Of a stretch of 64,000 nucleotides of DNA, positions 1 to 64,000 are shown piece after piece. A program made the translations under genes and the position numbers. Where the stretch lies: contig NZ_PPCX01000011.1 in NCBI RefSeq assembly GCF_002959775.1, positions 1 to 64,000 on the forward strand, written 5' to 3'. The first letter of the stretch is position 1; every line of letters begins with the position of its first letter. This stretch comes from Veillonella rogosae JCM 15642 (lineage in GTDB: Bacteria > Bacillota > Negativicutes > Veillonellales > Veillonellaceae). Below the pieces are notes generated by a model. The model did not search any database and was not told the DNA's origin. It was given only the letters and a program-made list of their open reading frames with translations.

Positions 1-44
1 CCGCCAGCGTTCGTCCTGAGCCAGGATCAAACTCTCCAAGATAT
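1..44 (-). rRNA. 16S rRNA gene, 5' end only
   Basis: The reverse complement reads into the universal 16S start (AGAGTTTGATCCTGGCTCAG, at 16-35) and continues off the left edge. The mature 5' end is placed about 8 nt before that motif, by analogy with other bacteria. Too little is present to identify a species. Confidence 0.95.
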
Positions 45-225
45 CTTGAAGCTATTTGAATAGCTCATTTGTTTTGTTGTCGTTACATTTAAGTAACTTT
101 GAATTATGGTTGGTTTTGACATTGTCAAAACCCGCACTCTGGCATATGTTCAATCATATTGATTGATTACCTATCATTGTTCAGTTTTCAAAGATCTGTT
201 ACGTTAGTTCTAAGCCCTAACGACT
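45..225 (-). other. 16S rRNA leader region
   Basis: This is transcribed spacer between the rrn promoter and the mature 16S end. It contains a near-perfect 21-nt palindrome at 112-132 (10-bp arms GGTTTTGACA and TGTCAAAACC around one base). At about 174-197 the minus strand reads CTTTGAAAACTGAACAATG, a sequence typical of Firmicute rRNA leaders and spacers that is linked to precursor processing. The rest is AT-rich, with no coding potential seen. Confidence 0.7.
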
Positions 226-230
226 TGTAT

Positions 231-259
231 AGTATATCAATCTATCCTTAAATCGTCAA
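231..259 (-). promoter_or_regulatory. rrn operon promoter
   Basis: On the minus strand TTGACG (254-259) and TATACT (231-236) are separated by exactly 17 bp. This is a near-consensus vegetative promoter about 190 bp upstream of the 16S start. It lies downstream of the tRNA terminator, so the rRNA operon is initiated separately from the tRNAs. Confidence 0.85.
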
Positions 260-343
260 CCTCTTTTTCAAAGATTTTTTCGATTTATTTTTCATAGATT
301 TTATACTTACAATCATAACCAAATACTCTATGAATAGAGATAG

Positions 344-373
344 AAAACTCACAAACCGAAGTTTGTGAGTTTT
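344..373 (-). terminator. Terminator of the tRNA operon
   Basis: A 12-bp inverted repeat (AAAACTCACAAA / TTTGTGAGTTTT) with a 6-nt loop lies directly after tRNA-Lys in the minus direction. Its arms end in A and T runs, so it could work in both directions. It separates the tRNA operon from the rrn promoter. Confidence 0.85.
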
Positions 374-377
374 AATT

Positions 378-453
378 TGGTGACTCACCCGCGACTCGAA
401 CGCGGGACACCCTGATTAAAAGTCAGGTGCTCTGCCAACTGAGCTAGTGAGTC
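378..453 (-). tRNA. tRNA-Lys (UUU)
   Basis: The full cloverleaf can be read on the minus strand. The acceptor stem GACTCAC pairs with GTGAGTC, the anticodon loop is CTTTTAA (anticodon TTT), the T-arm is GTTCGAGTC-type, and CCA is encoded at 378-380. It is the third and last gene of the tRNA operon. Confidence 0.96.
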
Positions 454-457
454 ATGT

Positions 458-532
458 TGGCAGGGGTGGCTGGGATCGAACCAGCGCATAACGGAGTCAA
501 AGTCCGTTGCCTTACCACTTGGCGACACCCCT
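458..532 (-). tRNA. tRNA-Gln (UUG)
   Basis: The acceptor stem AGGGGTG pairs with CACCCCT. The anticodon stem ACGGA/TCCGT carries the loop CTTTGAC, giving anticodon TTG. CCA is encoded at 458-460. It is the middle gene of the tRNA operon, 4 nt from tRNA-Lys. Confidence 0.95.
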
Positions 533-556
533 ACAGTGATTATGATGTGTAGGTTA

Positions 557-633
557 TGGGGTGAGTAGTGGGGATCGAACCCACGCGTAACGGAGCCACA
601 ATCCGCCGTGTTAACCGCTTCACCATACCCACC
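557..633 (-). tRNA. tRNA-His (GUG)
   Basis: The anticodon loop TTGTGGC gives anticodon GTG. The extra 5' G(-1) faces a C73 discriminator, the identity pair of histidine tRNAs. The acceptor stem GTGGGTA pairs with TACTCAC, with one G-T wobble. CCA is encoded at 557-559. It is the first gene of the tRNA operon. Confidence 0.96.
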
Positions 634-674
634 ACCTTGTAGGTATCGAAGACGTTGTCTTCGTAACAAAGAGA

Positions 675-703
675 ATTATATCTTTTCTAGAGGTTTGTGT
701 CAA
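675..703 (-). promoter_or_regulatory. Consensus promoter of the tRNA operon
   Basis: On the minus strand TTGACA (698-703) and TATAAT (675-680) are separated by 17 bp, a perfect sigma-70/sigma-A consensus. It lies about 40 bp upstream of tRNA-His. The stretch 704-848 beyond it is AT-rich 3' flank of speE, and I see nothing definite there. Confidence 0.92.
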
Positions 704-715
704 CACCTTTTTCTC

Positions 716-745
716 AATTTCATTTAACTTTTACAATTGAAAATA
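716..745 (-). other. Placeholder-free note: palindrome position check near tRNA promoter
   Basis: These coordinates are AT-rich flank between the tRNA promoter and speE. No palindrome or other feature was found here; the speE leader palindrome is at 1716-1745 and has its own entry. Confidence 0.1.
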
Positions 746-848
746 AAAAACATATTTCCTCTAATATAAACTCTTTTTCCTCATTTAAATAAGGAAGCAA
801 TTCGTAAGCTATGCCTAACGAATGGTGCTCCCCTATTATACATATTAT

Positions 849-1688
849 TTACTTACTTGGCAAATAGTTTTTTACAAAATTTGGTAATGCAAAGGCAGCC
901 TTTTGAATTCCCTCGTTATAGTACTTAGTTTCAAAAGTTTGCTCACGATTAGGAGTCCACTTTAATGGGTCAAATGTTTTGGAGCCCAACGTAAAGCAAT
1001 GCATACCTGCCGGATACAATGGAATGAAAGCTGTGTACAAACGAGCAATTGGGAAATGATTATTAACATAACCGAATACTTTTTCCACTAACGGTTGATG
1101 TAACATAGGAGATTCTGTTTGTTGTACAAACAAGCCATCTGCTTTAAGAGCTTTCAATGTATTCTTATAGAACTCTTCAGTAAATAGACCTTCACCAGGA
1201 CCGATTGGATCGGAGCAGTCTACAATAATTACATCATAGTAATCTTCAGCTTCAGCCATAAAGCCAATGCCATCACCGATTTTTACAGTCAATTTAGGGT
1301 GGTTTTCAATCATTGCTTCTGCGATAGTTGGTAAGTATTGTTTAGCAAGTTCCACAACTTTACCATCGATTTCAACCATAGTCACTTCTTTTACGCAGTC
1401 GTGACGTACACATTCTCTGGCTACGCCACCATCACCACCACCAATGATCAACACTCGTTCAGGGTTTGGATGCAAGAATAAAGGAATATGACTCATCATT
1501 TCATGATAAATAAACTCTTCTCGCTCAGATGTTTGGAATACACCATCTAAAGCAAGCATCATACCATACTCTTTTGACTTGAATACTTCAATTTTTTGGA
1601 ACTCAGACTCTCCAGAATATAATACTTCTTCTGCTTCAGCACTGAGACGTAAATGAGGTGTTTGCTCCTCAGTAATCCATTGACTCAT
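849..1688 (-). CDS. speE: Spermidine synthase (polyamine aminopropyltransferase)
   Basis: The enzyme transfers the aminopropyl group of decarboxylated S-adenosylmethionine to putrescine, giving spermidine and methylthioadenosine in the cytosol. At 279 residues it is normal for the compact bacterial family. The nucleotide-binding glycine loop GGGDGG is at residues 83-88, the acidic VEID follows at about 105-108, and the catalytic-site motif DCSDPIGP starts at D157. The ATG at 1688 has a strong AGGAGG site 7 nt upstream. No speD or other polyamine gene is adjacent. A 30-nt imperfect palindrome lies in its leader (716-745). Confidence 0.95.
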   Translation of the reverse strand: MSQWITEEQTPHLRLSAEAEEVLYSGESEFQKIEVFKSKEYGMMLALDGVFQTSEREEFIYHEMMSHIPLFLHPNPERVLIIGGGDGGVARECVRHDCVKEVTMVEIDGKVVELAKQYLPTIAEAMIENHPKLTVKIGDGIGFMAEAEDYYDVIIVDCSDPIGPGEGLFTEEFYKNTLKALKADGLFVQQTESPMLHQPLVEKVFGYVNNHFPIARLYTAFIPLYPAGMHCFTLGSKTFDPLKWTPNREQTFETKYYNEGIQKAAFALPNFVKNYLPSK

Positions 1689-1715
1689 GTAGTACCTCCT
1701 ACTATGTATACTACA

Positions 1716-1745
1716 ATACGCACCGTAGAATCCTACGATGCGTAT
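1716..1745 (-). repeat. Imperfect palindrome in the speE leader
   Basis: The arms ATACGCA-c-CGTAG and CTACG-a-TGCGTAT face each other across a 4-nt loop, with one mismatch, in the gap between the papain-like gene and speE. No T tract follows on the minus strand, so it does not look like a standard terminator. It could be an mRNA hairpin or a protein-binding site. Confidence 0.5.
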
Positions 1746-1771
1746 GTATATTACGTTAATTGCTCTATTAC

Positions 1772-2401
1772 TTAACCTTTACGGCTAATATAACAGAAGC
1801 CACCACCTAAAATGGTATCTTTCATCCAATTCGCCAAAGAGAAATCACGGATTTCACCTTCATCAAAGATGCCACAGCGAATATCATCGCCATCCATAAA
1901 GATCTTGTGAATCGGAACCCAATGCCATGTGTAAAGAGCCTTTTCTTTCCCTTTATGACGATTCAAAAATGCAACGGGCACATCTTGTGCCAACGCATCA
2001 TGAATAAACTGAGCTGCGGCTTCCACCTCTACGCGAGATGCACAGAAAGGAGATACATTCAGCATATGCACATCATAAGGTAAGTTTTGATCCTCTAATA
2101 ATCGGATAAGCCCACGTTCCATCCATTGTGTTTTATATACGCCACCACCAAAGCGTGGTTTTACATATTTCCAAACTAAGTTCATCCGTTCTAATGCGAG
2201 TGTTTGATCGGATGTAGTATTTAGATCTAATAAGCCATCCCTAAATTGTGAATAGCCCAACACTTGTGATGCCGTTGTAGGCCCACAACCAGATAAGCGT
2301 TGCCACTCATCTGTGAACCACTCTTGGTCGTAACCATGTGACGTTTCACCGTTTACATCGATATATAGCCACTCCGGATGTTTAATAGATACATCATTCA
2401 T
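1772..2401 (-). CDS. Papain-fold (peptidase C39-like) protein of unknown role
   Basis: This 209-residue protein has no signal peptide. It has the papain-like layout of C39-type peptidases: GCGPTTA with cysteine C39, WHWVPI with H160, and FDEGE with D180, in the order of a Cys-His-Asp triad. The fold call rests on these motifs; the substrate is unknown. It starts 4 nt after the cyclophilin gene, with AAGG inside that gene's 3' end as the likely ribosome site. It is therefore probably the last gene of the gloA-tcdA-cyclophilin run. Confidence 0.65.
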   Translation of the reverse strand: MNDVSIKHPEWLYIDVNGETSHGYDQEWFTDEWQRLSGCGPTTASQVLGYSQFRDGLLDLNTTSDQTLALERMNLVWKYVKPRFGGGVYKTQWMERGLIRLLEDQNLPYDVHMLNVSPFCASRVEVEAAAQFIHDALAQDVPVAFLNRHKGKEKALYTWHWVPIHKIFMDGDDIRCGIFDEGEIRDFSLANWMKDTILGGGFCYISRKG

Positions 2402-2405
2402 GAGA

Positions 2406-2840
2406 TTAACCTTCGATTACTTCAACAGTTTCCATGATAGCACCTTGGTGGATACCATCAACAACGTCCATGCCTTCGATTACTTTACCAAATACTGTAT
2501 GTACACCATCCAAATGAGGTTGTGGTTCGTATACGATAAAGAATTGGCTACCGCCAGTGTTAGGACCACGGTGAGCCATAGACAATGCACCACGTTCGTG
2601 TTTGTGTGGGTTACCAATTAATTCATCTTTAATTGTGTAGCCAGGACCACCTGTACCATTGCCATTAGGGCAACCACCTTGAGCTACGAAACCAGGGATT
2701 ACACGGTGGAAACGAAGACCGTTATAGAAACCTTTGTTAATTAAATCTACAAAGTTTTGTACTGTGCCAGGTGCTTCTTTTTCAAATAATTCAATTACGA
2801 TATCGCCGCCGTCAGCCATATGGATTTTTGCTTTTTTCAT
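2406..2840 (-). CDS. Cyclophilin-type peptidyl-prolyl cis-trans isomerase
   Basis: The protein isomerises X-Pro bonds and assists folding. At 144 residues it is a minimal cytosolic cyclophilin without signal peptide. The active-site segment [13 protein letters not shown] (about residues 44-56), the GSQFFI motif and HTVFGKV are all present. The tryptophan that binds cyclosporin in many cyclophilins appears to be leucine (PHLDG), as is common in bacteria. Its ATG overlaps the tcdA stop (ATGA), so the two are translationally coupled. Confidence 0.93.
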
Positions 2841-3544
2841 TGTTCAGGTACCTCCAAAATTGTACGCAGCACATGGGCTGCTAATATAAAACCTGCCACT
2901 GGGGGCACAAAACTACATGTTCCTGGACTTGTTGCTTCGCCTCGGAACTGTGGTTTTGTCGGTTTTTCTGTAGAAAATAAAACTAATTGTTTTTTAATGC
3001 CCCGTTTTTTAAGTTCTCGACGCATAACGCGCGCCAAAGGACATGTATGAGACTTATTGATATCAGCAATCATAAGTTTTTCTGGGTAAAAGCGATTACC
3101 ACCGCCCATACAAGAAATAACAGGGATGCTTTCACGTTGACAAACCTCAATAATATTAAGTTTAGCCGTTACCATATCGATGGCATCGATTACATAATCA
3201 ACGTTTAAACTTTGAATAAAACCAGGATAGTTTTCCTCAGTATACATAATATCATAAGTTTCTATCAATACATCAGGATTAATAGCTAACGCTCGCGCCT
3301 TTGCCACCTCTACCTTACGCTCACCAATCGTGTCATGAGTCGTAATCATTTGGCGGTTCAAGTTACTAGGTGCTATAGCATCACCATCAATAATGACGAT
3401 GCGCCCTACACCGGCTCGTACTAGCGCCTCAAGGGCACCACCACCAACGCCACCGACACCAAAGAGTGCGATAGATGTATCCTTTAATGTTTGGATCTTA
3501 TCTGGTCCAACTAACCACTCCAAACGGGTTAACATATATTCCAT
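2837..3544 (-). CDS. tcdA: tRNA threonylcarbamoyladenosine dehydratase (ThiF/MoeB-type E1-like)
   Basis: TcdA activates the t6A37 carboxyl group with ATP and cyclises it to ct6A in tRNAs reading ANN codons. The 235-residue protein has the E1-like nucleotide loop [17 protein letters not shown] from about residue 29, then DGD and NLNRQ. The C-terminal [16 protein letters not shown] segment is typical of the YgdL/TcdA branch rather than ThiF or MoeB. It overlaps gloA by one base (TAATG) and the cyclophilin gene by four, so this is a tight operon. Confidence 0.88.
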
Positions 3545-3918
3545 TAATATTTACCTGCCGGAATGATTTCTGTCCAATATCCATCTGGATCCGCTACGAA
3601 ATAAATGCCCATATCAGCATTTTCATAGGCTACAACGCCCATTTCTTTGTGCTTTTTAAGAGCTGCTTCGTAGTCATCTACATAAAACGCCAAATGGAAT
3701 TCATTGTCCCCTAAATTATAAGGGCGATCCCAGTCGCGCAACCATGTAAGTTCTAATTCATGCGCTGTATATGGACTTTTTAAATATACTAAAGTAAAAG
3801 CACCACTTGGATCCTCCAAGCGGCGAGATTCCTCGAGTAACAAAGCTTCTTTATAGAATGCTAGACTTTTATCAAGATCCTTAACATTTATATTATTGTG
3901 AGCAAATGAAAACTTCAT
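3544..3918 (-). CDS. gloA: Lactoylglutathione lyase / glyoxalase I family protein
   Basis: Glyoxalase I converts the hemithioacetal of methylglyoxal and a thiol to an S-lactoyl thioester. The 124-residue protein has the single-domain VOC fold layout. Candidate metal ligands in order are the N-terminal histidine (FAHNNINVKD), the glutamate in HELELTW, the histidine in FHLAF and the C-terminal glutamate in WTEIIPAGKY. It leads the operon, with AGGAGG 7 nt upstream of its ATG. Whether the thiol is glutathione cannot be told from sequence. Confidence 0.87.
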   Translation of the reverse strand: MKFSFAHNNINVKDLDKSLAFYKEALLLEESRRLEDPSGAFTLVYLKSPYTAHELELTWLRDWDRPYNLGDNEFHLAFYVDDYEAALKKHKEMGVVAYENADMGIYFVADPDGYWTEIIPAGKY

Positions 3919-3997
3919 AGGACCTCCTTTTATAAATACAGTATGTTTTTGTAGGAATTATCCTCTTTTAATAGTATCACATTTTATAATTCTATAG

Positions 3998-6900
3998 CTA
4001 GTTAATCACAAATTTTGCCGTACTGCCATCATCACCACGTGTGACCTCTAAGTGGGCAGGTATACGAGTTTTCAATTCTGGTACATGAGAAATCATACCG
4101 ATGAGGCGTCCAGAAGATTGTAATTGTACCAAAGTTTCCATGGCAAGTTCTAATGTATCTGGATCTAAAGTACCAAAGCCTTCGTCGATGAACATCGTAT
4201 CCATATGAATACCACCGGCATAACTTTGAATGACATCGGCTAGGCCCAAGGCAAGGGCCATTGACGCCAAAAATGTTTCACCACCAGACAATGTATTCGC
4301 CGGTCTTGATTGACCTGTGAAAGCATCCATAACTGCCAAATCAAGGCCTTGTTTACCACGACCACCACCAGTATAATCAGATCGCTCCAAGGAATAACGA
4401 CTACGACTCATCTTTTGAAGTCGTAAATTGGCGGCATACACAACTTCATCTAAAATAGCACCTAGCACATATCGTTCAAAGGTTACATTTTTAAACCCTT
4501 GTTCTCCACCATTAGCGAGGTCATTTAATCGGCTCAAGAACTCTACTTCTTCACGAGATTCGCCCATAGCTACGTCAAGCTCTTCTAATGATGCTAATGT
4601 AGTTTCAATATGTTTCGTCTCTTTTTCCCATGCCGCTAGATTGCCTACAAGCGCATCTCTACGTTCCACCGCCGCATCATACACCTCATCACTTACTGTA
4701 GCACTAGGCTCAACTATAGATTTCGCTACCTTTAAGGCCGCATCATATACAGCTTGAGCTTTATTGAAATCCTCGTCTAATGCGTGTAGTTCAGTTCTAA
4801 AGGTATCTAAGACCTTATAATCACCTAATGTCTCTACGAAATCAACTTCACCTAAAGAAATAGATTGCAATGATTTTATATATTCCTTATAGATTACATC
4901 AAGGTTATTAGTTTCTTCTTCCACTTGTGCAGATAAGGTTTCTAGGCGCCCCCGTTGAGCATTGAGCTGTTTTCGAGCAGCCTCTAAATTCCTTTCACAA
5001 AGTTCCACTTGCTCATCGTATGCGTTAATGTCAGTCTCTAACGATTCGATCTGTTTACGCCATACATCAAGATCTGTAGTTGGCAAGATTTTAGATAAGG
5101 CATCAATTTTAGCTTGTACAGAACTAAGCTGAATCTCTAAATCATGCAGGCTTTCAAGTAATTCCTTATGAGCCATCTCTAATTTCGCTAATGCTTCTTT
5201 GACCCCACTTAGTTTATCCTCATTTGTAGCTATAGTTTTGCTTAACTGTTCAGTATCGCTACGCAAAGCTGTGAGCTGCTCCATTTGGGATAGCAAGTCT
5301 TGTTGAATAGAATCAAATGTGTCTTCCGAAAAACCATCAATCAATGATGTAAGTTTAGTAACTTGTTCTTTAACTTCCTCATCTAACTCATGTAAACGAA
5401 TAACTAACGTTTTTTTCTGACCAATTTCGCTAGCCTGCTTTTGTATCGCCTCATCCCGCACCGCACGAGCCACTTCTATTTCCTCTTTTGTAGGATACAA
5501 CTCAGGCTTGGATGCTAACTGTGGATGCTCGGTAGAACCACATACAGGGCAAGGCTCATTATCTACTACCAAATGGACAAGTTCAAAAGCGCGTCCCTCT
5601 GCCATCAAATGTTCTAAACGCTCAAGCTGGACCTTCGAGCTCTTTACAGATTCATCTATAGCCGCTAAAGACCTATTCTTAGCATCAATATCGTGTTGGA
5701 TCTTCTGTTTCTGTCCTAATAATTCAGAATATCGTTGTAACTGACTCAACTGTTCTTGAATACGAGGAATACCCTCTAAGTCTTTACTATTAGCTTGGAA
5801 CTGCTTTCTCGCTTCAACTAACGCAACCTCTAAATCAGCTACTAACTTATGCTGTGCCTGCAACTCAGTGTCGCTTTTCTCCCGGTCCTGTGTTTCTAAG
5901 TTACTCTTTAATGTGGTCAATTCTTTATTTAGCAGTGCCAACTCATCAAATTTCTCTGACTGTTGTTGGAGTTGCGCCAACGTAGTCCTATTAGCTTGTA
6001 TAGTTTCAGCTTGAGATGCTAACACTTCATGGGCCTCTGTACATTTAGACTCCTGTTGAGATGCAATTTCCACACCTTTTTTCGTATCTGAAAGTGCCGT
6101 TTCCAATGTTTTTAATGCACTCTGTTTATCACTAAACTGTTTATATAGCTCATAGGTTGGAGTTAAAGAAGTGAGGAACTGAACCTTTTCACGTAAACTA
6201 GAACGCTCCCCTTCTCTTGCTTTTACCAAGTCTAATTTAGAAGCAGCCTCTGTAAGAGACTGTTGCGCTTGATTATATACGGCCCACTCCTTACGCAATG
6301 CATTGAACTGCTCCACCTCGGCAACAGCCTCATCTCGCTTCACAACAAGTCCATCACGATAGGGCTCTCGGTTAGCCAATAATTCACGTACATGTTGGGC
6401 CGTCAGCACTATAGTATCCTCATCATGAGGAATAGACTGTATCAACGCGGCTTGTTTTGTCAGATTTGCCTCAATGCCTGCTTTTGCGTCATCATAAGCA
6501 GCTTTGAGAGCCTCTTGTAATTTTCGGTATAGCTCCGTTCTAAAGAGAGTGTGTAGTAACTCCTCACGCTCACTAGTAGAGGCAACTAATAATTTTCTAA
6601 ACTCCCCTTGCGGCAAAAGTACTACTTGTAAAAACTGATCTTTACGAAAGCCTATAATGCGTTGAACTGTATCACGAATGGCTGCGGCAGAGGTAGCGAT
6701 AACTTTCCACTCACCATCTTTCATTTCGTATACCGTGGCACTAGCATTCTGTTCACGCATACCAGTACCGCGTTTTTTAGCGACCAATTGTTTTGGCAAT
6801 CTTTCAACACGATACTGAGCCTCACCGATAGCAAAGGAAAAGTCAACACGGGTCATACGTTCAGGTTCTGCAAAATCACTGCGGATAGCATCTGTTTTTC

Positions 6901-7081
6901 GCACTTCCCCACTAGGTTCACCATATAAGGCATACACCATAGCATCTAGGATAGATGTTTTCCCTGCCCCCGTAGGACCAGAGATAAGAAACATGGAGTG
7001 ATTTTGGAGCGCACTAAAGTCCAAGGTAACCGAATCGCGGTACGGACCAAAGGCTTCTATAGTTAAAGATATAGGCTTCAT
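3998..7081 (-). CDS. sbcC: Exonuclease SbcC (Rad50-like SMC ATPase)
   Basis: SbcC is the ATPase subunit of the SbcCD nuclease, which cuts hairpins and processes blocked DNA ends. The 1027-residue protein shows Walker A GPTGAGKTSILDAM (about residues 35-48), long coiled coils, the zinc-hook CPVCGSTEHP near residue 515, the ABC signature LSGGETFLASMALALG, and Walker B with FIDEGFGTLD near the end. Its ATG follows the sbcD stop directly, with GGAGG inside sbcD, so the two are coupled. No truncation is seen. Confidence 0.95.
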   Translation of the reverse strand: MKPISLTIEAFGPYRDSVTLDFSALQNHSMFLISGPTGAGKTSILDAMVYALYGEPSGEVRKTDAIRSDFAEPERMTRVDFSFAIGEAQYRVERLPKQLVAKKRGTGMREQNASATVYEMKDGEWKVIATSAAAIRDTVQRIIGFRKDQFLQVVLLPQGEFRKLLVASTSEREELLHTLFRTELYRKLQEALKAAYDDAKAGIEANLTKQAALIQSIPHDEDTIVLTAQHVRELLANREPYRDGLVVKRDEAVAEVEQFNALRKEWAVYNQAQQSLTEAASKLDLVKAREGERSSLREKVQFLTSLTPTYELYKQFSDKQSALKTLETALSDTKKGVEIASQQESKCTEAHEVLASQAETIQANRTTLAQLQQQSEKFDELALLNKELTTLKSNLETQDREKSDTELQAQHKLVADLEVALVEARKQFQANSKDLEGIPRIQEQLSQLQRYSELLGQKQKIQHDIDAKNRSLAAIDESVKSSKVQLERLEHLMAEGRAFELVHLVVDNEPCPVCGSTEHPQLASKPELYPTKEEIEVARAVRDEAIQKQASEIGQKKTLVIRLHELDEEVKEQVTKLTSLIDGFSEDTFDSIQQDLLSQMEQLTALRSDTEQLSKTIATNEDKLSGVKEALAKLEMAHKELLESLHDLEIQLSSVQAKIDALSKILPTTDLDVWRKQIESLETDINAYDEQVELCERNLEAARKQLNAQRGRLETLSAQVEEETNNLDVIYKEYIKSLQSISLGEVDFVETLGDYKVLDTFRTELHALDEDFNKAQAVYDAALKVAKSIVEPSATVSDEVYDAAVERRDALVGNLAAWEKETKHIETTLASLEELDVAMGESREEVEFLSRLNDLANGGEQGFKNVTFERYVLGAILDEVVYAANLRLQKMSRSRYSLERSDYTGGGRGKQGLDLAVMDAFTGQSRPANTLSGGETFLASMALALGLADVIQSYAGGIHMDTMFIDEGFGTLDPDTLELAMETLVQLQSSGRLIGMISHVPELKTRIPAHLEVTRGDDGSTAKFVIN

Positions 7082-8452
7082 TTAGTCCTCCTTTAGAATT
7101 CGATCCCATACAGAGTTAATGTATTGTTGCTCACGCTCTGTTAATGGTTCTTTCCACACGGTTTCAGCAAATTGATTAAATAATTCGCGCTCGTTTAACT
7201 CTTTAAAAACGGCTTCATCCATATCTGCCATAGGAGTTGCCACGCGACCTACTAAATCAATAGTCATGCATCGATGATACACTTGGCGTAGCTTAGCCAT
7301 TCCATCCATAATAGGCATCGTATCAAGCAATCGAGCCTGTACATAATCGTCTTTATGCTTAGCCTGTAATTTCTTATTGTTTAGCAAGTCTTCAAAATAG
7401 CCTTCCAATATTACAACGTCGCGCTTCGCCTCTACAGGAATGGTACTAATATCTACGTTACCTTTTATATCCATATCTATGATGGTAAAAGACTTTTTCT
7501 GCGTATGCTCATCAAAGGAATATTTTAAAGGCGATCCGCTATAGCGAATATAGTCTGCCCCCATTCGCTGAGGCCCATGCAAATGGCCAAGGGCTGTATA
7601 GTGAAAGTCTTTAAAGACTTGAGGATGTACCTGTTCACTACCACCGATTGACAGGGTACGTTCAGAGCCACCTACTTCGCCACCCATTACAAAGGCATGA
7701 CTAATGGCAATGCTGCGCATCCCCTTTGGCACTTGATTGCGTAAATGGTTGCTCCAAGCCTGATACATTTGGTCGTAATTATGTAGATTGAGACCATTTT
7801 CATTATGGGCGGTCAAATCTTGTGTTACACCCTTAGATGTTTCTATAGCAGCATTTTTTTCATCTACCATATCAACACAAGCAAATAAAGAGTCCTCCAC
7901 AACATCTACAGATGCTTTTTTAGATTTAGAACCCTTAGTTTTTGTTTTAGTTTTCGCCGCTAGTATTTCTACATTTTCTATATTTTGAATATTCTCTAAG
8001 GAGATATTAGCTGAGCCAAAGCCTAATGCATCCCCAATGCGACGAGGCTCGCTAAAAGGCATAGGGCAAATGGCCACTTTGCCATCGGTGCCTTCAAATT
8101 CAAAGGGTTGTAATGCATGATGAGGGGATCCCCAAATATGAATTCCTGATTGGCTCAACATAGAGCGGCCCACTTCAAGGCGTTCAGCCCCATCATGATT
8201 ACCGCTTACCACGAAGAGGGGCACCTTATAATCCATAGCGAGACGAGTAATAATAGAGTCCCACAACTCAACAGCTTCAATTGGTGGCACCGCTCTATCA
8301 AAAATATCCCCTGCGAGCAATATGCCATCAATTTTTTCATCTTTCAAAATAGTAAAGAACTGATTCTCCAACACATGAGCTTGGTCATCTGTTAAATACT
8401 GACCATAAAAAATACGTCCTAAATGCCAATCGGCAGTATGTAAAAAACGCAT
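7082..8452 (-). CDS. sbcD: Exonuclease SbcD (Mre11-like nuclease) with an internal insertion
   Basis: SbcD is the metal-dependent nuclease partner of SbcC. The calcineurin-type motifs are intact: ADWHLGR (7-13), GDIFDRA (48-54), SGNHDGAE (83-90) and the later GHLHGPQ. At 456 residues it is longer than many SbcD proteins. Part of the extra length is a low-complexity, Lys/Thr/Ser-rich and acidic segment at about residues 155-222, placed between the third and fourth motif blocks. Its RBS is AAAGGGGG. It forms a two-gene operon with sbcC. Confidence 0.93.
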   Translation of the reverse strand: MRFLHTADWHLGRIFYGQYLTDDQAHVLENQFFTILKDEKIDGILLAGDIFDRAVPPIEAVELWDSIITRLAMDYKVPLFVVSGNHDGAERLEVGRSMLSQSGIHIWGSPHHALQPFEFEGTDGKVAICPMPFSEPRRIGDALGFGSANISLENIQNIENVEILAAKTKTKTKGSKSKKASVDVVEDSLFACVDMVDEKNAAIETSKGVTQDLTAHNENGLNLHNYDQMYQAWSNHLRNQVPKGMRSIAISHAFVMGGEVGGSERTLSIGGSEQVHPQVFKDFHYTALGHLHGPQRMGADYIRYSGSPLKYSFDEHTQKKSFTIIDMDIKGNVDISTIPVEAKRDVVILEGYFEDLLNNKKLQAKHKDDYVQARLLDTMPIMDGMAKLRQVYHRCMTIDLVGRVATPMADMDEAVFKELNERELFNQFAETVWKEPLTEREQQYINSVWDRILKED

Positions 8453-8538
8453 TTTATCCCCCTTTCCAGCTCTCCCTATACCTTATCTGAATGTATTTAT
8501 ATAAATAATTATATAACTAAGACTGCGTTTTAGCTTAA

Positions 8539-9375
8539 TTATTGATTCTCTACAATAGAGCGCAACATAGCAATTTCTTTTGCATAACCATCTAATTCGT
8601 TTGGCGTTTCTAAATAGAACGGCAAGTTCGTCAATTTAGGATGTGTCACAATGCGAGCGATGGCGTCGATACCAATGTGACCTTCACCAATTTTTTCGTG
8701 CCGATCTTTATGAGCGCCCATAGGATTTTTAGAGTCATTCAAGTGAATAGCTTTTAAACGATCTAAGCCTACAATACGGTCAAACTCATCAATAACACCA
8801 TCAAGATTATTGACGATATCATAACCACCTTCGTGGATATGGCATGTATCTACGCACACGCCCATGTATTCTTTTAATTTTACACCGTCGATGATGCGAG
8901 CAATTTCTTCAAAGCGAGAACCAATTTCTGTTCCTTTACCTGCCATGACTTCTAAGAGAACTGTTGTTTTCATGCCAGGAAATAAGATTTCATTCAAGCA
9001 CTCTACGATATATTCGATACCTTGATCTACACCTTGCTTTACATGGCTGCCTGGGTGAAAGTTATACATTTGGCCTGGTAAATATTCCATGCGCTCTAAG
9101 TCTTCTGTCATGGCTTGCTTTGCAAAGGCACGCAAGTCTTCCTTTGCTGCACATGGATTATACGTGTAAGGCGCGTGAGCTAATAAGGTGCCAAAGTTAT
9201 GTTCTTTCATATACACACTCAAGCTATTCATATCCTCTACATCGAGGGCACGCATACTACCACCACGAGGATTACGCGTGAAGTATTGGAATGTATTGCC
9301 TCCAATTTTTGTAGCTTCCTTCCCCATGTTTAAATAACCTTTGCTAATTGATAAGTGACTTCCGATGACAAACAT
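8539..9375 (-). CDS. nfo: Deoxyribonuclease IV (AP endonuclease)
   Basis: The enzyme cuts abasic sites and oxidised 3' ends in base-excision repair, using three zinc ions in a TIM barrel. The 278-residue protein is full length. Metal-ligand motifs visible are NFHPGSH, the glutamate in [20 protein letters not shown] and [27 protein letters not shown] precedes the ATG at 9375. It lies next to sbcCD and a PerR-like regulator, a grouping that fits repair of oxidative damage, although it appears to have its own leader. Confidence 0.95.
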
Positions 9376-9415
9376 AATACTCCTTTATATATGATTCTAA
9401 TAATCTTATTGATAA

Positions 9416-9477
9416 ATACTAATGAAATAGTAATTAATACTAACTAAATACTAATTACTAATTAAATACTAACTAAA
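9416..9477 (-). repeat. Short AT-rich repeats upstream of nfo
   Basis: AATACTAAY occurs at 9416, 9436, 9447 and 9465. The longer unit AATACTAACTAAA occurs at 9436-9448 and 9465-9477. They lie in the nfo upstream region and could be binding sites or simple low-complexity DNA. Confidence 0.45.
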
Positions 9478-9500
9478 ACGATGCCAATAGAAACAACTAA

Positions 9501-9541
9501 TAAAACCCCTACCGTGAAGGAGCCCTTCATCGACAGGGGTT
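9501..9541 (-). terminator. Terminator of the PerR-like gene
   Basis: The inverted repeat AACCCCT / AGGGGTT encloses an inner GAAGG/CCTTC pairing. In the minus direction it is followed by TTTATT. It lies 6 nt after the regulator stop. Confidence 0.85.
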
Positions 9542-9546
9542 ATCTA

Positions 9547-9966
9547 TTAATGGCTTTCTTTTTTTGCACACTCAGGGCATACACCTTCAAAGGTAATATG
9601 TTGACCTGTAATTTGGTACTCGCTACCTTGATCCGCAATCGTTTTAATAGCTTGCAAATCGATACCCATCATATCTTCTACCTTATTGCAACGAACACAA
9701 CGGATATGAGAGTGAGCTTCTGTGTCCCAATCGTAATGAGCGCACTCATCACCAACTTCTAAAATTTTTACAAGACCGATTTTTTCAAAAATCTCCATCG
9801 TCTTATACACTGTAGCCAAGCTCATGCTTGGATGTTCAGGGCGCAACGTATGATACAACATCTCTGCTGTTGGATGATCATGATGACCACGCAATGCATC
9901 ATAAATCGCAATACGTTGTGGGGTTACTTTAAACCCTTGGCTACGCAAAATTTGTGCGATATCCAT
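9547..9966 (-). CDS. Fur-family regulator, PerR-like
   Basis: This 139-residue metal-dependent repressor has the Fur winged helix (KVTPQRIAIYDAL, then HPTAEMLYHTLRPEHPSMSLATVYKTM) followed by the dimerisation domain. Two CxxC pairs (CVRCNK and CPECAK) form a structural zinc site. The HYDWDTEAHSHIRC stretch and an aspartate in VEDMMGIDL resemble the PerR regulatory site more than Fur. A perfect 7-1-7 inverted repeat resembling a Per box lies 64 bp upstream, which suggests autoregulation. A peroxide-sensing role is an inference from these features. Confidence 0.85.
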   Translation of the reverse strand: MDIAQILRSQGFKVTPQRIAIYDALRGHHDHPTAEMLYHTLRPEHPSMSLATVYKTMEIFEKIGLVKILEVGDECAHYDWDTEAHSHIRCVRCNKVEDMMGIDLQAIKTIADQGSEYQITGQHITFEGVCPECAKKESH

Positions 9967-10029
9967 AATAATCTACCTTTCTCCACTTGGAAATCTATAA
10001 GGCATAGGTCATTATCGACCATTTACAAG

Positions 10030-10044
10030 AAATAATTATTATTT
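10030..10044. promoter_or_regulatory. Candidate Per/Fur-box operator
   Basis: AAATAATTATTATTT is a perfect 7-1-7 inverted repeat. It matches the geometry and base composition of the PerR consensus TTATAATNATTATAA. It lies upstream of the PerR-like gene, where an autoregulatory operator would be expected. Confidence 0.6.
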
Positions 10045-10100
10045 ATTATATCAAAATTCTCAATACTTATCAAGATAGATAGTATTAACTATTAAGTAAT

Positions 10101-10134
10101 AAAAAATGTGGATTGCTCGTAAGCAATCCACATT
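10101..10134 (-). terminator. Terminator of the DEAD-box helicase gene
   Basis: A 13-bp perfect stem (AATGTGGATTGCT / AGCAATCCACATT) with a 4-nt loop is followed by six T residues on the minus strand, directly after the helicase stop. Confidence 0.92.
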
Positions 10135-10137
10135 CTA

Positions 10138-11709
10138 TTAGTCTTTAAAGTAAGGTTTGAAACCTTCACCTTGATGACGAGGTTTTCTATCACCACGTGG
10201 ACGATCGGATCTACGGTCATCTCTGCGGCGGTCATCACGACGTTCACCTCTGCGGTCATCACGGCTACGACGAGGGCGGTCATCGCGACGACGTTCTCCG
10301 TCACGGCGGCGATCACCATCTCTACGACGGTCACCATCACGACGGCGGCGGTCACTACGGCCACCTTCACGGCGACGGCGTACGCGTAATGGTTTTTCTT
10401 CTGTAATATTTACAGGAGTTGTATCTGGTTCTTTTGTTAACAATTTAAGAGCCGCTGCCAACAATGTTACGGAATCTGTATCATTCAACAATTCCTCTGC
10501 ACTTGTTTTGAATGGCGCTAATGCTTCTAAATTATCTGTCATTTCAACGAGGCTTTCAATTGCCAAACGTTGTTGACCTTCAAGAACTTCACCTAAGGAA
10601 GGTGCACGGCGGCGTGCGATTTTACGTTTTGTTAAACGCTCGATAGCATGTAAATGCTCCATTTCACGAGGGATAACGAACGTGAAAGCTTGACCAGCTT
10701 TACCGGCACGGCCTGTACGACCTACGCGGTGTGTGTAGCTTTCAGGATCTTGAGGCATATCGTAGTTATATACGTGAGATACGCCAGAAATATCAAGACC
10801 ACGAGCTGCCACATCAGTAGCCACGAGAATATCGATGGTACCTTCGCGGAATTGACGAATTACGCTGTCCCGTTTTTGTTGAGACAAATCGCCATGGATG
10901 CCTTCCGCCATGTAACCACGTTTTTTAAGACCTTCAGTTACTTCATCAACACGACGTTTTGTACGTGTGAATATAATAGCAAGTTCAGGTGTTTGGATAT
11001 CGAACAAGCGGCAAAGAACATCGAATTTTTGACGGTCTTGCACTTCGATATAATATTGTTCAATTAAGTCCATCGTAACTTGAGTCGGTTTCATACGAAT
11101 CAATGTTGGCTCTTTCAAGTATGTTTCAGCTAATTGTTGGATAGCTTTAGGCATAGTTGCAGAGAACAACAATGTTTGATGGTCTTCTGGGATAGCACCC
11201 AAGATTTTATTGATATCATCAACAAAGCCCATGTTTAACATTTCGTCGGCTTCGTCCAATACCACAACTTTCACATGGTCAAAGTGGATAGAACCACGAT
11301 CCATATGGTCCATCAATCGGCCTGGAGTGGCAACGATGATTTGTGGATTCTTTTTCAAGGCACGGAACTGACGATTAATATCTTGACCACCGTAAATAGG
11401 TAGTGCTGTGATATTCGTGTATTGAGCCATTTTGTTAAGCTCTTCAGCTACTTGGATAGCTAATTCTCGTGTAGGGGATAAAATAACTACTTGAACGTGA
11501 CGCTCATTCCCGTCTACGCGTTCCAATACAGGCAAGCCAAATGCTGCTGTCTTACCAGTACCTGTTTGAGCTTGACCAATCATGTCTTTACCGCTCATGG
11601 CTACTGGGATAGCTTCCTGTTGAATTGGCGTAGGCTCTTCAAAGCCCATATCGTTTAACGCTCTTAGAACAGGTTCGCTAATCATTAATTGTTCAAATTT
11701 TTCTAACAT
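10138..11709 (-). CDS. DEAD-box ATP-dependent RNA helicase (CshA/DeaD-like)
   Basis: The helicase unwinds short RNA duplexes in ribosome assembly, RNA decay or cold adaptation. The 523-residue protein has the Q-motif ([13 protein letters not shown]), motif I AQTGTGKT, the DEAD box in [16 protein letters not shown], and the C-terminal [14 protein letters not shown] helical region follows. A strongly basic tail of RRDGDRRR-type repeats covers the last 75 or so residues and probably binds RNA. AGGAGG is 12 nt from the ATG, a little far. The repetitive DNA at 10170-10390 simply encodes this tail. Confidence 0.93.
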
Positions 11710-11817
11710 CTAAATGTGTTTCCTCCTATCGCGCACGAATTATGCGCGTTAGAATAGTATATCATATTTCGAAAGTGAGCGCTATTAAATTAATAACCAT
11801 TTTAAAGTATATACTTA

Positions 11818-12213
11818 CTACTTAAAGAATATATCTTTAAACGCATAAGCAGAGCCTACAGCACCGAATAATATTGAAACAATAGCAATTATCCCACGTT
11901 TATAATATAAACTGTCTCTCTTTTGAAAAAATCCTGTACACATTATCAAAAGCACGAAGAATCCCCAAGCCCCACCAAAACGTGACACAAACTCATAATC
12001 TTTATAGACTAAAAAGTTAAGGTTTAGTAGTAATATACTTATAATGGCAATTATAGATAAATACCTAGTTAAATTACCAAAAGCTCTATGTCTTTTGATA
12101 TATTCATATTCTTCATCAATGACACGTTTACTAATCTCAAGTTTATATAACCCTATGGATAACGACATAGATATGAAAATCCAAAAGTATCCTAACATTT
12201 CAAGTTTTTTCAT
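11818..12213 (-). CDS. Small four-helix membrane protein, unknown function
   Basis: I do not recognise this 131-residue protein. Four hydrophobic segments are visible: about residues 9-26, 50-70, 81-97 and 107-127. A charged stretch (KRVIDEEYEYIKRHR) lies between the first two. No catalytic motif is seen. The RBS is weak (AGAGACTGG). An extended -10 promoter lies about 43 bp upstream. It is the first gene of a small accessory patch between the helicase and aldehyde dehydrogenase genes. Confidence 0.7.
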   Translation of the reverse strand: MKKLEMLGYFWIFISMSLSIGLYKLEISKRVIDEEYEYIKRHRAFGNLTRYLSIIAIISILLLNLNFLVYKDYEFVSRFGGAWGFFVLLIMCTGFFQKRDSLYYKRGIIAIVSILFGAVGSAYAFKDIFFK

Positions 12214-12255
12214 TTTTTACCAGTCTCTTTTACAATACACTCTTAGATGTCCTTA

Positions 12256-12266
12256 ATTATAGCATA
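12256..12266 (-). promoter_or_regulatory. Extended -10 promoter
   Basis: The minus strand reads TATGCTATAAT, a TGN-extended -10 element with a poor -35. It lies about 43 bp upstream of the membrane-protein start. The same 11 bases occur upstream of the FGE-like gene (14358-14368). Confidence 0.6.
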
Positions 12267-12307
12267 CGGCAGATCCACACTTATAAGATACTGATTTCCT
12301 ATATTAT

Positions 12308-12361
12308 ACAAAAAGGCACCTCCTACGGGGTGCCTCGTTGTTATAGTTTATAGGAGAATTG
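12308..12361 (-). repeat. Orphan copy of the aldehyde dehydrogenase terminator (copy A)
   Basis: This stretch matches 14405-14460 almost base for base: a GGCACC hairpin, then TGTTATAGTTTATAGGAGA. The minus strand forms AGGCACC...GGTGCCT followed by TTTTT, a terminator. No minus-strand gene ends here, since the neighbour on that side is a plus-strand lipoprotein. The similarity fades near TATTAAT, where copy B meets the aldehyde dehydrogenase stop codon. Confidence 0.75.
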
Positions 12362-12497
12362 TATGGTATTAATCAACTATATAAGTAAAAATATGTTTTA
12401 GATATAATATAATTAAAAGCATATACCTCAAAATATCGCCAATAATTAAGCAATTATGATTTACTGAACTTTCTAAAGTAGTATAAAAGGAATACCA

Positions 12498-13073
12498 ATG
12501 AAACCATTTACTCTTAAAAGATTTGTATTACTACCGTTGATTGTACTATCCCTCATACTAACAACAGGTTGTCATCTTCTCTCACATTACAGCCAAGAGG
12601 AAGTTCAACAATATATAAGTAAGAATTATCCTAACCTAACATATCACTTGGAGTCACAAAGGAACAATACATGGCAAGTCACCTTTGATAAGTATCCCCA
12701 AATACCAGTTGAAATATCTGAAGTCATGCACACCTCTGCACCTGTTGTACCACAAGTTGAGCGAATACTAATAACCAACATTCCGTTGATAACAGCATTT
12801 CCATTAATGAAAAACTATCTAACAGCAGAGGAGTTAACCTATGCCACATATGATACATCTTCTTTGTATATTGAAATGCCTATCCCCTATTCGGCCATAC
12901 AAAACCAAGATGTAACAAACTTTTATAATCGTATGGATCAATTCTGCAAAGAATATGCTAAAACATATCCAGATTTCAAAAAAGAGATATTTATTAGGAT
13001 TATCATAAAACCTGCTGATGGTTCTGTTTCGCCTGAAGAATATAGAAGAGTATTCCGTTTATCTCAATATTAA
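12498..13073 (+). CDS. Predicted lipoprotein, unknown function
   Basis: This 191-residue protein begins with a lysine-rich tail and a hydrophobic signal (about residues 4-24), ending in the lipobox LTTGC with lipidation cysteine C25. The mature part has no motif I recognise. AAAGGAAT precedes the ATG. It is one of few plus-strand genes here and ends at its own terminator. It lies between the two copies of the aldehyde dehydrogenase terminator, so it may be part of an inserted or duplicated segment. An envelope location is inferred from the lipobox. Confidence 0.8.
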   Translation: MKPFTLKRFVLLPLIVLSLILTTGCHLLSHYSQEEVQQYISKNYPNLTYHLESQRNNTWQVTFDKYPQIPVEISEVMHTSAPVVPQVERILITNIPLITAFPLMKNYLTAEELTYATYDTSSLYIEMPIPYSAIQNQDVTNFYNRMDQFCKEYAKTYPDFKKEIFIRIIIKPADGSVSPEEYRRVFRLSQY

Positions 13074-13074
13074 T

Positions 13075-13106
13075 AAAAGAGGTGCCGCCTGAGGGGCACC
13101 TCTTTT
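13075..13106. terminator. Terminator of the lipoprotein gene
   Basis: The inverted repeat AAAAGAGGTGCC / GGCACCTCTTTT with a short loop lies directly after the lipoprotein stop. It has T runs on both strands and could also serve the converging FGE-like gene. Confidence 0.88.
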
Positions 13107-13157
13107 ACATATGAGACGACGTTATCATTTGATATTTTAGAATTATTATATGTAACA

Positions 13158-14225
13158 TCATTTCATATTGTCATTAATCCTTACAACCCGTCTAAAGAAA
13201 TCATATCCTCCATTTATATTATCGCCAATTACCATTTCACTATCTTGAAAATATGGTGAAATAGGAAGATAGCCCCACACAACACCTAATCCTCCACATA
13301 TATTGCGGCCACCATCTCCACCTTTATAGGAAAATTCATCTTCATCATATACAATTTCTCTACAATACGGATCGTCACCTATAACAAGGCCAAAAAAGTT
13401 TTCTTTTTCTAACGTATAATCTCCATCATTATCCATCCATTCCATATGCTTTAAATTCATAGAGAAATCTATATTGTTTCCCCATGGAAAGATAGTTCTA
13501 CACCCCTTGCCAGCTAAATACTCCCACTCTCTTTGTGTAGGCAAAGAATATCTATTATCTTTTATATCCTGTAAAAGTTTCTTAAATGTTGTTTCTTCAT
13601 AAAGTTTGCCACACCAATTGCTATCGTCTGTTTTATATAAACAAATAGTGTTGTGCACCATTACTTCAGAAACACCTTTTTCCTCGGCTTTTTTTATCAT
13701 GTTTTGCCATTCTTTATTTTGTGTAAGCATATCATCTGGAATAAGACTCCAGCAGGTCTCACTATACTCTTTTTGTACCAATAATGGATGGATTACAAAC
13801 TCATCTTCTTGAGTAAAATTATGTTTAAAATACGTTTCTATGTTGGATAGTACCTCTTCATCTTCTAGTGCTTCGCTAATCTTAGTTTGAACATCGTCTT
13901 CACTAAAGATTTCCTCTTCATATCCCTCGACAAATGGATAGACAAGCTCCGTTAAATTTTCATCATTAAAAATATCCTGCAATGGTTTATTTTTAAAATC
14001 AAACCCTAACGTAACAGTATCTCCAGGAACAAATACAAATTCTATACCATCATGTGAACGATATACTGCCGTATATGTGGATTTTCCAAAGGCAGTAAAT
14101 TCTTTAAAGCATATTAATTCTAAATTATATATTTCTCCAATCTGATATAACAATTCTTCCTTATCACTAATAGATAACAGATTATATTGGGGATTATATA
14201 ATTTTTTAATGGGAATATGACTCAT
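13158..14225 (-). CDS. FGE/sulfatase-modifying-factor-like protein
   Basis: This 355-residue protein has no signal peptide. It shows pieces of the formylglycine-generating-enzyme fold: FVFVPGDTVTLG (about 63-74) like the domain start, YSLPTQREWEYLAGKG (226-241) with FPWGN (246-250), NFFGL (276-280), and a C-terminal FFRRVVRI. An acidic insertion (about 100-140) separates the first two blocks. I do not see the paired catalytic cysteines of true FGE, so it is probably a non-catalytic relative. No sulfatase is nearby. AAGGAG lies 10 nt before the ATG. It converges with the lipoprotein gene. Confidence 0.72.
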   Translation of the reverse strand: MSHIPIKKLYNPQYNLLSISDKEELLYQIGEIYNLELICFKEFTAFGKSTYTAVYRSHDGIEFVFVPGDTVTLGFDFKNKPLQDIFNDENLTELVYPFVEGYEEEIFSEDDVQTKISEALEDEEVLSNIETYFKHNFTQEDEFVIHPLLVQKEYSETCWSLIPDDMLTQNKEWQNMIKKAEEKGVSEVMVHNTICLYKTDDSNWCGKLYEETTFKKLLQDIKDNRYSLPTQREWEYLAGKGCRTIFPWGNNIDFSMNLKHMEWMDNDGDYTLEKENFFGLVIGDDPYCREIVYDEDEFSYKGGDGGRNICGGLGVVWGYLPISPYFQDSEMVIGDNINGGYDFFRRVVRINDNMK

Positions 14226-14357
14226 TAATTTGATACTCCTTATTTTTATCTAGTACAAATATTCTTCACTATGCATTTACTCTATTTACTTAAGTATTGC
14301 CTTAGGGTTTGATTTTCTAATGGCCCTCTCTAAACAACACGATTTTATATGGCTACA

Positions 14358-14368
14358 ATTATAGCATA
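14358..14368 (-). promoter_or_regulatory. Extended -10 promoter of the FGE-like gene
   Basis: The minus strand reads TATGCTATAAT, identical to the element at 12256-12266. It lies about 130 bp upstream of the FGE-like start, implying a long leader. Confidence 0.5.
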
Positions 14369-14404
14369 CTGTATCCTTTCACAGATAATAAGCTATTGTT
14401 AAGT

Positions 14405-14460
14405 ACAAAAAAGGCACCTCCAAGGAGGTGCCTCTTTGTTATAGTTTATAGGAGAGTTGA
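14405..14460 (-). terminator. Terminator of aldehyde dehydrogenase (copy B of the repeat)
   Basis: The minus strand has AGGCACCTCC / GGAGGTGCCT followed by TTTTTT, 30-60 nt after the aldehyde dehydrogenase stop. The whole segment is repeated at 12308-12361. Confidence 0.85.
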
Positions 14461-14466
14461 ATTTTA

Positions 14467-15951
14467 TTAATCTAAGTCGTAGAAACCAGATGGTTTATCG
14501 CTCAAGTTAATAATGATATTTTTCATTTGAGTGTAGTGTTCAAGGATAACTTTGTGAGTTTCACGGCCGATACCAGATTGTTTGTAACCACCAAATGGTG
14601 CGCCTGCTGGGATGGAGTTATATGTATTTACCCACATACGACCTGTTTCGATTGCTCGAGCTACGCGGATTGCACGGTTGAGGTTTTGTGTAAATACGCC
14701 GCCGCCAAGACCGTATAAGCTGTCATTAGCTTGTTCAATAACTTCTTCTTCGCTATGGAATTTAATTACAACAGCTACAGGGCCGAAGATTTCTTCACGA
14801 GCTACGCGCATATCGTTTGTAGCATCTACGATAAGTGTAGGTCTAATGAAGCAACCTTTACCAAGTTCGCCGTCAGTAACGCGTACGCCACCAGCTGCAA
14901 TGCGAGCGCCTTCTTCTTTAGCAAGATCTACATAGCTAAGTACTTTCTTAACTTGATCTTCGTAAATCAAAGAACCAAGTTGTGTAGATTCTTCCCATGG
15001 TAAACCAACTTTTACTTTATCAAATAAAGCGGAAAGTTCAGCTACGAATTTATCATAAATTGTATCTTGTACGAAGATACGGGAACCTGCGCAGCATACT
15101 TGACCTTGGTTGAAGAGGATGCCGAGCATAGCCCCATCAAGAGCTTGTTTCCAGTTTGCATCTTCAAAGAAGATATTCGCAGATTTACCACCTAATTCCA
15201 ATGTAGCTGGAATCAAGCGTTCAGATGCTGCTTTATATACATCAAGACCTACTTCTGTAGAGCCTGTGAAAGCAAGTTTACTGAAGCCAGGATGATCAAG
15301 GATATATTGACCAGATTTAGAGCCTTTACCAGTTACAATATTTACAACACCTGGAGGCAAGATTTCTTTCAAAATATCGCCTAATACTAAAAGGCTAAGG
15401 GATGTATGGCTAGAAGGTTTGATAACAACTGTACAACCTGCTGCAAGAGCTGGTGCCAATTTCCAAGCAGCCATTAGGAATGGGAAGTTCCAAGGCACGA
15501 CTTGACCTACAACGCCAATTGGTTCGCGAACGATGAGGCTCAAAGTATTTTCATCAAATACTTGTGCGGATCCTTCTTCGGAACGAAGTACGCCAGCGAA
15601 GTAACGGAAATGGTCAGCACCAAGTGGAATATCTACGTTCAAAGTTTCACGGATTGGTTTACCATTGTCATATGTTTCAACTTGTGCCAAGTACTCTTTG
15701 TGAGCATCAATAGCGTCAGCAATTTTTAACAAGTAATCAGCGCGCTCTACTTGAGATACTGTTTTCCAAGTTTTAAAAGCTTCTGTTGCAGCGTCTACCG
15801 CTTTATCAACATCGTCTTTCGTAGCCTCTGCACAGATAGCGAGTTGTTCGCCATTAGCAGGGTTATATACATTGAATTCAGCGCCGTCAGATGCAGCTAC
15901 CCATTCATTATTAATTAAAAGTCCATATCTTTCTTTAAGGTTCAAGCTCAT
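14467..15951 (-). CDS. NAD(P)-dependent aldehyde dehydrogenase
   Basis: The enzyme oxidises an aldehyde to its acid; the substrate cannot be told from sequence. The protein is 494 residues from the chosen ATG, which has AGGAGG 7 nt upstream. An in-frame ATG at 15975 lacks such a site. The family motifs are intact: PWNFPFLMAAWKLAPALAAG, the LELGGKSANI glutamate, and FNQGQVCCAGSR with the catalytic cysteine. The C-terminal PFGGYKQSGIGRE is typical of the betaine/acetaldehyde dehydrogenase (AldA/AldB-like) branch. It has its own promoter and terminator. Confidence 0.92.
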   Translation of the reverse strand: MSLNLKERYGLLINNEWVAASDGAEFNVYNPANGEQLAICAEATKDDVDKAVDAATEAFKTWKTVSQVERADYLLKIADAIDAHKEYLAQVETYDNGKPIRETLNVDIPLGADHFRYFAGVLRSEEGSAQVFDENTLSLIVREPIGVVGQVVPWNFPFLMAAWKLAPALAAGCTVVIKPSSHTSLSLLVLGDILKEILPPGVVNIVTGKGSKSGQYILDHPGFSKLAFTGSTEVGLDVYKAASERLIPATLELGGKSANIFFEDANWKQALDGAMLGILFNQGQVCCAGSRIFVQDTIYDKFVAELSALFDKVKVGLPWEESTQLGSLIYEDQVKKVLSYVDLAKEEGARIAAGGVRVTDGELGKGCFIRPTLIVDATNDMRVAREEIFGPVAVVIKFHSEEEVIEQANDSLYGLGGGVFTQNLNRAIRVARAIETGRMWVNTYNSIPAGAPFGGYKQSGIGRETHKVILEHYTQMKNIIINLSDKPSGFYDLD

Positions 15952-16004
15952 AGCATACCTCCTATTTAGGAACATATATTGAGGAAGATCTCCTCTGTAA
16001 TTTT

Positions 16005-16033
16005 ATCATACGCCTTATATCTAAATTTTTCAA
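16005..16033 (-). promoter_or_regulatory. Promoter of aldehyde dehydrogenase
   Basis: TTGAAA (16028-16033) and TATGAT (16005-16010) are 17 bp apart on the minus strand. A small palindrome, GAGGAAGATCTCCTC (15981-15995), lies in the early transcribed region. Confidence 0.6.
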
Positions 16034-16096
16034 TAAGGTATGTCATTTTTGATATATCTGTTCTGCATTATTATACATAGTTTTAAGTTATATAGA

Positions 16097-16134
16097 AAAA
16101 CCGCACCCTCAAAATCCATAGAGAGTGCGGTTTT
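16097..16134 (-). terminator. Terminator of the folA-tex operon
   Basis: A 10-bp perfect outer stem (AAAACCGCAC / GTGCGGTTTT) lies after tex, with T runs at both ends. It probably works in both directions, but on the minus strand it closes tex. Confidence 0.85.
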
Positions 16135-16188
16135 GTGTACAATGACTTTTAGTCAAGAGTGTTTCTCAATAATATAATCCAATTGATA

Positions 16189-18468
16189 CTAATTGTTTTG
16201 TCGACCACCATTGTTACGGTTATTGTTTCGGTTATTATTACGATCGTTGTTTCGGCGTTGTCCGTTGTTATTTCTGTTTCGGTTATTATCGTTATTCTTT
16301 GGCTTTTCTGGTTGTAACGCTTTTACAGATAAACCAATACGATTGCGTTTTACATCAACAGAAATAATTTGAGCTTCAATGATATCGCCTACAGCAAGCA
16401 CATCAGATGGATGTTGGCGACTGTTACAGAGTTCACTACGATGCAAAAGACCATTAGTTTTTAAGCCAAAATCTACGAAGGCACCAAAGTCAACTACGTT
16501 GTGAACAGTACCTTTTACAATAGTGCCAACTTGAATATCTTCAAGGCTTACTACATGTTTTCTAGTAAGTGGTGCTGGCAAATCTTCACGAGGATCACGA
16601 CCTGGTTTTGCCAAAGCCCCTAAGATATCTCGTACGGTTGGTACACCCGCATCAAGTTTTGCGGCCATTTTTCCGGCATCAACAAGCGGTAATTTCACTT
16701 GTAATGCTTCCAATTGTGCTTTATCTTGCAAATCTTTCAAAGTAAAACCTAATTCACCAATAATGCGTTCTGCCAATTCATAAGACTCAGGATGGACAGA
16801 TGTATTATCTAGTGGATTTTTACCGTGTTGCAAGCGAAGGAAGCCCGCACATTGCGTGAACGCCGCAGGACCTAAGCGAGGTACTTTCAACAATTCCTTA
16901 CGGCTTTTAAATACACCATTCTCTTGACGATATGCAACGATATTTTTAGCAACCGTACTAGAAATGCCTGCAATATGTTGCAAAATAGCAGGAGATGCAG
17001 TATTGAGCTCTACCCCAACGTGGTTTACTACAGTTTCAACCACTTGATCTAAGGTATGAGTCAATTGTTTTTGGTTTACGTCATGTTGGTATTGACCTAC
17101 GCCAATAGATTTAGGATCAATCTTAACGGATTCAGCCAATGGATCTTGTACACGACGTGCAATGGATACGGCACCGCGTATGGTTACGTCTAAATCTGGT
17201 AATTCATCGATAGCCAATTTAGAAGCAGAATATACAGATGCGCCTGCTTCATTAGTAATGATGTAATGGCAATCTAACTTTTCCTCTTCAATCATGGTGG
17301 AAGCAAACTGCTCTGTTTCATAAGATGCAGTACCATTACCAATAGATAAGAGAGTAACTTTGAACTTACGGATTTTATCAGCCAATACCTTTTGCGCTTC
17401 TTTGCGAAGCTTTTCACTATTAGTTAAATAGTAGGCACCGTAATCTAGCACATTACCTTGTTGGTCGATAATAGCCATCTTACAACCTGTACGGTAACCA
17501 GGATCAAGGCCCATGATAACGTGGCCTGCCAAAGGTGGCTGCAATAATAAGTTCTTAAGGTTTACACCGAATACCTTGATAGCTTGCTCATCCGCATTTT
17601 CCGTCAACTCATTGCGTATATCACGCTCTAGAGCAGGGAAAATTAGACGTTTGTACGCATCGGCTACTGCAGCCGCTTTATAGTCTGCGAATATGGATTT
17701 CAGATTTTTCTCTAACTTTTGCACCATGTACGCAACATAGGTATCACCTGGTACTGTAAGGGCTAATTTTAAAGCCCCTAATTTTTCACCGCGATTAACC
17801 GCCAAGATACGGTGAGACGGCATTTGACGAACAGGCTCGGCATATTCTGCGTATTGCAAGAACTGTTGTTGTACCTCTTCATCACCAGTCAACTCAGCTT
17901 GAATAAAGCCTTCGTTCCACATCTTTTTACGCAAGTAAGCACGGAAGTCAGCACTATCGCTAACAATTTCCGCTACGATATCTGAGGCACCTTGAATAGC
18001 GTCCTCTGGTGTGGGCACCTCTTCTGTTACAAATTCTTTGGCAATCTCTAGGGGATCACCAGCGGTAACCGTATCGTTAAGGATCATTTCCGCCAACGGC
18101 TCCAAGCCTCGTTCACGGGCAATCATGGCACGGGTACGTTTCTTAGGTCGGTACGGTAAATAGAGATCCTCTAACTCTTGAAGCTTTGTGGCGGCTTCTA
18201 AGGATTTCATCAACTCGTCGGTCATCTTTTCTTGCTCTGTAATAGATGCAATGATTTCTTGGCGACGTGTTTCCAAGTTGCGCAAGTATTTAATGCGTTC
18301 TTCAATGGTACGCAATTGCTCATCTTGCAATTCGCCCGTTACCTCTTTACGGTAACGCGCAATAAATGGCACCGTATTGCCTTCGTCCAATAATTCTACG
18401 GCAGCTTGCACCTGCTTTGGCTTAACATTTAATTCACTGCCAATAATGGCAAACATTCTTTCACTCAT
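16189..18468 (-). CDS. tex: Tex family RNA-binding protein (S1 domain)
   Basis: Tex is a conserved nucleic-acid-binding factor linked to transcription and RNA decay. The 759-residue protein has the N-terminal helical Tex region, a YqgF/RNase H-like core (GLDPGYRTGCKMAIID), helix-hairpin-helix repeats (GISSTVAKNIVAYR and LGPAAFTQCAGFLR), and an S1 domain (VGTIVKGTVHNVVDFGAFVDFG). It ends in a tail rich in Asn and Arg (about residues 720-759). Its ATG overlaps the folA stop (ATGA). The asparagine/arginine tail is an add-on to the usual family layout. Confidence 0.95.
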   Translation of the reverse strand: MSERMFAIIGSELNVKPKQVQAAVELLDEGNTVPFIARYRKEVTGELQDEQLRTIEERIKYLRNLETRRQEIIASITEQEKMTDELMKSLEAATKLQELEDLYLPYRPKKRTRAMIARERGLEPLAEMILNDTVTAGDPLEIAKEFVTEEVPTPEDAIQGASDIVAEIVSDSADFRAYLRKKMWNEGFIQAELTGDEEVQQQFLQYAEYAEPVRQMPSHRILAVNRGEKLGALKLALTVPGDTYVAYMVQKLEKNLKSIFADYKAAAVADAYKRLIFPALERDIRNELTENADEQAIKVFGVNLKNLLLQPPLAGHVIMGLDPGYRTGCKMAIIDQQGNVLDYGAYYLTNSEKLRKEAQKVLADKIRKFKVTLLSIGNGTASYETEQFASTMIEEEKLDCHYIITNEAGASVYSASKLAIDELPDLDVTIRGAVSIARRVQDPLAESVKIDPKSIGVGQYQHDVNQKQLTHTLDQVVETVVNHVGVELNTASPAILQHIAGISSTVAKNIVAYRQENGVFKSRKELLKVPRLGPAAFTQCAGFLRLQHGKNPLDNTSVHPESYELAERIIGELGFTLKDLQDKAQLEALQVKLPLVDAGKMAAKLDAGVPTVRDILGALAKPGRDPREDLPAPLTRKHVVSLEDIQVGTIVKGTVHNVVDFGAFVDFGLKTNGLLHRSELCNSRQHPSDVLAVGDIIEAQIISVDVKRNRIGLSVKALQPEKPKNNDNNRNRNNNGQRRNNDRNNNRNNNRNNGGRQNN

Positions 18469-18959
18469 TTAGATGCCTTTCTGCGATAGGTTACAAAACG
18501 ATGAGGATATTTGTTCTTTTCATCCACCGTGCCGTCTACTACGGATTCAATGGTGAAAGCCTCCTCTGGGAACTCTGGGAAAAATGCATCCCCTTCAAAT
18601 TCATGGTCTACTTCTGTAATGTACATCGTATCCACGTAAGGCAAGAAAGCCTCGTATACTTGAGCACCACCGATGACATAGGCCGCATCAAGAGCACGTG
18701 CAGCTTCTGCAGCCGCCTCAGGACTATGGAATATCTTAACCCCTTCTGGCGCATCAAAGCCCTTATCACGAGTAATCACCCAGTGCTCACGATTTGGCAA
18801 CAGGAACGGCAAACTTTCAAAGGTCTTACGTCCCATAATGATGACATGACCTGTAGTTTTCTCTTTAAAGAATTTCAAATCATTCGGCAAGTGCCAAATC
18901 AAGGTATTATCTTTACCGATCACACGATTATGTGCTACGGCTACGATTAATGCTAACAT
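18465..18959 (-). CDS. folA: Dihydrofolate reductase
   Basis: The enzyme reduces dihydrofolate to tetrahydrofolate with NADPH, regenerating the cofactor consumed by thymidylate synthase upstream. The 164-residue protein has the family signature VIGKDNTLIWHLPNDLKFF with the active-site aspartate in PND, then GRKTFESLP and YVIGGAQVYEAFLPY. AGAGG precedes the ATG. It lies 77 bp after thyA and overlaps tex, so thyA-folA-tex may be one transcript. Confidence 0.96.
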   Translation of the reverse strand: MLALIVAVAHNRVIGKDNTLIWHLPNDLKFFKEKTTGHVIIMGRKTFESLPFLLPNREHWVITRDKGFDAPEGVKIFHSPEAAAEAARALDAAYVIGGAQVYEAFLPYVDTMYITEVDHEFEGDAFFPEFPEEAFTIESVVDGTVDEKNKYPHRFVTYRRKASK

Positions 18960-19036
18960 ACTGGCCTCTTTCAGTTAATACTATATGGCAACAGTCATAA
19001 ATATAATTTCATTTAGCTATGGACATGAACTCAGTT

Positions 19037-19828
19037 CTATACAGCAACAGTCATGGACAATTTACCTAGATGTTCATACCCATCTAATGTAACATCCTCA
19101 GGTGTGAAGTCATAGAAGTCTTTTACGTCAGGATTCACAATAATTTTTGGAGCTGACAACGCTTGATCGCGACGTGCTAGTTGCTCGCGCAATGCTTCTA
19201 CATGATTTTCATAGACATGAGCATTGTTGATAACATGAGTAAATTTACCAGGTTTAAGACCTGTTACTTGGGCAATCATGCATTGTAATGCTGCATATTG
19301 AGCGGTATTGAATGGAACGCCAAGGCCCATATCGCCACTGCGTTGGATGAGCATGCAGTTCAAGTGTCCATCAGCTACATCCCATAATGTTTCATACGCA
19401 CATGGTTGCAATGCCATATCATCTAAATCTTCAATATTCCATAAAGTGACAATCATACGACGGCTATCAGGATCTTCCTTAATAGTCTTGATGAGATTAT
19501 CAAGTTGTTTGTACTTTGCAATTTGGTAACCATAAGCCTTACCAATGGTACCATCTTCACGCATCCACTCATCCCATACGCGCACGTTCATTTCTTGTAA
19601 TTTGCGTACATCGTTAGATTGCATTTGCCAAATCCATAACAATTCTTTTACCGCCGTTTTGAAAGCCACAAATTTTGTAGTCAAAATTGGAAATTCCTCT
19701 TGCAGGTCAAATTGCATAATTTGATGTGGCAATTTATAGGTCGCAACACCGGTACGGTTTTGACCATACGTGCCATGTTCTAAAATATTTTCAATAATAC
19801 CGAGGTATTGTGTATCTGCTAGACTCAT
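19037..19828 (-). CDS. thyA: Thymidylate synthase
   Basis: ThyA methylates dUMP to dTMP with methylenetetrahydrofolate, giving dihydrofolate for FolA. The 263-residue protein has [18 protein letters not shown], the nucleotide-site HVYENH motif and the catalytic cysteine in ALQPCAYET. In E. coli ThyA that cysteine is followed by histidine (PPCH); here it is followed by alanine, a variant seen in some Firmicute enzymes. AGGGGG precedes the ATG. Short repeats lie in the upstream region. Confidence 0.95.
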
Positions 19829-19860
19829 ATGTCCCCCTAAATCTATGTATAATACGTCGA

Positions 19861-19925
19861 ATCATACTAACCTATATCTTACAATATATAGTACTATCAT
19901 ACTAAAAAATACATAGTACTACCAT
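19861..19925 (-). repeat. Short direct repeats upstream of thyA
   Basis: ATCATACTAA occurs at 19861-19870 and 19896-19905. ATAGTACTAYCAT occurs at 19888-19900 and 19913-19925. They interleave in the recQ-thyA gap and could be regulatory, but the DNA is AT-rich. Confidence 0.4.
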
Positions 19926-19942
19926 ATATACAGTAAAATTAA

Positions 19943-21808
19943 TTATCCCTTATATTCTGCAACGGCCTGTAAAAAACTGAGGCCATATTTTTTCAGCTTT
20001 GCTTCCCCTACACCCTTAACATTGCCAAACTCACCTAATGTAGTGGGTCGTAAATTGGCTAGGTCAATAAGTACTGTATCAGGGAAGATAAGATATGGTC
20101 GAAGCCCTGCCTCTTCAGCTAAGCGCTTACGATGTTGTCGTAAATGTTCAAATAAACCACCCGACCCAGAATTAGATTTTCCTCGTGATGTAGTAGACGT
20201 AGACCGACCAGTTCGAGATGGTACAGACACATGTTGCCTAATTTCCTCCACCTCTTTATGCCCACCGAGGACCTCCTCAGCGCCAGCCGTCAAGGATAGC
20301 ACAGGATACTTACCTGAAGAACTACGCAAATAACCAGAAGCTACAAATTGTTGGATGAGCCCTTTAATAGATTTCTCGTCTACATTACTTAGTAAACCAA
20401 ATACAGGGAGTGCATCGTGGCCAGCTCGCATAATACGGTCAGTTCGCTCACCGCGCACGATAGAGGTAATCATAGAGGCACCATAGCGTTCATCAGTGCC
20501 CATAATAGCACGGAAGATAGCCTTCGCCTCTTTTGTAACATTGACCTTATCACCGGAGCCTTTACAGGAACTACAATTATCGCAAGTAGTCCAAACGGTG
20601 CTTTCACCAAAATAGTTAAGCATATATTTACGTAAACAATTACTACAGAAACAGTAGTCAATCATAGACTGTAACTTGCGGAGCTCCACCTCTTGTCGCT
20701 CAGGCGTCTCGATGGACTGTTCAATCAAATACTTATGAACCTGTACATCCTGCCCGCTGTAGAGCAAGATACATTCTGCAGGAGCCCCATCGCGACCTGC
20801 ACGGCCCGCCTCTTGATAGTAAGACTCCATGTTGCGCGGCATTTGGTAATGCAATACATAGCGCACATTACTCTTGTCGATGCCCATACCAAAGGCATTG
20901 GTAGCCACCATGACCTGCAGTTTATCATCTGCATAGGCGTTTTGCATCTCACGGCGCACCTCATCGCTGAGCCCCCCATGATAATGGCCCGCCTTAATGC
21001 CTGCACGGGTTAGATTTTCATATACTCGATCTACATCCTTACGCGTCGCACAATAGATAATACCATTTTCGTTATCATGTTGGCGCACATAGTGAACCAC
21101 ATAATCCATGCGCTTTGGTGTACGGATGACAGAGAAGGATAAATTAGGCCGATCAAAGCCCGTTACATACACATTAGCCTTATCTAATCCTAATAATTTC
21201 TTAATATCATTTTCTACATATTTCGTAGCCGTCGCTGTGAAAGCCCCTACAATAGGTCTTTTAGGCAGTGAGTTGAGCCACTCACCGATGAGGCGATAGG
21301 ACGGTCTAAAGTCATGGCCCCACTCGGAGATACAATGGGCCTCGTCCACAATGACTTGAGCAATAGGCAACGCTCGTAATACATTACAGAAGAAATTAGA
21401 ACCAAGTCGCTCCGGCGCAATATATAAGAGTTTGATCTTACCGCTACGCACTTCGTACATCGTTTTATTAAACTCCGCTTGCGTAAGCGTACTATTGATG
21501 AGTGCCGCTGGTATATTCTGTACTAATAGACCATCTACTTGGTCTTTCATAAGAGAAATCAGTGGTGAAAATACGATAGTAAGCCCCGCCTTGCAGAGCG
21601 CAGGTATCTGAAAACAGATAGACTTACCAGCCCCCGTCGGCATAATGCCGATTACATCTTCATTGCGTAATAAGGAGGCAATAGGAGCCTCTTGAGCCGG
21701 TCTAAAGGAGGTGTACCCAAAGTAAGTTTCTAACATGCGTAGTGCTTGTTGTTTTGTCACAACTGGTTGTTTTAGATATTCTTGTTTTCTTGTCCCCTGT
21801 TGGTCCAT
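19943..21808 (-). CDS. recQ: ATP-dependent DNA helicase RecQ
   Basis: RecQ is a 3'-5' helicase in recombinational repair. The 621-residue protein has motif I TGAGKS, DEAHCISEWGHDFRP (DEAH box plus aromatic-rich loop), GRAGRDGAPAECIL, the zinc-binding CFCSNCLRKYMLNYFGE...CDNCSSC, a winged-helix region and a C-terminal HRDC domain (about residues 545-620). It is therefore the full RecQ-Ct type. AAAGGAGG precedes the ATG. It is transcribed towards thyA and divergently from putP. Confidence 0.95.
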   Translation of the reverse strand: MDQQGTRKQEYLKQPVVTKQQALRMLETYFGYTSFRPAQEAPIASLLRNEDVIGIMPTGAGKSICFQIPALCKAGLTIVFSPLISLMKDQVDGLLVQNIPAALINSTLTQAEFNKTMYEVRSGKIKLLYIAPERLGSNFFCNVLRALPIAQVIVDEAHCISEWGHDFRPSYRLIGEWLNSLPKRPIVGAFTATATKYVENDIKKLLGLDKANVYVTGFDRPNLSFSVIRTPKRMDYVVHYVRQHDNENGIIYCATRKDVDRVYENLTRAGIKAGHYHGGLSDEVRREMQNAYADDKLQVMVATNAFGMGIDKSNVRYVLHYQMPRNMESYYQEAGRAGRDGAPAECILLYSGQDVQVHKYLIEQSIETPERQEVELRKLQSMIDYCFCSNCLRKYMLNYFGESTVWTTCDNCSSCKGSGDKVNVTKEAKAIFRAIMGTDERYGASMITSIVRGERTDRIMRAGHDALPVFGLLSNVDEKSIKGLIQQFVASGYLRSSSGKYPVLSLTAGAEEVLGGHKEVEEIRQHVSVPSRTGRSTSTTSRGKSNSGSGGLFEHLRQHRKRLAEEAGLRPYLIFPDTVLIDLANLRPTTLGEFGNVKGVGEAKLKKYGLSFLQAVAEYKG

Positions 21809-21970
21809 GGGTACCTCCTTTCACGTGTCATTTTTCCATTCTATTATTTTATCATATTTCGAGTATTTTCGGTTTATTAGTATATACGATTTATAGATTA
21901 ACCGTCTAATGCCCAAGATGAAAGTATATGCTTAAAATTCGTATAGAAATCAATACAATCTCACAAAATT

Positions 21971-21998
21971 TTTACACTCTAAAGTGCTAATATATGAT
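21971..21998 (+). promoter_or_regulatory. Candidate promoter of putP
   Basis: TTTACA (21971-21976) and TATGAT (21993-21998) are 16 bp apart, about 90 bp before the putP start. The 277-bp recQ-putP gap holds this promoter and the repeats at 22031-22066; I see nothing else in it. Confidence 0.5.
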
Positions 21999-22030
21999 AC
22001 AATAAGAATTATTGATAATACTATAGAATG

Positions 22031-22066
22031 AAAATTTAACCTAAAATTTAATCTAAAATTTAACCT
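22031..22066 (+). repeat. Three 12-bp tandem repeats next to the putP RBS
   Basis: AAAATTTAACCT occurs three times in perfect register (the middle copy has T for C at position 10). The array runs directly into the AAGGAGG ribosome site, so it forms the 5' untranslated region of putP. Confidence 0.85.
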
Positions 22067-22085
22067 AAGGAGGTTTTATATAGTC

Positions 22086-23573
22086 ATGACACAAGACAAC
22101 TTAATGATTATTATCGCCTTTGCCTTATACCTGGGACTCATGATGTATATCGGGATCTACTACTATCGCAAATCGAACAGCATCGGTGATTACATCCTCG
22201 GTGGCCGACAACTAGGCCCATGGATTACAGCGCTTAGCGCGGAGGCCTCTGATATGAGTGGTTGGATGCTTATGGGTGTTCCAGGCCTCGCGTATACAAC
22301 GGGGATTTCAGGAGTATGGATTGCCGTAGGCCTTACGTTAGGTACTTGGGCAAACTGGAAATTCGTTTCTAGACGCTTGCGTAACCATACTGAGGTAGCT
22401 AGTGACAGTTTAACTTTACCGGACTATTTGAAAAATCGTTTCCACGATCAATCTCATTCGGTAGCCGTTATCTCCGCCCTATTTATCTTGATTTTCTTCT
22501 TGATTTATACATCATCGGGCTTTGTGGCAGGGGGCAAGTTATTCAATACCATCTTTGGTCTTGATTACACCGTATCCCTCTTCATCACCGCAGGCATCGT
22601 CGTATTTTACACCTTCCTCGGTGGTTTCCTCGCTGTATCTTGGACGGACTGTATTCAAGGGGCATTGATGTTCTTTGCCATCTTAGCAGTGCCGATTACA
22701 GCAGCCATGTTCATGGGCGGCCCTGTAGAAACATTCCAACTCATCCAACAGGAGTTTCCTCAAGGTCTTAACTTATTTGGTAATCCATCCGATTGGTTCA
22801 CTTGGGCTATCGGCTTAATCTCCGCTCTCGGTTGGGGTCTAGGTTACTTTGGTCAACCCCATATTCTCGTAAGATTCATGGCCATCTCCGATGCTAAAGA
22901 GTTAAAAAAATCTACGAATATCGCCATGGTATGGGTTATCTTATCCCTTATGGCAGCTATCGCGGTAGGCCTCATCGGTCACGTATACATGTTACCTGAT
23001 AAACTGGTAGGTACTGATGCGGAAACAGTGTTCCTCATCATGACAGAACGTCTCTTTACACCATTTGTAGCAGGTCTCATCTGGTCTGCAGTACTCGCAG
23101 CTATCATGAGTACTGCCTCTGCACAATTGTTAGTAACAGCTTCCGCTATTGCTAATGACTTCTATGCAAATATCATTCATCCTAAAGCAGGCGATAAGGA
23201 GCTTGTACTAGTAAGCCGTATCGTAGTACTTATCGTAGCATTGATTGCCATCTATATGGCAATGGATCCAGATAGCTACATCTTAACAATGGTTGCCTAT
23301 GCATGGGCAGGCTTTGGTGCTGCCTTTGGTCCAGCCATCTTGTTCTCCTTGTTCTGGAAACGCATGACACGTCATGGCTGTATCGCTGGTATCGTAGTTG
23401 GTGGTTTAACAGTACTAATTTGGAAACAATTTGAATTCCTTGGTCTATACGAAATCGTGCCAGGATTCCTCTTCTCTTCCATCGCGATTTACGTGGTAAG
23501 TATCATGGATAAATTACCGCCTCGTCCAGTTCTTAAGGACTATAAAGAAGCAGAGAAAATGCACGTCCTATAA
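22086..23573 (+). CDS. putP: Sodium/proline symporter
   Basis: This secondary transporter of the sodium:solute symporter family imports proline with Na+. The 495-residue protein has the expected run of about 13 hydrophobic helices. PutP hallmarks are SDMSGWMLMGVPG near the first sodium site, GLGYFGQPHILVRFMAI in the middle, and STASAQLLVTASAIANDFY later. The ATG has AAGGAGG 13 nt upstream. No proline catabolic gene is adjacent. A bidirectional terminator follows. Confidence 0.92.
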   Translation: MTQDNLMIIIAFALYLGLMMYIGIYYYRKSNSIGDYILGGRQLGPWITALSAEASDMSGWMLMGVPGLAYTTGISGVWIAVGLTLGTWANWKFVSRRLRNHTEVASDSLTLPDYLKNRFHDQSHSVAVISALFILIFFLIYTSSGFVAGGKLFNTIFGLDYTVSLFITAGIVVFYTFLGGFLAVSWTDCIQGALMFFAILAVPITAAMFMGGPVETFQLIQQEFPQGLNLFGNPSDWFTWAIGLISALGWGLGYFGQPHILVRFMAISDAKELKKSTNIAMVWVILSLMAAIAVGLIGHVYMLPDKLVGTDAETVFLIMTERLFTPFVAGLIWSAVLAAIMSTASAQLLVTASAIANDFYANIIHPKAGDKELVLVSRIVVLIVALIAIYMAMDPDSYILTMVAYAWAGFGAAFGPAILFSLFWKRMTRHGCIAGIVVGGLTVLIWKQFEFLGLYEIVPGFLFSSIAIYVVSIMDKLPPRPVLKDYKEAEKMHVL

Positions 23574-23591
23574 AACAGAACACATAAAAAT

Positions 23592-23623
23592 AGAGCTAGT
23601 TGATTCAACGATCAACTAGCTCT
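23592..23623. terminator. Bidirectional terminator between putP and the WYL gene
   Basis: A 13-bp perfect stem (AGAGCTAGTTGAT / ATCAACTAGCTCT) with a 6-nt loop and T tracts on both sides lies between two converging genes. Confidence 0.93.
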
Positions 23624-23627
23624 TTTA

Positions 23628-24656
23628 TTATGAATATTGTTGTAAGCCTTCTTTTATAGCTTCCTTCACTTCAGTCACCAAGGATGCTGGTGAAAGTACT
23701 TTTACACTTTGCATATATTGGAGCGCCCAATATTTAAAAGCGTGATGATTTACACGTACACGACATACCACATCATCAGGTGTTACATCACTAAATTCCA
23801 CATTACCATCGAACCAATCTAAGATTTGATTTACGATAGAACGTTTTGCTTTAAAGCTTACGGTAACGGATTCACCACCGAACATATAAATATGCTCTTT
23901 TACGTATTGAGACACATTAAAGGTGCGTTGCTGTTGGTATCCCTTTATCTCCCGTAAAGGTTTTCTCCGTTCGCTTAGCACCGTAATATGTGCAATACGA
24001 TCGACGCGCAATGTAGACATGTCGTCATAATTTTCGTGGTTTCCAACAAGGTAATAATGTCCCCGATTCATTACTAGTTGGAATGGATTAAATACATATT
24101 TCCGTTCCTTGTTGTCTGGACCAAGATTGATATGTAAACGCTTATCCACGTCAGGTTGGCAATAGGCCAACGAAATTTTTCTCCCCTTTTGTATCGCTTC
24201 TTCTATGAGATCAATGTTAAGGAATAAGTCCTGGCTCCTATGAAGGTAACCTGTAGCACTTTCAATATCAATACCATGTGGCTTGAAATGAGAACTGCCC
24301 AGTTTAGCTACACGACTAATTAAATCCTTACGTTGGGATGCTGTAATATGGCGAGAAGCCAACACACCATCAATCAATAATCGCAATTCCGAATCTTCAA
24401 AAGTATGAATCATGTAGAAATCGGTACGGCGAATAGTGCCATCTGCTCCCACGGCAGACTCTTCACATTGAATACCAAAATCACCAGATTCATATAAATC
24501 ATTTAAATGACGGCCTAAGGTCTTCCGATCCACGGACACCTCGTACCGCTCAGCTAATATACTGCGGATCTCCTCTTGAGATAAAGTATGATTAGCATCT
24601 GTTTCACTTTTCAGGATTTCTAGTATGTATACTAGAACTGCCTTCTTAGATGCCAT
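23628..24656 (-). CDS. WYL-domain transcriptional regulator
   Basis: This 342-residue regulator has an N-terminal winged helix (about residues 1-70, including LSQEEIRSILAERYEV and DRKTLGRHLNDL). A WYL-type ligand-sensing domain (about 145-230: KISLAYCQP, YVFNPFQLVMNRGHYYLVG) and a C-terminal extension follow. Such proteins often bind nucleotides or nucleic acid and control stress or defence genes, but the target here is unknown. AAAGGAG precedes the ATG. An ATTAGT-aca-ACTAAT inverted repeat lies about 30 bp upstream. Confidence 0.85.
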   Translation of the reverse strand: MASKKAVLVYILEILKSETDANHTLSQEEIRSILAERYEVSVDRKTLGRHLNDLYESGDFGIQCEESAVGADGTIRRTDFYMIHTFEDSELRLLIDGVLASRHITASQRKDLISRVAKLGSSHFKPHGIDIESATGYLHRSQDLFLNIDLIEEAIQKGRKISLAYCQPDVDKRLHINLGPDNKERKYVFNPFQLVMNRGHYYLVGNHENYDDMSTLRVDRIAHITVLSERRKPLREIKGYQQQRTFNVSQYVKEHIYMFGGESVTVSFKAKRSIVNQILDWFDGNVEFSDVTPDDVVCRVRVNHHAFKYWALQYMQSVKVLSPASLVTEVKEAIKEGLQQYS

Positions 24657-25011
24657 AAAAGACTCCTTTTACAAATAATACAATTAGTACAACTAATACA
24701 ATTTATATAATCATCCACAACACACCGGATGATGTTCACAAAAATACCCATACATAGTATACCATACTTTTCATATATGGTTCATTTATTTCTCATTAAT
24801 TTTATCGATTTACTATACTTTTTTGGCAAGATTAAATAACTAAATGTAATAATTATTAAATAATTCTAAATTTAATTATATAAAACAAAACCCGTTAACA
24901 CTTTTTACATATAAATGTTATAAGTGTAACGGGTTTTGATTTTCACCATGAAATTAATATGAACAAAAATTTCTTTAAAAGCTCAGAATTCTAATATATT
25001 GTTAGTCCCTT
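24657..25011 (-). other. Intergenic region, WYL gene to methyltransferase
   Basis: This 355-bp AT-rich gap holds a possible operator (inverted repeat ATTAGT-aca-ACTAAT at 24683-24697) near the WYL gene start and the methyltransferase terminator at 24887-24937. No small coding sequence was seen. Confidence 0.5.
24887..24937 (-). terminator. Terminator of the methyltransferase gene
   Basis: AAAACCCGTTA pairs with TAACGGGTTTT, and ACACTT/AAGTGT continues the stem past a one-base bulge. A run of T follows on the minus strand. Confidence 0.8.
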
Positions 25012-26628
25012 TTAAGAAATACCATCTGTTTTCTTATTTCTAAGGAAACCTAGATCTCCCATGCGCTTTGTCAACTCATTATAAAAGGCTTCTGCCATGG
25101 CATTTTGGTGCTTACTAGTTTGCGATTTATCGGCACTAAAAATGGTATCTTTAATTTTTTTAGTTAAAGTAGACTTAGATTTTGGTTTATTCAACAACTC
25201 CATGAACATTAAATCTTCTTCAGAAATATCTCCAATAGCATCATTAAATGAATTCCCACCGTAAATATACTCACCACCACCATCAGCTATGGCTTTCACT
25301 AAGTTTGTAAATCGTGCCGGTACATAGGATAGACCTTCCATGTACTCTTGCTTTTCTGGGAATGTTTTATAGAAACGAATACCACCGCGTACCATATGTT
25401 CTACTACAGCTTTATATAAGCTGCATACAGCAGGTTCCAATTCATCATCAGATGCATTAGCCGCCTCATGAGCCGCTTTTAATATAGCTAATGCTTCAAT
25501 CATGTTAAAGGTGCCACCATCCTTGATTAGAGCTTGAAACGTATCTTTTACTAAGGTGTTTTCAAACATTTCCAAAGCCTCTTCATCAAATAGAATTTGG
25601 AAGGTAAAGTTATTTATGGCAGTACGCACAGGAATTGTATTTACTTCAGCAGGATTCGACACAGCATAACTGATATCTTTCGCAGCACTTGCTTTACAAA
25701 TAATAGACTTACGGAATGTGGTATCAAGCATAAAATCTAAATATTGCTCTTGATCTGCTTGGCTGTTAGGCGCTAGTTGCTCAAGTTTGTCTGCAATGCT
25801 TTCATCATAAGTACGAACCATAGACAATGTAAGATCTGCATCACCTACATAAGCGAGATTATTAGCCTTAAGATGGTCGTTAAATTGATAGAGATAACAT
25901 GGATCATTATGAGGTTCTAAATGGTCATGACCTACATAATAGTCGTCCTTTTGCATAACAGAGCGCAAGGCACCGAGGAATTTACTATTACGTTCTTTAA
26001 GATTATCGTAGTTAAGGATTTGGGCACCTACCAAGCTACCCACAGTCTTACCACGCAATACCTTTTCCTTATGCGTAGATTCATCATGGCCACGATTAGC
26101 AAATAACATGAGCTGACGAACCTCTTCCATGGTATGCCAGCCTGGATAGGTATTATAAGATACGTAAGCAATACCATTATCAGCTAAATGATTGGAAATA
26201 ATATCAAGCAATTTATCCTTCATTTCATCGCTGATCCAAGAGTAGAAACCATGCGCAATAATATAGTCAAAGGTTCCCATTGATTCATCAAAATTCAAGA
26301 TATCCCCTTGTACTAAAGATACATTATCAAGTTTTGCATCCCCGATAATTTTATTCCCCTTCTCTACTTGGTCTTGTGAAAGTTCAATCCCTACAAAGGT
26401 CGCTTCAGGATTGTGAGCTGCTTGGGAAATGATATTACCACCATAGGTAGCACCTAATTCAAGGACACGCGCCGTTTTAGCCGTTGGTGGCTTAAGACCC
26501 ACAAGTGTACCATATGCCTCTAAATAGGCAGGTGTAGTAAAAGGAAATGGATAGGATTTATAGCCTAACTCTTTATATATCGTTTGTTGCATTTCTTCAT
26601 TTACCATCTGTGTATTATCCTTAGCCAT
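25012..26628 (-). CDS. Class I SAM methyltransferase with methyltransferase-regulatory domain
   Basis: This 538-residue cytosolic protein has an N-terminal Rossmann methyltransferase domain: VLELGATYGGNIISQA (about 55-70), VGIELSQDQVEKG, VQGDILNF and DYIIAHGFYSWI. A middle region follows that resembles the methyltransferase-regulatory domain found in this protein group, then a less conserved C-terminal part. The acceptor molecule is unknown. AGAGG precedes the ATG. It is flanked by its own terminator and that of PFOR, so it is probably monocistronic. Confidence 0.78.
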   Translation of the reverse strand: MAKDNTQMVNEEMQQTIYKELGYKSYPFPFTTPAYLEAYGTLVGLKPPTAKTARVLELGATYGGNIISQAAHNPEATFVGIELSQDQVEKGNKIIGDAKLDNVSLVQGDILNFDESMGTFDYIIAHGFYSWISDEMKDKLLDIISNHLADNGIAYVSYNTYPGWHTMEEVRQLMLFANRGHDESTHKEKVLRGKTVGSLVGAQILNYDNLKERNSKFLGALRSVMQKDDYYVGHDHLEPHNDPCYLYQFNDHLKANNLAYVGDADLTLSMVRTYDESIADKLEQLAPNSQADQEQYLDFMLDTTFRKSIICKASAAKDISYAVSNPAEVNTIPVRTAINNFTFQILFDEEALEMFENTLVKDTFQALIKDGGTFNMIEALAILKAAHEAANASDDELEPAVCSLYKAVVEHMVRGGIRFYKTFPEKQEYMEGLSYVPARFTNLVKAIADGGGEYIYGGNSFNDAIGDISEEDLMFMELLNKPKSKSTLTKKIKDTIFSADKSQTSKHQNAMAEAFYNELTKRMGDLGFLRNKKTDGIS

Positions 26629-26780
26629 ATATACCTCTATATTTAATATTAGAATTATTCAAATATGTATTACTAACATTATGTATTGCTAGCATTATGC
26701 ATAGCTACTTATCATTATACCAAATTCCAAATATATTACCTATGTTTTAAGCAGTTGATACTTAAATAATACAACAAAAA

Positions 26781-26804
26781 GAGGCACCCTCGAAAGGGTG
26801 CCTC
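26781..26804 (-). terminator. Terminator of the PFOR gene
   Basis: A 10-bp perfect stem (GAGGCACCCT / AGGGTGCCTC) with a 4-nt loop is followed by TTTTT on the minus strand, 29 nt after the stop. Confidence 0.92.
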
Positions 26805-26832
26805 ATATAGTTATCAGTCGTTAAATAACGAA

Positions 26833-29800
26833 TTATTTTACGTCTTCAAAACCTTTTTGTAAGCGAACATAGCTTAAGCGACGTTCTTTAGCGTCTTGTT
26901 CAGTTTTAGCGAACAATTCTTCTGCAACGTCTGGAGCTGCTTTAGCCAAGGAAGCGTAACGTACTTCACCTTTAAGGAAGTCTTGGAAGCTTTCAGTTGG
27001 TTCTTTGGAATCCAAGGAGAATGGATTTTTACCTTCTTCTTTAAGTTGAGGGTTGTATCTGTAAAGATCCCAGTAACCAGCTGCAACTGCTTTACGTTGT
27101 TCTTCTTGAGCTTTACCCATACCAGCTTTAATACCATGGTTGATACATGGGCTGTAAGCGATGATCAAGGATGGACCTGGATATGCTTCAGCTTCTGTAA
27201 CAGCTTTCATCAATTGGTTTTTGTCTGCGCCCATAGCTACTTGTGCTACGTATACATAACCATAAGACATAGCCATCATGCCAAGGTCTTTTTTCTTAGT
27301 ACGTTTACCAGAAGCTGCGAATTGAGCAACTGCTGCTACGTTAGTGGATTTGGAAGCTTGACCACCAGTGTTGGAGTATACTTCAGTATCGAATACGAAG
27401 ATGTTGATGTCTTCGCCAGAAGCTAATACATGGTCAACACCACCGAAACCGATATCGTATGCCCAGCCGTCACCACCGAAGATCCAGTGGGAACGTTTGA
27501 TCAAGAATTGTTTTTTCTCAAGAAGTTCTTTCAACTCAGGAGTTGTAGCACCTTCAGCTTCGATAGCTGCTACTAAACGTTCGGAACGTTGACGAGTAGC
27601 CGCACCAAGGTTAGCGAATTCAAGCCATTGTTCTAAAGCTTCTTTCAATTCGCCAGTAGCAGTTTCAGCAGCTTTCGCAGCCACTTCTGCTAATTGTTGA
27701 CGAACTTTCTTAACGCCGATGTACATACCATAACCATACTCAGCATTGTCCTCGAACAAGGAGTTAGCCCAGGAAGGACCTTGACCTTGTTGGTTAGTTG
27801 TGTATGGAGATGCAGGCATGGAAGCACCCCAGATGGAGGAACAACCAGTTGCATTGGCAATCATCATGCGGTCGCCGAATAATTGAGTTAACAATTTAGC
27901 GTAAGGAGTTTCACCACAACCTGCGCAAGCACCGGAGAACTCGAACAATGGTTGTTCGAATTGAGAACCTTTAAGAGTCTCTTTCTTCATAGGGTTTTCT
28001 TTTACAGGAAGGTTAACACCGTAATTCCAAGCTTCAGCTTGTTCAATTTCAGTGTCGATGGAAGTCATTACGATAGCTTTGCCTTTTGGAGATGGACAGA
28101 TATCAACACAGTTACCGCAGCCCAAGCAGTCTAATGGGGATACTGCGATACGGAATTGAAGATCTTTAGCGCCCATAGCAGGGATTGTATCGAAATGTTC
28201 TGGAGCCGCAGCCACTTCTGCTTCAGTTGCCAAGATTGGACGAATTGTAGCATGTGGACATACGAAGGAACATTGGTTACATTGGATACAGTTTTCTGGT
28301 AACCATTTTGGAACGAACAATGCAGGACCGCGTTTTTCGAATTTAGCAGTACCAGCAGGTAATGTACCGTCTTCGTAACCAGCGAATGTGGATACAGGAA
28401 GATCGTAACCAGCTTGAGCATTGATTGGTTGTGCAATGTTTTGAACGTAGGATGGACAAGACTCACAACCAGGTTTTACTGTGTGGTTGCCTTCATCAAC
28501 AGCGTTTTTCCAGTCAGCAGGAACATCTACTTTTACCAAAGCGCCAACGCCTTGATCGATAGCAGCATTGTTCATGTCAACGATATTTTGACCTTTTTTA
28601 CCGTAAGAAGTTACTACGGATTCTTTAAGGTATTTAACAGCATCTTCAACAGGGATGATTTCAGTCAATTTGAAGAACGCAGCTTGAGTTACCATGTTGA
28701 TACGACCGCCCAAACCGATTTCGGAAGCGATTTTCGCAGCATTGATGATGTAGAAGTTCAATTCTTTTTCTGCGATTTGACGACGTAATTTAGCAGGTAA
28801 ATGTTCGTCCAATTCTTCAGGAGACCAAGTACAGTTCAATAAGAATGTACCACCTTTTTTGATGCCGCGGATCAAGTCGTATTCATGTACGTAAGATTGA
28901 CGGTGACATGCTACGAATTGAGGTTCAGTTACCAAGTAAGGTAAGTTGATTGGGTTTTTACCAAAACGAAGGTGAGACATTGTTACGCCACCAGATTTTT
29001 TGGAGTCGTAGTCGAAGTATGCTTGAGCATACATGTCAGTGTGGTCACCGATGATTTTGATAGCGGATTTATTCGCACCTACAGTACCGTCAGAACCGAA
29101 GCCCCAGAATTTACATTCAGTCAAACCAGGAGTTTCTACTTCTACGCCTTCAGCACGATCTAAGGACAAGAATGTAACATCGTCATTGATACCCAATGTG
29201 AAGAATTTCTTGCCATTTTCAGCAGCTAAGTTATCAAATACAGAAACGATGTCTGCAGGGATAACGTCTTTGGAGCTCAAACCATAACGACCAGCGATAA
29301 CTTTTACATTACGGCCGCCGTCAACTACAGCTGCTTGTACATCCAAGAACAATGGTTCAGCCAAAGCGCCTGGTTCTTTAGTACGGTCAAGAACTGCAAT
29401 GCGTTCTACAGTTTGAGGAAGAGCTTTCAACAAACGATCTGTTGCGAATGGACGGAACAAGTGAACGTTGATGAAACCTACTTTACGACCCAATTTGTTG
29501 AGGTAATCAACAGTGGATTGTACTACTTGAGCGGAAGAACCCATAGTAACGACTACGTCAGTTGCATCAGGAGCACCATGGTAGTTGAACAATTGGTAGT
29601 TAGTACCAGCCAATTTGTTAACTTCGTTCATGTAATGTTCTACAACGTCTGGAAGTTCCAAGTAGAATTTGTTGGATGCTTCACGATGTTGGAAGTATAC
29701 GTCAGGGTTTTCTGCAGTACCACGAGTTACAGGAGCATCTGGGTTCAAAGCGTTTTTACGGAAAGCTTTAACAGCGTCCATGTCTACTAATGGTTTCAAA

Positions 29801-30369
29801 TCTTCATAGTCCCAGATTTCGATTTTTTGAATTTCGTGGGATGTACGGAAACCGTCGAAGAAGTTGATGAAAGGTACGCGAGTTTTAATAGCTGTCAAAT
29901 GAGCTACCGCGGACAAGTCCATTACTTCTTGTACGGAGGATTCAGCTAGCATAGCGCAACCGGATGCACGAGCAGCCATAACGTCTTGATGATCACCAAA
30001 GATAGACAAAGCATGTGCAGCCAATGCACGAGCAGCTACTTGGAATACACCTGGAAGTAATTCACCTGCTACTTTGTATAAATTAGGAAGCATCAATAAC
30101 AAACCTTGGGAAGATGTGAAAGTTGTTGTTAATGCGCCAGCTTGTAAGGAACCGTGGAATGCAGCAGCAGCGCCTGCTTCAGATTGCATTTCTACAACTT
30201 GAACAGTGTTGCCGAAGATGTTTTTACGACCAGCAGCAGACCATTCGTCAATGTGTTCTGGCATTGGGGAAGATGGAGTGATTGGGTAAATCGCAGCAAC
30301 TTCTGTAAAACCATAAGAAACGTGAGCAGCCGCTTGGTTGCCGTCCATAGTTTTAAATTTACGACTCAT
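26833..30369 (-). CDS. nifJ: Pyruvate:ferredoxin (flavodoxin) oxidoreductase, single chain
   Basis: The enzyme oxidises pyruvate to acetyl-CoA and CO2 and reduces ferredoxin, a central step of anaerobic energy metabolism. The 1178-residue chain carries all domains: N-terminal pyrimidine-binding region (YPITPSSPMPEHIDEW), the transketolase C-like domain, the gamma domain, two 4Fe-4S clusters (CIQCNQCSFVCPHA near 693 and CLGCGNCVDICPSPKG near 750), a further CAGCGE near 815, and the TPP site (GDGWAYDIGFGG, then SNTGGQASKST). AAGGAGG precedes the ATG. A LysR gene is divergent. Confidence 0.96.
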   Translation of the reverse strand: MSRKFKTMDGNQAAAHVSYGFTEVAAIYPITPSSPMPEHIDEWSAAGRKNIFGNTVQVVEMQSEAGAAAAFHGSLQAGALTTTFTSSQGLLLMLPNLYKVAGELLPGVFQVAARALAAHALSIFGDHQDVMAARASGCAMLAESSVQEVMDLSAVAHLTAIKTRVPFINFFDGFRTSHEIQKIEIWDYEDLKPLVDMDAVKAFRKNALNPDAPVTRGTAENPDVYFQHREASNKFYLELPDVVEHYMNEVNKLAGTNYQLFNYHGAPDATDVVVTMGSSAQVVQSTVDYLNKLGRKVGFINVHLFRPFATDRLLKALPQTVERIAVLDRTKEPGALAEPLFLDVQAAVVDGGRNVKVIAGRYGLSSKDVIPADIVSVFDNLAAENGKKFFTLGINDDVTFLSLDRAEGVEVETPGLTECKFWGFGSDGTVGANKSAIKIIGDHTDMYAQAYFDYDSKKSGGVTMSHLRFGKNPINLPYLVTEPQFVACHRQSYVHEYDLIRGIKKGGTFLLNCTWSPEELDEHLPAKLRRQIAEKELNFYIINAAKIASEIGLGGRINMVTQAAFFKLTEIIPVEDAVKYLKESVVTSYGKKGQNIVDMNNAAIDQGVGALVKVDVPADWKNAVDEGNHTVKPGCESCPSYVQNIAQPINAQAGYDLPVSTFAGYEDGTLPAGTAKFEKRGPALFVPKWLPENCIQCNQCSFVCPHATIRPILATEAEVAAAPEHFDTIPAMGAKDLQFRIAVSPLDCLGCGNCVDICPSPKGKAIVMTSIDTEIEQAEAWNYGVNLPVKENPMKKETLKGSQFEQPLFEFSGACAGCGETPYAKLLTQLFGDRMMIANATGCSSIWGASMPASPYTTNQQGQGPSWANSLFEDNAEYGYGMYIGVKKVRQQLAEVAAKAAETATGELKEALEQWLEFANLGAATRQRSERLVAAIEAEGATTPELKELLEKKQFLIKRSHWIFGGDGWAYDIGFGGVDHVLASGEDINIFVFDTEVYSNTGGQASKSTNVAAVAQFAASGKRTKKKDLGMMAMSYGYVYVAQVAMGADKNQLMKAVTEAEAYPGPSLIIAYSPCINHGIKAGMGKAQEEQRKAVAAGYWDLYRYNPQLKEEGKNPFSLDSKEPTESFQDFLKGEVRYASLAKAAPDVAEELFAKTEQDAKERRLSYVRLQKGFEDVK

Positions 30370-30755
30370 GTGATTATTGCCTCCTTAAGCGTTTAGCAAA
30401 AATAGAACACTTGCTTAATCTATCATTATGTTTAGGAATAACAACCATTACAAACTTGCGTACATGAAAAAATAATGCAATAATATATATGTTATATATA
30501 ATACGGCATTATGTGTGAACATACTTTTTTGTAATGGGCACAACCATAATTCCTAATATCATAACTTGATATAGCCCTATAAGCTAATTATAACGTGCTG
30601 GGCCCTATCAACGCAACACATACAGTGACTGTCGCTTTGCCAATATTGCTATTCATGCTTTACATAAAGTAATAGCTAGTTGCATTCTAGTAATAACTAT
30701 TCTCATTTAGTTAGGTCACTTCCTATAACCAAGTTTTATTTTTAGGGGGTTAATT
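30370..30755. other. Divergent promoter region, PFOR and LysR gene
   Basis: This 386-bp AT-rich gap must hold the promoters of both genes and probably LysR binding sites. I could not single out convincing -35/-10 pairs. A TA-rich near-palindrome (about 30480-30502) is the only obvious local structure. No small gene was seen. Confidence 0.5.
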
Positions 30756-31679
30756 ATGGATTTTCATCATTTGAAATACTTCGTTGAAGTAGCTGATCAA
30801 AAAAGCTTCAGTAAGGCTGCGAGGAATTTACACATCTCCCAATCTGCTATCAGCCGTACTATCAAAGCTTTAGAAGACGAACTTGGTGTTGTTCTCTTCA
30901 TGCGTAATGCTAAATCTGTAGAACTTACTGATGGGGGTACCATCTTCTTAACCCACGCTAAACGCGTTGTGTTTATGTTTGAACATCTAAAAACTGATTT
31001 TGAAAATGAATTTCGTTTGGAGCAAGGTTCCATCCGAATTGGTATTCCACCAATTACAGATGCACCAATCTTTGCCCAATTATTAGGGGAGTTCAAAAAA
31101 GTATATCCGCAAATTGAATTAGAGCTATATGAACAAGGTTCTAAAAAGGTTGAAATCAGCGTTCAAGAAGGTTTAATTGATATTGGTATCATCTGTACTA
31201 AACCAAACCCTAAAGAATTTGAGTCCTTCTACCTTACTAGTGACCCACTTTCCGTTATCATTCCAAAATCTAGCCCTCTAGCAAAGGAAAAAGAAATTCG
31301 TTTAGAAATGTTAGCTGATGAATCCTTTGTATTACACAAAGATGACTTCAACTTACATGACGAAATCATCAAAGCTTGTAAGCACACCGGTTTCCAACCG
31401 CATATCGTGTTTGAAACAAGTCAACGTGATCTTATGTTACAAACGGTTAGTGCAGACCTTGCCATCGCATTGTTACCATCTCGCCTCTGCCCTGAGGTAG
31501 GTGAAAATACTGAGGTTGGTTCCAAGGTTGTCGTAAGACCACTAGTGCCTGAAATCATTCATACCCTCTATGTTATTTGGAAAAAAGGTCATTACCTCTC
31601 CCACGCTTCTCGCTTGTGGTTAGACTTTGTAAATTCCAAATTACCATTACCTGGATTACAACTCGAGGATCGTCAATAA
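30756..31679 (+). CDS. LysR-family transcriptional regulator
   Basis: This 307-residue regulator has an N-terminal winged helix (MDFHHLKYFVEVADQKSFSKAA, then SQSAISRTIKALEDELG). A periplasmic-binding-protein-like effector domain starts near residue 90 (GSIRIGIPPI). It is read divergently from PFOR, which by LysR convention makes PFOR a candidate target. AGGGGGT precedes the ATG. Its stop overlaps the start of the next gene by one base. The effector is unknown. Confidence 0.93.
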   Translation: MDFHHLKYFVEVADQKSFSKAARNLHISQSAISRTIKALEDELGVVLFMRNAKSVELTDGGTIFLTHAKRVVFMFEHLKTDFENEFRLEQGSIRIGIPPITDAPIFAQLLGEFKKVYPQIELELYEQGSKKVEISVQEGLIDIGIICTKPNPKEFESFYLTSDPLSVIIPKSSPLAKEKEIRLEMLADESFVLHKDDFNLHDEIIKACKHTGFQPHIVFETSQRDLMLQTVSADLAIALLPSRLCPEVGENTEVGSKVVVRPLVPEIIHTLYVIWKKGHYLSHASRLWLDFVNSKLPLPGLQLEDRQ

Positions 31680-32098
31680 TGAATAAAACATCTGGGCTCG
31701 CAGCTAAATTGCGGGCCCTTTTGAAAGCTAAAGAAGCTCCTATGTGGGGCGTGATTATTGTGCTGGTTATTGTTATAATCTTCCAGCAAATACAAATTTC
31801 AGAATTACAATGGCGCGTCGATGAAGACCACGATGGCTCCACCACTAATAGCGTAGCAGGTCGCCTATACATCCTAGAAGGGATGGCTAATAAACATGGC
31901 GATCAATTAGACGAAGTCTTTAAAAGTATTCGCCAACTCCAAAACGATGGTGCTAAGTACGACTGGGAGCTAAAACAACTACAATGGTTACACCCAGAAC
32001 TCAAAGTACAACCACCAGAGGCCAATCCACACCAATTCAAATCGACAGACTTAAACCTCGATATGAACCCTGGGAAAGTGCCTGATGTAAAAAAATAA
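31679..32098 (+). CDS. Small single-pass membrane protein, coupled to LysR
   Basis: This 139-residue protein is unrecognised. A basic N-terminus precedes one hydrophobic segment (about residues 22-40: MWGVIIVLVIVIIFQQ), then a charged, probably coiled-coil part and a proline-rich tail. The ATG at 31679 overlaps the LysR stop (TAATG) and has GAGG upstream. A longer in-frame start inside the LysR gene lacks a ribosome site. The coupling suggests a link with the regulator's function. Confidence 0.75.
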   Translation: MNKTSGLAAKLRALLKAKEAPMWGVIIVLVIVIIFQQIQISELQWRVDEDHDGSTTNSVAGRLYILEGMANKHGDQLDEVFKSIRQLQNDGAKYDWELKQLQWLHPELKVQPPEANPHQFKSTDLNLDMNPGKVPDVKK

Positions 32099-32157
32099 AA
32101 AATGCCAGATACAACGATTAGACTCAAATGAGTAATAATACTGTATCTGGCATTTTT
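32098..32157. terminator. Terminator of the LysR operon
   Basis: A 16-bp inverted repeat (AAAAATGCCAGATACA / TGTATCTGGCATTTTT) with a 28-nt loop lies directly after the stop. A/T runs at both ends allow action in both directions. Confidence 0.85.
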
Positions 32158-32244
32158 AGTTTATGATTTTATTTATCTATATTCAATAACAGAATAATTT
32201 TGTTACACAAACACTGAAATTTATTTAACTTACGTTCTATTACA

Positions 32245-33135
32245 TTAATTAAAAATTGTAACATCTTTTATTTTTCTATCTAGCCGATAATAATCATATA
32301 ATGCAAAAGATTTATCATATGCTTTTTCCTGCTCTCGTACCACAGAATAATGCCTATGATGGAAATTACCTTCATCATCTATATAAAGATAAAGATTTTT
32401 CTGGGCCATAACGCCAAATCCCATAGCTTCTAAGCCATAGCCTTTATGAACCCCGTCATTAGTATTTAGATAATCACGTAGTTCTGCTTCACGAGCTTTG
32501 TTTACCCAGCCCAATTCCAACACTCTACTAACTAAAGCATCTTCAGCGGCCTTATATGCTTTATCTGCGGCTACCAATCCTTTATCAGGGAACCCCTGAG
32601 TAGTCTCTTCATAACCAAATCCCGTTACACCAATTAAGTTTCCAGAGCCATATCTATTCTCATAAAAAATAATGGGATCTGCTACAGTAACAATTTTATC
32701 CACAAAAGGATTCCAATAGTTAGAATCAATATATCGCTCCTGCGCTTTATATTCAACAAAATATTGAGTTTTACCGGCATCATTAATTGTTGGTTTAATT
32801 TCTATTGTTCCATTCTCATATGTATAAATTGATGAATCAACATAATAAGCAGATACATAGTAATCACCAAGTATTGGCTTCAGTTTATTTTGCAACGCCT
32901 TAAGTGTATCAATTTGATTTTGATTATAAATAAATTTTGCTCGCCCTATATTCTTAACTGCCGTTTCCCAAGAATCATAAGGACCTGAAACTTCAACAAT
33001 GTCACGATTATGTACAGCCAATCGCTCAAAGGCAGCTCGCCCTTCACCAGTCGGGTCATATAATGATATAGCATTTACAGATGCGCCTAGTGTAAAAATT
33101 GTTAATACGGCTGCTAAAAATAACTTTCTATACAT
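32245..33135 (-). CDS. Secreted protein, unknown function
   Basis: This protein is 296 residues from the ATG at 33135, which has GAGAGGA 5 nt upstream; a longer in-frame start at 33186 lacks one. A signal peptide is clear (YRKLFLAAVLTIFTLGASVNA), with a likely cut after about residue 22. I recognise no domain. The mature part is rich in tyrosine and aspartate, and FVDKIVTVADPIIFYENRYG may be part of a conserved core. It probably acts in the periplasm or outside the cell. Confidence 0.75.
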   Translation of the reverse strand: MYRKLFLAAVLTIFTLGASVNAISLYDPTGEGRAAFERLAVHNRDIVEVSGPYDSWETAVKNIGRAKFIYNQNQIDTLKALQNKLKPILGDYYVSAYYVDSSIYTYENGTIEIKPTINDAGKTQYFVEYKAQERYIDSNYWNPFVDKIVTVADPIIFYENRYGSGNLIGVTGFGYEETTQGFPDKGLVAADKAYKAAEDALVSRVLELGWVNKAREAELRDYLNTNDGVHKGYGLEAMGFGVMAQKNLYLYIDDEGNFHHRHYSVVREQEKAYDKSFALYDYYRLDRKIKDVTIFN

Positions 33136-33208
33136 ATTATCCTCTCTTAATTTTATCCTGTAGATTCTATTATTCTTATTATACATAAAACAACATTATT
33201 ACTAAAGG

Positions 33209-33269
33209 AAAAGAGCTATATCTCTATATAACCGCTATTATGCGAGAGTATTAAAGATATAGCTCTTTT
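33209..33269. terminator. Terminator of the MFS gene
   Basis: A 15-bp inverted repeat (AAAAGAGCTATATCT / AGATATAGCTCTTTT) with a 31-nt loop lies just after the MFS stop. Confidence 0.8.
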
Positions 33270-33289
33270 TAAATTTGATTCAGGGCTAC

Positions 33290-34603
33290 TTAGTCCTCTT
33301 TGTGTTCCATAGATTTTGGAAGTGTTAAAATCAATAGACCTGCAAGGAACATGCATGCACCCATTACGTAATAGCCTATTGCAAAGCTACCCGTATGACC
33401 ATTGATAAAACCAAGCATATAAGGACCTACCCAGCCACCTACGTTACCGGAAGAATTAATAAGCCCCATTGCACCTGCTGCGGCTGCACCAGATAAGAAC
33501 GTAGTCGGCATGGTCCACCATACACCCATACCACCGTAAACACCAACAGCCGTTAAACAGATGAATAACAAGCTAATTTCTGGAGATGGACTGTGTGGTG
33601 TAGCAATAAAACCAAAGGTGCCAATAAACAAGGTAGTAGCAATATGCCAACGTTTTTCATTGCGCTTCTCTGAGGAGTGACCACAGTATACTTGCACAAG
33701 TAATGCAGCCGTCATTGGGATAGCAATAGACCAAGCTACCACACTTGGTGGCCAGCCAGATAAACTTTTAAGTACTTGAGGCATCCAGAAGCTAAAGCCC
33801 CAGAAGCCAATAATCCATAAGAAGTAAATTAAAGATAAAAGTAATACTTTAGGATCTCTTAAGGCTTGCCAAGTTGTATATTTCTTAACCTCTTGTTTTT
33901 TAGCTTCCTCTTTAGCTAATTCTTCTTTCATGTAAGCTTTCTCTGCATCACTTACCCAAGAAGCTTGTTCTGGTTTTTCTTTCATCCAGAATGCAAAAAT
34001 GAAAGCAAAGATTACAGCAGGTAATGCCTCTACAATGAAGAGTGTGCGCCACCCATGTAAGCCAAAGAATGTTGTATCAAGTAATATACCAGCTAACGGA
34101 CCACCAATGATATTAGAGAATAACAAAGACGTAAGCATCAAGGAAATGGCCTTTGCTCGCTCCTTTGGTAAGAACCAGTTAGGAATCAACAAGGAATATA
34201 CTACGGGATACAATGACGCTTCACATAAACCTAGTAGGAATCGATATAAGTAAAACTCCCATACAGTAGTCATGGTCGTCATTAGGACACACACTATGCC
34301 CCAACTAAACATAATGCGTGCAATCCAAAGCATAGCATTGCAACGTGCAGCGATCAAAGATGCAGGCACCTCAAAGAGAACATAGCCAATAAAGAAAATA
34401 CCTGCGCCCATGCCAAAGACCTCTGGTGTCAGCCAAGGCAAGTTTTCTTTCATCGTTAAGCCAGCATAGGCAATATTTACACGGTCCAAAAAGGCAATAA
34501 TAGAAACAATAAATAATGGCAGGACTACATGGAGCATACGCCGCGTCGTAAAGTCCTTAAAATCGATGGCCCCACTTTGAGGCTCTGGTGTAGATGAGTT
34601 CAT
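33290..34603 (-). CDS. MFS transporter, anion:cation symporter (ACS) type
   Basis: This 437-residue inner-membrane carrier has about 12 hydrophobic helices. DRVNIAYAGLTMKENL near the start and the central charged loop (EKPEQASWVSDAEKAYMKEEL) are characteristic of the ACS family, which moves organic anions such as hexuronates, tartrate or phthalate. The substrate is unknown. AAAGG precedes the ATG. It lies upstream of the cupin terminator and has no enzyme partner alongside. Confidence 0.88.
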   Translation of the reverse strand: MNSSTPEPQSGAIDFKDFTTRRMLHVVLPLFIVSIIAFLDRVNIAYAGLTMKENLPWLTPEVFGMGAGIFFIGYVLFEVPASLIAARCNAMLWIARIMFSWGIVCVLMTTMTTVWEFYLYRFLLGLCEASLYPVVYSLLIPNWFLPKERAKAISLMLTSLLFSNIIGGPLAGILLDTTFFGLHGWRTLFIVEALPAVIFAFIFAFWMKEKPEQASWVSDAEKAYMKEELAKEEAKKQEVKKYTTWQALRDPKVLLLSLIYFLWIIGFWGFSFWMPQVLKSLSGWPPSVVAWSIAIPMTAALLVQVYCGHSSEKRNEKRWHIATTLFIGTFGFIATPHSPSPEISLLFICLTAVGVYGGMGVWWTMPTTFLSGAAAAGAMGLINSSGNVGGWVGPYMLGFINGHTGSFAIGYYVMGACMFLAGLLILTLPKSMEHKED

Positions 34604-34779
34604 ATAATTCCTTTCTACTACTTAAGATATTACATACCTTATTATCTTAAGAAAACAAAAGTCCTCTGTCAATGGAATTATATAGAATATAGAAATAACA
34701 AATAGGAATAGCGAAATCAAAATGATAGCATCTGAAAATAGAAAAGGTATATTCACAAAGAGTGACTGTATAAAATAAA

Positions 34780-34841
34780 AAAGCACTTTATAGTATAATG
34801 CTGTCTCTATTACAAGATAACAAAATACTATAAAGTGCTTT
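34780..34841. terminator. Terminator of the DUF4261-cupin pair
   Basis: A 17-bp perfect inverted repeat (AAAGCACTTTATAGTAT / ATACTATAAAGTGCTTT) with a 28-nt loop lies 5 nt after the cupin stop. A run of A precedes it on the plus strand, giving T on the minus strand. Confidence 0.88.
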
Positions 34842-34845
34842 CATA

Positions 34846-35202
34846 TTAATTTGTACTAACAGGATCATAATCAGCAGGTACAGGAGCAACGATACTTACA
34901 AAGATAACATCTTCTGTTCCAGTATTTTTTGCGCCATGACATTCACCCTTTTTAGATACTATAACTTGCCCCTTTGTAAAAGGCACCTCCGTATCAGGCG
35001 TTGGATAAAATACCCCCTTGCCTTGCAATATAACCCATATATCATCAGAGTTATGATGGTAATGCTTTGGTAAGGTTTGACCAGGTTTAATAACCCATAC
35101 TGAACCACCTGTGGAATCAGTTTGATAAAATGGAGTCCTAACAGCTTTCTCTAGACTTTCAACTTTCACAAGTTCCATGTCAAAAACACGTTGATCATTC
35201 AT
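34846..35202 (-). CDS. Cupin-domain protein
   Basis: This 118-residue single-domain cupin has motif 1 around KHYHHNSDDIWVILQGKG, with two histidines and a downstream glutamate-like position, and motif 2 around GECHGAKNTG. These supply likely metal ligands. The function is unknown; similar proteins bind sugars or act as isomerases. The ATG at 35202 has AAAGGTG upstream, which I prefer to upstream ATG/TTG codons without a site. It lies 28 bp after the DUF4261-like gene and probably shares its transcript. Confidence 0.8.
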   Translation of the reverse strand: MNDQRVFDMELVKVESLEKAVRTPFYQTDSTGGSVWVIKPGQTLPKHYHHNSDDIWVILQGKGVFYPTPDTEVPFTKGQVIVSKKGECHGAKNTGTEDVIFVSIVAPVPADYDPVSTN

Positions 35203-35230
35203 AATGCTCACACCTTTCATCAATTACCAA

Positions 35231-36106
35231 CTAGCGAGTGCCCGATGCATATTCGCCCAAATTAATATCTATAACAGTACGAACAGGTTGAATCAAGGAA
35301 TCCTCATACTGAACCTTCCATTTAATATCTGGATTCAGATCTCCATTTTCTAAGCCTGCAATCGTTTGCCCGTCATCAATAGGATTATCGTGCTCAAAAA
35401 TATAGTACAACACACTATACGCATGATTTACAATATCATCGGGATTCATACCATGAAAATGGTACTGCAAATCAGGGTAGAATAAGGTGCTCATACCTAA
35501 CGTATCAACCATCATATCATCTGTGCCTTGAATGCTAAAGTAACGCACATTTACGGCATAATAAATAAAACGAGTCACATTTTTATCTGGATGATTTTCA
35601 ATGGTTTCACGACTTAAAAACTTACGAGATGGACCAAAGACAACAGCCTTGCAAGATGGATATAACTCCAACAGAGCATCTACATATTTCACGAGCATAT
35701 CGGCACGTTCTTTAGGCTCTAAACCTGAAGCTAACATATCGGTAGCAAATACTCTATATCGGCACTCATCTAGCAACTCATCTACATTTGGACAATCCCA
35801 CACCTGACTACGCTCAAAATCATCTAGTACAGGTTTATCGATTTTCTCACAATTCGTCACCATTAAGGTCGGTGAAATATCGGCATCATTGTCCTCATAA
35901 TGAACCTTATAATTTTGAGGTGCCAAACCAGCAGATTCCGCTCCATAACTAAAGCAATCAACAGGGCCTAAATGCTTTGTAAATACATCAACCATTGCAT
36001 TACGAGCAGGCATATCGCACTGCTCCGGCATTAATAACTCAAGGAAAAACAAACCGCCAGGACGAACAGAGTTATCTGTTAGATCTTGTTTAAATACTTG
36101 GCTCAT
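35231..36106 (-). CDS. DUF4261-like cytosolic protein
   Basis: This protein is 291 residues from the ATG at 36106 (AGGAGA 5 nt upstream); a longer in-frame start at 36241 would add an implausible N-terminus. The C-terminal half (VDTLGMSTLFYPDLQYHF, then YYIFEHDNPIDDGQTI) matches my memory of DUF4261. No biochemical role is known to me. The rest is acidic, with no signal peptide. It forms a pair with the cupin gene. Confidence 0.65.
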   Translation of the reverse strand: MSQVFKQDLTDNSVRPGGLFFLELLMPEQCDMPARNAMVDVFTKHLGPVDCFSYGAESAGLAPQNYKVHYEDNDADISPTLMVTNCEKIDKPVLDDFERSQVWDCPNVDELLDECRYRVFATDMLASGLEPKERADMLVKYVDALLELYPSCKAVVFGPSRKFLSRETIENHPDKNVTRFIYYAVNVRYFSIQGTDDMMVDTLGMSTLFYPDLQYHFHGMNPDDIVNHAYSVLYYIFEHDNPIDDGQTIAGLENGDLNPDIKWKVQYEDSLIQPVRTVIDINLGEYASGTR

Positions 36107-36234
36107 AGTCTCTCCTAACATTAAAATATAAATTGAAACAAAGCTTCCCCCCTTATAGTATATCAAAGGTTTATAAGTATAACAATCATTTAGATATATA
36201 ACTACAAATATTTTCGAGTATATAATATAACGCA

Positions 36235-36275
36235 AAAACACTCCCTACAAATCCGAAGATTATAGGGAGTGTTTT
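36235..36275 (-). terminator. Terminator of the citrate lyase operon
   Basis: A 13-bp perfect stem (AAAACACTCCCTA / TAGGGAGTGTTTT) with a 15-nt loop lies 9 nt after the citF stop. Confidence 0.92.
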
Positions 36276-36283
36276 GATTTTAA

Positions 36284-37831
36284 TTATAGAGGTTTACGAA
36301 CCACGTCGATGATAGAGCCATCGCGGTATTCTACGATTGCCACGATGTCTTCGTCTTTGTCAGACACAGGAATGTCTTGTGGTTTACCAACTAAGTCAAA
36401 TGCTAATTGTTGTAATTCTTCAATTGTGAAGATAGGCAAGTTGCTATCTTTGAAGCGTTCAATCAAATCAGTGCGAGTTGGGTTGATTGCGATACCATAT
36501 TCAGTAACAAGTACGTCAATGGAGGAGCCTGGTGTAATTACAGTAGCTACTTTATCACGGATCATTGGCAAGCGGCCACGGATCAATGGGCAAGTAATAA
36601 CTGTGCATTTAGCACCTGCTGCTGTATCGGAGTGACCGCCAGAAGCGCCCATCAATACGCCATTGGAGTCAGTCATTACGTTTACGTTGAAATCAAGGTC
36701 GATTTCAGTAGCACCAAGGAATACTACGTCTAAGTAGTTAGTAGTGCAGTCTGTCCAAGGGTTAGCGTACATGGAAGCAGACATTTCGATATGTGCAGAG
36801 TTTTTATCCAAAGATGCTGCTGCAGTAGTATCGAATGTTTGAGTATCGTAAATAGCGCGAATCAAACCTTCTTCAAGCATGCCAGTCAAGATACCAGTAG
36901 CACCACCGATAGCAAAGCCAGCAACTTCACCGCGTTTGCGAAGTTTTTCACCGATGAATTTCGCCACAGTCAATGGAGCACCACCAGCGCCCAATTGGAA
37001 TACGAAACCGTCTTTAATGATGCCAGCTTGGTCAAGGAATTCACCAGCTAATTCAGCAATTTTGATTTGGATAGGGTTTTTAGTGAAACCTACCGCACCA
37101 GAAGCTATACCTTCTGGATCACCAATGCTTTCAACCTCAACAACATAATCTACGTCAGTTTGAGGAATTGCATAGTTGTGTACATAGTCAACTAAGTTAT
37201 CAGTGATGATAACAGTTGTATCTGCATAGTGGGAGTCAACTTTAGCATAGCCAAGTGCACCACATGCGGATTTGCCTGTACGACCAGTAGCATTACCACG
37301 TGGGTCAGCTGTAGGAGCGCCCATGAAAGCCACGTCGATATGAACTTCGCCACATTCGATAGCACGAGCACGGCCACCGTGGGAACGAATGATTACAGGG
37401 CGTTTCAATACGCCTGGGTTTTGTGTTAAGAATTTACCAAGACGATCGCGCAAGCCAGATGTTTCGATAGCTGTTACAGTACCATCTTGAATCATTTCTA
37501 CTAAGAACTCATGGCATGGGGATAAGGAGGAAGACGCAATTGTAATGTCTTTAATACCTTTCGCTTGAACGCGTTCCATAACCATTTTCATTACATAGTC
37601 GCCATTGCGCAAGTGATGGTGGAAAGACAATGTCATACCATCTTTTACGCCAGCTTTTTCGATTGCTTCGTCGATAGAAGCAAGAACTTTATTAGTACCC
37701 ACACGGCTCATGTGTACAGTTTTACCTGCGCGATGAGCTTTTGGTTCGATTGCGAATTCACCTTGGTATACTTCGCGACCTTCTAGTGCTGGGATATTTG
37801 TTGGGATATCGCGACCTACTTTATTTAACAT
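36284..37831 (-). CDS. citF: Citrate lyase alpha subunit (citrate CoA/ACP transferase)
   Basis: CitF swaps the acetyl group on the acyl carrier for citrate, giving citryl-ACP. The 515-residue protein is full length and collinear with known CitF: GRDIPTNIP at the start, LSFHHHLRNGDYVM, ASSSLSPCHEFLVE, SHGGRARAIECGEVHIDVAF, QLGAGGAPLTVAKFIG and ITPGSSIDVLVTEYGIAINP. It overlaps citE by 11 bp, with AAGGAG inside citE. It is the last gene of the operon. Confidence 0.95.
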   Translation of the reverse strand: MLNKVGRDIPTNIPALEGREVYQGEFAIEPKAHRAGKTVHMSRVGTNKVLASIDEAIEKAGVKDGMTLSFHHHLRNGDYVMKMVMERVQAKGIKDITIASSSLSPCHEFLVEMIQDGTVTAIETSGLRDRLGKFLTQNPGVLKRPVIIRSHGGRARAIECGEVHIDVAFMGAPTADPRGNATGRTGKSACGALGYAKVDSHYADTTVIITDNLVDYVHNYAIPQTDVDYVVEVESIGDPEGIASGAVGFTKNPIQIKIAELAGEFLDQAGIIKDGFVFQLGAGGAPLTVAKFIGEKLRKRGEVAGFAIGGATGILTGMLEEGLIRAIYDTQTFDTTAAASLDKNSAHIEMSASMYANPWTDCTTNYLDVVFLGATEIDLDFNVNVMTDSNGVLMGASGGHSDTAAGAKCTVITCPLIRGRLPMIRDKVATVITPGSSIDVLVTEYGIAINPTRTDLIERFKDSNLPIFTIEELQQLAFDLVGKPQDIPVSDKDEDIVAIVEYRDGSIIDVVRKPL

Positions 37832-38786
37832 CGTATTCTGCTCCTTCCTCTAATTCAACTTTAATACCTGCTGCACGTGCTTTATCAACAACGCGTTGAG
37901 CACGAACTACGATAGGACCATCGATCATTTTGCCATCTACAGCGATTACGCCTTTATTGTTGCGCAATGCATCTGCATAGCTGTTCAATACCTTAACGGA
38001 ATGAGCGATTTCTTTTTCGTCAGGAGTGAATACTTCGTGGATAATTTTAATTTGGCTTGGGTGGATACAAGATTTGCCATCGTACCCCAAAGCTTTAATG
38101 AATTCAACTTCTTCGTGGAAACCTTGAGGATCTTTCACGTCGGAGAATACAGTATCAATTACGCGGATACCTGCTTCGCGTGCTGCATGAAGGATTGTTT
38201 GACGAGCGAACAACAATTCAACAGCTGGTTTGCTTTTACCAGTGCGAAGGTCAGCACGATAGTCTTCAGCGCCAAGAGCGATAGCAACTACGCGAGGGCC
38301 ATGGCAGATTTCACGAACATTGTACAAGCCACGAACGGATTCGATAGCTACGATAATGTTGATGGTACCTTCTTCCCAACCGTTAGCTTTTTCTACTTCT
38401 TCAATTTTCTTCGCTACGATTTCAACTTCGGAAACGTCCTCAGTTTTAGGTAAACGAATCAAATCAGGTTTGGCAGGAACGATTACATCAAGATCATCAT
38501 AACCATAAGGAGTTTGTGTAGGATGGTTGATACGAACAACTGTTTCACCGCGGAACTTACGGGATTTCAAAGCTTCTGCAGTTAAAAGACGAGCAGTGTC
38601 TTTTTCTGTTACAGCAACAGAATCTTCGATGTCGATCATGATGGAGTCAGCACCGTGAATGTCAGCACTGTTAATCATTTTAGGTGTATTACCAGGTACG
38701 AACATCATGGAACGAGACAAGCGTTTTTTAGCAGCCTCTGTTAATGGATTTGTTTTAACTTCTGGGAATGTTTTATCGTTAGCCAT
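37821..38786 (-). CDS. citE: Citrate lyase beta subunit (citryl-ACP lyase)
   Basis: CitE splits citryl-thioester into oxaloacetate and acetyl-thioester. The 321-residue protein has the HpcH/HpaI-type TIM-barrel motifs: SMMFVPGNTPKMI, DIEDSVAVTEKD with acidic metal ligands, the glutamate in IVAIESVRGL, ALGAEDYRADL and DTVFSDVKDPQGF. It overlaps citD by one base (TAATG) and citF by 11, so the three are coupled. Relatives of CitE act on free CoA thioesters, which matters given the unusual CitD here. Confidence 0.95.
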   Translation of the reverse strand: MANDKTFPEVKTNPLTEAAKKRLSRSMMFVPGNTPKMINSADIHGADSIMIDIEDSVAVTEKDTARLLTAEALKSRKFRGETVVRINHPTQTPYGYDDLDVIVPAKPDLIRLPKTEDVSEVEIVAKKIEEVEKANGWEEGTINIIVAIESVRGLYNVREICHGPRVVAIALGAEDYRADLRTGKSKPAVELLFARQTILHAAREAGIRVIDTVFSDVKDPQGFHEEVEFIKALGYDGKSCIHPSQIKIIHEVFTPDEKEIAHSVKVLNSYADALRNNKGVIAVDGKMIDGPIVVRAQRVVDKARAAGIKVELEEGAEYDVK

Positions 38787-39055
38787 TATGCTTTGCTCCC
38801 CCTTTCCAATGCGCCTAATACGCGAGCTTTAATTGTGTAATCCCAAGCATTTTTATCTTGTACGATTACTTTCACGCCATCAAAACCAGCTTCTTTTACT
38901 GTGTTCAAAACAACGGATTTAATTTGGTCGCCGTATTGACGGATAACTTTGGATGTTAATTCGATTTCGATACCGCTAGCAATCGGTTCAACCGTTACTA
39001 ATGCATCATTTTTTTCGTCGAAGCCAGCTTGTGCAGCTTTTACTAATTGTGCCAT
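38786..39055 (-). CDS. citD: Citrate lyase gamma subunit (acyl carrier) lacking the usual cofactor serine
   Basis: CitD normally carries phosphoribosyl-dephospho-CoA on a serine (Ser14 in E. coli, in GTLESGD). The 89-residue protein aligns with the family from AAQAG onward (VTVEP, ELTSKVIRQYGDQI, VIVQDKNAWDYTIKARVLGAL). The segment matching GTLESGD reads GFDEKND, with lysine K15 in the serine position. I re-read the codons on the minus strand and see no frameshift. GGAAAGGA precedes the ATG. The consequence is discussed in the findings. Confidence 0.88.
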   Translation of the reverse strand: MAQLVKAAQAGFDEKNDALVTVEPIASGIEIELTSKVIRQYGDQIKSVVLNTVKEAGFDGVKVIVQDKNAWDYTIKARVLGALERGSKA

Positions 39056-39093
39056 GTTGCATCCTTTCCTTGTGAAACATTTATAAAGTTCAA

Positions 39094-39129
39094 GTCTGTA
39101 CAGGCTCGTCGCGAGAGCCCAGTACAGAC
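39094..39129 (-). promoter_or_regulatory. Strong intercistronic hairpin between the carrier and citD
   Basis: GTCTGTAC / GTACAGAC and an inner GGCTC / GAGCC form a 13-bp stem with a small bulge and a 7-nt loop. There is no clean T tract after it (TTGAACTTT), so it could be a weak terminator or an mRNA-processing or stability element that sets lyase versus carrier levels. Confidence 0.65.
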
Positions 39130-39178
39130 GATGAATACTAACAATTAAATTCTAACACTCCATAGTGAAAGTTTCATA

Positions 39179-40582
39179 TTACATGAAACCTGTGATTTTC
39201 CACCAAGGAATACCAATTACGTAGTTCAATACTAAACATACTACTGCAATCATTAAACCAACTGTCCACCAGTCTTTTACATTGTTATAACCAGCGGAGA
39301 AGATGATTGGACCAGGAGCAGCACCGTAGTGAGTTACGGAACCACCATAGGAGTTTGTACCAATCAGGATGAATGCAAGTAATGTAGGATCGATGCCTGC
39401 GTTCATACCAACGATCAAGAATACTGGAAGCATCGCGGAGATGTATGCAGTACCAGATGCGAAGAAGTAACGAACAGCAACGGAAATAATGGAGATAAGG
39501 ATAAGCATCATGAATGGATCTAAACCGAAGTTCATGTGAGCTTCTAAATATTTAGCCAACCATTCGAAGAATTTACCTTTAGACAATGCGGAGGATAAGC
39601 CCAGGATACCACCGAACCAAATCAATGTGTTCCAAGCAGCTTTAGTTTTGAGCAAGTCATCCCAAGTAATAATACCACATATAAATGTAGCAATCATCGC
39701 TACGATAGCAACTGCTGTAGCGTCAATTTTGATATCAAATGTTGGAAGAATCCAACCTGTGATCGCAAGAAGCGCGATAGCAATAAGACCTTTTTCAGAC
39801 GCTTTCATAGGTCCCAATTCAGCTAAGCCATCTTCAGCAATTTTCTTGTTGTCGATTTCTTTTACAGTAGGGCGTTCATACATGTAGCCAATAATAGGAA
39901 CAAGCATTAACATGATAAAGCCAGGTACGAACATTGCTAATGCCCATTGAGCCCAGTTCAAAGATACTCCTGTCAATTTAGTAATAAAGTCAAGAGCTAA
40001 ATAGTTTGGCGCCATCGCAGTTGCAAAGAAGAAGGATGTTACCTTTGTAGCAAAGTAACCATTCTGTAAGAGGTAAGCGCCTGCTTTTTTTGCAGATTCG
40101 CCAGGATAAGAACCAACTGCTTCAGCGATGGACAAGTTAATTGGATATACGATACCAGCCGCACGAGCCGTGTTGGATGGTGTGGCAGGAGATAAGATCA
40201 TATCAAGGAATGCCGTAACATAACCAAGACGAAGTGTAGTACTACCAAAAGCGCGAACCAAGTAGTACGCAATGCGGTGACCTAGGCCAGTTTTACCAAA
40301 TGCAACGGATAAACCGAAAGCTGCGAAGATCAACCATAATGCTGTATTGCTGTAACCAGTCAATACTTCTTTTGTATTGCTCAATAAAATAGAAGATGTA
40401 GCAACACCTAATAATACTGTAATAGGAACTGGGAATGGTTTTAATACCAAGCCCACGATAGTAGCTAAATAAATACCGAATAATTTCCATACTTGCGGTT
40501 TGAGGCCTTCTGGTGTGCCACCGAACCACATAAACGCGACGATGGCAGCCATAATGCCAATACGCCATAATTTGTCTTTCAT
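39179..40582 (-). CDS. DASS-family dicarboxylate/citrate carrier (CitT/2-oxoglutarate-malate translocator type)
   Basis: This 467-residue inner-membrane carrier has about 12-14 hydrophobic segments. The motif SPATPSNTARAAGIVYPI (starting near residue 131) is the hallmark of the CitT/TtdT/SODiT branch, which exchanges citrate, tartrate, 2-oxoglutarate or other C4-C6 acids. Next to citDEF, citrate/succinate exchange is the natural guess, but the substrate is inferred. AAAGG lies 11 nt before the ATG. A leader hairpin and a candidate promoter lie upstream. Confidence 0.88.
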   Translation of the reverse strand: MKDKLWRIGIMAAIVAFMWFGGTPEGLKPQVWKLFGIYLATIVGLVLKPFPVPITVLLGVATSSILLSNTKEVLTGYSNTALWLIFAAFGLSVAFGKTGLGHRIAYYLVRAFGSTTLRLGYVTAFLDMILSPATPSNTARAAGIVYPINLSIAEAVGSYPGESAKKAGAYLLQNGYFATKVTSFFFATAMAPNYLALDFITKLTGVSLNWAQWALAMFVPGFIMLMLVPIIGYMYERPTVKEIDNKKIAEDGLAELGPMKASEKGLIAIALLAITGWILPTFDIKIDATAVAIVAMIATFICGIITWDDLLKTKAAWNTLIWFGGILGLSSALSKGKFFEWLAKYLEAHMNFGLDPFMMLILISIISVAVRYFFASGTAYISAMLPVFLIVGMNAGIDPTLLAFILIGTNSYGGSVTHYGAAPGPIIFSAGYNNVKDWWTVGLMIAVVCLVLNYVIGIPWWKITGFM

Positions 40583-40643
40583 GTGTGTCGTTACCTTTCT
40601 TAACTAACTCAGGCATACATAAAATCATCTAGTCTTGAACAAC

Positions 40644-40667
40644 GTAACAGCTCGCGACGTCTGTTAC
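40644..40667 (-). promoter_or_regulatory. Inverted repeat in the cit-operon leader
   Basis: GTAACAG and CTGTTAC flank a 10-nt GC-rich core. The repeat lies 20-45 bp downstream of the candidate -10, so it could be an operator or a leader hairpin. Confidence 0.5.
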
Positions 40668-40686
40668 ATCGATTAAGTCTACACTC

Positions 40687-40715
40687 ATTATAAATGTTTA
40701 AAAGAATTATGAAAA
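40687..40715 (-). promoter_or_regulatory. Candidate promoter of the carrier-citDEF operon
   Basis: The minus strand has TTTTCA (40710-40715), 17 bp and a perfect TATAAT (40687-40692), about 105 bp before the carrier start. Confidence 0.5.
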
Positions 40716-40806
40716 ATAGATTACCTTTATAGGGGTTATAAAAACTTTTATATCTATCAATCATACTTTTTATGCATTTTGAGCATAGTTTTGCAGCTCC
40801 AAATGA

Positions 40807-40847
40807 AAAAAATGCATGTATACGCCCTCAAAGGGGGTATACATGCA
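40807..40847 (-). terminator. Terminator of the BI-1/LysR pair
   Basis: An 11-bp perfect stem (TGCATGTATAC / GTATACATGCA) with further CCCT/AGGG pairing inside is followed by seven T residues on the minus strand. It lies about 130 nt after the LysR stop. Confidence 0.85.
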
Positions 40848-40976
40848 CTTACATGGTACTGCTTTACTCTTTCGAGATATCTTTATTATGGGCTATTATA
40901 TCGAAAAAGTCCAATACTGAAATAGCATGGATAAACAGTTATAATAGCTCATAGATATGCTCTATTGCAAAGATTC

Positions 40977-41888
40977 TTATGCTTTATATTCTCTAAAAAT
41001 ACTATTATCTACTACGGTATGTTCTTTGTAGTAATTGCGAACATACTCAATAAATGTCTTTACTACTACTAGATTTTCCGCATCCTTTGTGTACACCATA
41101 TTCGTATCACGTGTGATGCATTCACCGTCTTTATTGCGCAACGGACTTACATAAATATCTTTATCCTTGCAAGATCCAAGGCCCATATAGGTCAAAATCG
41201 ACCAGCCAAGGCCTGCACGAACAAAGTGACGACAGGTACTCATGGAGTTTACATCCATTGCAACACTCGGTGGCTCTTCAAAATGTTCAGCACACCATGT
41301 TTCGATGATGTTGGCTACCGATACATCTGTTTGGTATTTAATGAATGGCACCTTCTCTAATGACTCAGGTGGTACTAACTCTTTATATACCAAACAATAC
41401 GGCTCAGCCAGTAACAATTCAGATTTTCCAGATACATCATAGCCACCACGAGCAAAGGCAACCATACAATCGCCTGTATTGAACATTTTTACTACTTGAT
41501 GGCTGAAAGCAGTCTTTACTTGAATATGAACATCTGGGTATTGTTCGCGGAAGGCTTTCAATAAGGCAGGTAGCTCATAGTCTGCAAAGTTGATAGATGA
41601 CGCAATTTTTAAGGTCCCTTGAATCTTACCAGACGCAGAATTCATAGCATTCTCCAACGCCTCTTGATCTTGCATCATTCTTTTACAGTAATCATAGAAA
41701 ATTTCGCCTTGTGCCGTGAGGGCAATCCCTTCAGCAGTCCGCAACAATAGAGAATGGCCCAAGGCTTTTTCCATATGACGCAACCGATAGCTCAACGCCG
41801 GTTGCGATAAAAATAATTTTTCTGCAGCCCTTGTAATATTGCCTTCATCCACAACGGTCACAAAGGTTTGCCATTCTCTATCGTCCAT
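40977..41888 (-). CDS. LysR-family transcriptional regulator
   Basis: This 303-residue regulator has a winged helix at the start (EWQTFVTVVDEGNITRAAEKLFLSQPALSYRLRHMEKALG) and an effector domain from about residue 88 (IQGTLKIASSINFADYEL). It is the nearest regulator upstream of the carrier-citDEF operon, a possible target. It also follows the Bax-inhibitor-1 gene by only 12 bp, with which it probably shares a transcript. AAGGAG precedes the ATG. Confidence 0.92.
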   Translation of the reverse strand: MDDREWQTFVTVVDEGNITRAAEKLFLSQPALSYRLRHMEKALGHSLLLRTAEGIALTAQGEIFYDYCKRMMQDQEALENAMNSASGKIQGTLKIASSINFADYELPALLKAFREQYPDVHIQVKTAFSHQVVKMFNTGDCMVAFARGGYDVSGKSELLLAEPYCLVYKELVPPESLEKVPFIKYQTDVSVANIIETWCAEHFEEPPSVAMDVNSMSTCRHFVRAGLGWSILTYMGLGSCKDKDIYVSPLRNKDGECITRDTNMVYTKDAENLVVVKTFIEYVRNYYKEHTVVDNSIFREYKA

Positions 41889-41900
41889 ACTATCTCCTTG

Positions 41901-42644
41901 TTATCGCTTATTACCAAAGATGCGCAATAAGGATAAGAATAAGTTAATAAAATCTAAGTATAGATTTAACGCACCTGTAATTTCGATACGGTCTAAGATG
42001 CTTTCATCCTCCATCAAAGCTACTTCGGTTACATTGTTTTTAATGCGGTTAACGTCAATAGCTGTGAAAATGGAAAACACAACAACGCCTACATAGCCAA
42101 GCACGAGGCTCACTGTATCACTGAAAGCACTGAGTACAGCCCAGTTAAAGTAACGAGCCCCTATCATCACAAAAGATACGATAATCATACCAATTAAGGC
42201 AGCCATTACATATGGTGTTAGGGATGACAAGTTACGTTTCGTAGTAGCCCCTACTACGGCAAAGCCAATGAAGAATGCCAGTGTACCTACTAATGCAGGA
42301 ATGACTACATCAAACACATTATATCGCAACGATATCAAGGTCAATGTAAGACCATTCAATGCACTGTAGAGGAAGAACATACCGCGCAAAGTCATTACAT
42401 TTGCCGTATATGCTCGAGCACTAAATAGAACTATAACACCAATCTCTACTAATAAAATGATAGTGAAGTTTTGGTACGCGAATCGCAACCAATTTGGATT
42501 TGCTAATGCAGCAAATCCAACACCGATAGTTGTAAGCAAACCTACAACCATCCACAAGAAAGATCCCTTCAAACGTTGGGATACGATACTTTCAACCTGA
42601 GCAACTTGAGAGTTGCTAGGTCCTGTTACATTATATGGATTCAT
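41901..42644 (-). CDS. Bax inhibitor-1 / YccA family membrane protein
   Basis: This protein is 247 residues from the ATG at 42644 (AAGGAG 8 nt upstream). It has seven predicted membrane segments of the BI-1 fold, with the family pattern GLTLTLIS in the third helix region and GYVGVVVFSIFTAIDVNRI near the C-terminus. It ends in a segment (ALNLYLDFINLFLSLLRIFG) typical of YbhL/YccA. Members act as pH-gated calcium leak channels or modulators of FtsH. The role here is unknown. Confidence 0.9.
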   Translation of the reverse strand: MNPYNVTGPSNSQVAQVESIVSQRLKGSFLWMVVGLLTTIGVGFAALANPNWLRFAYQNFTIILLVEIGVIVLFSARAYTANVMTLRGMFFLYSALNGLTLTLISLRYNVFDVVIPALVGTLAFFIGFAVVGATTKRNLSSLTPYVMAALIGMIIVSFVMIGARYFNWAVLSAFSDTVSLVLGYVGVVVFSIFTAIDVNRIKNNVTEVALMEDESILDRIEITGALNLYLDFINLFLSLLRIFGNKR

Positions 42645-42752
42645 AGTCTCGCTCCTTGTATTAAGCATTTATATTTTGACTAGCCTATATTTCGTCATAT
42701 AATTCCGTCACGAAATTAGGCAGTCCCTATATTATAAAATCATTATCCCTAA

Positions 42753-44501
42753 CTATCGAGCATTGGCAATGCCTGCAAACACCTTACCGCGTTCGCCATC
42801 GATAGTTACCTCTTGACCTTCAAGAAGTACGTCATGAGCATTTTTAGCACCTAAAATTACAGGAATACCATAGGTAATGCCAGCAATAGCACTGTCAGAG
42901 GTATAACCGTCTTCAACAGCGATAATGCCACCTGCACGTTTAGCAATAGCCATTAATTCAGGCTCCATTGTACCCACCACAAGGATGTCGCCGTCTTTGA
43001 AGCTTTCATAATTACCCTTATGATTAGCAGCAATGAATATAGTGCCTGTAACGGATTTACGCAAAATACCATTACCAGATAAGAGTACTTGGCCTGCAAT
43101 ATGAACGCGAATCATATTTGTAGTACCTGTAGCACCAGATGGTACGCCAGCCGTTACCACAACTAAGTCACCAGACTCAATGGCACCTGTGCCAAGAGCA
43201 CCTGTAATCGCTTGTTTAACCATTTCATCAGAATTAACGATTTCATGACCTTTAATAGCCTCTACACCCCAGCATAATTGCATGCGGCGAATTGTTTCGT
43301 CATGCGGTGTTACAGCAATAATTTTGCAAGCCGGACGATGTCGAGCTGTGCTAATTGCAGTATGACCAGATTCAGTACATGTCAAAATAGCAGCAGCTCC
43401 AAGGTTTTGAGCGATACGTACGCTTGCTAAACATACAGCACTGGTAGTCGTCATATCCACATCTTGACGAGCACGACTTTTACTATCGTAAATAGCCGCT
43501 TGTTCTGTTACCTCAGCAATGCGTGTCATAGTCGTAACCGCCTCTACTGGGTAAGCGCCATTTGCGGTTTCACCAGACAGCATAATTGCATCCGTACCAT
43601 CTAAGATGGCATTGGCTACGTCACTTGCTTCCGCCCGTGTAGGACGTGGATTTTGAATCATGGACTCCAGCATTTGGGTTGCCGTAATAACTGGTTTACC
43701 CAAGTCATTACATTTTTCAATCATCATTTTTTGAAGTACTGGTACCTCTTCGGCCGGGATTTCTACACCGAGGTCACCGCGAGCAACCATAAGACCGTCC
43801 GCTACTTCCAAAATTTCATCGATGTTTTTAACGCCTTCAGCATTTTCAATTTTTGCGATAATCTTGATATCTTTTTTCTCAGACTCAAGGATACGGCGGA
43901 TAGCCACCACATCTTTGCCGCGTTGCATGAAGGATGCGGCCACAAAGTCTACACCCTGTTGACAGCCAAAGCGTAAATCTGCTTCGTCCTGTTCAGATAC
44001 TGGAGGCAAGCTAAGCGCTACACCTGGCACAGCCACCCGTTTACGGTTACCGATTTCACCACTGTTTTGAACGGTAGTAATGATGTTATTCCCTTCGATG
44101 GCATCGATGTTAAGTGTTACAAGACCATCAGCCAAGAGGATTTTATCCCCAACGGACACATCGCCTACAAGACCTTTGTGGTTCACAGAGCTCATCTCTT
44201 TTGTACCTTCCACTTCATCGGTAGTCAATGTAAACTTTTGACCTTCTTCAAGGAATACTTTGCCCTCTTTAAATAGGCCAAGTCGAACCTCAGGACCTTT
44301 CGTATCGAGCAATAGCGCGATTGGTTTATTAACAATCATCGCCGCATCGCGCACCATTTGCATGCGTTCCGCTTGCTCTTCGTGAGATCCGTGAGAGAAA
44401 TTGAAACGAGCCACGTTCATGCCTGCTCGCATCATATCTTCCAAGATACCGAATTTATCTGTTCCTGGACCTACAGTACATACGATTTTTGTACGTTTCA
44501 T
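42753..44501 (-). CDS. pyk: Pyruvate kinase with extra C-terminal domain
   Basis: The enzyme transfers phosphate from phosphoenolpyruvate to ADP. The protein is 582 residues from the ATG at 44501, which has GGAGGAAAG directly upstream; the in-frame start at 44588 lacks a site. Core motifs include TKIVCTVGPGTD, NFSHGSHEE, IIAKIENAEGVKNIDEIL, MVARGDLGVEIP and TATQMLESMIQNPRPTRAE. The last 100 or so residues form a PEP-utiliser-like domain, as in Bacillus-type enzymes, with TSDSAIAG where catalytic domains have TSHAA. dnaE lies 92 bp upstream. Confidence 0.95.
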   Translation of the reverse strand: MKRTKIVCTVGPGTDKFGILEDMMRAGMNVARFNFSHGSHEEQAERMQMVRDAAMIVNKPIALLLDTKGPEVRLGLFKEGKVFLEEGQKFTLTTDEVEGTKEMSSVNHKGLVGDVSVGDKILLADGLVTLNIDAIEGNNIITTVQNSGEIGNRKRVAVPGVALSLPPVSEQDEADLRFGCQQGVDFVAASFMQRGKDVVAIRRILESEKKDIKIIAKIENAEGVKNIDEILEVADGLMVARGDLGVEIPAEEVPVLQKMMIEKCNDLGKPVITATQMLESMIQNPRPTRAEASDVANAILDGTDAIMLSGETANGAYPVEAVTTMTRIAEVTEQAAIYDSKSRARQDVDMTTTSAVCLASVRIAQNLGAAAILTCTESGHTAISTARHRPACKIIAVTPHDETIRRMQLCWGVEAIKGHEIVNSDEMVKQAITGALGTGAIESGDLVVVTAGVPSGATGTTNMIRVHIAGQVLLSGNGILRKSVTGTIFIAANHKGNYESFKDGDILVVGTMEPELMAIAKRAGGIIAVEDGYTSDSAIAGITYGIPVILGAKNAHDVLLEGQEVTIDGERGKVFAGIANAR

Positions 44502-44593
44502 CTTTCCTCCTATGAAAGCAATTTCTATATCGAATCTTTCATTTCTTATTATATAAATGTTTGTGAAAGCTATCTGTGTTCCACGCACATATG

Positions 44594-47500
44594 TTATTGC
44601 ACCTCTACGGAGCCATCACCTAATATAGCTTCAATAGCCTTGATGGATTCATCGCTAGGGTCAAAGCACATGTTCGGTGGCAAGTTAATGCGCTTCCGTT
44701 GACGGTGCAAATATAGTGATGTTGGCACAGAACCTGCGGTGTTCGTTAACAGCCGTTTTAAGGCTTCACTATTTTCTGGCGTGTCATATTGACTATAAAT
44801 ATGGATGGCCACATGTTTTGCCTGACTATAGTTTACCTTTAATGGCATAATGCGGTCTGCAATAATTTGCACACCCTTTTCATCCGCATCAACGCGGCCT
44901 TTTACCTTAACGATCATATCAACAGCAAGGAACTGTTGACTTTGACTAAAGACCTTAGGGAACGCCACCACATTGGCTGCACCAGAATAATCTTCGATAC
45001 GAAGAATGGACATAACCTCGTTCCGCCTTGTCATGCGGTCCGTCTTATTTTCAATCAAACCGCCAAAGGTTATGGTTTGACCATCATATTGCTCTGGATT
45101 TTCTACGAGAGCCCCCAGTTCAAATAGGCCCTCTAGCTCCTTCGCATAGCCTTGCAAGGGATGGCCTGTGATATAAAAGCCTGTGTATTCCTTTTCATCC
45201 TTTAATTTATCGTCTTCCGATAAATCCTCCACATTCGGTACAGGGATGAAATCAACGGACTCCTCTATATCGCCAAAGAGACTCATGGTGCCCATAGCGG
45301 CATCCTTTTGCTCTTTAGCACCTACGGCTTGAGCGCTTTCATACATGTGCAATAATTGGTTTCTATTTTCCTTGAAACCATCCATGGCACCGCATCGAAT
45401 GAGACTTTCAAGAAGTCGTTTATTAACAACCTTGTTGTCCACGCGTTTACAGAAATCTACTATATCCGTATAGAGGCCGTGCTCATTGCGCTCGCGAATC
45501 AAGCGATCAATGGCATTATCCCCTACGTTCTTGATGCCCCCAAGTCCGAAGCGAATGGCATCACCTTGTACAGCGAAGCTTCGTTCAGAATAGTTAATAT
45601 CTGGGCCGAGCACCTTAACATTATGCTTCTTGCAGGCATTGATGTAGTACGTCAATTTCTGCATGTTTTGCATGAAGCTAGTCATGGTAGCAGCCATAAA
45701 TTCAGGGAAATAGTGGGCTTTCAAATACGTCGTTTGGTACGCAATGTATGCATAGGCCGCACTATGTGATTTATTAAAGCCATAGCCGGCGAAGTATACG
45801 AGCAAGTCAAATACTTCATTTGCAATGGACTCTTCTATACCATTATTTATGGAACCTTGAATAAAGGACTCGCGCTGCGCCTTTAGAACAGATTCCTTTT
45901 TCTTACCCATGGCGCGGCGCATCAAGTCCGCTTGACCAAGGGAGAATCCGCCCATGGCGGATGCAATTTGCATAACCTGTTCTTGGTACAAGATTACCCC
46001 AAAGGTATCTTTTAGTATTGGTTCCAAGATAGGATGTAAATAGGTAACCTCTTTTTTACCGTGACGGCGGTCGATGAAGTCCGCCACCATGCCAGAGCCC
46101 AGTGGGCCTGGACGGTACAAAGCTACCAATGGAATTAAGTCTTCAAAATGTTCAGGTTTAAGGTCCATAACGAGTTTGGTGATACCTTCCGATTCGAGCT
46201 GGAATACACCAGACGTATCGCCCTTAGTGAGGATATCACAAGCCGCTTTATCATCGAGCGGTATTGCATCTAAATCGAGGTCAATACCACGGTTCGCCTT
46301 GATGAGCTTTAAGGCATCCCCCATAACCGTTAAGGTACGGAGGCCCAAGAAGTCCATCTTTAAGAGGCCTAATTCCTCGATGTTATCCTTATCGTACTGA
46401 GTGACAAAGCCTTCATCGTTGGCATTTTGTACTGGTACGTGGTCATCTAGAGGGTCCGCAGAAATTACGACGCCCGCCGCATGGGTGGACGAATTTCGCG
46501 CTATCCCTTCTAGTTTTTTACCAAAATCAAATAACTCTTTAACATTTGGATCAGCTTCGTATAAAGCCTTTAACTCTTTGCCTTGTAGAGCCTTATCTAA
46601 GGTAATCCCCAGTTCGTTGGGTATCATCTTCGCAATGCGGTTCACTTCCGCCAGTGGTAAGTCTAGCACGCGTCCTACGTCACGAATTACGGCACGCGCT
46701 GCCTCAGTACCAAAGGTAATAATCTGAGATACACGCTCCTGTCCGTATTTTCGCGTTACATATTCGATAGCTTGACCACGCTTTTCATAACAGAAGTCAA
46801 TATCGATATCGGGCATGCTTACCCGCTCTGGATTTAAGAAACGTTCAAAGAGCAAATCGTATTTTAATGGATCAAGGCCTGTAATGCCAAGTAGATAGGC
46901 AACTACAGAACCGGCCGCAGAACCACGACCAGGACCTACTAAGATATCGTGCTCACGGGCATAGCGTACATAGTCCCATACGATGAGGAAGTAATCCTCA
47001 AAGCCCATTGTGCCAATAACATCGAGCTCGTAGTCGAGACGTTTTTGTAACTCTTCAAAGGTCTCACCATAGAGACGTGGAATTTCTCGTTCACAAACCT
47101 TACGCAAATAAGTCTTAGACGTTTCCCCTTCTGGCACATCAAAGTGCGGCAAGTGATGTTCGTCGAAATTAAACTCTACATTACAACGATCTGCAATTTT
47201 TAAGGTATTTTCCATAGCTCCAGGAATATGTGAGAACAACTGCGCCATCTCATCCCCAGATTTTAGATAGAACTCATCATTTGGGAACTTTAAGCGGTCT
47301 ACCTCAGCACGGCGACGGCCTGTAGAAATACATACCTTAATATCTTGCGCGTCCGCATCCTCTTTTAAGACATAGTGGAAGTCATTAGACGCTACGATGC
47401 CAAGACCGTATTCCTTGCTGAGCTTAATGAGCTCCTCTTGAGCCTTTGCCTCCTCTGGTAAGCCATGATTTTGGATTTCTAAGAAGAAATTATCCTTGCC

Positions 47501-48001
47501 GTACGTCTCGATATACCATTCGATGGAACGCTTAGCGCCTTCCATATTATCTTGCAAGATATATTGAGGGATCTCACCTTGAATACACGCACTGAGAGCA
47601 ATTATGCCTTTGCTGTATTGACGCAATAAATCGCGGTCTGCACGGGGTCGATATAACAGGCCTTCCGTAGATGCTTTAGACACGATTTTAACGAGATTAC
47701 GATACCCTTCCATGGTCTCCGCTAACAAGATAAGATGTTTTAATCGTTCACGGCTACGACCTTCGGGACGATCGAATCGGCTATTTTCCGTTACATATAC
47801 TTCACAACCGATGATCGGCTTAACGCCTTGGGCCATACATTCTTTGTAGAAATAAATGGCTGCGTACATATTGCCGTGATCTGTAATGGCAAGGGCCGGC
47901 TGATTTAACTCCTTCGCACGACGCACCATGTCAGGCAAGCGACTGATGCCGTCCAGCAAACTAAACTCTGTATGACTATGTAAATGTACAAATGGCTGCA
48001 T
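44594..48001 (-). CDS. dnaE: DNA polymerase III alpha subunit
   Basis: This is the catalytic subunit of the replicative polymerase. The 1135-residue protein has an N-terminal PHP domain (HSHTEFSLLDG, ITDHGNMYAAI), the polymerase active site with PDIDIDFCYEKRG near residue 395 and GPGRGSAAGSVVAYLLGI before it, helix-hairpin-helix elements, and a C-terminal OB fold (TITFGGLIENKTDRMTRRNE). The length and single PHP domain fit DnaE rather than PolC. AAAGGAGG precedes the ATG. The YgjP-like gene lies 12 bp upstream. Confidence 0.96.
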   Translation of the reverse strand: MQPFVHLHSHTEFSLLDGISRLPDMVRRAKELNQPALAITDHGNMYAAIYFYKECMAQGVKPIIGCEVYVTENSRFDRPEGRSRERLKHLILLAETMEGYRNLVKIVSKASTEGLLYRPRADRDLLRQYSKGIIALSACIQGEIPQYILQDNMEGAKRSIEWYIETYGKDNFFLEIQNHGLPEEAKAQEELIKLSKEYGLGIVASNDFHYVLKEDADAQDIKVCISTGRRRAEVDRLKFPNDEFYLKSGDEMAQLFSHIPGAMENTLKIADRCNVEFNFDEHHLPHFDVPEGETSKTYLRKVCEREIPRLYGETFEELQKRLDYELDVIGTMGFEDYFLIVWDYVRYAREHDILVGPGRGSAAGSVVAYLLGITGLDPLKYDLLFERFLNPERVSMPDIDIDFCYEKRGQAIEYVTRKYGQERVSQIITFGTEAARAVIRDVGRVLDLPLAEVNRIAKMIPNELGITLDKALQGKELKALYEADPNVKELFDFGKKLEGIARNSSTHAAGVVISADPLDDHVPVQNANDEGFVTQYDKDNIEELGLLKMDFLGLRTLTVMGDALKLIKANRGIDLDLDAIPLDDKAACDILTKGDTSGVFQLESEGITKLVMDLKPEHFEDLIPLVALYRPGPLGSGMVADFIDRRHGKKEVTYLHPILEPILKDTFGVILYQEQVMQIASAMGGFSLGQADLMRRAMGKKKESVLKAQRESFIQGSINNGIEESIANEVFDLLVYFAGYGFNKSHSAAYAYIAYQTTYLKAHYFPEFMAATMTSFMQNMQKLTYYINACKKHNVKVLGPDINYSERSFAVQGDAIRFGLGGIKNVGDNAIDRLIRERNEHGLYTDIVDFCKRVDNKVVNKRLLESLIRCGAMDGFKENRNQLLHMYESAQAVGAKEQKDAAMGTMSLFGDIEESVDFIPVPNVEDLSEDDKLKDEKEYTGFYITGHPLQGYAKELEGLFELGALVENPEQYDGQTITFGGLIENKTDRMTRRNEVMSILRIEDYSGAANVVAFPKVFSQSQQFLAVDMIVKVKGRVDADEKGVQIIADRIMPLKVNYSQAKHVAIHIYSQYDTPENSEALKRLLTNTAGSVPTSLYLHRQRKRINLPPNMCFDPSDESIKAIEAILGDGSVEVQ

Positions 48002-48013
48002 GGTACACCTCCT

Positions 48014-48757
48014 TTAAGGGCGATGAGCAAAATACACGTTCAATGACTTCTTACGAGCCTTCCAATCTGGCAAAAACTGTGCTACTAGATTGTGAAAGTT
48101 CTTGGAATGGTCTAAATATTTAAAATGAGCAAACTCATGAATCATAACGTACTCAATATACGCCTGTGGCCCCTCTAATAAGCGAGTGTTCATCTTGATG
48201 AGCTGCTTTGCTGGCGTGCAAGAACCCCAACGGCTCTTCATACGCTGCTGTTTTATGGTTGGCATAGGCACATCGATACCTTGCTTGTGGTAGCGTTGAT
48301 ATACAACCTTCGCCCAATGGACAAAGACCTTCTCCCCTAAATTACGCCAATAACTTTGCATTAATTTATGCTTTGCTTCATAGGTCGTACCACGAGGCAC
48401 TACCATGGTAAGGATGGCTTTTCCGTCAAAGCCAATGTGAGGCTTTCCATCCTGCTCAACTAGGCGCAACGTAACGGGAATGCCGAGGATTGATAAGCTT
48501 TCACCATTCACATACTGCAACGTATCGACGCGCTTGGCATTCAATGCATCAATCTTGTAACGAGCCCGCTCAATGAAGGGCATATTCTCGATGACAAACT
48601 TGTCCACCCTATAATCCGGCACATAGGCATTCGCCGACACATGGATCACACCATCCTTTGTAATGCGCATATTCATGTTCTTCACACGCTTGATGGTTAA
48701 CTCATATTCAATTCTGTCACCATTATAGGTAATAGACCTAGTTGTTGAAGTATTCAT
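48014..48757 (-). CDS. YgjP-like metal-dependent hydrolase (M48-type)
   Basis: This protein is 247 residues from the preferred ATG at 48757; an ATG at 48781 is also possible, and neither has a strong RBS. The zinc motif HEFAHFKYLDHSKNF (HExxH with a downstream histidine, near residue 205) and KSRWGSCTPAKQL are the hallmarks of the DUF45/YgjP family. Members are often found near restriction systems, but here the partner is dnaE. The substrate is unknown. Confidence 0.85.
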   Translation of the reverse strand: MNTSTTRSITYNGDRIEYELTIKRVKNMNMRITKDGVIHVSANAYVPDYRVDKFVIENMPFIERARYKIDALNAKRVDTLQYVNGESLSILGIPVTLRLVEQDGKPHIGFDGKAILTMVVPRGTTYEAKHKLMQSYWRNLGEKVFVHWAKVVYQRYHKQGIDVPMPTIKQQRMKSRWGSCTPAKQLIKMNTRLLEGPQAYIEYVMIHEFAHFKYLDHSKNFHNLVAQFLPDWKARKKSLNVYFAHRP

Positions 48758-48866
48758 ACCTTTTATTTTATCATAAAACACTTATAAAAACGTAGAAATC
48801 TGGTGATTTTAATAGAATTGCTTAGATTCTAAGTAATAATGATTTTTTACTATTTTATAATATAAA

Positions 48867-48909
48867 AATGACACCTATACCAAACCTAATAGAAGGTATA
48901 GGTGTCATT
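48867..48909. terminator. Terminator of the AT-rich island's last gene
   Basis: A 15-bp perfect stem (AATGACACCTATACC / GGTATAGGTGTCATT) with a 13-nt loop lies 11 nt after the stop at 48920 and is followed by TTTT on the minus strand. Confidence 0.9.
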
Positions 48910-48919
48910 AAATCTAAAC

Positions 48920-49810
48920 TCACTCTAGATAGTTTTCCAACCCTAGTTTATGTTGTTGTTTTAAACTCATACTTTTTCTTGCAGTAACTAACTCAACAAA
49001 TAATTCTTCTATAATTTCCTTATCATCTTTACTAAATTGACTATAATGCTCTAAGACTATAATTTTATCGTTAAACTGATGATCATGATTGCGTTCTTCG
49101 ATTAATTCAGATTCTTCATATGTTTTAAAATCGCCTGTATTATTCTCACTATTTTCATTAATAAAATTATATAGCAATAACTTATCTGAATAATATTTCC
49201 AAACTGTACCCGTTTCTAAATCTATCTTAGTAATACTACCAAAATCAATATTATAGAATATATTTTTTGAAATTTTATACTTATCAATTTTCGATAATTT
49301 AGATCCTGTAGCTAAATTATAAATTCCCCGTGTTTCACTAGAGAAAAAGAATGGAAATCTAATTATGTTGCCCTCCTCTATAGGAATTCTTTCTTTAAAG
49401 TCTGCATAAAATTTGCCTTCCCAAACTTTCTGCTCCGAATCAGAAAACCTACTAAACTCAGGATATACATTAGTAATATCATTTGGTCTGATATCATTAT
49501 GAGGCTTTTTACGTAATACAAATACATGATTGTTATTCAATTCATTATATACGCCAATACCACTTGTAGTTATATAATATATTTTTCCTCTTACCTCATC
49601 GAAACCAAGAACATCCGAGGCAATTATATTAGTCGGTTCTTTGTAATATATCATGCCATTCATACCAACTATCGGTCCCGAATACTTAATGAATGGGTGC
49701 ATAAAATATGTAGTAAAAAAAAGCCAACCAAAAAAAACTATACCTTCTAATATTAGAAAAATAAGTACACCTCGTTCAAGCCTTTTCTTTAGTTTTTTTT
49801 CTATCTTCAT
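48920..49810 (-). CDS. Single-anchor membrane protein, unknown function (island gene 1)
   Basis: This 296-residue protein has a strongly basic start (KKLKKRLERG) and one hydrophobic helix (about residues 15-36: VLIFLILEGIVFFGWLFFTTYF), then a soluble part predicted to lie outside the membrane. I recognise no domain. Short strand-like motifs such as KIDLETGTVWKYYSD recall DKETNNMQVYF in the next protein, which may be distant kinship. Base composition is clearly more AT-rich than the flanking dnaE and hem genes. The RBS is weak (GGATGGG). Confidence 0.7.
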   Translation of the reverse strand: MKIEKKLKKRLERGVLIFLILEGIVFFGWLFFTTYFMHPFIKYSGPIVGMNGMIYYKEPTNIIASDVLGFDEVRGKIYYITTSGIGVYNELNNNHVFVLRKKPHNDIRPNDITNVYPEFSRFSDSEQKVWEGKFYADFKERIPIEEGNIIRFPFFFSSETRGIYNLATGSKLSKIDKYKISKNIFYNIDFGSITKIDLETGTVWKYYSDKLLLYNFINENSENNTGDFKTYEESELIEERNHDHQFNDKIIVLEHYSQFSKDDKEIIEELFVELVTARKSMSLKQQHKLGLENYLE

Positions 49811-49885
49811 AAAAACCCATCCAATCAGCTTGTTAAAATACTAATCATTACTCCACAATATTATAAAAATAAAAATAGCGTATTT

Positions 49886-50638
49886 CTAATTTTTACTAAC
49901 ATAGTTATCTCGTAATTGTAATAAGATAGTTCGTTCTTCTTCGCCAATTTCATAAAGACTATTTAATAACATTAGACGATCTCCATAGTTATATTTCAAC
50001 ATAGCAATTAAAGAGTCTCTAACCTTTTTACCAGCAATACTTTCATCAAAGTATACTTGCATATTATTTGTTTCTTTATCGATGATAATAAAACCACTCA
50101 CATTAAATATTAGGATTTTCTTAGGAGTATCTTTTATTCCTCTTACATCATTAGTAATTATTAAATGTTTATCTAAATCAAGTAATGTTGCTTCATAGCC
50201 TGAATGATACCACCGTTTATTATAGTATTTAGCACCACGGTCTGGGTTCATTAGCATTTTTTCGAAGTTATCTAAATCCTCATTCGAAAAATCTTCTAGC
50301 TTAGTTTTCTTATTAACAATCATCTTTGATCGTGGATAAGTAATTTTATATGCCCTTGATTCATCACCAGAGATTTCAAATTCTAGGACATCTAACACAT
50401 GATTTTTAATATCGTATCGACCAATCCCATCATAGCCTAAATAATAATAGTAAGGCTCATCAAAATACACTGCTAAAATACGATTAGAAATCGATTCATT
50501 GATTGAAATGTCAACTAACTCATGCGACTCATCCATAATAACTATATTATTTGGTGAACTATCCTGATAATAATACTGATAAATCCCAGTACTAATAATT
50601 ACTAGTCCGAGTAGTATTAAAACACAAACCTTTTTCAT
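49886..50638 (-). CDS. Single-anchor membrane protein, paralogue A (island gene 2)
   Basis: This 250-residue protein has an N-terminal anchor or uncleaved signal (about residues 4-22) and an extracytoplasmic part. The C-terminal 65 or so residues (IIIDKETNNMQVYFDES, then YNYGDRLMLLNSLYEIGEEE) can be aligned by eye with paralogue B (50939-51454). No known domain is recognised. AAAGG precedes the ATG, and the first copy of a 141-bp promoter-bearing repeat lies 58 bp upstream. Confidence 0.72.
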   Translation of the reverse strand: MKKVCVLILLGLVIISTGIYQYYYQDSSPNNIVIMDESHELVDISINESISNRILAVYFDEPYYYYLGYDGIGRYDIKNHVLDVLEFEISGDESRAYKITYPRSKMIVNKKTKLEDFSNEDLDNFEKMLMNPDRGAKYYNKRWYHSGYEATLLDLDKHLIITNDVRGIKDTPKKILIFNVSGFIIIDKETNNMQVYFDESIAGKKVRDSLIAMLKYNYGDRLMLLNSLYEIGEEERTILLQLRDNYVSKN

Positions 50639-50696
50639 AACAATACCTTTAAGCTACTCCTCTAGCCACTTTTATTCATAAATATTTAATCTACTT

Positions 50697-50837
50697 CTAT
50701 ATTTCAATTATATATTAAACCAACTTATATCACCAATGAATATTTTAATATTGTTATCTTTTATTTATTTTTATTTTTAGCCTAAAAAGAATATCAAAGC
50801 TTTAGCACTGTTATTTACACTATAGTAATACAAAAGC
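50697..50837 (-). repeat. Promoter-bearing direct repeat, copy 1
   Basis: This 141-bp segment matches 52670-52812 closely. The first 85 bp are nearly identical and the rest has scattered changes. It contains TTGGTG-18-TATAAT on the minus strand (50707-50736) upstream of paralogue A. Both copies share orientation. Confidence 0.85.
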
Positions 50838-50880
50838 TTTATAAATAAACACTACTACTTAAACTGATCAAAAATATACT

Positions 50881-50927
50881 AAAAGATTCCAAGTCCTAAC
50901 TACATTATTAGAACATGGAATCTAAAA
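50881..50927 (-). terminator. Weak terminator of paralogue B
   Basis: AGATTCCA / TGGAATCT forms an 8-bp stem with a 24-nt loop just after the stop at 50939, followed by TTTT on the minus strand. Confidence 0.5.
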
Positions 50928-50938
50928 TTATACTGCTA

Positions 50939-51454
50939 TTAAAAAGAAATTCTGCTACCTTGTGATTTAAACCTTCCAGGCGTTTCTGACAATTTCTTAT
51001 ATATATCAAATGTTTCAGATGGACCTAAACTTTCAATCGGTTGTAATATCATATTATCACCGTAATACCGTTGTTGTAATCTAGTAAAATTATTTATAGT
51101 TTCAACATCTTCTGGATTTAAATAATATACAATAATTGTATTGCTCTCTTGATTGATAATAACATAGACATCATCATTCATCGCATAAATTTTATCATTA
51201 ATAATATCCATCGAAATACCTTTATTAATGAGATATACACTGTAGGCCTTATCAAAAATTGTATTGTATCTGCTATCAACTACATACCGATACTGTAAAT
51301 CATGATATAACCAACCCCCACCTATAAAGAGAAATAGACCAAAAGTAATTACCAATACCTTTGATAGCTGCAGTAAACTCTTTAAAAAATCTATTATTTT
51401 ATTCATATTTATATAATTGTAATATTTCTCCATAAACTCACTATAATATAACAA
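50939..51454 (-). CDS. Single-anchor membrane protein, paralogue B (island gene 3)
   Basis: This protein has up to 171 residues. The start is uncertain: ATG at 51454, 51433 (GTGAG upstream) and 51406 are all possible. One hydrophobic helix (VLVITFGLFLFIGGGWLYH) precedes an external part. The C-terminus (VIINQESNTIIVYYLNPED, YYGDNMILQPIESLGPSE) lines up with paralogue A, while the N-terminal part is shorter. This suggests duplication with loss of the middle. AT-rich, with no known domain. Confidence 0.65.
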   Translation of the reverse strand: MLYYSEFMEKYYNYINMNKIIDFLKSLLQLSKVLVITFGLFLFIGGGWLYHDLQYRYVVDSRYNTIFDKAYSVYLINKGISMDIINDKIYAMNDDVYVIINQESNTIIVYYLNPEDVETINNFTRLQQRYYGDNMILQPIESLGPSETFDIYKKLSETPGRFKSQGSRISF

Positions 51455-51484
51455 CCTACAAAAGCTTTTATCCCTAATAATGAA

Positions 51485-51916
51485 TTATAAATGCAATATT
51501 TCTAGCCAATTGTTACGTACTAACAGTACAAGATATCCATCCTTCTCTGAATTCTTTGTTACATATACTCTATATGATTCATTTTCATATACATAAAGAG
51601 ACTTAGTTTGTTCAATTAACTTCCAATCCCCACTTATAGGTTTTATTGATTCTATATCTTTATGTAATGAATCTTTCTTTATACTTATTGATACACCTAT
51701 AGATAATAGATTTCTTCTGTTCGGATCATATACATCTCCATCAATTATATAGTGTTCTCGCGGAAAAGCTGCATTTAAAGCTTGTGTCAGTTCTATTCTA
51801 GTCTGCACAACAGCATCATTAAACAAGAACCTATAGCCTAATCCACAAATTAGCCATACAAAAAAACAGCCTATAAATGTGTACCAAACAACAGAATAAA
51901 TTGTTTTAAATTTCAT
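51485..51916 (-). CDS. Small single-anchor membrane protein (island gene 4)
   Basis: This 143-residue protein has one N-terminal hydrophobic segment (about residues 7-30: SVVWYTFIGCFFVWLICGLGY) followed by an external domain. I recognise no family. It ends in DGYLVLLVRNNWLEILHL. AGAGGA precedes the ATG. It is 30 bp from paralogue B and probably cotranscribed with it. Confidence 0.68.
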   Translation of the reverse strand: MKFKTIYSVVWYTFIGCFFVWLICGLGYRFLFNDAVVQTRIELTQALNAAFPREHYIIDGDVYDPNRRNLLSIGVSISIKKDSLHKDIESIKPISGDWKLIEQTKSLYVYENESYRVYVTKNSEKDGYLVLLVRNNWLEILHL

Positions 51917-51975
51917 CGCTAAAAATCCTCTATATTTCCTATATACTGGATTTATCGAACAAAACAGCTAGAGAA

Positions 51976-52464
51976 TTAAAGATATTCCCAGTTACCACTT
52001 TCAATTAAACGCCGATATCTTATAGGAACATTCTCGTAATTATCTATTATCTTTATTCTTCCAATAAAATCATCATATTGTTTTTCATCCATATCAAATT
52101 TAAGATTTACAAATATATAGTGATCTAAATATCCATCATAAATAATATATTTTTGTTGAATATGATCAACTTGACCAATAAAAATTTGATGTTTATAAAT
52201 TGATTTGTATATATGATAATTATCTGATTCTAAGGAGTTTATTAATTTATATGACTTTATACCAGATCCAATTCTAATCATTTGTCTATAATCATACAAT
52301 ACGCCTTCATTATTTAACTGAATTAAATAATCTGGCTTTATACCAACCACACTTCCTAATTCGGCATGAAAAAACCAGGAATTCACTAGAAAATAGATAC
52401 CAATTAAAAACAGTGAAAAAATATTTCCTATTATGCTAATTATTAGCAATCGCTTTTTCCACAT
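51976..52464 (-). CDS. Small single-anchor membrane protein (island gene 5)
   Basis: This 162-residue protein starts with a short basic stretch and one hydrophobic helix (about residues 6-27: LLIISIIGNIFSLFLIGIYF), then an external, tyrosine- and isoleucine-rich domain. No family is recognised. AGAGG precedes the ATG. It is the first complete gene of the island after the decayed gene at 52548-52670, and the second promoter repeat lies 205 bp upstream. Confidence 0.68.
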   Translation of the reverse strand: MWKKRLLIISIIGNIFSLFLIGIYFLVNSWFFHAELGSVVGIKPDYLIQLNNEGVLYDYRQMIRIGSGIKSYKLINSLESDNYHIYKSIYKHQIFIGQVDHIQQKYIIYDGYLDHYIFVNLKFDMDEKQYDDFIGRIKIIDNYENVPIRYRRLIESGNWEYL

Positions 52465-52547
52465 CAGCTAATCAACCTCTACTTTCATTCGGAATTCTAC
52501 ATATATATTAATTATTACGCTATCAGAACTTTGCAGCCAATACTAAA

Positions 52548-52670
52548 TCAATTCCTTCTTTGTAATATTAAAGTCACTTTATCAGACCCTCGTTCTTTAA
52601 ATAGTTCGAGATAAATATTAGTATCATAATCATGTCCAACAATACGATTCTTGTTAATTTCATTCCAGCC
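52548..52670 (-). pseudogene. 3' remnant of an unknown gene
   Basis: One frame on the minus strand reads 40 sense codons and then TGA: GWNEINKNRIVGHDYDTNIY, followed by LELFKERGSDKVTLILQRRN. There is no start codon, and the frame closes at a TGA three codons upstream, exactly where the repeat begins. The balanced residue mix (charged residues and buried hydrophobics) looks like the end of a real soluble protein. The family is unknown. Confidence 0.5.
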
Positions 52671-52812
52671 TATATTTCAATTATATATTAAACCAACTTA
52701 TATCACCAACGGATATTTTAATATTGTTATCTTTTATTTATTTTTATATTTAGCCTTAACAAATAATGCCAAAGTGTTAGTACAGGTATTTACACTATAG
52801 TAATACAAAAGC
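52670..52812 (-). repeat. Promoter-bearing direct repeat, copy 2
   Basis: This 143-bp segment is the second copy of 50697-50837 in the same orientation, with its own TTGGTG-18-TATAAT (52680-52709). Its 3' edge on the minus strand abuts the coding remnant. Its other end overlaps the start of the XRE terminator. Confidence 0.85.
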
Positions 52813-52869
52813 ACCATCTACCTAAGTCCCACTTATGTGTCGGTTCCCATTAAGATAGATGGTGCTTTT
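52807..52869. terminator. Terminator of the XRE regulator gene
   Basis: A 14-bp perfect inverted repeat (AAAAGCACCATCTA / TAGATGGTGCTTTT) with a 35-nt loop has A/T runs at both ends, 65 nt after the XRE stop. Confidence 0.8.
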
Positions 52870-52933
52870 ATAATTGTCCTAATTAAGTTGTTCTAATAAA
52901 CATGTCCCACTCGGTCTACAATGTAGTATAGCA

Positions 52934-53395
52934 CTACTTTATATTTCGTCGTGCCGCTAAGCTACTAGCGCTGCTAGCTAGACCCGCCCGATTGATATGT
53001 GGGTTCCCATGTTTGTACGTTTTTGGCTTGCTACTTTTATCTTCTACCTTTGATTTCTCAAATTTAGTAAATAGATTGTCTAGCTCGCGCAAGAGGGCAC
53101 GTTTTTGTGAGTCTTTCAACTCGAATACTTCACCTTTATAGGCGATGTATTTATTTTTGAGTACAGGACTGAGGTCATAGATGGGCTCGTGTTGTTCTCC
53201 ATTTACATCTAGCAGCTCATCCAAGGTCAATCCATAATAGCGAGACAGGGCACAGAGTGTATCTAAATCTGGTTCGCGATACCCTGTTTCGTAATTTGAA
53301 AGCGCCGCATTACTGATACCTACGGCCTTTGCTACTTCGATTTGGCTTTTGCCCATGCGCACGCGAGCACGCTTTAAGTTCTTATAAAACTGCAT
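52934..53395 (-). CDS. XRE-family helix-turn-helix regulator
   Basis: This regulator is 153 residues from the ATG at 53395, which has AGGTG about 6 nt upstream; GTG/ATG codons at 53404 and 53401 overlap the ribosome site. The HTH covers about residues 5-60 (KSQIEVAKAVGISNAALSNYETGYREPDLDTL), with the canonical Cro/C1 turn. The C-terminal half is charged, with no known sensor domain. It lies between the AT-rich island and the hem operon, and its target is unknown. Confidence 0.87.
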   Translation of the reverse strand: MQFYKNLKRARVRMGKSQIEVAKAVGISNAALSNYETGYREPDLDTLCALSRYYGLTLDELLDVNGEQHEPIYDLSPVLKNKYIAYKGEVFELKDSQKRALLRELDNLFTKFEKSKVEDKSSKPKTYKHGNPHINRAGLASSASSLAARRNIK

Positions 53396-53440
53396 GTTCA
53401 TCACCTACATCGATACATAAACAACTACAAACTATATATT

Positions 53441-53509
53441 TTATAATAATGTATCACTGATTTTTATAGTAGTGTATCACTAATCTTTATAGTAATGTAT
53501 CACTGATTT
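53441..53509 (-). repeat. Three 23-bp tandem repeats at the 3' end of hemL
   Basis: The copies at 53441-53463, 53464-53486 and 53487-53509 share TTATARTARTGTATCACTRAT. The copy at 53487-53509 encodes the last residues of HemL and its stop, and the other two lie downstream. The end of the gene has therefore been duplicated twice outside the coding frame. Confidence 0.85.
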
Positions 53510-54791
53510 TTTTGAAAGCTTCATCAGCTACGGCTAATGTACGTTCGATTTCACTGCTCTTGTGGCAGATAGATACAAAGTTACTTTCATAAGGACTTGG
53601 CGCATAGTAAATACCATGGCTCAAGTTGTGGTGGAAGAACATTTTAAATTGTTCTTCGTTGCAAGATGCTGCATCATCAAAGTTCTTAACTGGTTTATCA
53701 GTGAAGAAAATGGTGAACATGGAGCCTACCCGTTGTACTACAACAGGCACATTATATTGTGCAGCCAAGCGTTCAAAGCCTTCACAAAGGGCAATTGTCG
53801 TATCTTCTACTTGTTTAAAAACAGTTGGATCTCGTTGCAAAATGGAAAGCGTTGCAAGGCCAGAGGTAACGGCAATTGGGTTACCGCTCAATGTACCGGC
53901 TTGGTAAATAGGACCAGCTGGTGCGATTTGGTTCATAATCTCACGAGAGCCACCAAATACAGCGAGTGGCATGCCACCGCCAACGATTTTACCAAGGCAT
54001 GTAAGGTCAGGTTTAATATTGTAACGTTTTTGTGCACCCCCACTGCTAGCGCGGAAGCCACACATAACTTCATCAAAGATTAACACTGCGCCATGAGCCT
54101 TAGTCACTTCACGCAAGGTTTCAAGGAAGCCTGGTTCTGGAGGCACACAGCCCATGTTACCTGCTACAGGTTCTACGATGATAGCCGCAATAGTGTCGCC
54201 GATGTCGTCGAATAATTTGCGAACCGCATCAGAGTCATTGTACGGCAAGGTAATTGTATTTTCTGCTACACCTTGAGGAACGCCAGGGCTATCTGGCACA
54301 CCAAAAGTAGCAAGGCCAGAGCCAGCTTTCACCAAAAGCGCATCACTATGACCATGGTAACAGCCAACAAATTTTACGATACGATCGCGACCAGTATAGC
54401 CACGAGCTACGCGCAAAGCACTCATAGTCGCCTCTGTACCAGAGTTAACGAGGCGGATAACCTCCATAGATGGCATGAAGGCTTGTACCTTTTTAGCCAA
54501 TTCTGTTTCTAGTAGTGTAGGCGCACCATAGCTAGTGCCGCGAGGAATCGCCTCTTGCAAGCTTGCGATAACTTCAGGGTTCGCATGGCCCAAAATCATA
54601 GGGCCCCAGCTCAACACATAGTCAATGTATTCGTTATTATCGATATCATAAATGCGGCTGCCGCTAGCGCTGCTAATAAACGGAGGATTAGAACCTACAC
54701 TACGGTAGGAACGAACAGGACTGTTTACGCCGCCTGGCATATAACGTTTAGCCTCTTCAAAGGCCTTTTCAGATTTACCGAGTTGGAACAT
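53487..54791 (-). CDS. hemL: Glutamate-1-semialdehyde 2,1-aminomutase
   Basis: HemL converts glutamate-1-semialdehyde, made by HemA, to 5-aminolevulinate, using PLP or PMP. The 434-residue protein is full length. The PLP lysine is K268 in TCLGKIVGGGMPLAVFGG, and the substrate-binding NSGTEATMSALR and FDEVMCGFR motifs are present. AAGGAGG precedes the ATG. It is the last gene of the operon, 9 bp after hemB. A tandem duplication of its 3' end follows. Confidence 0.96.
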   Translation of the reverse strand: MFQLGKSEKAFEEAKRYMPGGVNSPVRSYRSVGSNPPFISSASGSRIYDIDNNEYIDYVLSWGPMILGHANPEVIASLQEAIPRGTSYGAPTLLETELAKKVQAFMPSMEVIRLVNSGTEATMSALRVARGYTGRDRIVKFVGCYHGHSDALLVKAGSGLATFGVPDSPGVPQGVAENTITLPYNDSDAVRKLFDDIGDTIAAIIVEPVAGNMGCVPPEPGFLETLREVTKAHGAVLIFDEVMCGFRASSGGAQKRYNIKPDLTCLGKIVGGGMPLAVFGGSREIMNQIAPAGPIYQAGTLSGNPIAVTSGLATLSILQRDPTVFKQVEDTTIALCEGFERLAAQYNVPVVVQRVGSMFTIFFTDKPVKNFDDAASCNEEQFKMFFHHNLSHGIYYAPSPYESNFVSICHKSSEIERTLAVADEAFKKISDTLL

Positions 54792-54800
54792 AGTTCCTCC

Positions 54801-55775
54801 TTATTGTTGTAACCATTTAGCAATATCTAAGGCATGGTACGTAATGATGATTTTAGCACCAGCACGCTTCATGGAAAGCATTGTTTCCATAACGAGGCGT
54901 TCTTCGTCGATAAGACCAGCTGCAGCAGCGGATTTAACCATCGCATATTCGCCAGATACATTGTATACCGCTACAGGTAATTCATAGCGGTCACGTGTTT
55001 CACGAACGATATCCAAATAGGACAAGGCTGGTTTAATCATAATAATATCTGCACCTTCAGAGATATCGAGTTCGATTTCTCTGAAAGCTTCCAAGCGATT
55101 AGCTGGGTCCATTTGATAGGATTTGCGGTCCCCAAATTTAGGAGAAGAGTTTACAGCACCACGGAACGGACCATAGTATGCAGATGCATATTTTGCAGCA
55201 TAGCTCATGATGGATACATTCGTGTACCCTGCCGCATCAAGGGCTTCACGGATAGCACCTACACGGCCATCCATCATATCGGATGGCGCCACCATATGGG
55301 CACCGGCTTCTGCTTGGCTTACCGCTACTTTACAAAGCAATGGCAATGTTTCATCATTTAAGATTTCATGGTCATCAATCATGCCACAGTGACCTGTAGA
55401 GGTATATTGGCACAAGCACACGTCAGAGATAACCAATAGGTTTGGTACTGCTGCGCGGATAGCTTTAATAGCTTGTTGTACTGGTTGGGACATATCCCAC
55501 GCAGAAGAGCCTTGCTCATCTTTATATGTAGGAATACCGAAGATTTCTACCCCAAGAATACCAAGATCATATACCTCTTGAGCCATTTTTACAGCTTCAT
55601 CAACGGATAAGTGGTATTGGCCTGGCAACGTATCGATTTCTTTTTTGATACCTTCGCCAGGAACGATAAATAATGGATAAATTAAATCAGTTACGTCAAG
55701 TGTCGTTTCCCGTACCAAATCACGCATTTCTGGACTGATACGCAAGCGGCGAGGACGGTATGTTAAATCGTACAT
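54801..55775 (-). CDS. hemB: Delta-aminolevulinic acid dehydratase (porphobilinogen synthase)
   Basis: HemB condenses two 5-aminolevulinates to porphobilinogen. The 324-residue protein carries the zinc-type active site C120-x-C122-x7-C130 (CLCQYTSTGHC), rather than the aspartate-rich magnesium type. The two Schiff-base lysines lie in AAKYASAYYGPFR and MIKPALSYLD. AGGAGG precedes the ATG. It sits 9 bp downstream of cobA/hemD. Confidence 0.96.
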   Translation of the reverse strand: MYDLTYRPRRLRISPEMRDLVRETTLDVTDLIYPLFIVPGEGIKKEIDTLPGQYHLSVDEAVKMAQEVYDLGILGVEIFGIPTYKDEQGSSAWDMSQPVQQAIKAIRAAVPNLLVISDVCLCQYTSTGHCGMIDDHEILNDETLPLLCKVAVSQAEAGAHMVAPSDMMDGRVGAIREALDAAGYTNVSIMSYAAKYASAYYGPFRGAVNSSPKFGDRKSYQMDPANRLEAFREIELDISEGADIIMIKPALSYLDIVRETRDRYELPVAVYNVSGEYAMVKSAAAAGLIDEERLVMETMLSMKRAGAKIIITYHALDIAKWLQQ

Positions 55776-55784
55776 GTAATCCTC

Positions 55785-57293
55785 CTAAATGTCCTTTACA
55801 ATAGCATTTACTAAGCCATCAGTAGTATATACATCGCTGATGACAGCAGGTTTAAGACCTGCACTCATAGCCGTAGCAGCTGTGATAGGTCCGATGCAAG
55901 CAATCTTAGTATTGCCTAATAGTTTCAATGCATCATCGCCCAATAATTGAATTGTATTGGTTACTGTAGAGGAACTTGTAAACGTAATATAGTCTACAGT
56001 ACCTGCAGTTAATGCATTTACTAATGCTTCTTGTTGAGATGTATCTTGTGTCGTTTCATATAAACGCAAAATATCTACATCTATATCGTGATGACGCAAA
56101 GAGCGTGGAATTACATCGCGAGCCACTTTTGGTTGAATAAGCAATACGGAATCGCCTGCCTTGAGTTCTTCTTCAAGAGCCTTTACAGCAGATTCAGCCT
56201 TGTAGTCTACAGGAATGATATCCGGTACGATGCCGTATTTTTGAAGTTCCCGAGCCGTAGCACAGCCGATAGCTGCTACTTTAGAATTACCTAATGCACG
56301 AGTGTCCTTGCCCTCTTTATAAAGAGCATCGAAGAAGTAGCGAACCCCTTCACCAGAGGTGAATACGATGCATTGGTATTGTTTTGTATTATTGATGATA
56401 CGACGATCTTCATCAAATAACTCCAATGGAGATGTTTTAATCGCTGCCGCTTCTACTACATTAGCACCTTGAGCTGCTAGTTTTTCGCGGAATGCACTAG
56501 CTTGGGAGCGAGCGCGTGTAACTACAATAGTTTTGCCGAATAACGGTTTATTATCGAACCATTGTAATTTTTCACGAAGGTTAACTACATCGCCTACTAC
56601 GATGATAGCTGGCGCTTTTAGTTGCGCCTTTTCTACGTCTTCTACTACATGTTCAAGGGTAGATACGAGAACTTCTTGAACCGTTTTTGTACCCCAACGA
56701 ACAAGCGCTACAGGTGTAGAAGCTGGGCGTCCATGAGCTATCAATTTTTCTGCAATGGTAGGCAAGTTGCCAACGCCCATTACAAAGCAAAGTGTATCAA
56801 CGGCTGTAGCAAGGCCTTCCCAATGAATACCAGATACTGCTTTAGTTGGATCCTCATGACCTGTTACAACCGCAAAGGAAGTGGCCATAGCACGTTGTGT
56901 TACAGGAATACCTGCATAAGCAGGAGCTGCGATTGGAGATGTTACACCAGGTACAAACTCAAATGGTACACCTGCTTCACCAAGGGCCATAGCCTCTTCG
57001 CCACCGCGACCAAATACGAGCGGGTCGCCGCCTTTTAAGCGTGCTACGATTTTGCCTTCTTTACCTTTTTGTACTAACAGCTCATTGATTTCCCATTGGT
57101 GCATTGTGTGATCTTTACATTGTTTACCAGCGTAAATCAACTCTGCATCGGGGCGAGCCCATTCTAACAAATGAGCATCAGCTAAATAGTCATATACAAT
57201 TACATCTGCTTTTTCAATACATTCACGGCCTTTTACAGTGATGAGTTTAACATCGCCAGGACCTGCACCGATTAGATATACCATACCTGTCAT
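55785..57293 (-). CDS. Fused uroporphyrinogen-III C-methyltransferase / uroporphyrinogen-III synthase
   Basis: This 502-residue fusion has a SUMT (CobA) domain at about 1-245: VYLIGAGPGDVKLIT, GGDPLVFGRGGEE, AYAGIPVTQR. A HemD domain follows from about 250 to the end (TIVVTRARSQASAFREKL, FTSGEGVRYFF, ITFTSSSTV). It closes hydroxymethylbilane to uroporphyrinogen III and then methylates it twice to precorrin-2. The fusion is common in Firmicutes. Its ATG overlaps the hemC stop (ATGA). It diverts the pathway to siroheme or cobalamin. Confidence 0.94.
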   Translation of the reverse strand: MTGMVYLIGAGPGDVKLITVKGRECIEKADVIVYDYLADAHLLEWARPDAELIYAGKQCKDHTMHQWEINELLVQKGKEGKIVARLKGGDPLVFGRGGEEAMALGEAGVPFEFVPGVTSPIAAPAYAGIPVTQRAMATSFAVVTGHEDPTKAVSGIHWEGLATAVDTLCFVMGVGNLPTIAEKLIAHGRPASTPVALVRWGTKTVQEVLVSTLEHVVEDVEKAQLKAPAIIVVGDVVNLREKLQWFDNKPLFGKTIVVTRARSQASAFREKLAAQGANVVEAAAIKTSPLELFDEDRRIINNTKQYQCIVFTSGEGVRYFFDALYKEGKDTRALGNSKVAAIGCATARELQKYGIVPDIIPVDYKAESAVKALEEELKAGDSVLLIQPKVARDVIPRSLRHHDIDVDILRLYETTQDTSQQEALVNALTAGTVDYITFTSSSTVTNTIQLLGDDALKLLGNTKIACIGPITAATAMSAGLKPAVISDVYTTDGLVNAIVKDI

Positions 57294-58228
57294 TTTATGA
57301 TTCCTTCCTCTATGAGAGCATCCACAATATGTTTGCCCCCTTCTTCATATAAGGCTTTTGCAAGGTTTTTACCAAGAATTTCAGCTTTTTTTGCTGGCCC
57401 AGAAATTTCTCCTTCGTACACAGTTTTACCATCGAGGGATGCGATCATGGCCTTTAAGGTCAATTGACCTTTCTCAATAGTACCATGTACCCCCATCGGC
57501 ACTTGGCAACCACCATTTAACTGACGCAAGAAGCTGCGTTCCCCTTCAACAGCATAGCGTGTAGCTTCGTTGTTAATAGGAGCTAGCATTTCAAGCATTT
57601 CCGTATCGTCAGCACGACACTCGATAGCAAGTGCCCCTTGACCAACAGCAGGAATCATTTCATCCGCTTTAAATACTTGGGTAATTTGATCATCTAAGCC
57701 CAACCGTTTAAGACCGGCTTGTGCCAAGATAACGCCATCTAGTTTTTCTGTTTCAATCTTGCTCAAACGAGTTTGTACATTACCGCGGATAACCTCGACC
57801 TTAAGGTCAGGGCGGACATGTAATAATTGCGCTTGACGACGCAAACTACTTGTACCGACGCGAGCACCTTCAGGCAATTTATCTAATGTTTTATACACGG
57901 GGCTCACAAGCGCATCGTAAGGTACTTCACGAGCCGAAATAGCGCCTAATATTAGTCCTTCTGGCAACTCTGTAGGCATATCTTTCAAGCTATGTACGGC
58001 GATATCAATGTCGCCTTTGTGCATAGCTTCTTCTAATTCAGCTGTAAACAAACCTTTACCACCAACTTGAGCCAGTGGTTTTTCCAAGATACGGTCACCC
58101 TTTGTATTAAAGTGAACTAGTTCGACCGTAATGTTTGGGTACAGACGTTGTAACTCTGCACTAATATGTTCAGCCTGCCATAGGGCAAGGGCACTTTTTC
58201 GCGTGCCGATTCGAATATGGTCTCTCAT
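57290..58228 (-). CDS. hemC: Porphobilinogen deaminase (hydroxymethylbilane synthase)
   Basis: HemC polymerises four porphobilinogens to hydroxymethylbilane. The protein is 312 residues from the ATG at 58228, chosen because IRIGTRKSALALWQAEH is the family start and AAGG lies upstream; an in-frame start at 58306 would overlap hemA by 74 bp. LRRQAQLL, RGNVQTRLSK and the dipyrromethane-cofactor cysteine in NGGCQVPMG are present. It begins 4 bp after hemA and overlaps cobA/hemD. Confidence 0.95.
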   Translation of the reverse strand: MRDHIRIGTRKSALALWQAEHISAELQRLYPNITVELVHFNTKGDRILEKPLAQVGGKGLFTAELEEAMHKGDIDIAVHSLKDMPTELPEGLILGAISAREVPYDALVSPVYKTLDKLPEGARVGTSSLRRQAQLLHVRPDLKVEVIRGNVQTRLSKIETEKLDGVILAQAGLKRLGLDDQITQVFKADEMIPAVGQGALAIECRADDTEMLEMLAPINNEATRYAVEGERSFLRQLNGGCQVPMGVHGTIEKGQLTLKAMIASLDGKTVYEGEISGPAKKAEILGKNLAKALYEEGGKHIVDALIEEGIIK

Positions 58229-58232
58229 GGCC

Positions 58233-59510
58233 TTAGCCTTCTTTCTCAAGATTAAACATATCTTTGAATAAATTCCAGTACAAACCTTCTTCCTCTGTAC
58301 CAGCAATTTCGTTGAAGTGAATCATCGGTTCACGCAACATTTTGCGAATGATCATGCGACTCATAGAGTCCATAATGCGGCGCTCCTTATCGGAGATATC
58401 TGGCAATTTAGCCAAGGCGCGATGTAACTCACGGCGGCGAATGCGTTCTGCTTTTTCTGTGAGCAATGCCATCATTGGACGCACCGTTAAATAGCTCAAT
58501 TTATCTAATAACTCTTCAATAGCATCGTGAATGATAGGCTCTGCACGACGAGCTTCCTCTTCGCGCTGTGCCTTATTCTCTTCGACTACACTTTCAAGAG
58601 AGTCGATATTAAATAGGTAAATACCTTCCATATCTGCTACGCCGGGATCGATATCGCGTGGTACCGCAATATCAATCATAACGATTGGTTCGCCCTTACG
58701 AAGAGATGTAATTTTCTTAGCTTCTCGTTCCGTAATAATATAGTGCGGCGCCCCTGTAGATGTGATGAGGATATCCGCATCTTTAGCGTAATCTACAAAG
58801 TTATCGAGCTTAACAGCTTTACCATTAAATCGCTCTGCTAAAGCCTCTGCCTTGGTAAAGGTTCTATTGGATACAAAAATCGTTTTTACGCCCTTTGCTT
58901 GTAAGTGTGTTGCGGTCAACTCACTCATGGTGCCAGCACCTAAGATAAGTACCGTCGCTTCAGATAAAGGTTTATCTAAGCTATCCTCAGCTAGGTTAAC
59001 AGCAGTGTAACTAACGGATACAGGCGTATTAGCAATACCTGTGTTCGTCCGTACCTTTTTACCAACACTAATAGCACGTTGGAATAAGATATTAAAAATT
59101 GTGCCCGTACAGCCTGCGCTATAAGCCTGAATATAAGCCCCTTTTAATTGGCTCAAAATTTGACCTTCCCCCAACACAAGGGAATCAAGGCTCGCAGATA
59201 CGCGGAATAGATGTTCAATGCAATCGCGCTCTTCATAGAAGAAAAAGGCATCTTCATCGATGTGGTCGGCACCTTTTAAATCCTTTAACACAGCCAGCAT
59301 ATATTCTTTAGGGAACTCTACACCTTCTAAAGCCGCATAGATTTCAGTTCTATTGCATGTAGACAAAATAACGCATTCTGCTACACAGTCGAATTCATAG
59401 AGGCGGTTCAGTGCAGTAACTACCTCGTCCTTATCAAACGAGAAACGTTCACGCACCTCTACAGCGGCACTTCTATGATTTAGCCCTAATACCACTAATT
59501 TCATGGTCAA
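58233..59510 (-). CDS. hemA: Glutamyl-tRNA reductase
   Basis: HemA reduces glutamyl-tRNA to glutamate-1-semialdehyde, the first committed step of C5 tetrapyrrole synthesis. The 425-residue protein has NHRSAAVEVRERF, the catalytic cysteine in LSTCNRTEIYA, GEGQILSQLKGAY, and the NADPH loop GAGTMSELTA. The start is either TTG at 59510, 4 nt after GAGGAG, or ATG at 59504, 10 nt after it. It overlaps the sirC-like gene by 38 bp. Confidence 0.95.
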   Translation of the reverse strand: MTMKLVVLGLNHRSAAVEVRERFSFDKDEVVTALNRLYEFDCVAECVILSTCNRTEIYAALEGVEFPKEYMLAVLKDLKGADHIDEDAFFFYEERDCIEHLFRVSASLDSLVLGEGQILSQLKGAYIQAYSAGCTGTIFNILFQRAISVGKKVRTNTGIANTPVSVSYTAVNLAEDSLDKPLSEATVLILGAGTMSELTATHLQAKGVKTIFVSNRTFTKAEALAERFNGKAVKLDNFVDYAKDADILITSTGAPHYIITEREAKKITSLRKGEPIVMIDIAVPRDIDPGVADMEGIYLFNIDSLESVVEENKAQREEEARRAEPIIHDAIEELLDKLSYLTVRPMMALLTEKAERIRRRELHRALAKLPDISDKERRIMDSMSRMIIRKMLREPMIHFNEIAGTEEEGLYWNLFKDMFNLEKEG

Positions 59511-60120
59511 GTTTCTCCTCTATAGTCATCCACTCTCCCTTGAGAATGGCTTCAAAAGTTTCTACGGTCAGATGATCTCGCCAAAATTTCTGTCGAGCCT
59601 CTGGGGTAGGAAGTAGTAACTTTACTTCTTCTCTAAATATTTTAAGTCTAGGCATAGCCTTTTGCAACTGCCCATAACGATTCATCATATCTTGCCTTAC
59701 GAGGCGATTGATACGAGGTCCTACGTTATTAGCGCTAATAGCGATGTGAAGATCGCCTAGTTCAAGTGATGAAGGCACAGTAAATCTGCATGCACTAGGG
59801 GCATCACTGCGATTAGTCCAGACGCGGTGTTTTTTCCCCATATCATATAACGTATCGTTTAATTCGCCATTATCTGTGCAGATAAAGAACAAACTGCTCG
59901 TTATAATGTGGTGTTCATCGTCCATTGTAAAAGCACGGTCGTACCAAGTGATACGATTATCCTTTGCCCATTGGCAAATCCTATCTGTTACAGTGGGAGC
60001 GATTACCACAATATTGCACGGCTCATCAATAAAGAGCTGCATCCGTCGCTCTGCGACCTCCCCGCCGCCAACGAATAGGATTGTATCTTCTGTTGTAGGT
60101 TGAAATGTTATGGATACCAT
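59473..60120 (-). CDS. Precorrin-2 dehydrogenase / sirohydrochlorin ferrochelatase-like (SirC/Met8 type)
   Basis: This 215-residue protein matches the Met8/CysG N-terminal type. The NAD loop is FVGGGEVAERRM (near residue 15), followed by IVVIAPTVTD, FICTDNGELND and CRFTVPSSLELGDLHIAISANNVGPR. It oxidises precorrin-2 to sirohydrochlorin, and some members also insert metal. It leads the operon and overlaps hemA by 38 bp in another frame, an unusually long overlap. No separate chelatase is in the window. Confidence 0.85.
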   Translation of the reverse strand: MVSITFQPTTEDTILFVGGGEVAERRMQLFIDEPCNIVVIAPTVTDRICQWAKDNRITWYDRAFTMDDEHHIITSSLFFICTDNGELNDTLYDMGKKHRVWTNRSDAPSACRFTVPSSLELGDLHIAISANNVGPRINRLVRQDMMNRYGQLQKAMPRLKIFREEVKLLLPTPEARQKFWRDHLTVETFEAILKGEWMTIEEKLDHEISGIRAKS

Positions 60121-60131
60121 GGCTGTCCTAC

Positions 60132-60161
60132 TATATATAAAAAAATCGGCTTGATGGTCAA
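60132..60161 (-). promoter_or_regulatory. Candidate promoter of the hem operon
   Basis: The minus strand has TTGACC (60156-60161), 18 bp and TATATA (60132-60137). The -35 lies inside the ylmH terminator hairpin. The predicted start would leave almost no leader before the first gene, so this call is tentative. Confidence 0.3.
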
Positions 60162-60170
60162 GCCGATTTT
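60142..60170 (-). terminator. Terminator of the ylmH operon
   Basis: A 13-bp perfect stem (AAAATCGGCTTGA / TCAAGCCGATTTT) with a 3-nt loop lies directly after ylmH and is followed by seven T residues on the minus strand. Confidence 0.93.
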
Positions 60171-60177
60171 CAATTGC

Positions 60178-60963
60178 CTACATGAATCGTTTCAGATATA
60201 CGCCGATACGCCCCTTACGAGATGTACCTGTAATGGCTTCTACCTTCATTCGGCCACGACCACGCATAGAAATAACATCCCCTTCTTTAACTTCTTGGGA
60301 TGCACCCTTAGCTGGTTGCCAGTTTACTTGCAATAATCCTGCATTAATAGCGCTTACCAATTTAGTACGAGACACGCTAAAACCAGAACTTGCCACCGCA
60401 TCTAAGCGCAAAGAAGCAACTGTAGTGCGGACTTCTTTAATTTTTTCTTCTTTTGGTGCAATATCTGATAGCTCAATAGCCTCTACAGATACGGAAACCA
60501 TAGCAATTTTTGTAAAGTTTTGAATCACGAAGTCTGCTACACTTTCATCCACCATAATTTGAGCGCCCCCTTGCTGAACGATAACGTCCCCAAATTTGGA
60601 GCGATCAATGCCAAGGCCCATCAAGGAGCCTAGCACATCGCGATGGGTAAGCAATCGGAACCGTGGGTCCCAATTTACCTTAAGGGCGCGAATGCCCATG
60701 TCCACAGTACCGTTAAAGTCGCTATCTACAAAGGCGATACGGATCCGTTCCGCCCCTTCATAGCCACCATCTGTCTTAACGATAAGCTGTGGGTAGTTAG
60801 CCTTGATGGCGTCTGCAATGACAAGGCCTGCAGGGCTCGTAAAGTCCGCCACGCGATAAGGGCGACCTTTTACAACCTGCTCAGCCAAGTCTAGCATGCG
60901 GCGAGCTTCCTCACCGCTGCCACTGGCTTCAAAATATCGTATTAATTTACTAGTATCTGCCAA
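60178..60963 (-). CDS. ylmH: S4-domain RNA-binding protein YlmH
   Basis: YlmH is an S4-type RNA-binding protein linked to ribosome rescue and cell division in Firmicutes. The 261-residue protein has an N-terminal alpha/beta region (VVKGRPYRVADFTSPA) and a C-terminal S4 domain (RLDAVASSGFSVSRTKLVSAINAGLLQVN). It appears to start at TTG (60963), 2 bp after proC, with GGGGAAAT about 9 nt upstream. No ATG fits the family start. It is the last gene of the cluster. Confidence 0.87.
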   Translation of the reverse strand: MADTSKLIRYFEASGSGEEARRMLDLAEQVVKGRPYRVADFTSPAGLVIADAIKANYPQLIVKTDGGYEGAERIRIAFVDSDFNGTVDMGIRALKVNWDPRFRLLTHRDVLGSLMGLGIDRSKFGDVIVQQGGAQIMVDESVADFVIQNFTKIAMVSVSVEAIELSDIAPKEEKIKEVRTTVASLRLDAVASSGFSVSRTKLVSAINAGLLQVNWQPAKGASQEVKEGDVISMRGRGRMKVEAITGTSRKGRIGVYLKRFM

Positions 60964-60965
60964 AA

Positions 60966-61760
60966 TTATTTCCCCAATTCATTCGACCGAGCAAGACATG
61001 CTACTACGCCATCTTGGAGAGCACTGCGAAGTCCACCTTTTTCCATAGCACCAATACCGGCAATGGTCGTGCCACCTGGACTTGTTACTTGATCTCGTAG
61101 TACTGCTGGATGATTGCCACTTTCAAGAGCCATCTTACCAGCACCATACATCGTTTGAGCCGCTGCCTTGATGGCCAAGTGACGAGGCAATCCGATGCGA
61201 ACGCCTGCATCAGCTAAAGCATCAAGAATGACGAACATATAGCCAGGACCTGCACCAGATAGTGCACCTAAGCGATCTAAATCAGCTTCGCTTACCACGG
61301 CCACTTCGCCGACAGCCTCAAACAAGGCTTGTACAGCGCGACCTAAGTCTGTATTTACATCATCCCCTGCAAGAGCCGTCATGCCTGCACCGATAGAAGC
61401 CGGTGTATTTGGCATAGCTCTAAACCAGTTAGCTTGCGGAATCGCTGCATCTAGAGTATCTAAGGTAATACCTGCTGCAACGGAAATCATAACAGTCCCA
61501 TAAGGTACTTCTTTTAACGTCTCAAATACAGATGGTAACACTTGTGGTTTTACGGCCAACAAAATGGTATTGTACTCGTTTACATCAGGCAATGTAGTAA
61601 AACCTACTACACCGAACTCCTCAGTAAGAGCCTTACATTGTTCTTCGCGACGCACGAGAATATGTGTATCACTTGCTTTCAACACGCCATGCTGTAATGC
61701 ACCGCGCAATAGAGCGCCACCCATTGAGCCAACGCCGATAAATAAGGTTTTACCTAACAT
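60966..61760 (-). CDS. proC: Pyrroline-5-carboxylate reductase
   Basis: ProC reduces pyrroline-5-carboxylate to proline with NAD(P)H. The protein is 264 residues from the ATG at 61760, which has GGTGGTGAC upstream; the in-frame ATG at 61775 has none. The dinucleotide loop IGVGSMGGALL, AVKPQVL, FRAMPNTPASIGAGM and the C-terminal signature SPGGTTIAGIGAMEKGGLRSAL are intact. It sits between sepF and ylmH, where many Firmicutes have ylmG. Confidence 0.95.
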   Translation of the reverse strand: MLGKTLFIGVGSMGGALLRGALQHGVLKASDTHILVRREEQCKALTEEFGVVGFTTLPDVNEYNTILLAVKPQVLPSVFETLKEVPYGTVMISVAAGITLDTLDAAIPQANWFRAMPNTPASIGAGMTALAGDDVNTDLGRAVQALFEAVGEVAVVSEADLDRLGALSGAGPGYMFVILDALADAGVRIGLPRHLAIKAAAQTMYGAGKMALESGNHPAVLRDQVTSPGGTTIAGIGAMEKGGLRSALQDGVVACLARSNELGK

Positions 61761-61786
61761 CGTTGTCACCACCATTTATAGAGAAA

Positions 61787-62284
61787 TTATTTATTGTCCC
61801 AAGCGTATTCGTTTTGCTCAGTTTTGTTGCTGTCATTATCAGAATAATCAATGGAAATGTTTACAGGTACGCACATGAAAATGTCTTTACCTACTTTTTC
61901 CAATTTGCCATCCAATGCAAAAGTCGCACCAGATACGAAGTCCACAATACGAGCTGCTTCATGAGGATCTGTATTTTCAAAGTTGATCAATACAGGACGC
62001 ATGTCGCGCAATTGATGTGTAATATTTTCAGAATCTTCAAATACTTTTGGTTCAATTACAACTACTTTCATAGCTGTTGGACGTTGTGTCATCGTAGATT
62101 GGCCTCCTACCTTGCGTGGATGAAATTCAGATGCGCCGGATACTGGAGCTACTGGAGCTACTGGTGTAGGTTCCGCTTCATATTCCTCTTCATCTTCATA
62201 GTCATAATCATCATATTCATAGTCATCATCATTTTTGCCTAAGAATAAGTTTTTTGCTTTGTCTAAATAATCTCCCAATGCCAT
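61787..62284 (-). CDS. sepF: Cell division protein SepF
   Basis: SepF anchors FtsZ filaments to the membrane and helps build the septum. The 165-residue protein has the expected N-terminal amphipathic helix (MALGDYLDKAKNLFLG), an acidic and proline-containing linker (about residues 17-60), and the SepF fold (KVVVIEPKVFEDSENI, PVLINFENTDPHEAARIVDFVSGATFAL). AGGAGG precedes the ATG. It is followed by proC and ylmH. Confidence 0.94.
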   Translation of the reverse strand: MALGDYLDKAKNLFLGKNDDDYEYDDYDYEDEEEYEAEPTPVAPVAPVSGASEFHPRKVGGQSTMTQRPTAMKVVVIEPKVFEDSENITHQLRDMRPVLINFENTDPHEAARIVDFVSGATFALDGKLEKVGKDIFMCVPVNISIDYSDNDSNKTEQNEYAWDNK

Positions 62285-62335
62285 TTGGATTTCCTCCTAA
62301 TACTTAACGCTATCGATTATCAGGCAACCCAAGCC

Positions 62336-63022
62336 TTAATCATACACACGTTCCCCAAAAATTGCTGTGCCTACACGAACGATGTTAGCCCCTTCTTCTA
62401 AAGCGACTTCAAAGTCGTGAGTCATCCCCATAGATAAATATTGAATCTGCCCCTCTTCAAAGTAGCCTTTCATATCCTCATACAAGGCGTTTGCTACGCG
62501 GAAGATTGGACGTGCTTCCTCTGGATTGTCGAAAAATGGCGCCATACACATCAAGCCCCGTACACGTACATGAGGCAATGTCTTTGCATAGTCTCGAATA
62601 TCTGGAAACTCCTCTACGGACATGCCCGTTTTGGAGGCTTCTCGAGCTACATTGACTTGCAATAATACGTCTTGCACCTTGTCGTGCTTTGTAGCGACCT
62701 TTTCGATTTCATCTAATAGTTTACGGCTGTCTACAGAATGAATTAAATCAAACATAGGCACCGCTTGACGCACCTTGTTGACCTGTAAATGTCCAATCAA
62801 GTGCCATGTTAATTGTGGCCCCTTATAGGTGAGCTGTTTTTCCTTGGCCTCTTGTACTCGGTTTTCCCCTACATGAGTGACACCGAGACTAGCCGCCTCC
62901 TCTACAGCTGACACAGGGTGATTCTTTGTAACCGCCACTAACAATGCTGTATCTACGCGACCAACGCGCGCCATAGCATCTGCCATGCGCTGCTGTATTG
63001 CGTGTAGGGATTCTTCAATCAC
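62336..63022 (-). CDS. yggS: YggS-family PLP-homeostasis protein
   Basis: The YggS/PLPHP family binds pyridoxal phosphate and controls its free pool. The 228-residue protein starts with GTG at 63022 (GGGGG 7 nt upstream). The PLP lysine is in LLVAVTKNHP, and HVGENRVQEAKEK, WHLIGHLQVNKV, LLQVNVAREASKTGM and MGMTHDFEVALEEGANIVRVG are typical. It precedes sepF, as in the Bacillus ylmE-ylmF arrangement. Confidence 0.94.
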   Translation of the reverse strand: MIEESLHAIQQRMADAMARVGRVDTALLVAVTKNHPVSAVEEAASLGVTHVGENRVQEAKEKQLTYKGPQLTWHLIGHLQVNKVRQAVPMFDLIHSVDSRKLLDEIEKVATKHDKVQDVLLQVNVAREASKTGMSVEEFPDIRDYAKTLPHVRVRGLMCMAPFFDNPEEARPIFRVANALYEDMKGYFEEGQIQYLSMGMTHDFEVALEEGANIVRVGTAIFGERVYD

Positions 63023-63195
63023 GTGAATGCCCCCTTCAATCTATATATAGTAATCATTAAATATATTTGTATAGACTATTCTATTATATAGTATTTAGCC
63101 TTGAATGTACATGATTTAGAGCTTATAAGCACCATAAATCCTTGCATGGATATGCTAACAATCATCTGCTTGATTCTAATTATTGTGAAAGCTAA

Positions 63196-64000
63196 TTATT
63201 GGCGCTCTTGTAACATCCCAAAAAGTGCCATACGGCCTGTTGTTCCTGCTTCACGGCGATAGGAATAGCAGTCGCTTTCAGTTACACTATCGGTACCACC
63301 GATAGCAATATGTTCTCTAGGTACACCATTAACTATGAGTCCTTCGGCGATAAAGTTCCATAAATTAATATAGGCCTTGTCTAATTTATCACCAGGATAG
63401 TTAACCACATCAGCTGCGTTTCGCTCTGTCATGCCTCGCCAAGCTAATTCAAAGCGTTTTCCTAGCTCTACATCGACTTCAAAAGACTCAGGTCCAATAC
63501 TAGGCCCAAGATATACATAACAATCTTTGAACTCAGTGCCATAAGTTTCTTTCATAGCCTCAATCGTAAGGACTGGTAAATGACCAATAGCTCCGCGCCA
63601 GCCCGCATGGACAGTCGCAATAGCATGATGTTTAGCATCGTAAATACCAACGCCTACACAGTCAGCGGTAAATAAGAATAATGGCACATTAGGTAATCTT
63701 GTAAATACCGCATCACAGTCAGCAATAGCCGTATCCTCCCCGAGAGCACCAGCACCAACGAGGTTTTCCGTAATTTCTACAGCCTTAAGACCATGTACTT
63801 GATTACCGCAGGAAATACGCGTCGGATCAACACCTAAATGATCCGCCACAACAGCTCGATTAGCTCGTACATTCTGAGCCTCATCCCCTACGTGAAAGGC
63901 TAAGTTTAACGATTCATAAGGGGCCTTCGATACGCCACCATGACGATAGGTATCCCCCATAACGATAGGAAATTGTTCAGCCCATTTGGGTGCTTCATAG
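63196..64000 (-). CDS. pgeF: PgeF/YlmD-family purine nucleoside phosphorylase-like protein, 5' end cut by window
   Basis: This is the laccase-domain (YfiH/YlmD) family, known for adenosine and inosine phosphorolysis and for peptidoglycan editing in E. coli. Metal/active-site residues appear in SCGNQVHGLKAVEI, FTADCVGVGIYD, ATVHAGWRGAIGH and YLGPSIGPESFEV. The reading frame stays open through the edge of the window before the internal ATG at 63960, so the true start lies outside. It heads the ylm-type cluster. The gap 63023-63195 to yggS shows nothing definite. Confidence 0.92.
   Translation of the reverse strand, partial: YEAPKWAEQFPIVMGDTYRHGGVSKAPYESLNLAFHVGDEAQNVRANRAVVADHLGVDPTRISCGNQVHGLKAVEITENLVGAGALGEDTAIADCDAVFTRLPNVPLFLFTADCVGVGIYDAKHHAIATVHAGWRGAIGHLPVLTIEAMKETYGTEFKDCYVYLGPSIGPESFEVDVELGKRFELAWRGMTERNAADVVNYPGDKLDKAYINLWNFIAEGLIVNGVPREHIAIGGTDSVTESDCYSYRREAGTTGRMALFGMLQERQ

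What the first reader, a model, noticed from the sequence alone, without database searches (positions are those of the whole stretch)
38786..39055. CitD without the serine that carries the citrate lyase prosthetic group
In characterised CitD proteins the cofactor phosphoribosyl-dephospho-CoA is attached to a serine in a GTLES-G/S-D context (Ser14 in E. coli). Here the collinear segment reads GFDEKND, with lysine in that place, while the rest of the protein aligns through to the end. I checked the codons on the minus strand. CitE relatives act on free CoA thioesters, so a citrate-lyase-like complex without bound cofactor is conceivable. That function is inference.
Basis: partly seen in the sequence, partly recalled or inferred. 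Interest (0 to 1): 0.75.

Follow-up and report, generated by a model that had tools for sequence, protein, structure and literature searches.

The report
Citrate lyase without its tethered cofactor
Veillonella bacteria carry a citrate-splitting enzyme complex whose carrier subunit has lost the serine that normally holds a tethered coenzyme, and most of them also lack the genes that make and attach that coenzyme, so the complex probably works on ordinary free coenzyme A instead.

Summary
CitD at 38786-39055(-) reads GFDEKND; Lys15 (AAA, 39011-39013) aligns with Ser14 of E. coli CitD and no other serine takes that place. It is no error: all 28 sampled genomes of the window's family have a Ser-less CitD, and CitD is under purifying selection. 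The window's genome lacks CitX, CitG and CitC; its weak CitC match is CoaD. Genomes whose lyase-type CitDs are all Ser-less lack CitX in 30 of 30 (150 relatives) and 4 of 4 (phylum sample). With a serine CitD, CitX is present in 49 of 50 and in 13 of 22. Ser-less CitD appears in several lineages, three well-supported ones with Lys. CitMHS or 2HCT carriers, named for citrate, lie near 15 of 33 loci, DASS carriers alone near 14. Most likely this is a working citrate lyase using free acetyl-/citryl-CoA, CitD surviving as a scaffold. Activity, substrate and absence of modification were not measured. A seeming CitE marker (HPxQ) failed a wider test.

The parts
38786..39055 (-). CitD-like subunit, 89 aa, without the cofactor serine
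39011..39013 (-). codon 15, AAA (Lys), at the place of the prosthetic-group serine (Ser14 of E. coli CitD)
38837..38845 (-). W71-D72-Y73 of the motif AWDY, which replaces the usual A-L-D-C in this clade
   Evidence: not diagnostic, since L104, L066 and L098 have AWDY with a serine CitD
37821..38786 (-). CitE (lyase subunit), 321 aa; start codon overlaps the CitD stop
   Evidence: (TIGR01588 343.1 bits, below its 443.4 cut-off)
36284..37831 (-). CitF (acyl/CoA transferase subunit), 515 aa; overlaps the end of CitE by 11 bases
   Evidence: (TIGR01584 653.6 bits, cut-off 501.45)
39179..40582 (-). DASS-family anion symporter, possibly substrate uptake
40977..41888 (-). LysR-family regulator; best NCBIfam model CcpC, 205.6 bits, below its cut-off of 400
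35231..36241 (-). DUF4261 protein downstream of CitF; membership of the system uncertain (found in some Veillonella loci only)
34846..35223 (-). small cupin; membership uncertain
33290..34603 (-). MFS transporter; membership uncertain

Best explanation
The locus encodes a citrate lyase that has given up the covalently bound CoA-like prosthetic group. CitD is kept as a folded, non-acylated structural subunit. CitF exchanges acetate for citrate on free CoA (acetyl-CoA + citrate -> citryl-CoA + acetate) and CitE cleaves free citryl-CoA to oxaloacetate + acetyl-CoA, so acetyl-CoA from the cell's pool turns over catalytically and the sum is citrate -> oxaloacetate + acetate. CitC, CitX and CitG are then not needed. 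Shown here: loss of the serine, absence of matches to the three accessory genes, conserved CitE/CitF, purifying selection on CitD, Ser-less CitDs in separate lineages, citrate-named carriers near 15 of 33 loci. Inferred: no covalent cofactor in the cell, use of free CoA thioesters, citrate as the substrate, scaffold role of CitD.
For: Ser14 -> Lys15. No CitX or CitG match in the own genome; the only CitC-family match (26.2 bits) is CoaD, TIGR01510 189.9 bits. Sample of 150 relatives: 84 have PF06857; CitX in 0 of 30 with only Ser-less lyase CitDs, 41 of 42 with only Ser CitDs, 8 of 8 with both, 0 of 4 with only malonate-decarboxylase-type. Phylum sample, 27 further genomes: CitX in 0 of 4 Ser-less-only. 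In 9 genomes with both kinds the Ser-less copy stands although CitX is present (8, plus G204), so it behaves as a separate type. CitE Arg, Glu, Asp and lid Asp, matched by eye to the catalytic residues described in PMC3832036 and PMC6689899, are invariant in 23 rows including E. coli. dN/dS 0.03-0.22. CitD model pLDDT 94; 5vit_C of malonate decarboxylase matches at TM 0.73/0.67. Of 33 loci, CitMHS or 2HCT carriers in 15, DASS alone in 14. V. dispar: citrate lyase named among genes changing with growth phase (PMC10100942, one passage). CitE-like enzymes on free CoA: PMC3832036 (passages); citryl-CoA made with inactivated citrate lyase: PMC6689899 (passages).
Against: No biochemistry. Nine of 21 phylum-sample genomes with only Ser CitDs (and 1 of 42 in the relatives sample) also lack CitX, so CitX absence alone does not mark a Ser-less enzyme, and an unknown attachment system cannot be excluded. 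Two members of the Veillonella-type clade (L066, L098) still have Ser and two have Thr (L068, L070). Window CitE falls below the CitE equivalog cut-off and also below that of free-CoA RipC/Ccl. The HPxQ motif that looked like a free-CoA marker failed outside the class. Fourteen of 33 loci, the window among them, have only a DASS carrier, which is not citrate-specific, and four have none of the three kinds, so the substrate is uncertain.
Confidence: 0.6

Rival explanations
1. The complex works on free CoA thioesters without a covalent cofactor, but on another hydroxyacid (citramalate, or a related 2- or 3-hydroxy acid) rather than citrate.
For: CitE scores below the citrate lyase beta-subunit cut-off (343.1 vs 443.4 bits). 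Citramalate lyases are annotated as citrate lyases (PMC4682846, passage). The window itself has only a DASS carrier. The second Ser-less lineage (L055) sits near a family III CoA-transferase.
Against: citrate:proton symporter family genes (TIGR00784) lie directly downstream of CitF in four loci of the window's family (three over the cut-off, one at 248.3 vs 259.7) and adjoin L095, L102 and L066; 2HCT carriers with PEP carboxykinase or pyruvate carboxylase adjoin Megasphaera loci. The third lineage (L219) lies near aconitase and isocitrate dehydrogenase.
Confidence: 0.18
2. CitD is still modified, at another residue or by an unknown transferase and precursor synthase, so the complex remains a carrier-protein enzyme.
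For: Nine phylum-sample genomes keep Ser CitD without any CitX match, so unknown routes may exist; Thr stands at the site in two members.
Against: No serine of the window CitD aligns with the site; no CitX or CitG match. The Ser-less copies stand also in genomes that do have CitX.
Confidence: 0.1
3. The system is decaying or inactive: CitD lost its serine and cofactor genes and the operon lingers.
For: Loss of three accessory genes and the active serine looks like erosion at first sight.
Against: CitD open in all 28 family genomes sampled, dN/dS 0.03-0.22, CitE catalytic residues invariant, overlapping gene junctions in the window; a CitD-CitE fusion is kept in one Veillonella group.
Confidence: 0.04
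4. The complex runs mainly in the direction of synthesis, making citrate from acetate and oxaloacetate, in a cell without Si-citrate synthase.
For: No PF00285 citrate synthase match in the own genome while it rings in 13 of 14 controls.
Against: Carriers and a LysR gene at the locus suggest use of an imported acid; a Re-citrate synthase was not looked for.
Confidence: 0.06

Closest known systems
Citrate lyase acyl carrier protein CitD (TIGR01608; E. coli cit operon, L002)
   Same: Length, profile score above the cut-off, conserved G-x-x-E-x-x-D loop, gene order citD-citE-citF
   Different: Lys instead of the attachment Ser; no citC, citX or citG found in the genome
Citramalate lyase of Clostridium tetanomorphum and relatives (PMC4682846)
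   Same: Three homologous subunits
   Different: The figure legend names CitCXG among the genes of those clusters; the window's genome has none of the three
Free-CoA CitE-like lyases (citramalyl-CoA lyase Ccl/RipC, malyl-CoA lyase, Rv2498c)
   Same: CitE family, catalytic residues, likely substrate form (free CoA thioester)
   Different: Those work without CitD and CitF; the RipC_Ccl model scores 180.3 against a 375 cut-off
Malonate decarboxylase carrier MdcC (5vit_C)
   Same: Fold of the CitD model, TM 0.73/0.67; same Pfam family
   Different: MdcC-type rows keep Ser (GV[TV]GSGD); no Mdc genes in this locus

Membership tests
Citrate lyase acyl carrier protein (CitD) | Profile match above the curated cut-off | tested here: met
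   TIGR01608 73.8 (cut-off 63.5), NF009726 77.7 (65), PF06857 82.3 (25.1)
Citrate lyase acyl carrier protein (CitD) | Serine that carries the phosphoribosyl-dephospho-CoA group | tested here: not met
   Lys15 in its place
Citrate lyase acyl carrier protein (CitD) | CitX, CitG and CitC in the genome to attach, make and acetylate the group | tested here: not met
   No PF03802, no PF01874; PF08218 match is CoaD
Citrate lyase acyl carrier protein (CitD) | Covalent cofactor on the protein | not testable with these tools
   needs intact mass of native protein
Citrate lyase complex (EC 4.1.3.6) | CitF subunit | tested here: met
   TIGR01584 653.6 (cut-off 501.45)
Citrate lyase complex (EC 4.1.3.6) | CitE subunit by the equivalog model | tested here: not met
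   TIGR01588 343.1, below 443.4; still its best NCBIfam model
Citrate lyase complex (EC 4.1.3.6) | CitE catalytic Arg, Glu, Asp and lid Asp | tested here: met
   R178, E242, D268, D382 (numbering of L041) invariant in 23 rows with E. coli; matched to described residues by eye
Citrate lyase complex (EC 4.1.3.6) | Cleavage of citrate | not testable with these tools
   needs an assay
Free-CoA CitE-like lyase (RipC/Ccl) | Equivalog model score | tested here: not met
   NF038242 180.3, cut-off 375
Free-CoA CitE-like lyase (RipC/Ccl) | HPxQ in place of NPRQ (motif noticed here, not an established criterion) | tested here: inconclusive
   His in 28 of 28 Ser-less and 2 of 36 Ser rows, but in the phylum sample 3 Ser-less rows have NPRQ (1 has HP) and 8 Ser rows have HP
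Malonate decarboxylase | Mdc subunits beside the carrier protein | tested here: not met
   the neighbours are CitE and CitF

The most novel reading that the evidence does not exclude
Cofactor-free citrate lyases are a recurrent class, and the lysine that replaces the serine is functional: CitD holds free CoA non-covalently, Lys15 gripping a phosphate of the CoA where the phosphodiester used to be, so the covalent arm has been replaced by reversible binding. Lys stands at the site in three well-supported separate lineages (GFxEKND/QD, GxxxKxD, GTxEKND), a change that needs at least two base substitutions from a serine codon (recalled from the code).
Probability: 0.17. Interest if true: 0.8.

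Novelty: new variant of a known kind. Interest (0 to 1): 0.62.

Why it matters
Citrate lyase is the textbook case of an enzyme that needs its own CoA-derived prosthetic group and three dedicated accessory proteins. A native form that does without them would show that the arm is dispensable, suggest how Veillonella, Pectinatus and Megasphaera may use citrate, and correct the automatic label 'citrate lyase acyl carrier protein'. V. seminalis carries both kinds, which makes a direct comparison possible. It also gives a two-way mutational test (Ser to Lys, Lys to Ser) of what the covalent arm contributes.

Tried and rejected
HPxQ as a free-CoA marker in CitE: in the first set the Asn of NPRQ is His in 28 of 28 Ser-less rows and in 2 of 36 Ser rows (33 Asn, 1 Ser), and His stands there in the five solved CitE-like relatives printed. 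In the phylum sample three Ser-less rows keep NPRQ, one has HP, and eight Ser rows have HP. Rejected as a marker; at most a lineage trait.

'Ser if and only if CitX': true in one direction only (no Ser-less-only genome has CitX, 34 of 34); the other direction fails in 10 genomes. Fisher P values ignore kinship: 26 of the 34 are one family.

AWDY as the mark of Ser loss: L104 has AWDY with Ser and with citC beside it, and L066 and L098 have AWDY with Ser.

CitD-CitE fusion model: mean pLDDT 76.6 with the CitD half near 50; not used. Foldseek's top hits for CitD are mostly elongation factor G chains at TM (query) about 0.5-0.65; only the 5vit_C match, rank 50, is used.

PDB sequence search with CitD found nothing meaningful. 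Literature searches showed no title or abstract start about a Ser-less CitD among the papers listed; several lists were cut, and only the open PMC library was searched. The primary citrate-lyase subunit paper PMC433013 is not held.

Malonate-decarboxylase carriers (L053, L054, L056-L058, L067, L072; L216 in the phylum sample) were recognised by motif and kept apart in the counts. The last rows were not listed by the tool, and one search used a model of only three Ser-less CitDs, so both samples may miss some CitDs. CitC was judged only for the window's genome, because PF08218 also matches CoaD-like proteins.

Full report
WHAT IS THERE. On the minus strand the window carries a compact gene row: DASS symporter (39179-40582), CitD-like (38786-39055), CitE (37821-38786), CitF (36284-37831), then a DUF4261 protein, a cupin and an MFS carrier; a LysR gene (40977-41888) precedes it. 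CitD stop and CitE start overlap, and CitE and CitF overlap by 11 bases. The genome is 2.19 Mb and 99.96% complete, with one PF06857 match. The nearest named loci are Veillonella: V. parvula SKV38, V. denticariosi and V. infantium have CitD 98-99% identical.

THE OBSERVATION. The CitD reads G11-F-D-E-K15-N-D17. E. coli CitD from NC_000913 reads GTLESGD with Ser14. The loop aligns without gaps, Lys15 facing Ser14. G11 and D17 are invariant and E14 at least 90% conserved in 45 CitDs. So the loop is kept; the nucleophile and some of its neighbours changed.

IT IS A LINEAGE TRAIT. In a sample of 150 relatives, 84 have PF06857. At least one CitD of each of the 84 was read, although the tool did not list the last matches. 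All 28 genomes of the window's family have a Ser-less GFDEK[NQ]D CitD; two of these, G015 and G018, also have a separate canonical cit locus with CitC, CitX and CitG. A pattern-based scan of the genome collection (84,980 species) gave 34 loci: mostly Veillonella, with Pectinatus, Megasphaera, one Sporomusaceae MAG and one Peptococcaceae MAG; the last two keep Ser. Some Veillonella (V. ratti, V. seminalis, V. intestinalis and relatives) fuse CitD to the N terminus of CitE in one 414-aa protein.

THE COFACTOR MACHINERY IS NOT FOUND. The window's genome has no CitX match and no CitG match. Its only CitC-family match, 26.2 bits, is pantetheine-phosphate adenylyltransferase CoaD, 189.9 bits to TIGR01510. 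Relatives sample, by the kinds of lyase-type CitD per genome: only Ser-less, CitX in 0 of 30 and CitG in 1 of 30 (G109, which also has a malonate-decarboxylase-type carrier); only Ser, CitX in 41 of 42 (the exception G146 has CitG, and its fetched locus is cut short, 1905 bases); both, 8 of 8; malonate-decarboxylase type only, 0 of 4. Phylum sample: 30 of 398 genomes matched a three-row Ser-less model; 28 were tested for CitX and CitG, 27 of them not in the first table. Only Ser-less: CitX 0 of 4 and CitG 0 of 4 (Lys in two, Gly and Ala in one each); both: 1 of 1; malonate type by motif: 0 of 1; only Ser: 12 of 21 (one of these, G449, with stops in CitX). So no genome restricted to Ser-less CitD has CitX (0 of 34), but the converse does not hold: 10 genomes keep Ser without CitX. 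Of 11 handles of named loci tested as a cross-check, some of them genomes already counted, CitX was found in four (L098, L104, the Megasphaera MAG and V. seminalis), all of which have a Ser CitD, and in none of the other seven. Kinship inflates these counts: 26 of the 34 genomes are one family; the other eight fall in seven family codes.

SEVERAL LINEAGES. A CitE tree of 93 rows needs 6 changes between Ser and non-Ser, of which well-supported branches force at least 4. Three lineages with Lys stand apart: the Veillonella-Pectinatus-Megasphaera clade (support 99; with two Ser and two Thr members), L050/L055/L064 (100), L187/L189/L191 (99). The tree was quick and midpoint-rooted; that Ser came first is inferred from its spread, malonate-decarboxylase carriers included.

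THE COMPLEX LOOKS ALIVE. CitD dN/dS is 0.03-0.22 in the 31 of 36 pairs where it could be computed, many with saturated dS; the Lys codon is AAA or AAG. CitE Arg, Glu, Asp and lid Asp (R178, E242, D268, D382 in L041 numbering; matched by eye) are invariant in 23 rows with E. coli. AlphaFold2 gives CitD a confident fold (pLDDT 94.0, pTM 0.84), with Lys15 in the loop between strands 8-10 and 18-24; among Foldseek hits, at rank 50, is malonate decarboxylase chain 5vit_C, TM 0.73/0.67. In V. dispar, citrate lyase is named among genes that change with growth phase (PMC10100942, one passage seen).

SUBSTRATE. I examined 33 loci of the Veillonella-type clade, copies of the same genome left out as far as seen. 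CitMHS- or 2HCT-type carriers lie in the fetched stretch of 15 and DASS-type carriers alone in 14, the window among these; none was found in L033 (which ends just beyond CitD), L059, L068 and L070. CitMHS genes directly follow CitF in four loci of the family (three exceed the TIGR00784 cut-off). Megasphaera loci adjoin a 2HCT carrier (over the Pfam cut-off, below that of TIGR00783) with PEP carboxykinase or pyruvate carboxylase. The third Lys lineage lies near aconitase and NADP isocitrate dehydrogenase (L219). Citrate is therefore favoured, not shown.

MECHANISM. The known enzyme shuttles acetyl and citryl groups on the arm of CitD. Free CoA can stand in: PMC6689899 states that (S)-citryl-CoA was synthesised from inactivated citrate lyase and cites Buckel et al. 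1973 (passages), and other CitE-like enzymes use free acyl-CoA thioesters (PMC3832036, passages). The simplest reading is that here free CoA does the work of the arm, CitD staying as a structural subunit. Step by step: no attachment serine (shown), no accessory enzymes found (shown), no covalent cofactor (inferred, about 0.88), active on free CoA thioesters (inferred, about 0.75), on citrate (inferred, about 0.6 in all).

WHAT WENT AGAINST MY READING. The His/Asn switch in CitE looked like an independent mark of free-CoA use but broke down in the phylum sample. Ser CitDs without CitX exist. Ser and Thr members sit inside the Veillonella-type clade. The window's own carrier is not citrate-specific, and its CitE is below the equivalog cut-off. 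All are counted above.

NOVELTY. Searches for prior description showed no title or abstract start on a citrate lyase without its prosthetic group; lists were partly cut and only open PMC papers were searched. I file it as a new variant of citrate lyase, not as a member of the carrier-protein family in the strict sense, because the defining serine was tested and is not there.

Noticed in passing
39179-40582: The window's DASS carrier (1022 bits to itself) is unlike the DASS at the same place in other Veillonella loci (571-651 bits), as if the transporter had been exchanged.
   Followed up: partly
33290-36241: Downstream of CitF the window has DUF4261, cupin and MFS genes (also in L034, L037, L039), where other loci of the family (L035, L041, L043, L047) have a CitMHS citrate:proton symporter family gene.
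   Followed up: partly
L041:6313-7557 and L044, L046, L049, L051, L052; L221:5324-6598: CitD is fused to the N terminus of CitE in one Veillonella group; in L221 (G360) a fusion in the opposite order, CitE then CitD, has Gly at the serine site.
   Followed up: partly
L224:6857-9450 and the loci of G495, G533, G282, G312: Five genomes of one family keep Ser CitD but have no CitX or CitG match, and their CitE is only about 240 aa, apparently without the C-terminal lid; in L224 Gly seems, by eye, to replace the metal-binding Asp.
   Followed up: no
L069:6890-7204 and L185: CitD-like genes with Pro at the serine site (GTLEPND); in L069 it follows a citrate:cation symporter family gene and, by eye, a sensor/regulator pair, with no CitE or CitF found in the stretch.
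   Followed up: no
L042 (G015) and L045 (G018): Two genomes of the window's family carry a complete canonical citCDEFXG locus beside the Ser-less fused one; G015 corresponds to V. seminalis (CitX place identical).
   Followed up: yes
G449:C1:2367379-2367857 (no locus fetched): CitX is interrupted by two stop codons although CitG has none and CitD keeps its serine.
   Followed up: no
whole genome G000: No PF00285 (Si-type) citrate synthase match in the window's genome, while the family is found in 13 of 14 control genomes; a Re-type enzyme was not looked for.
   Followed up: no
L055:3660-9607: The second Ser-less lineage (GTANKGD) sits near a family III CoA-transferase and what looks like an HMG-CoA lyase (by eye), suggesting a substrate other than citrate.
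   Followed up: partly
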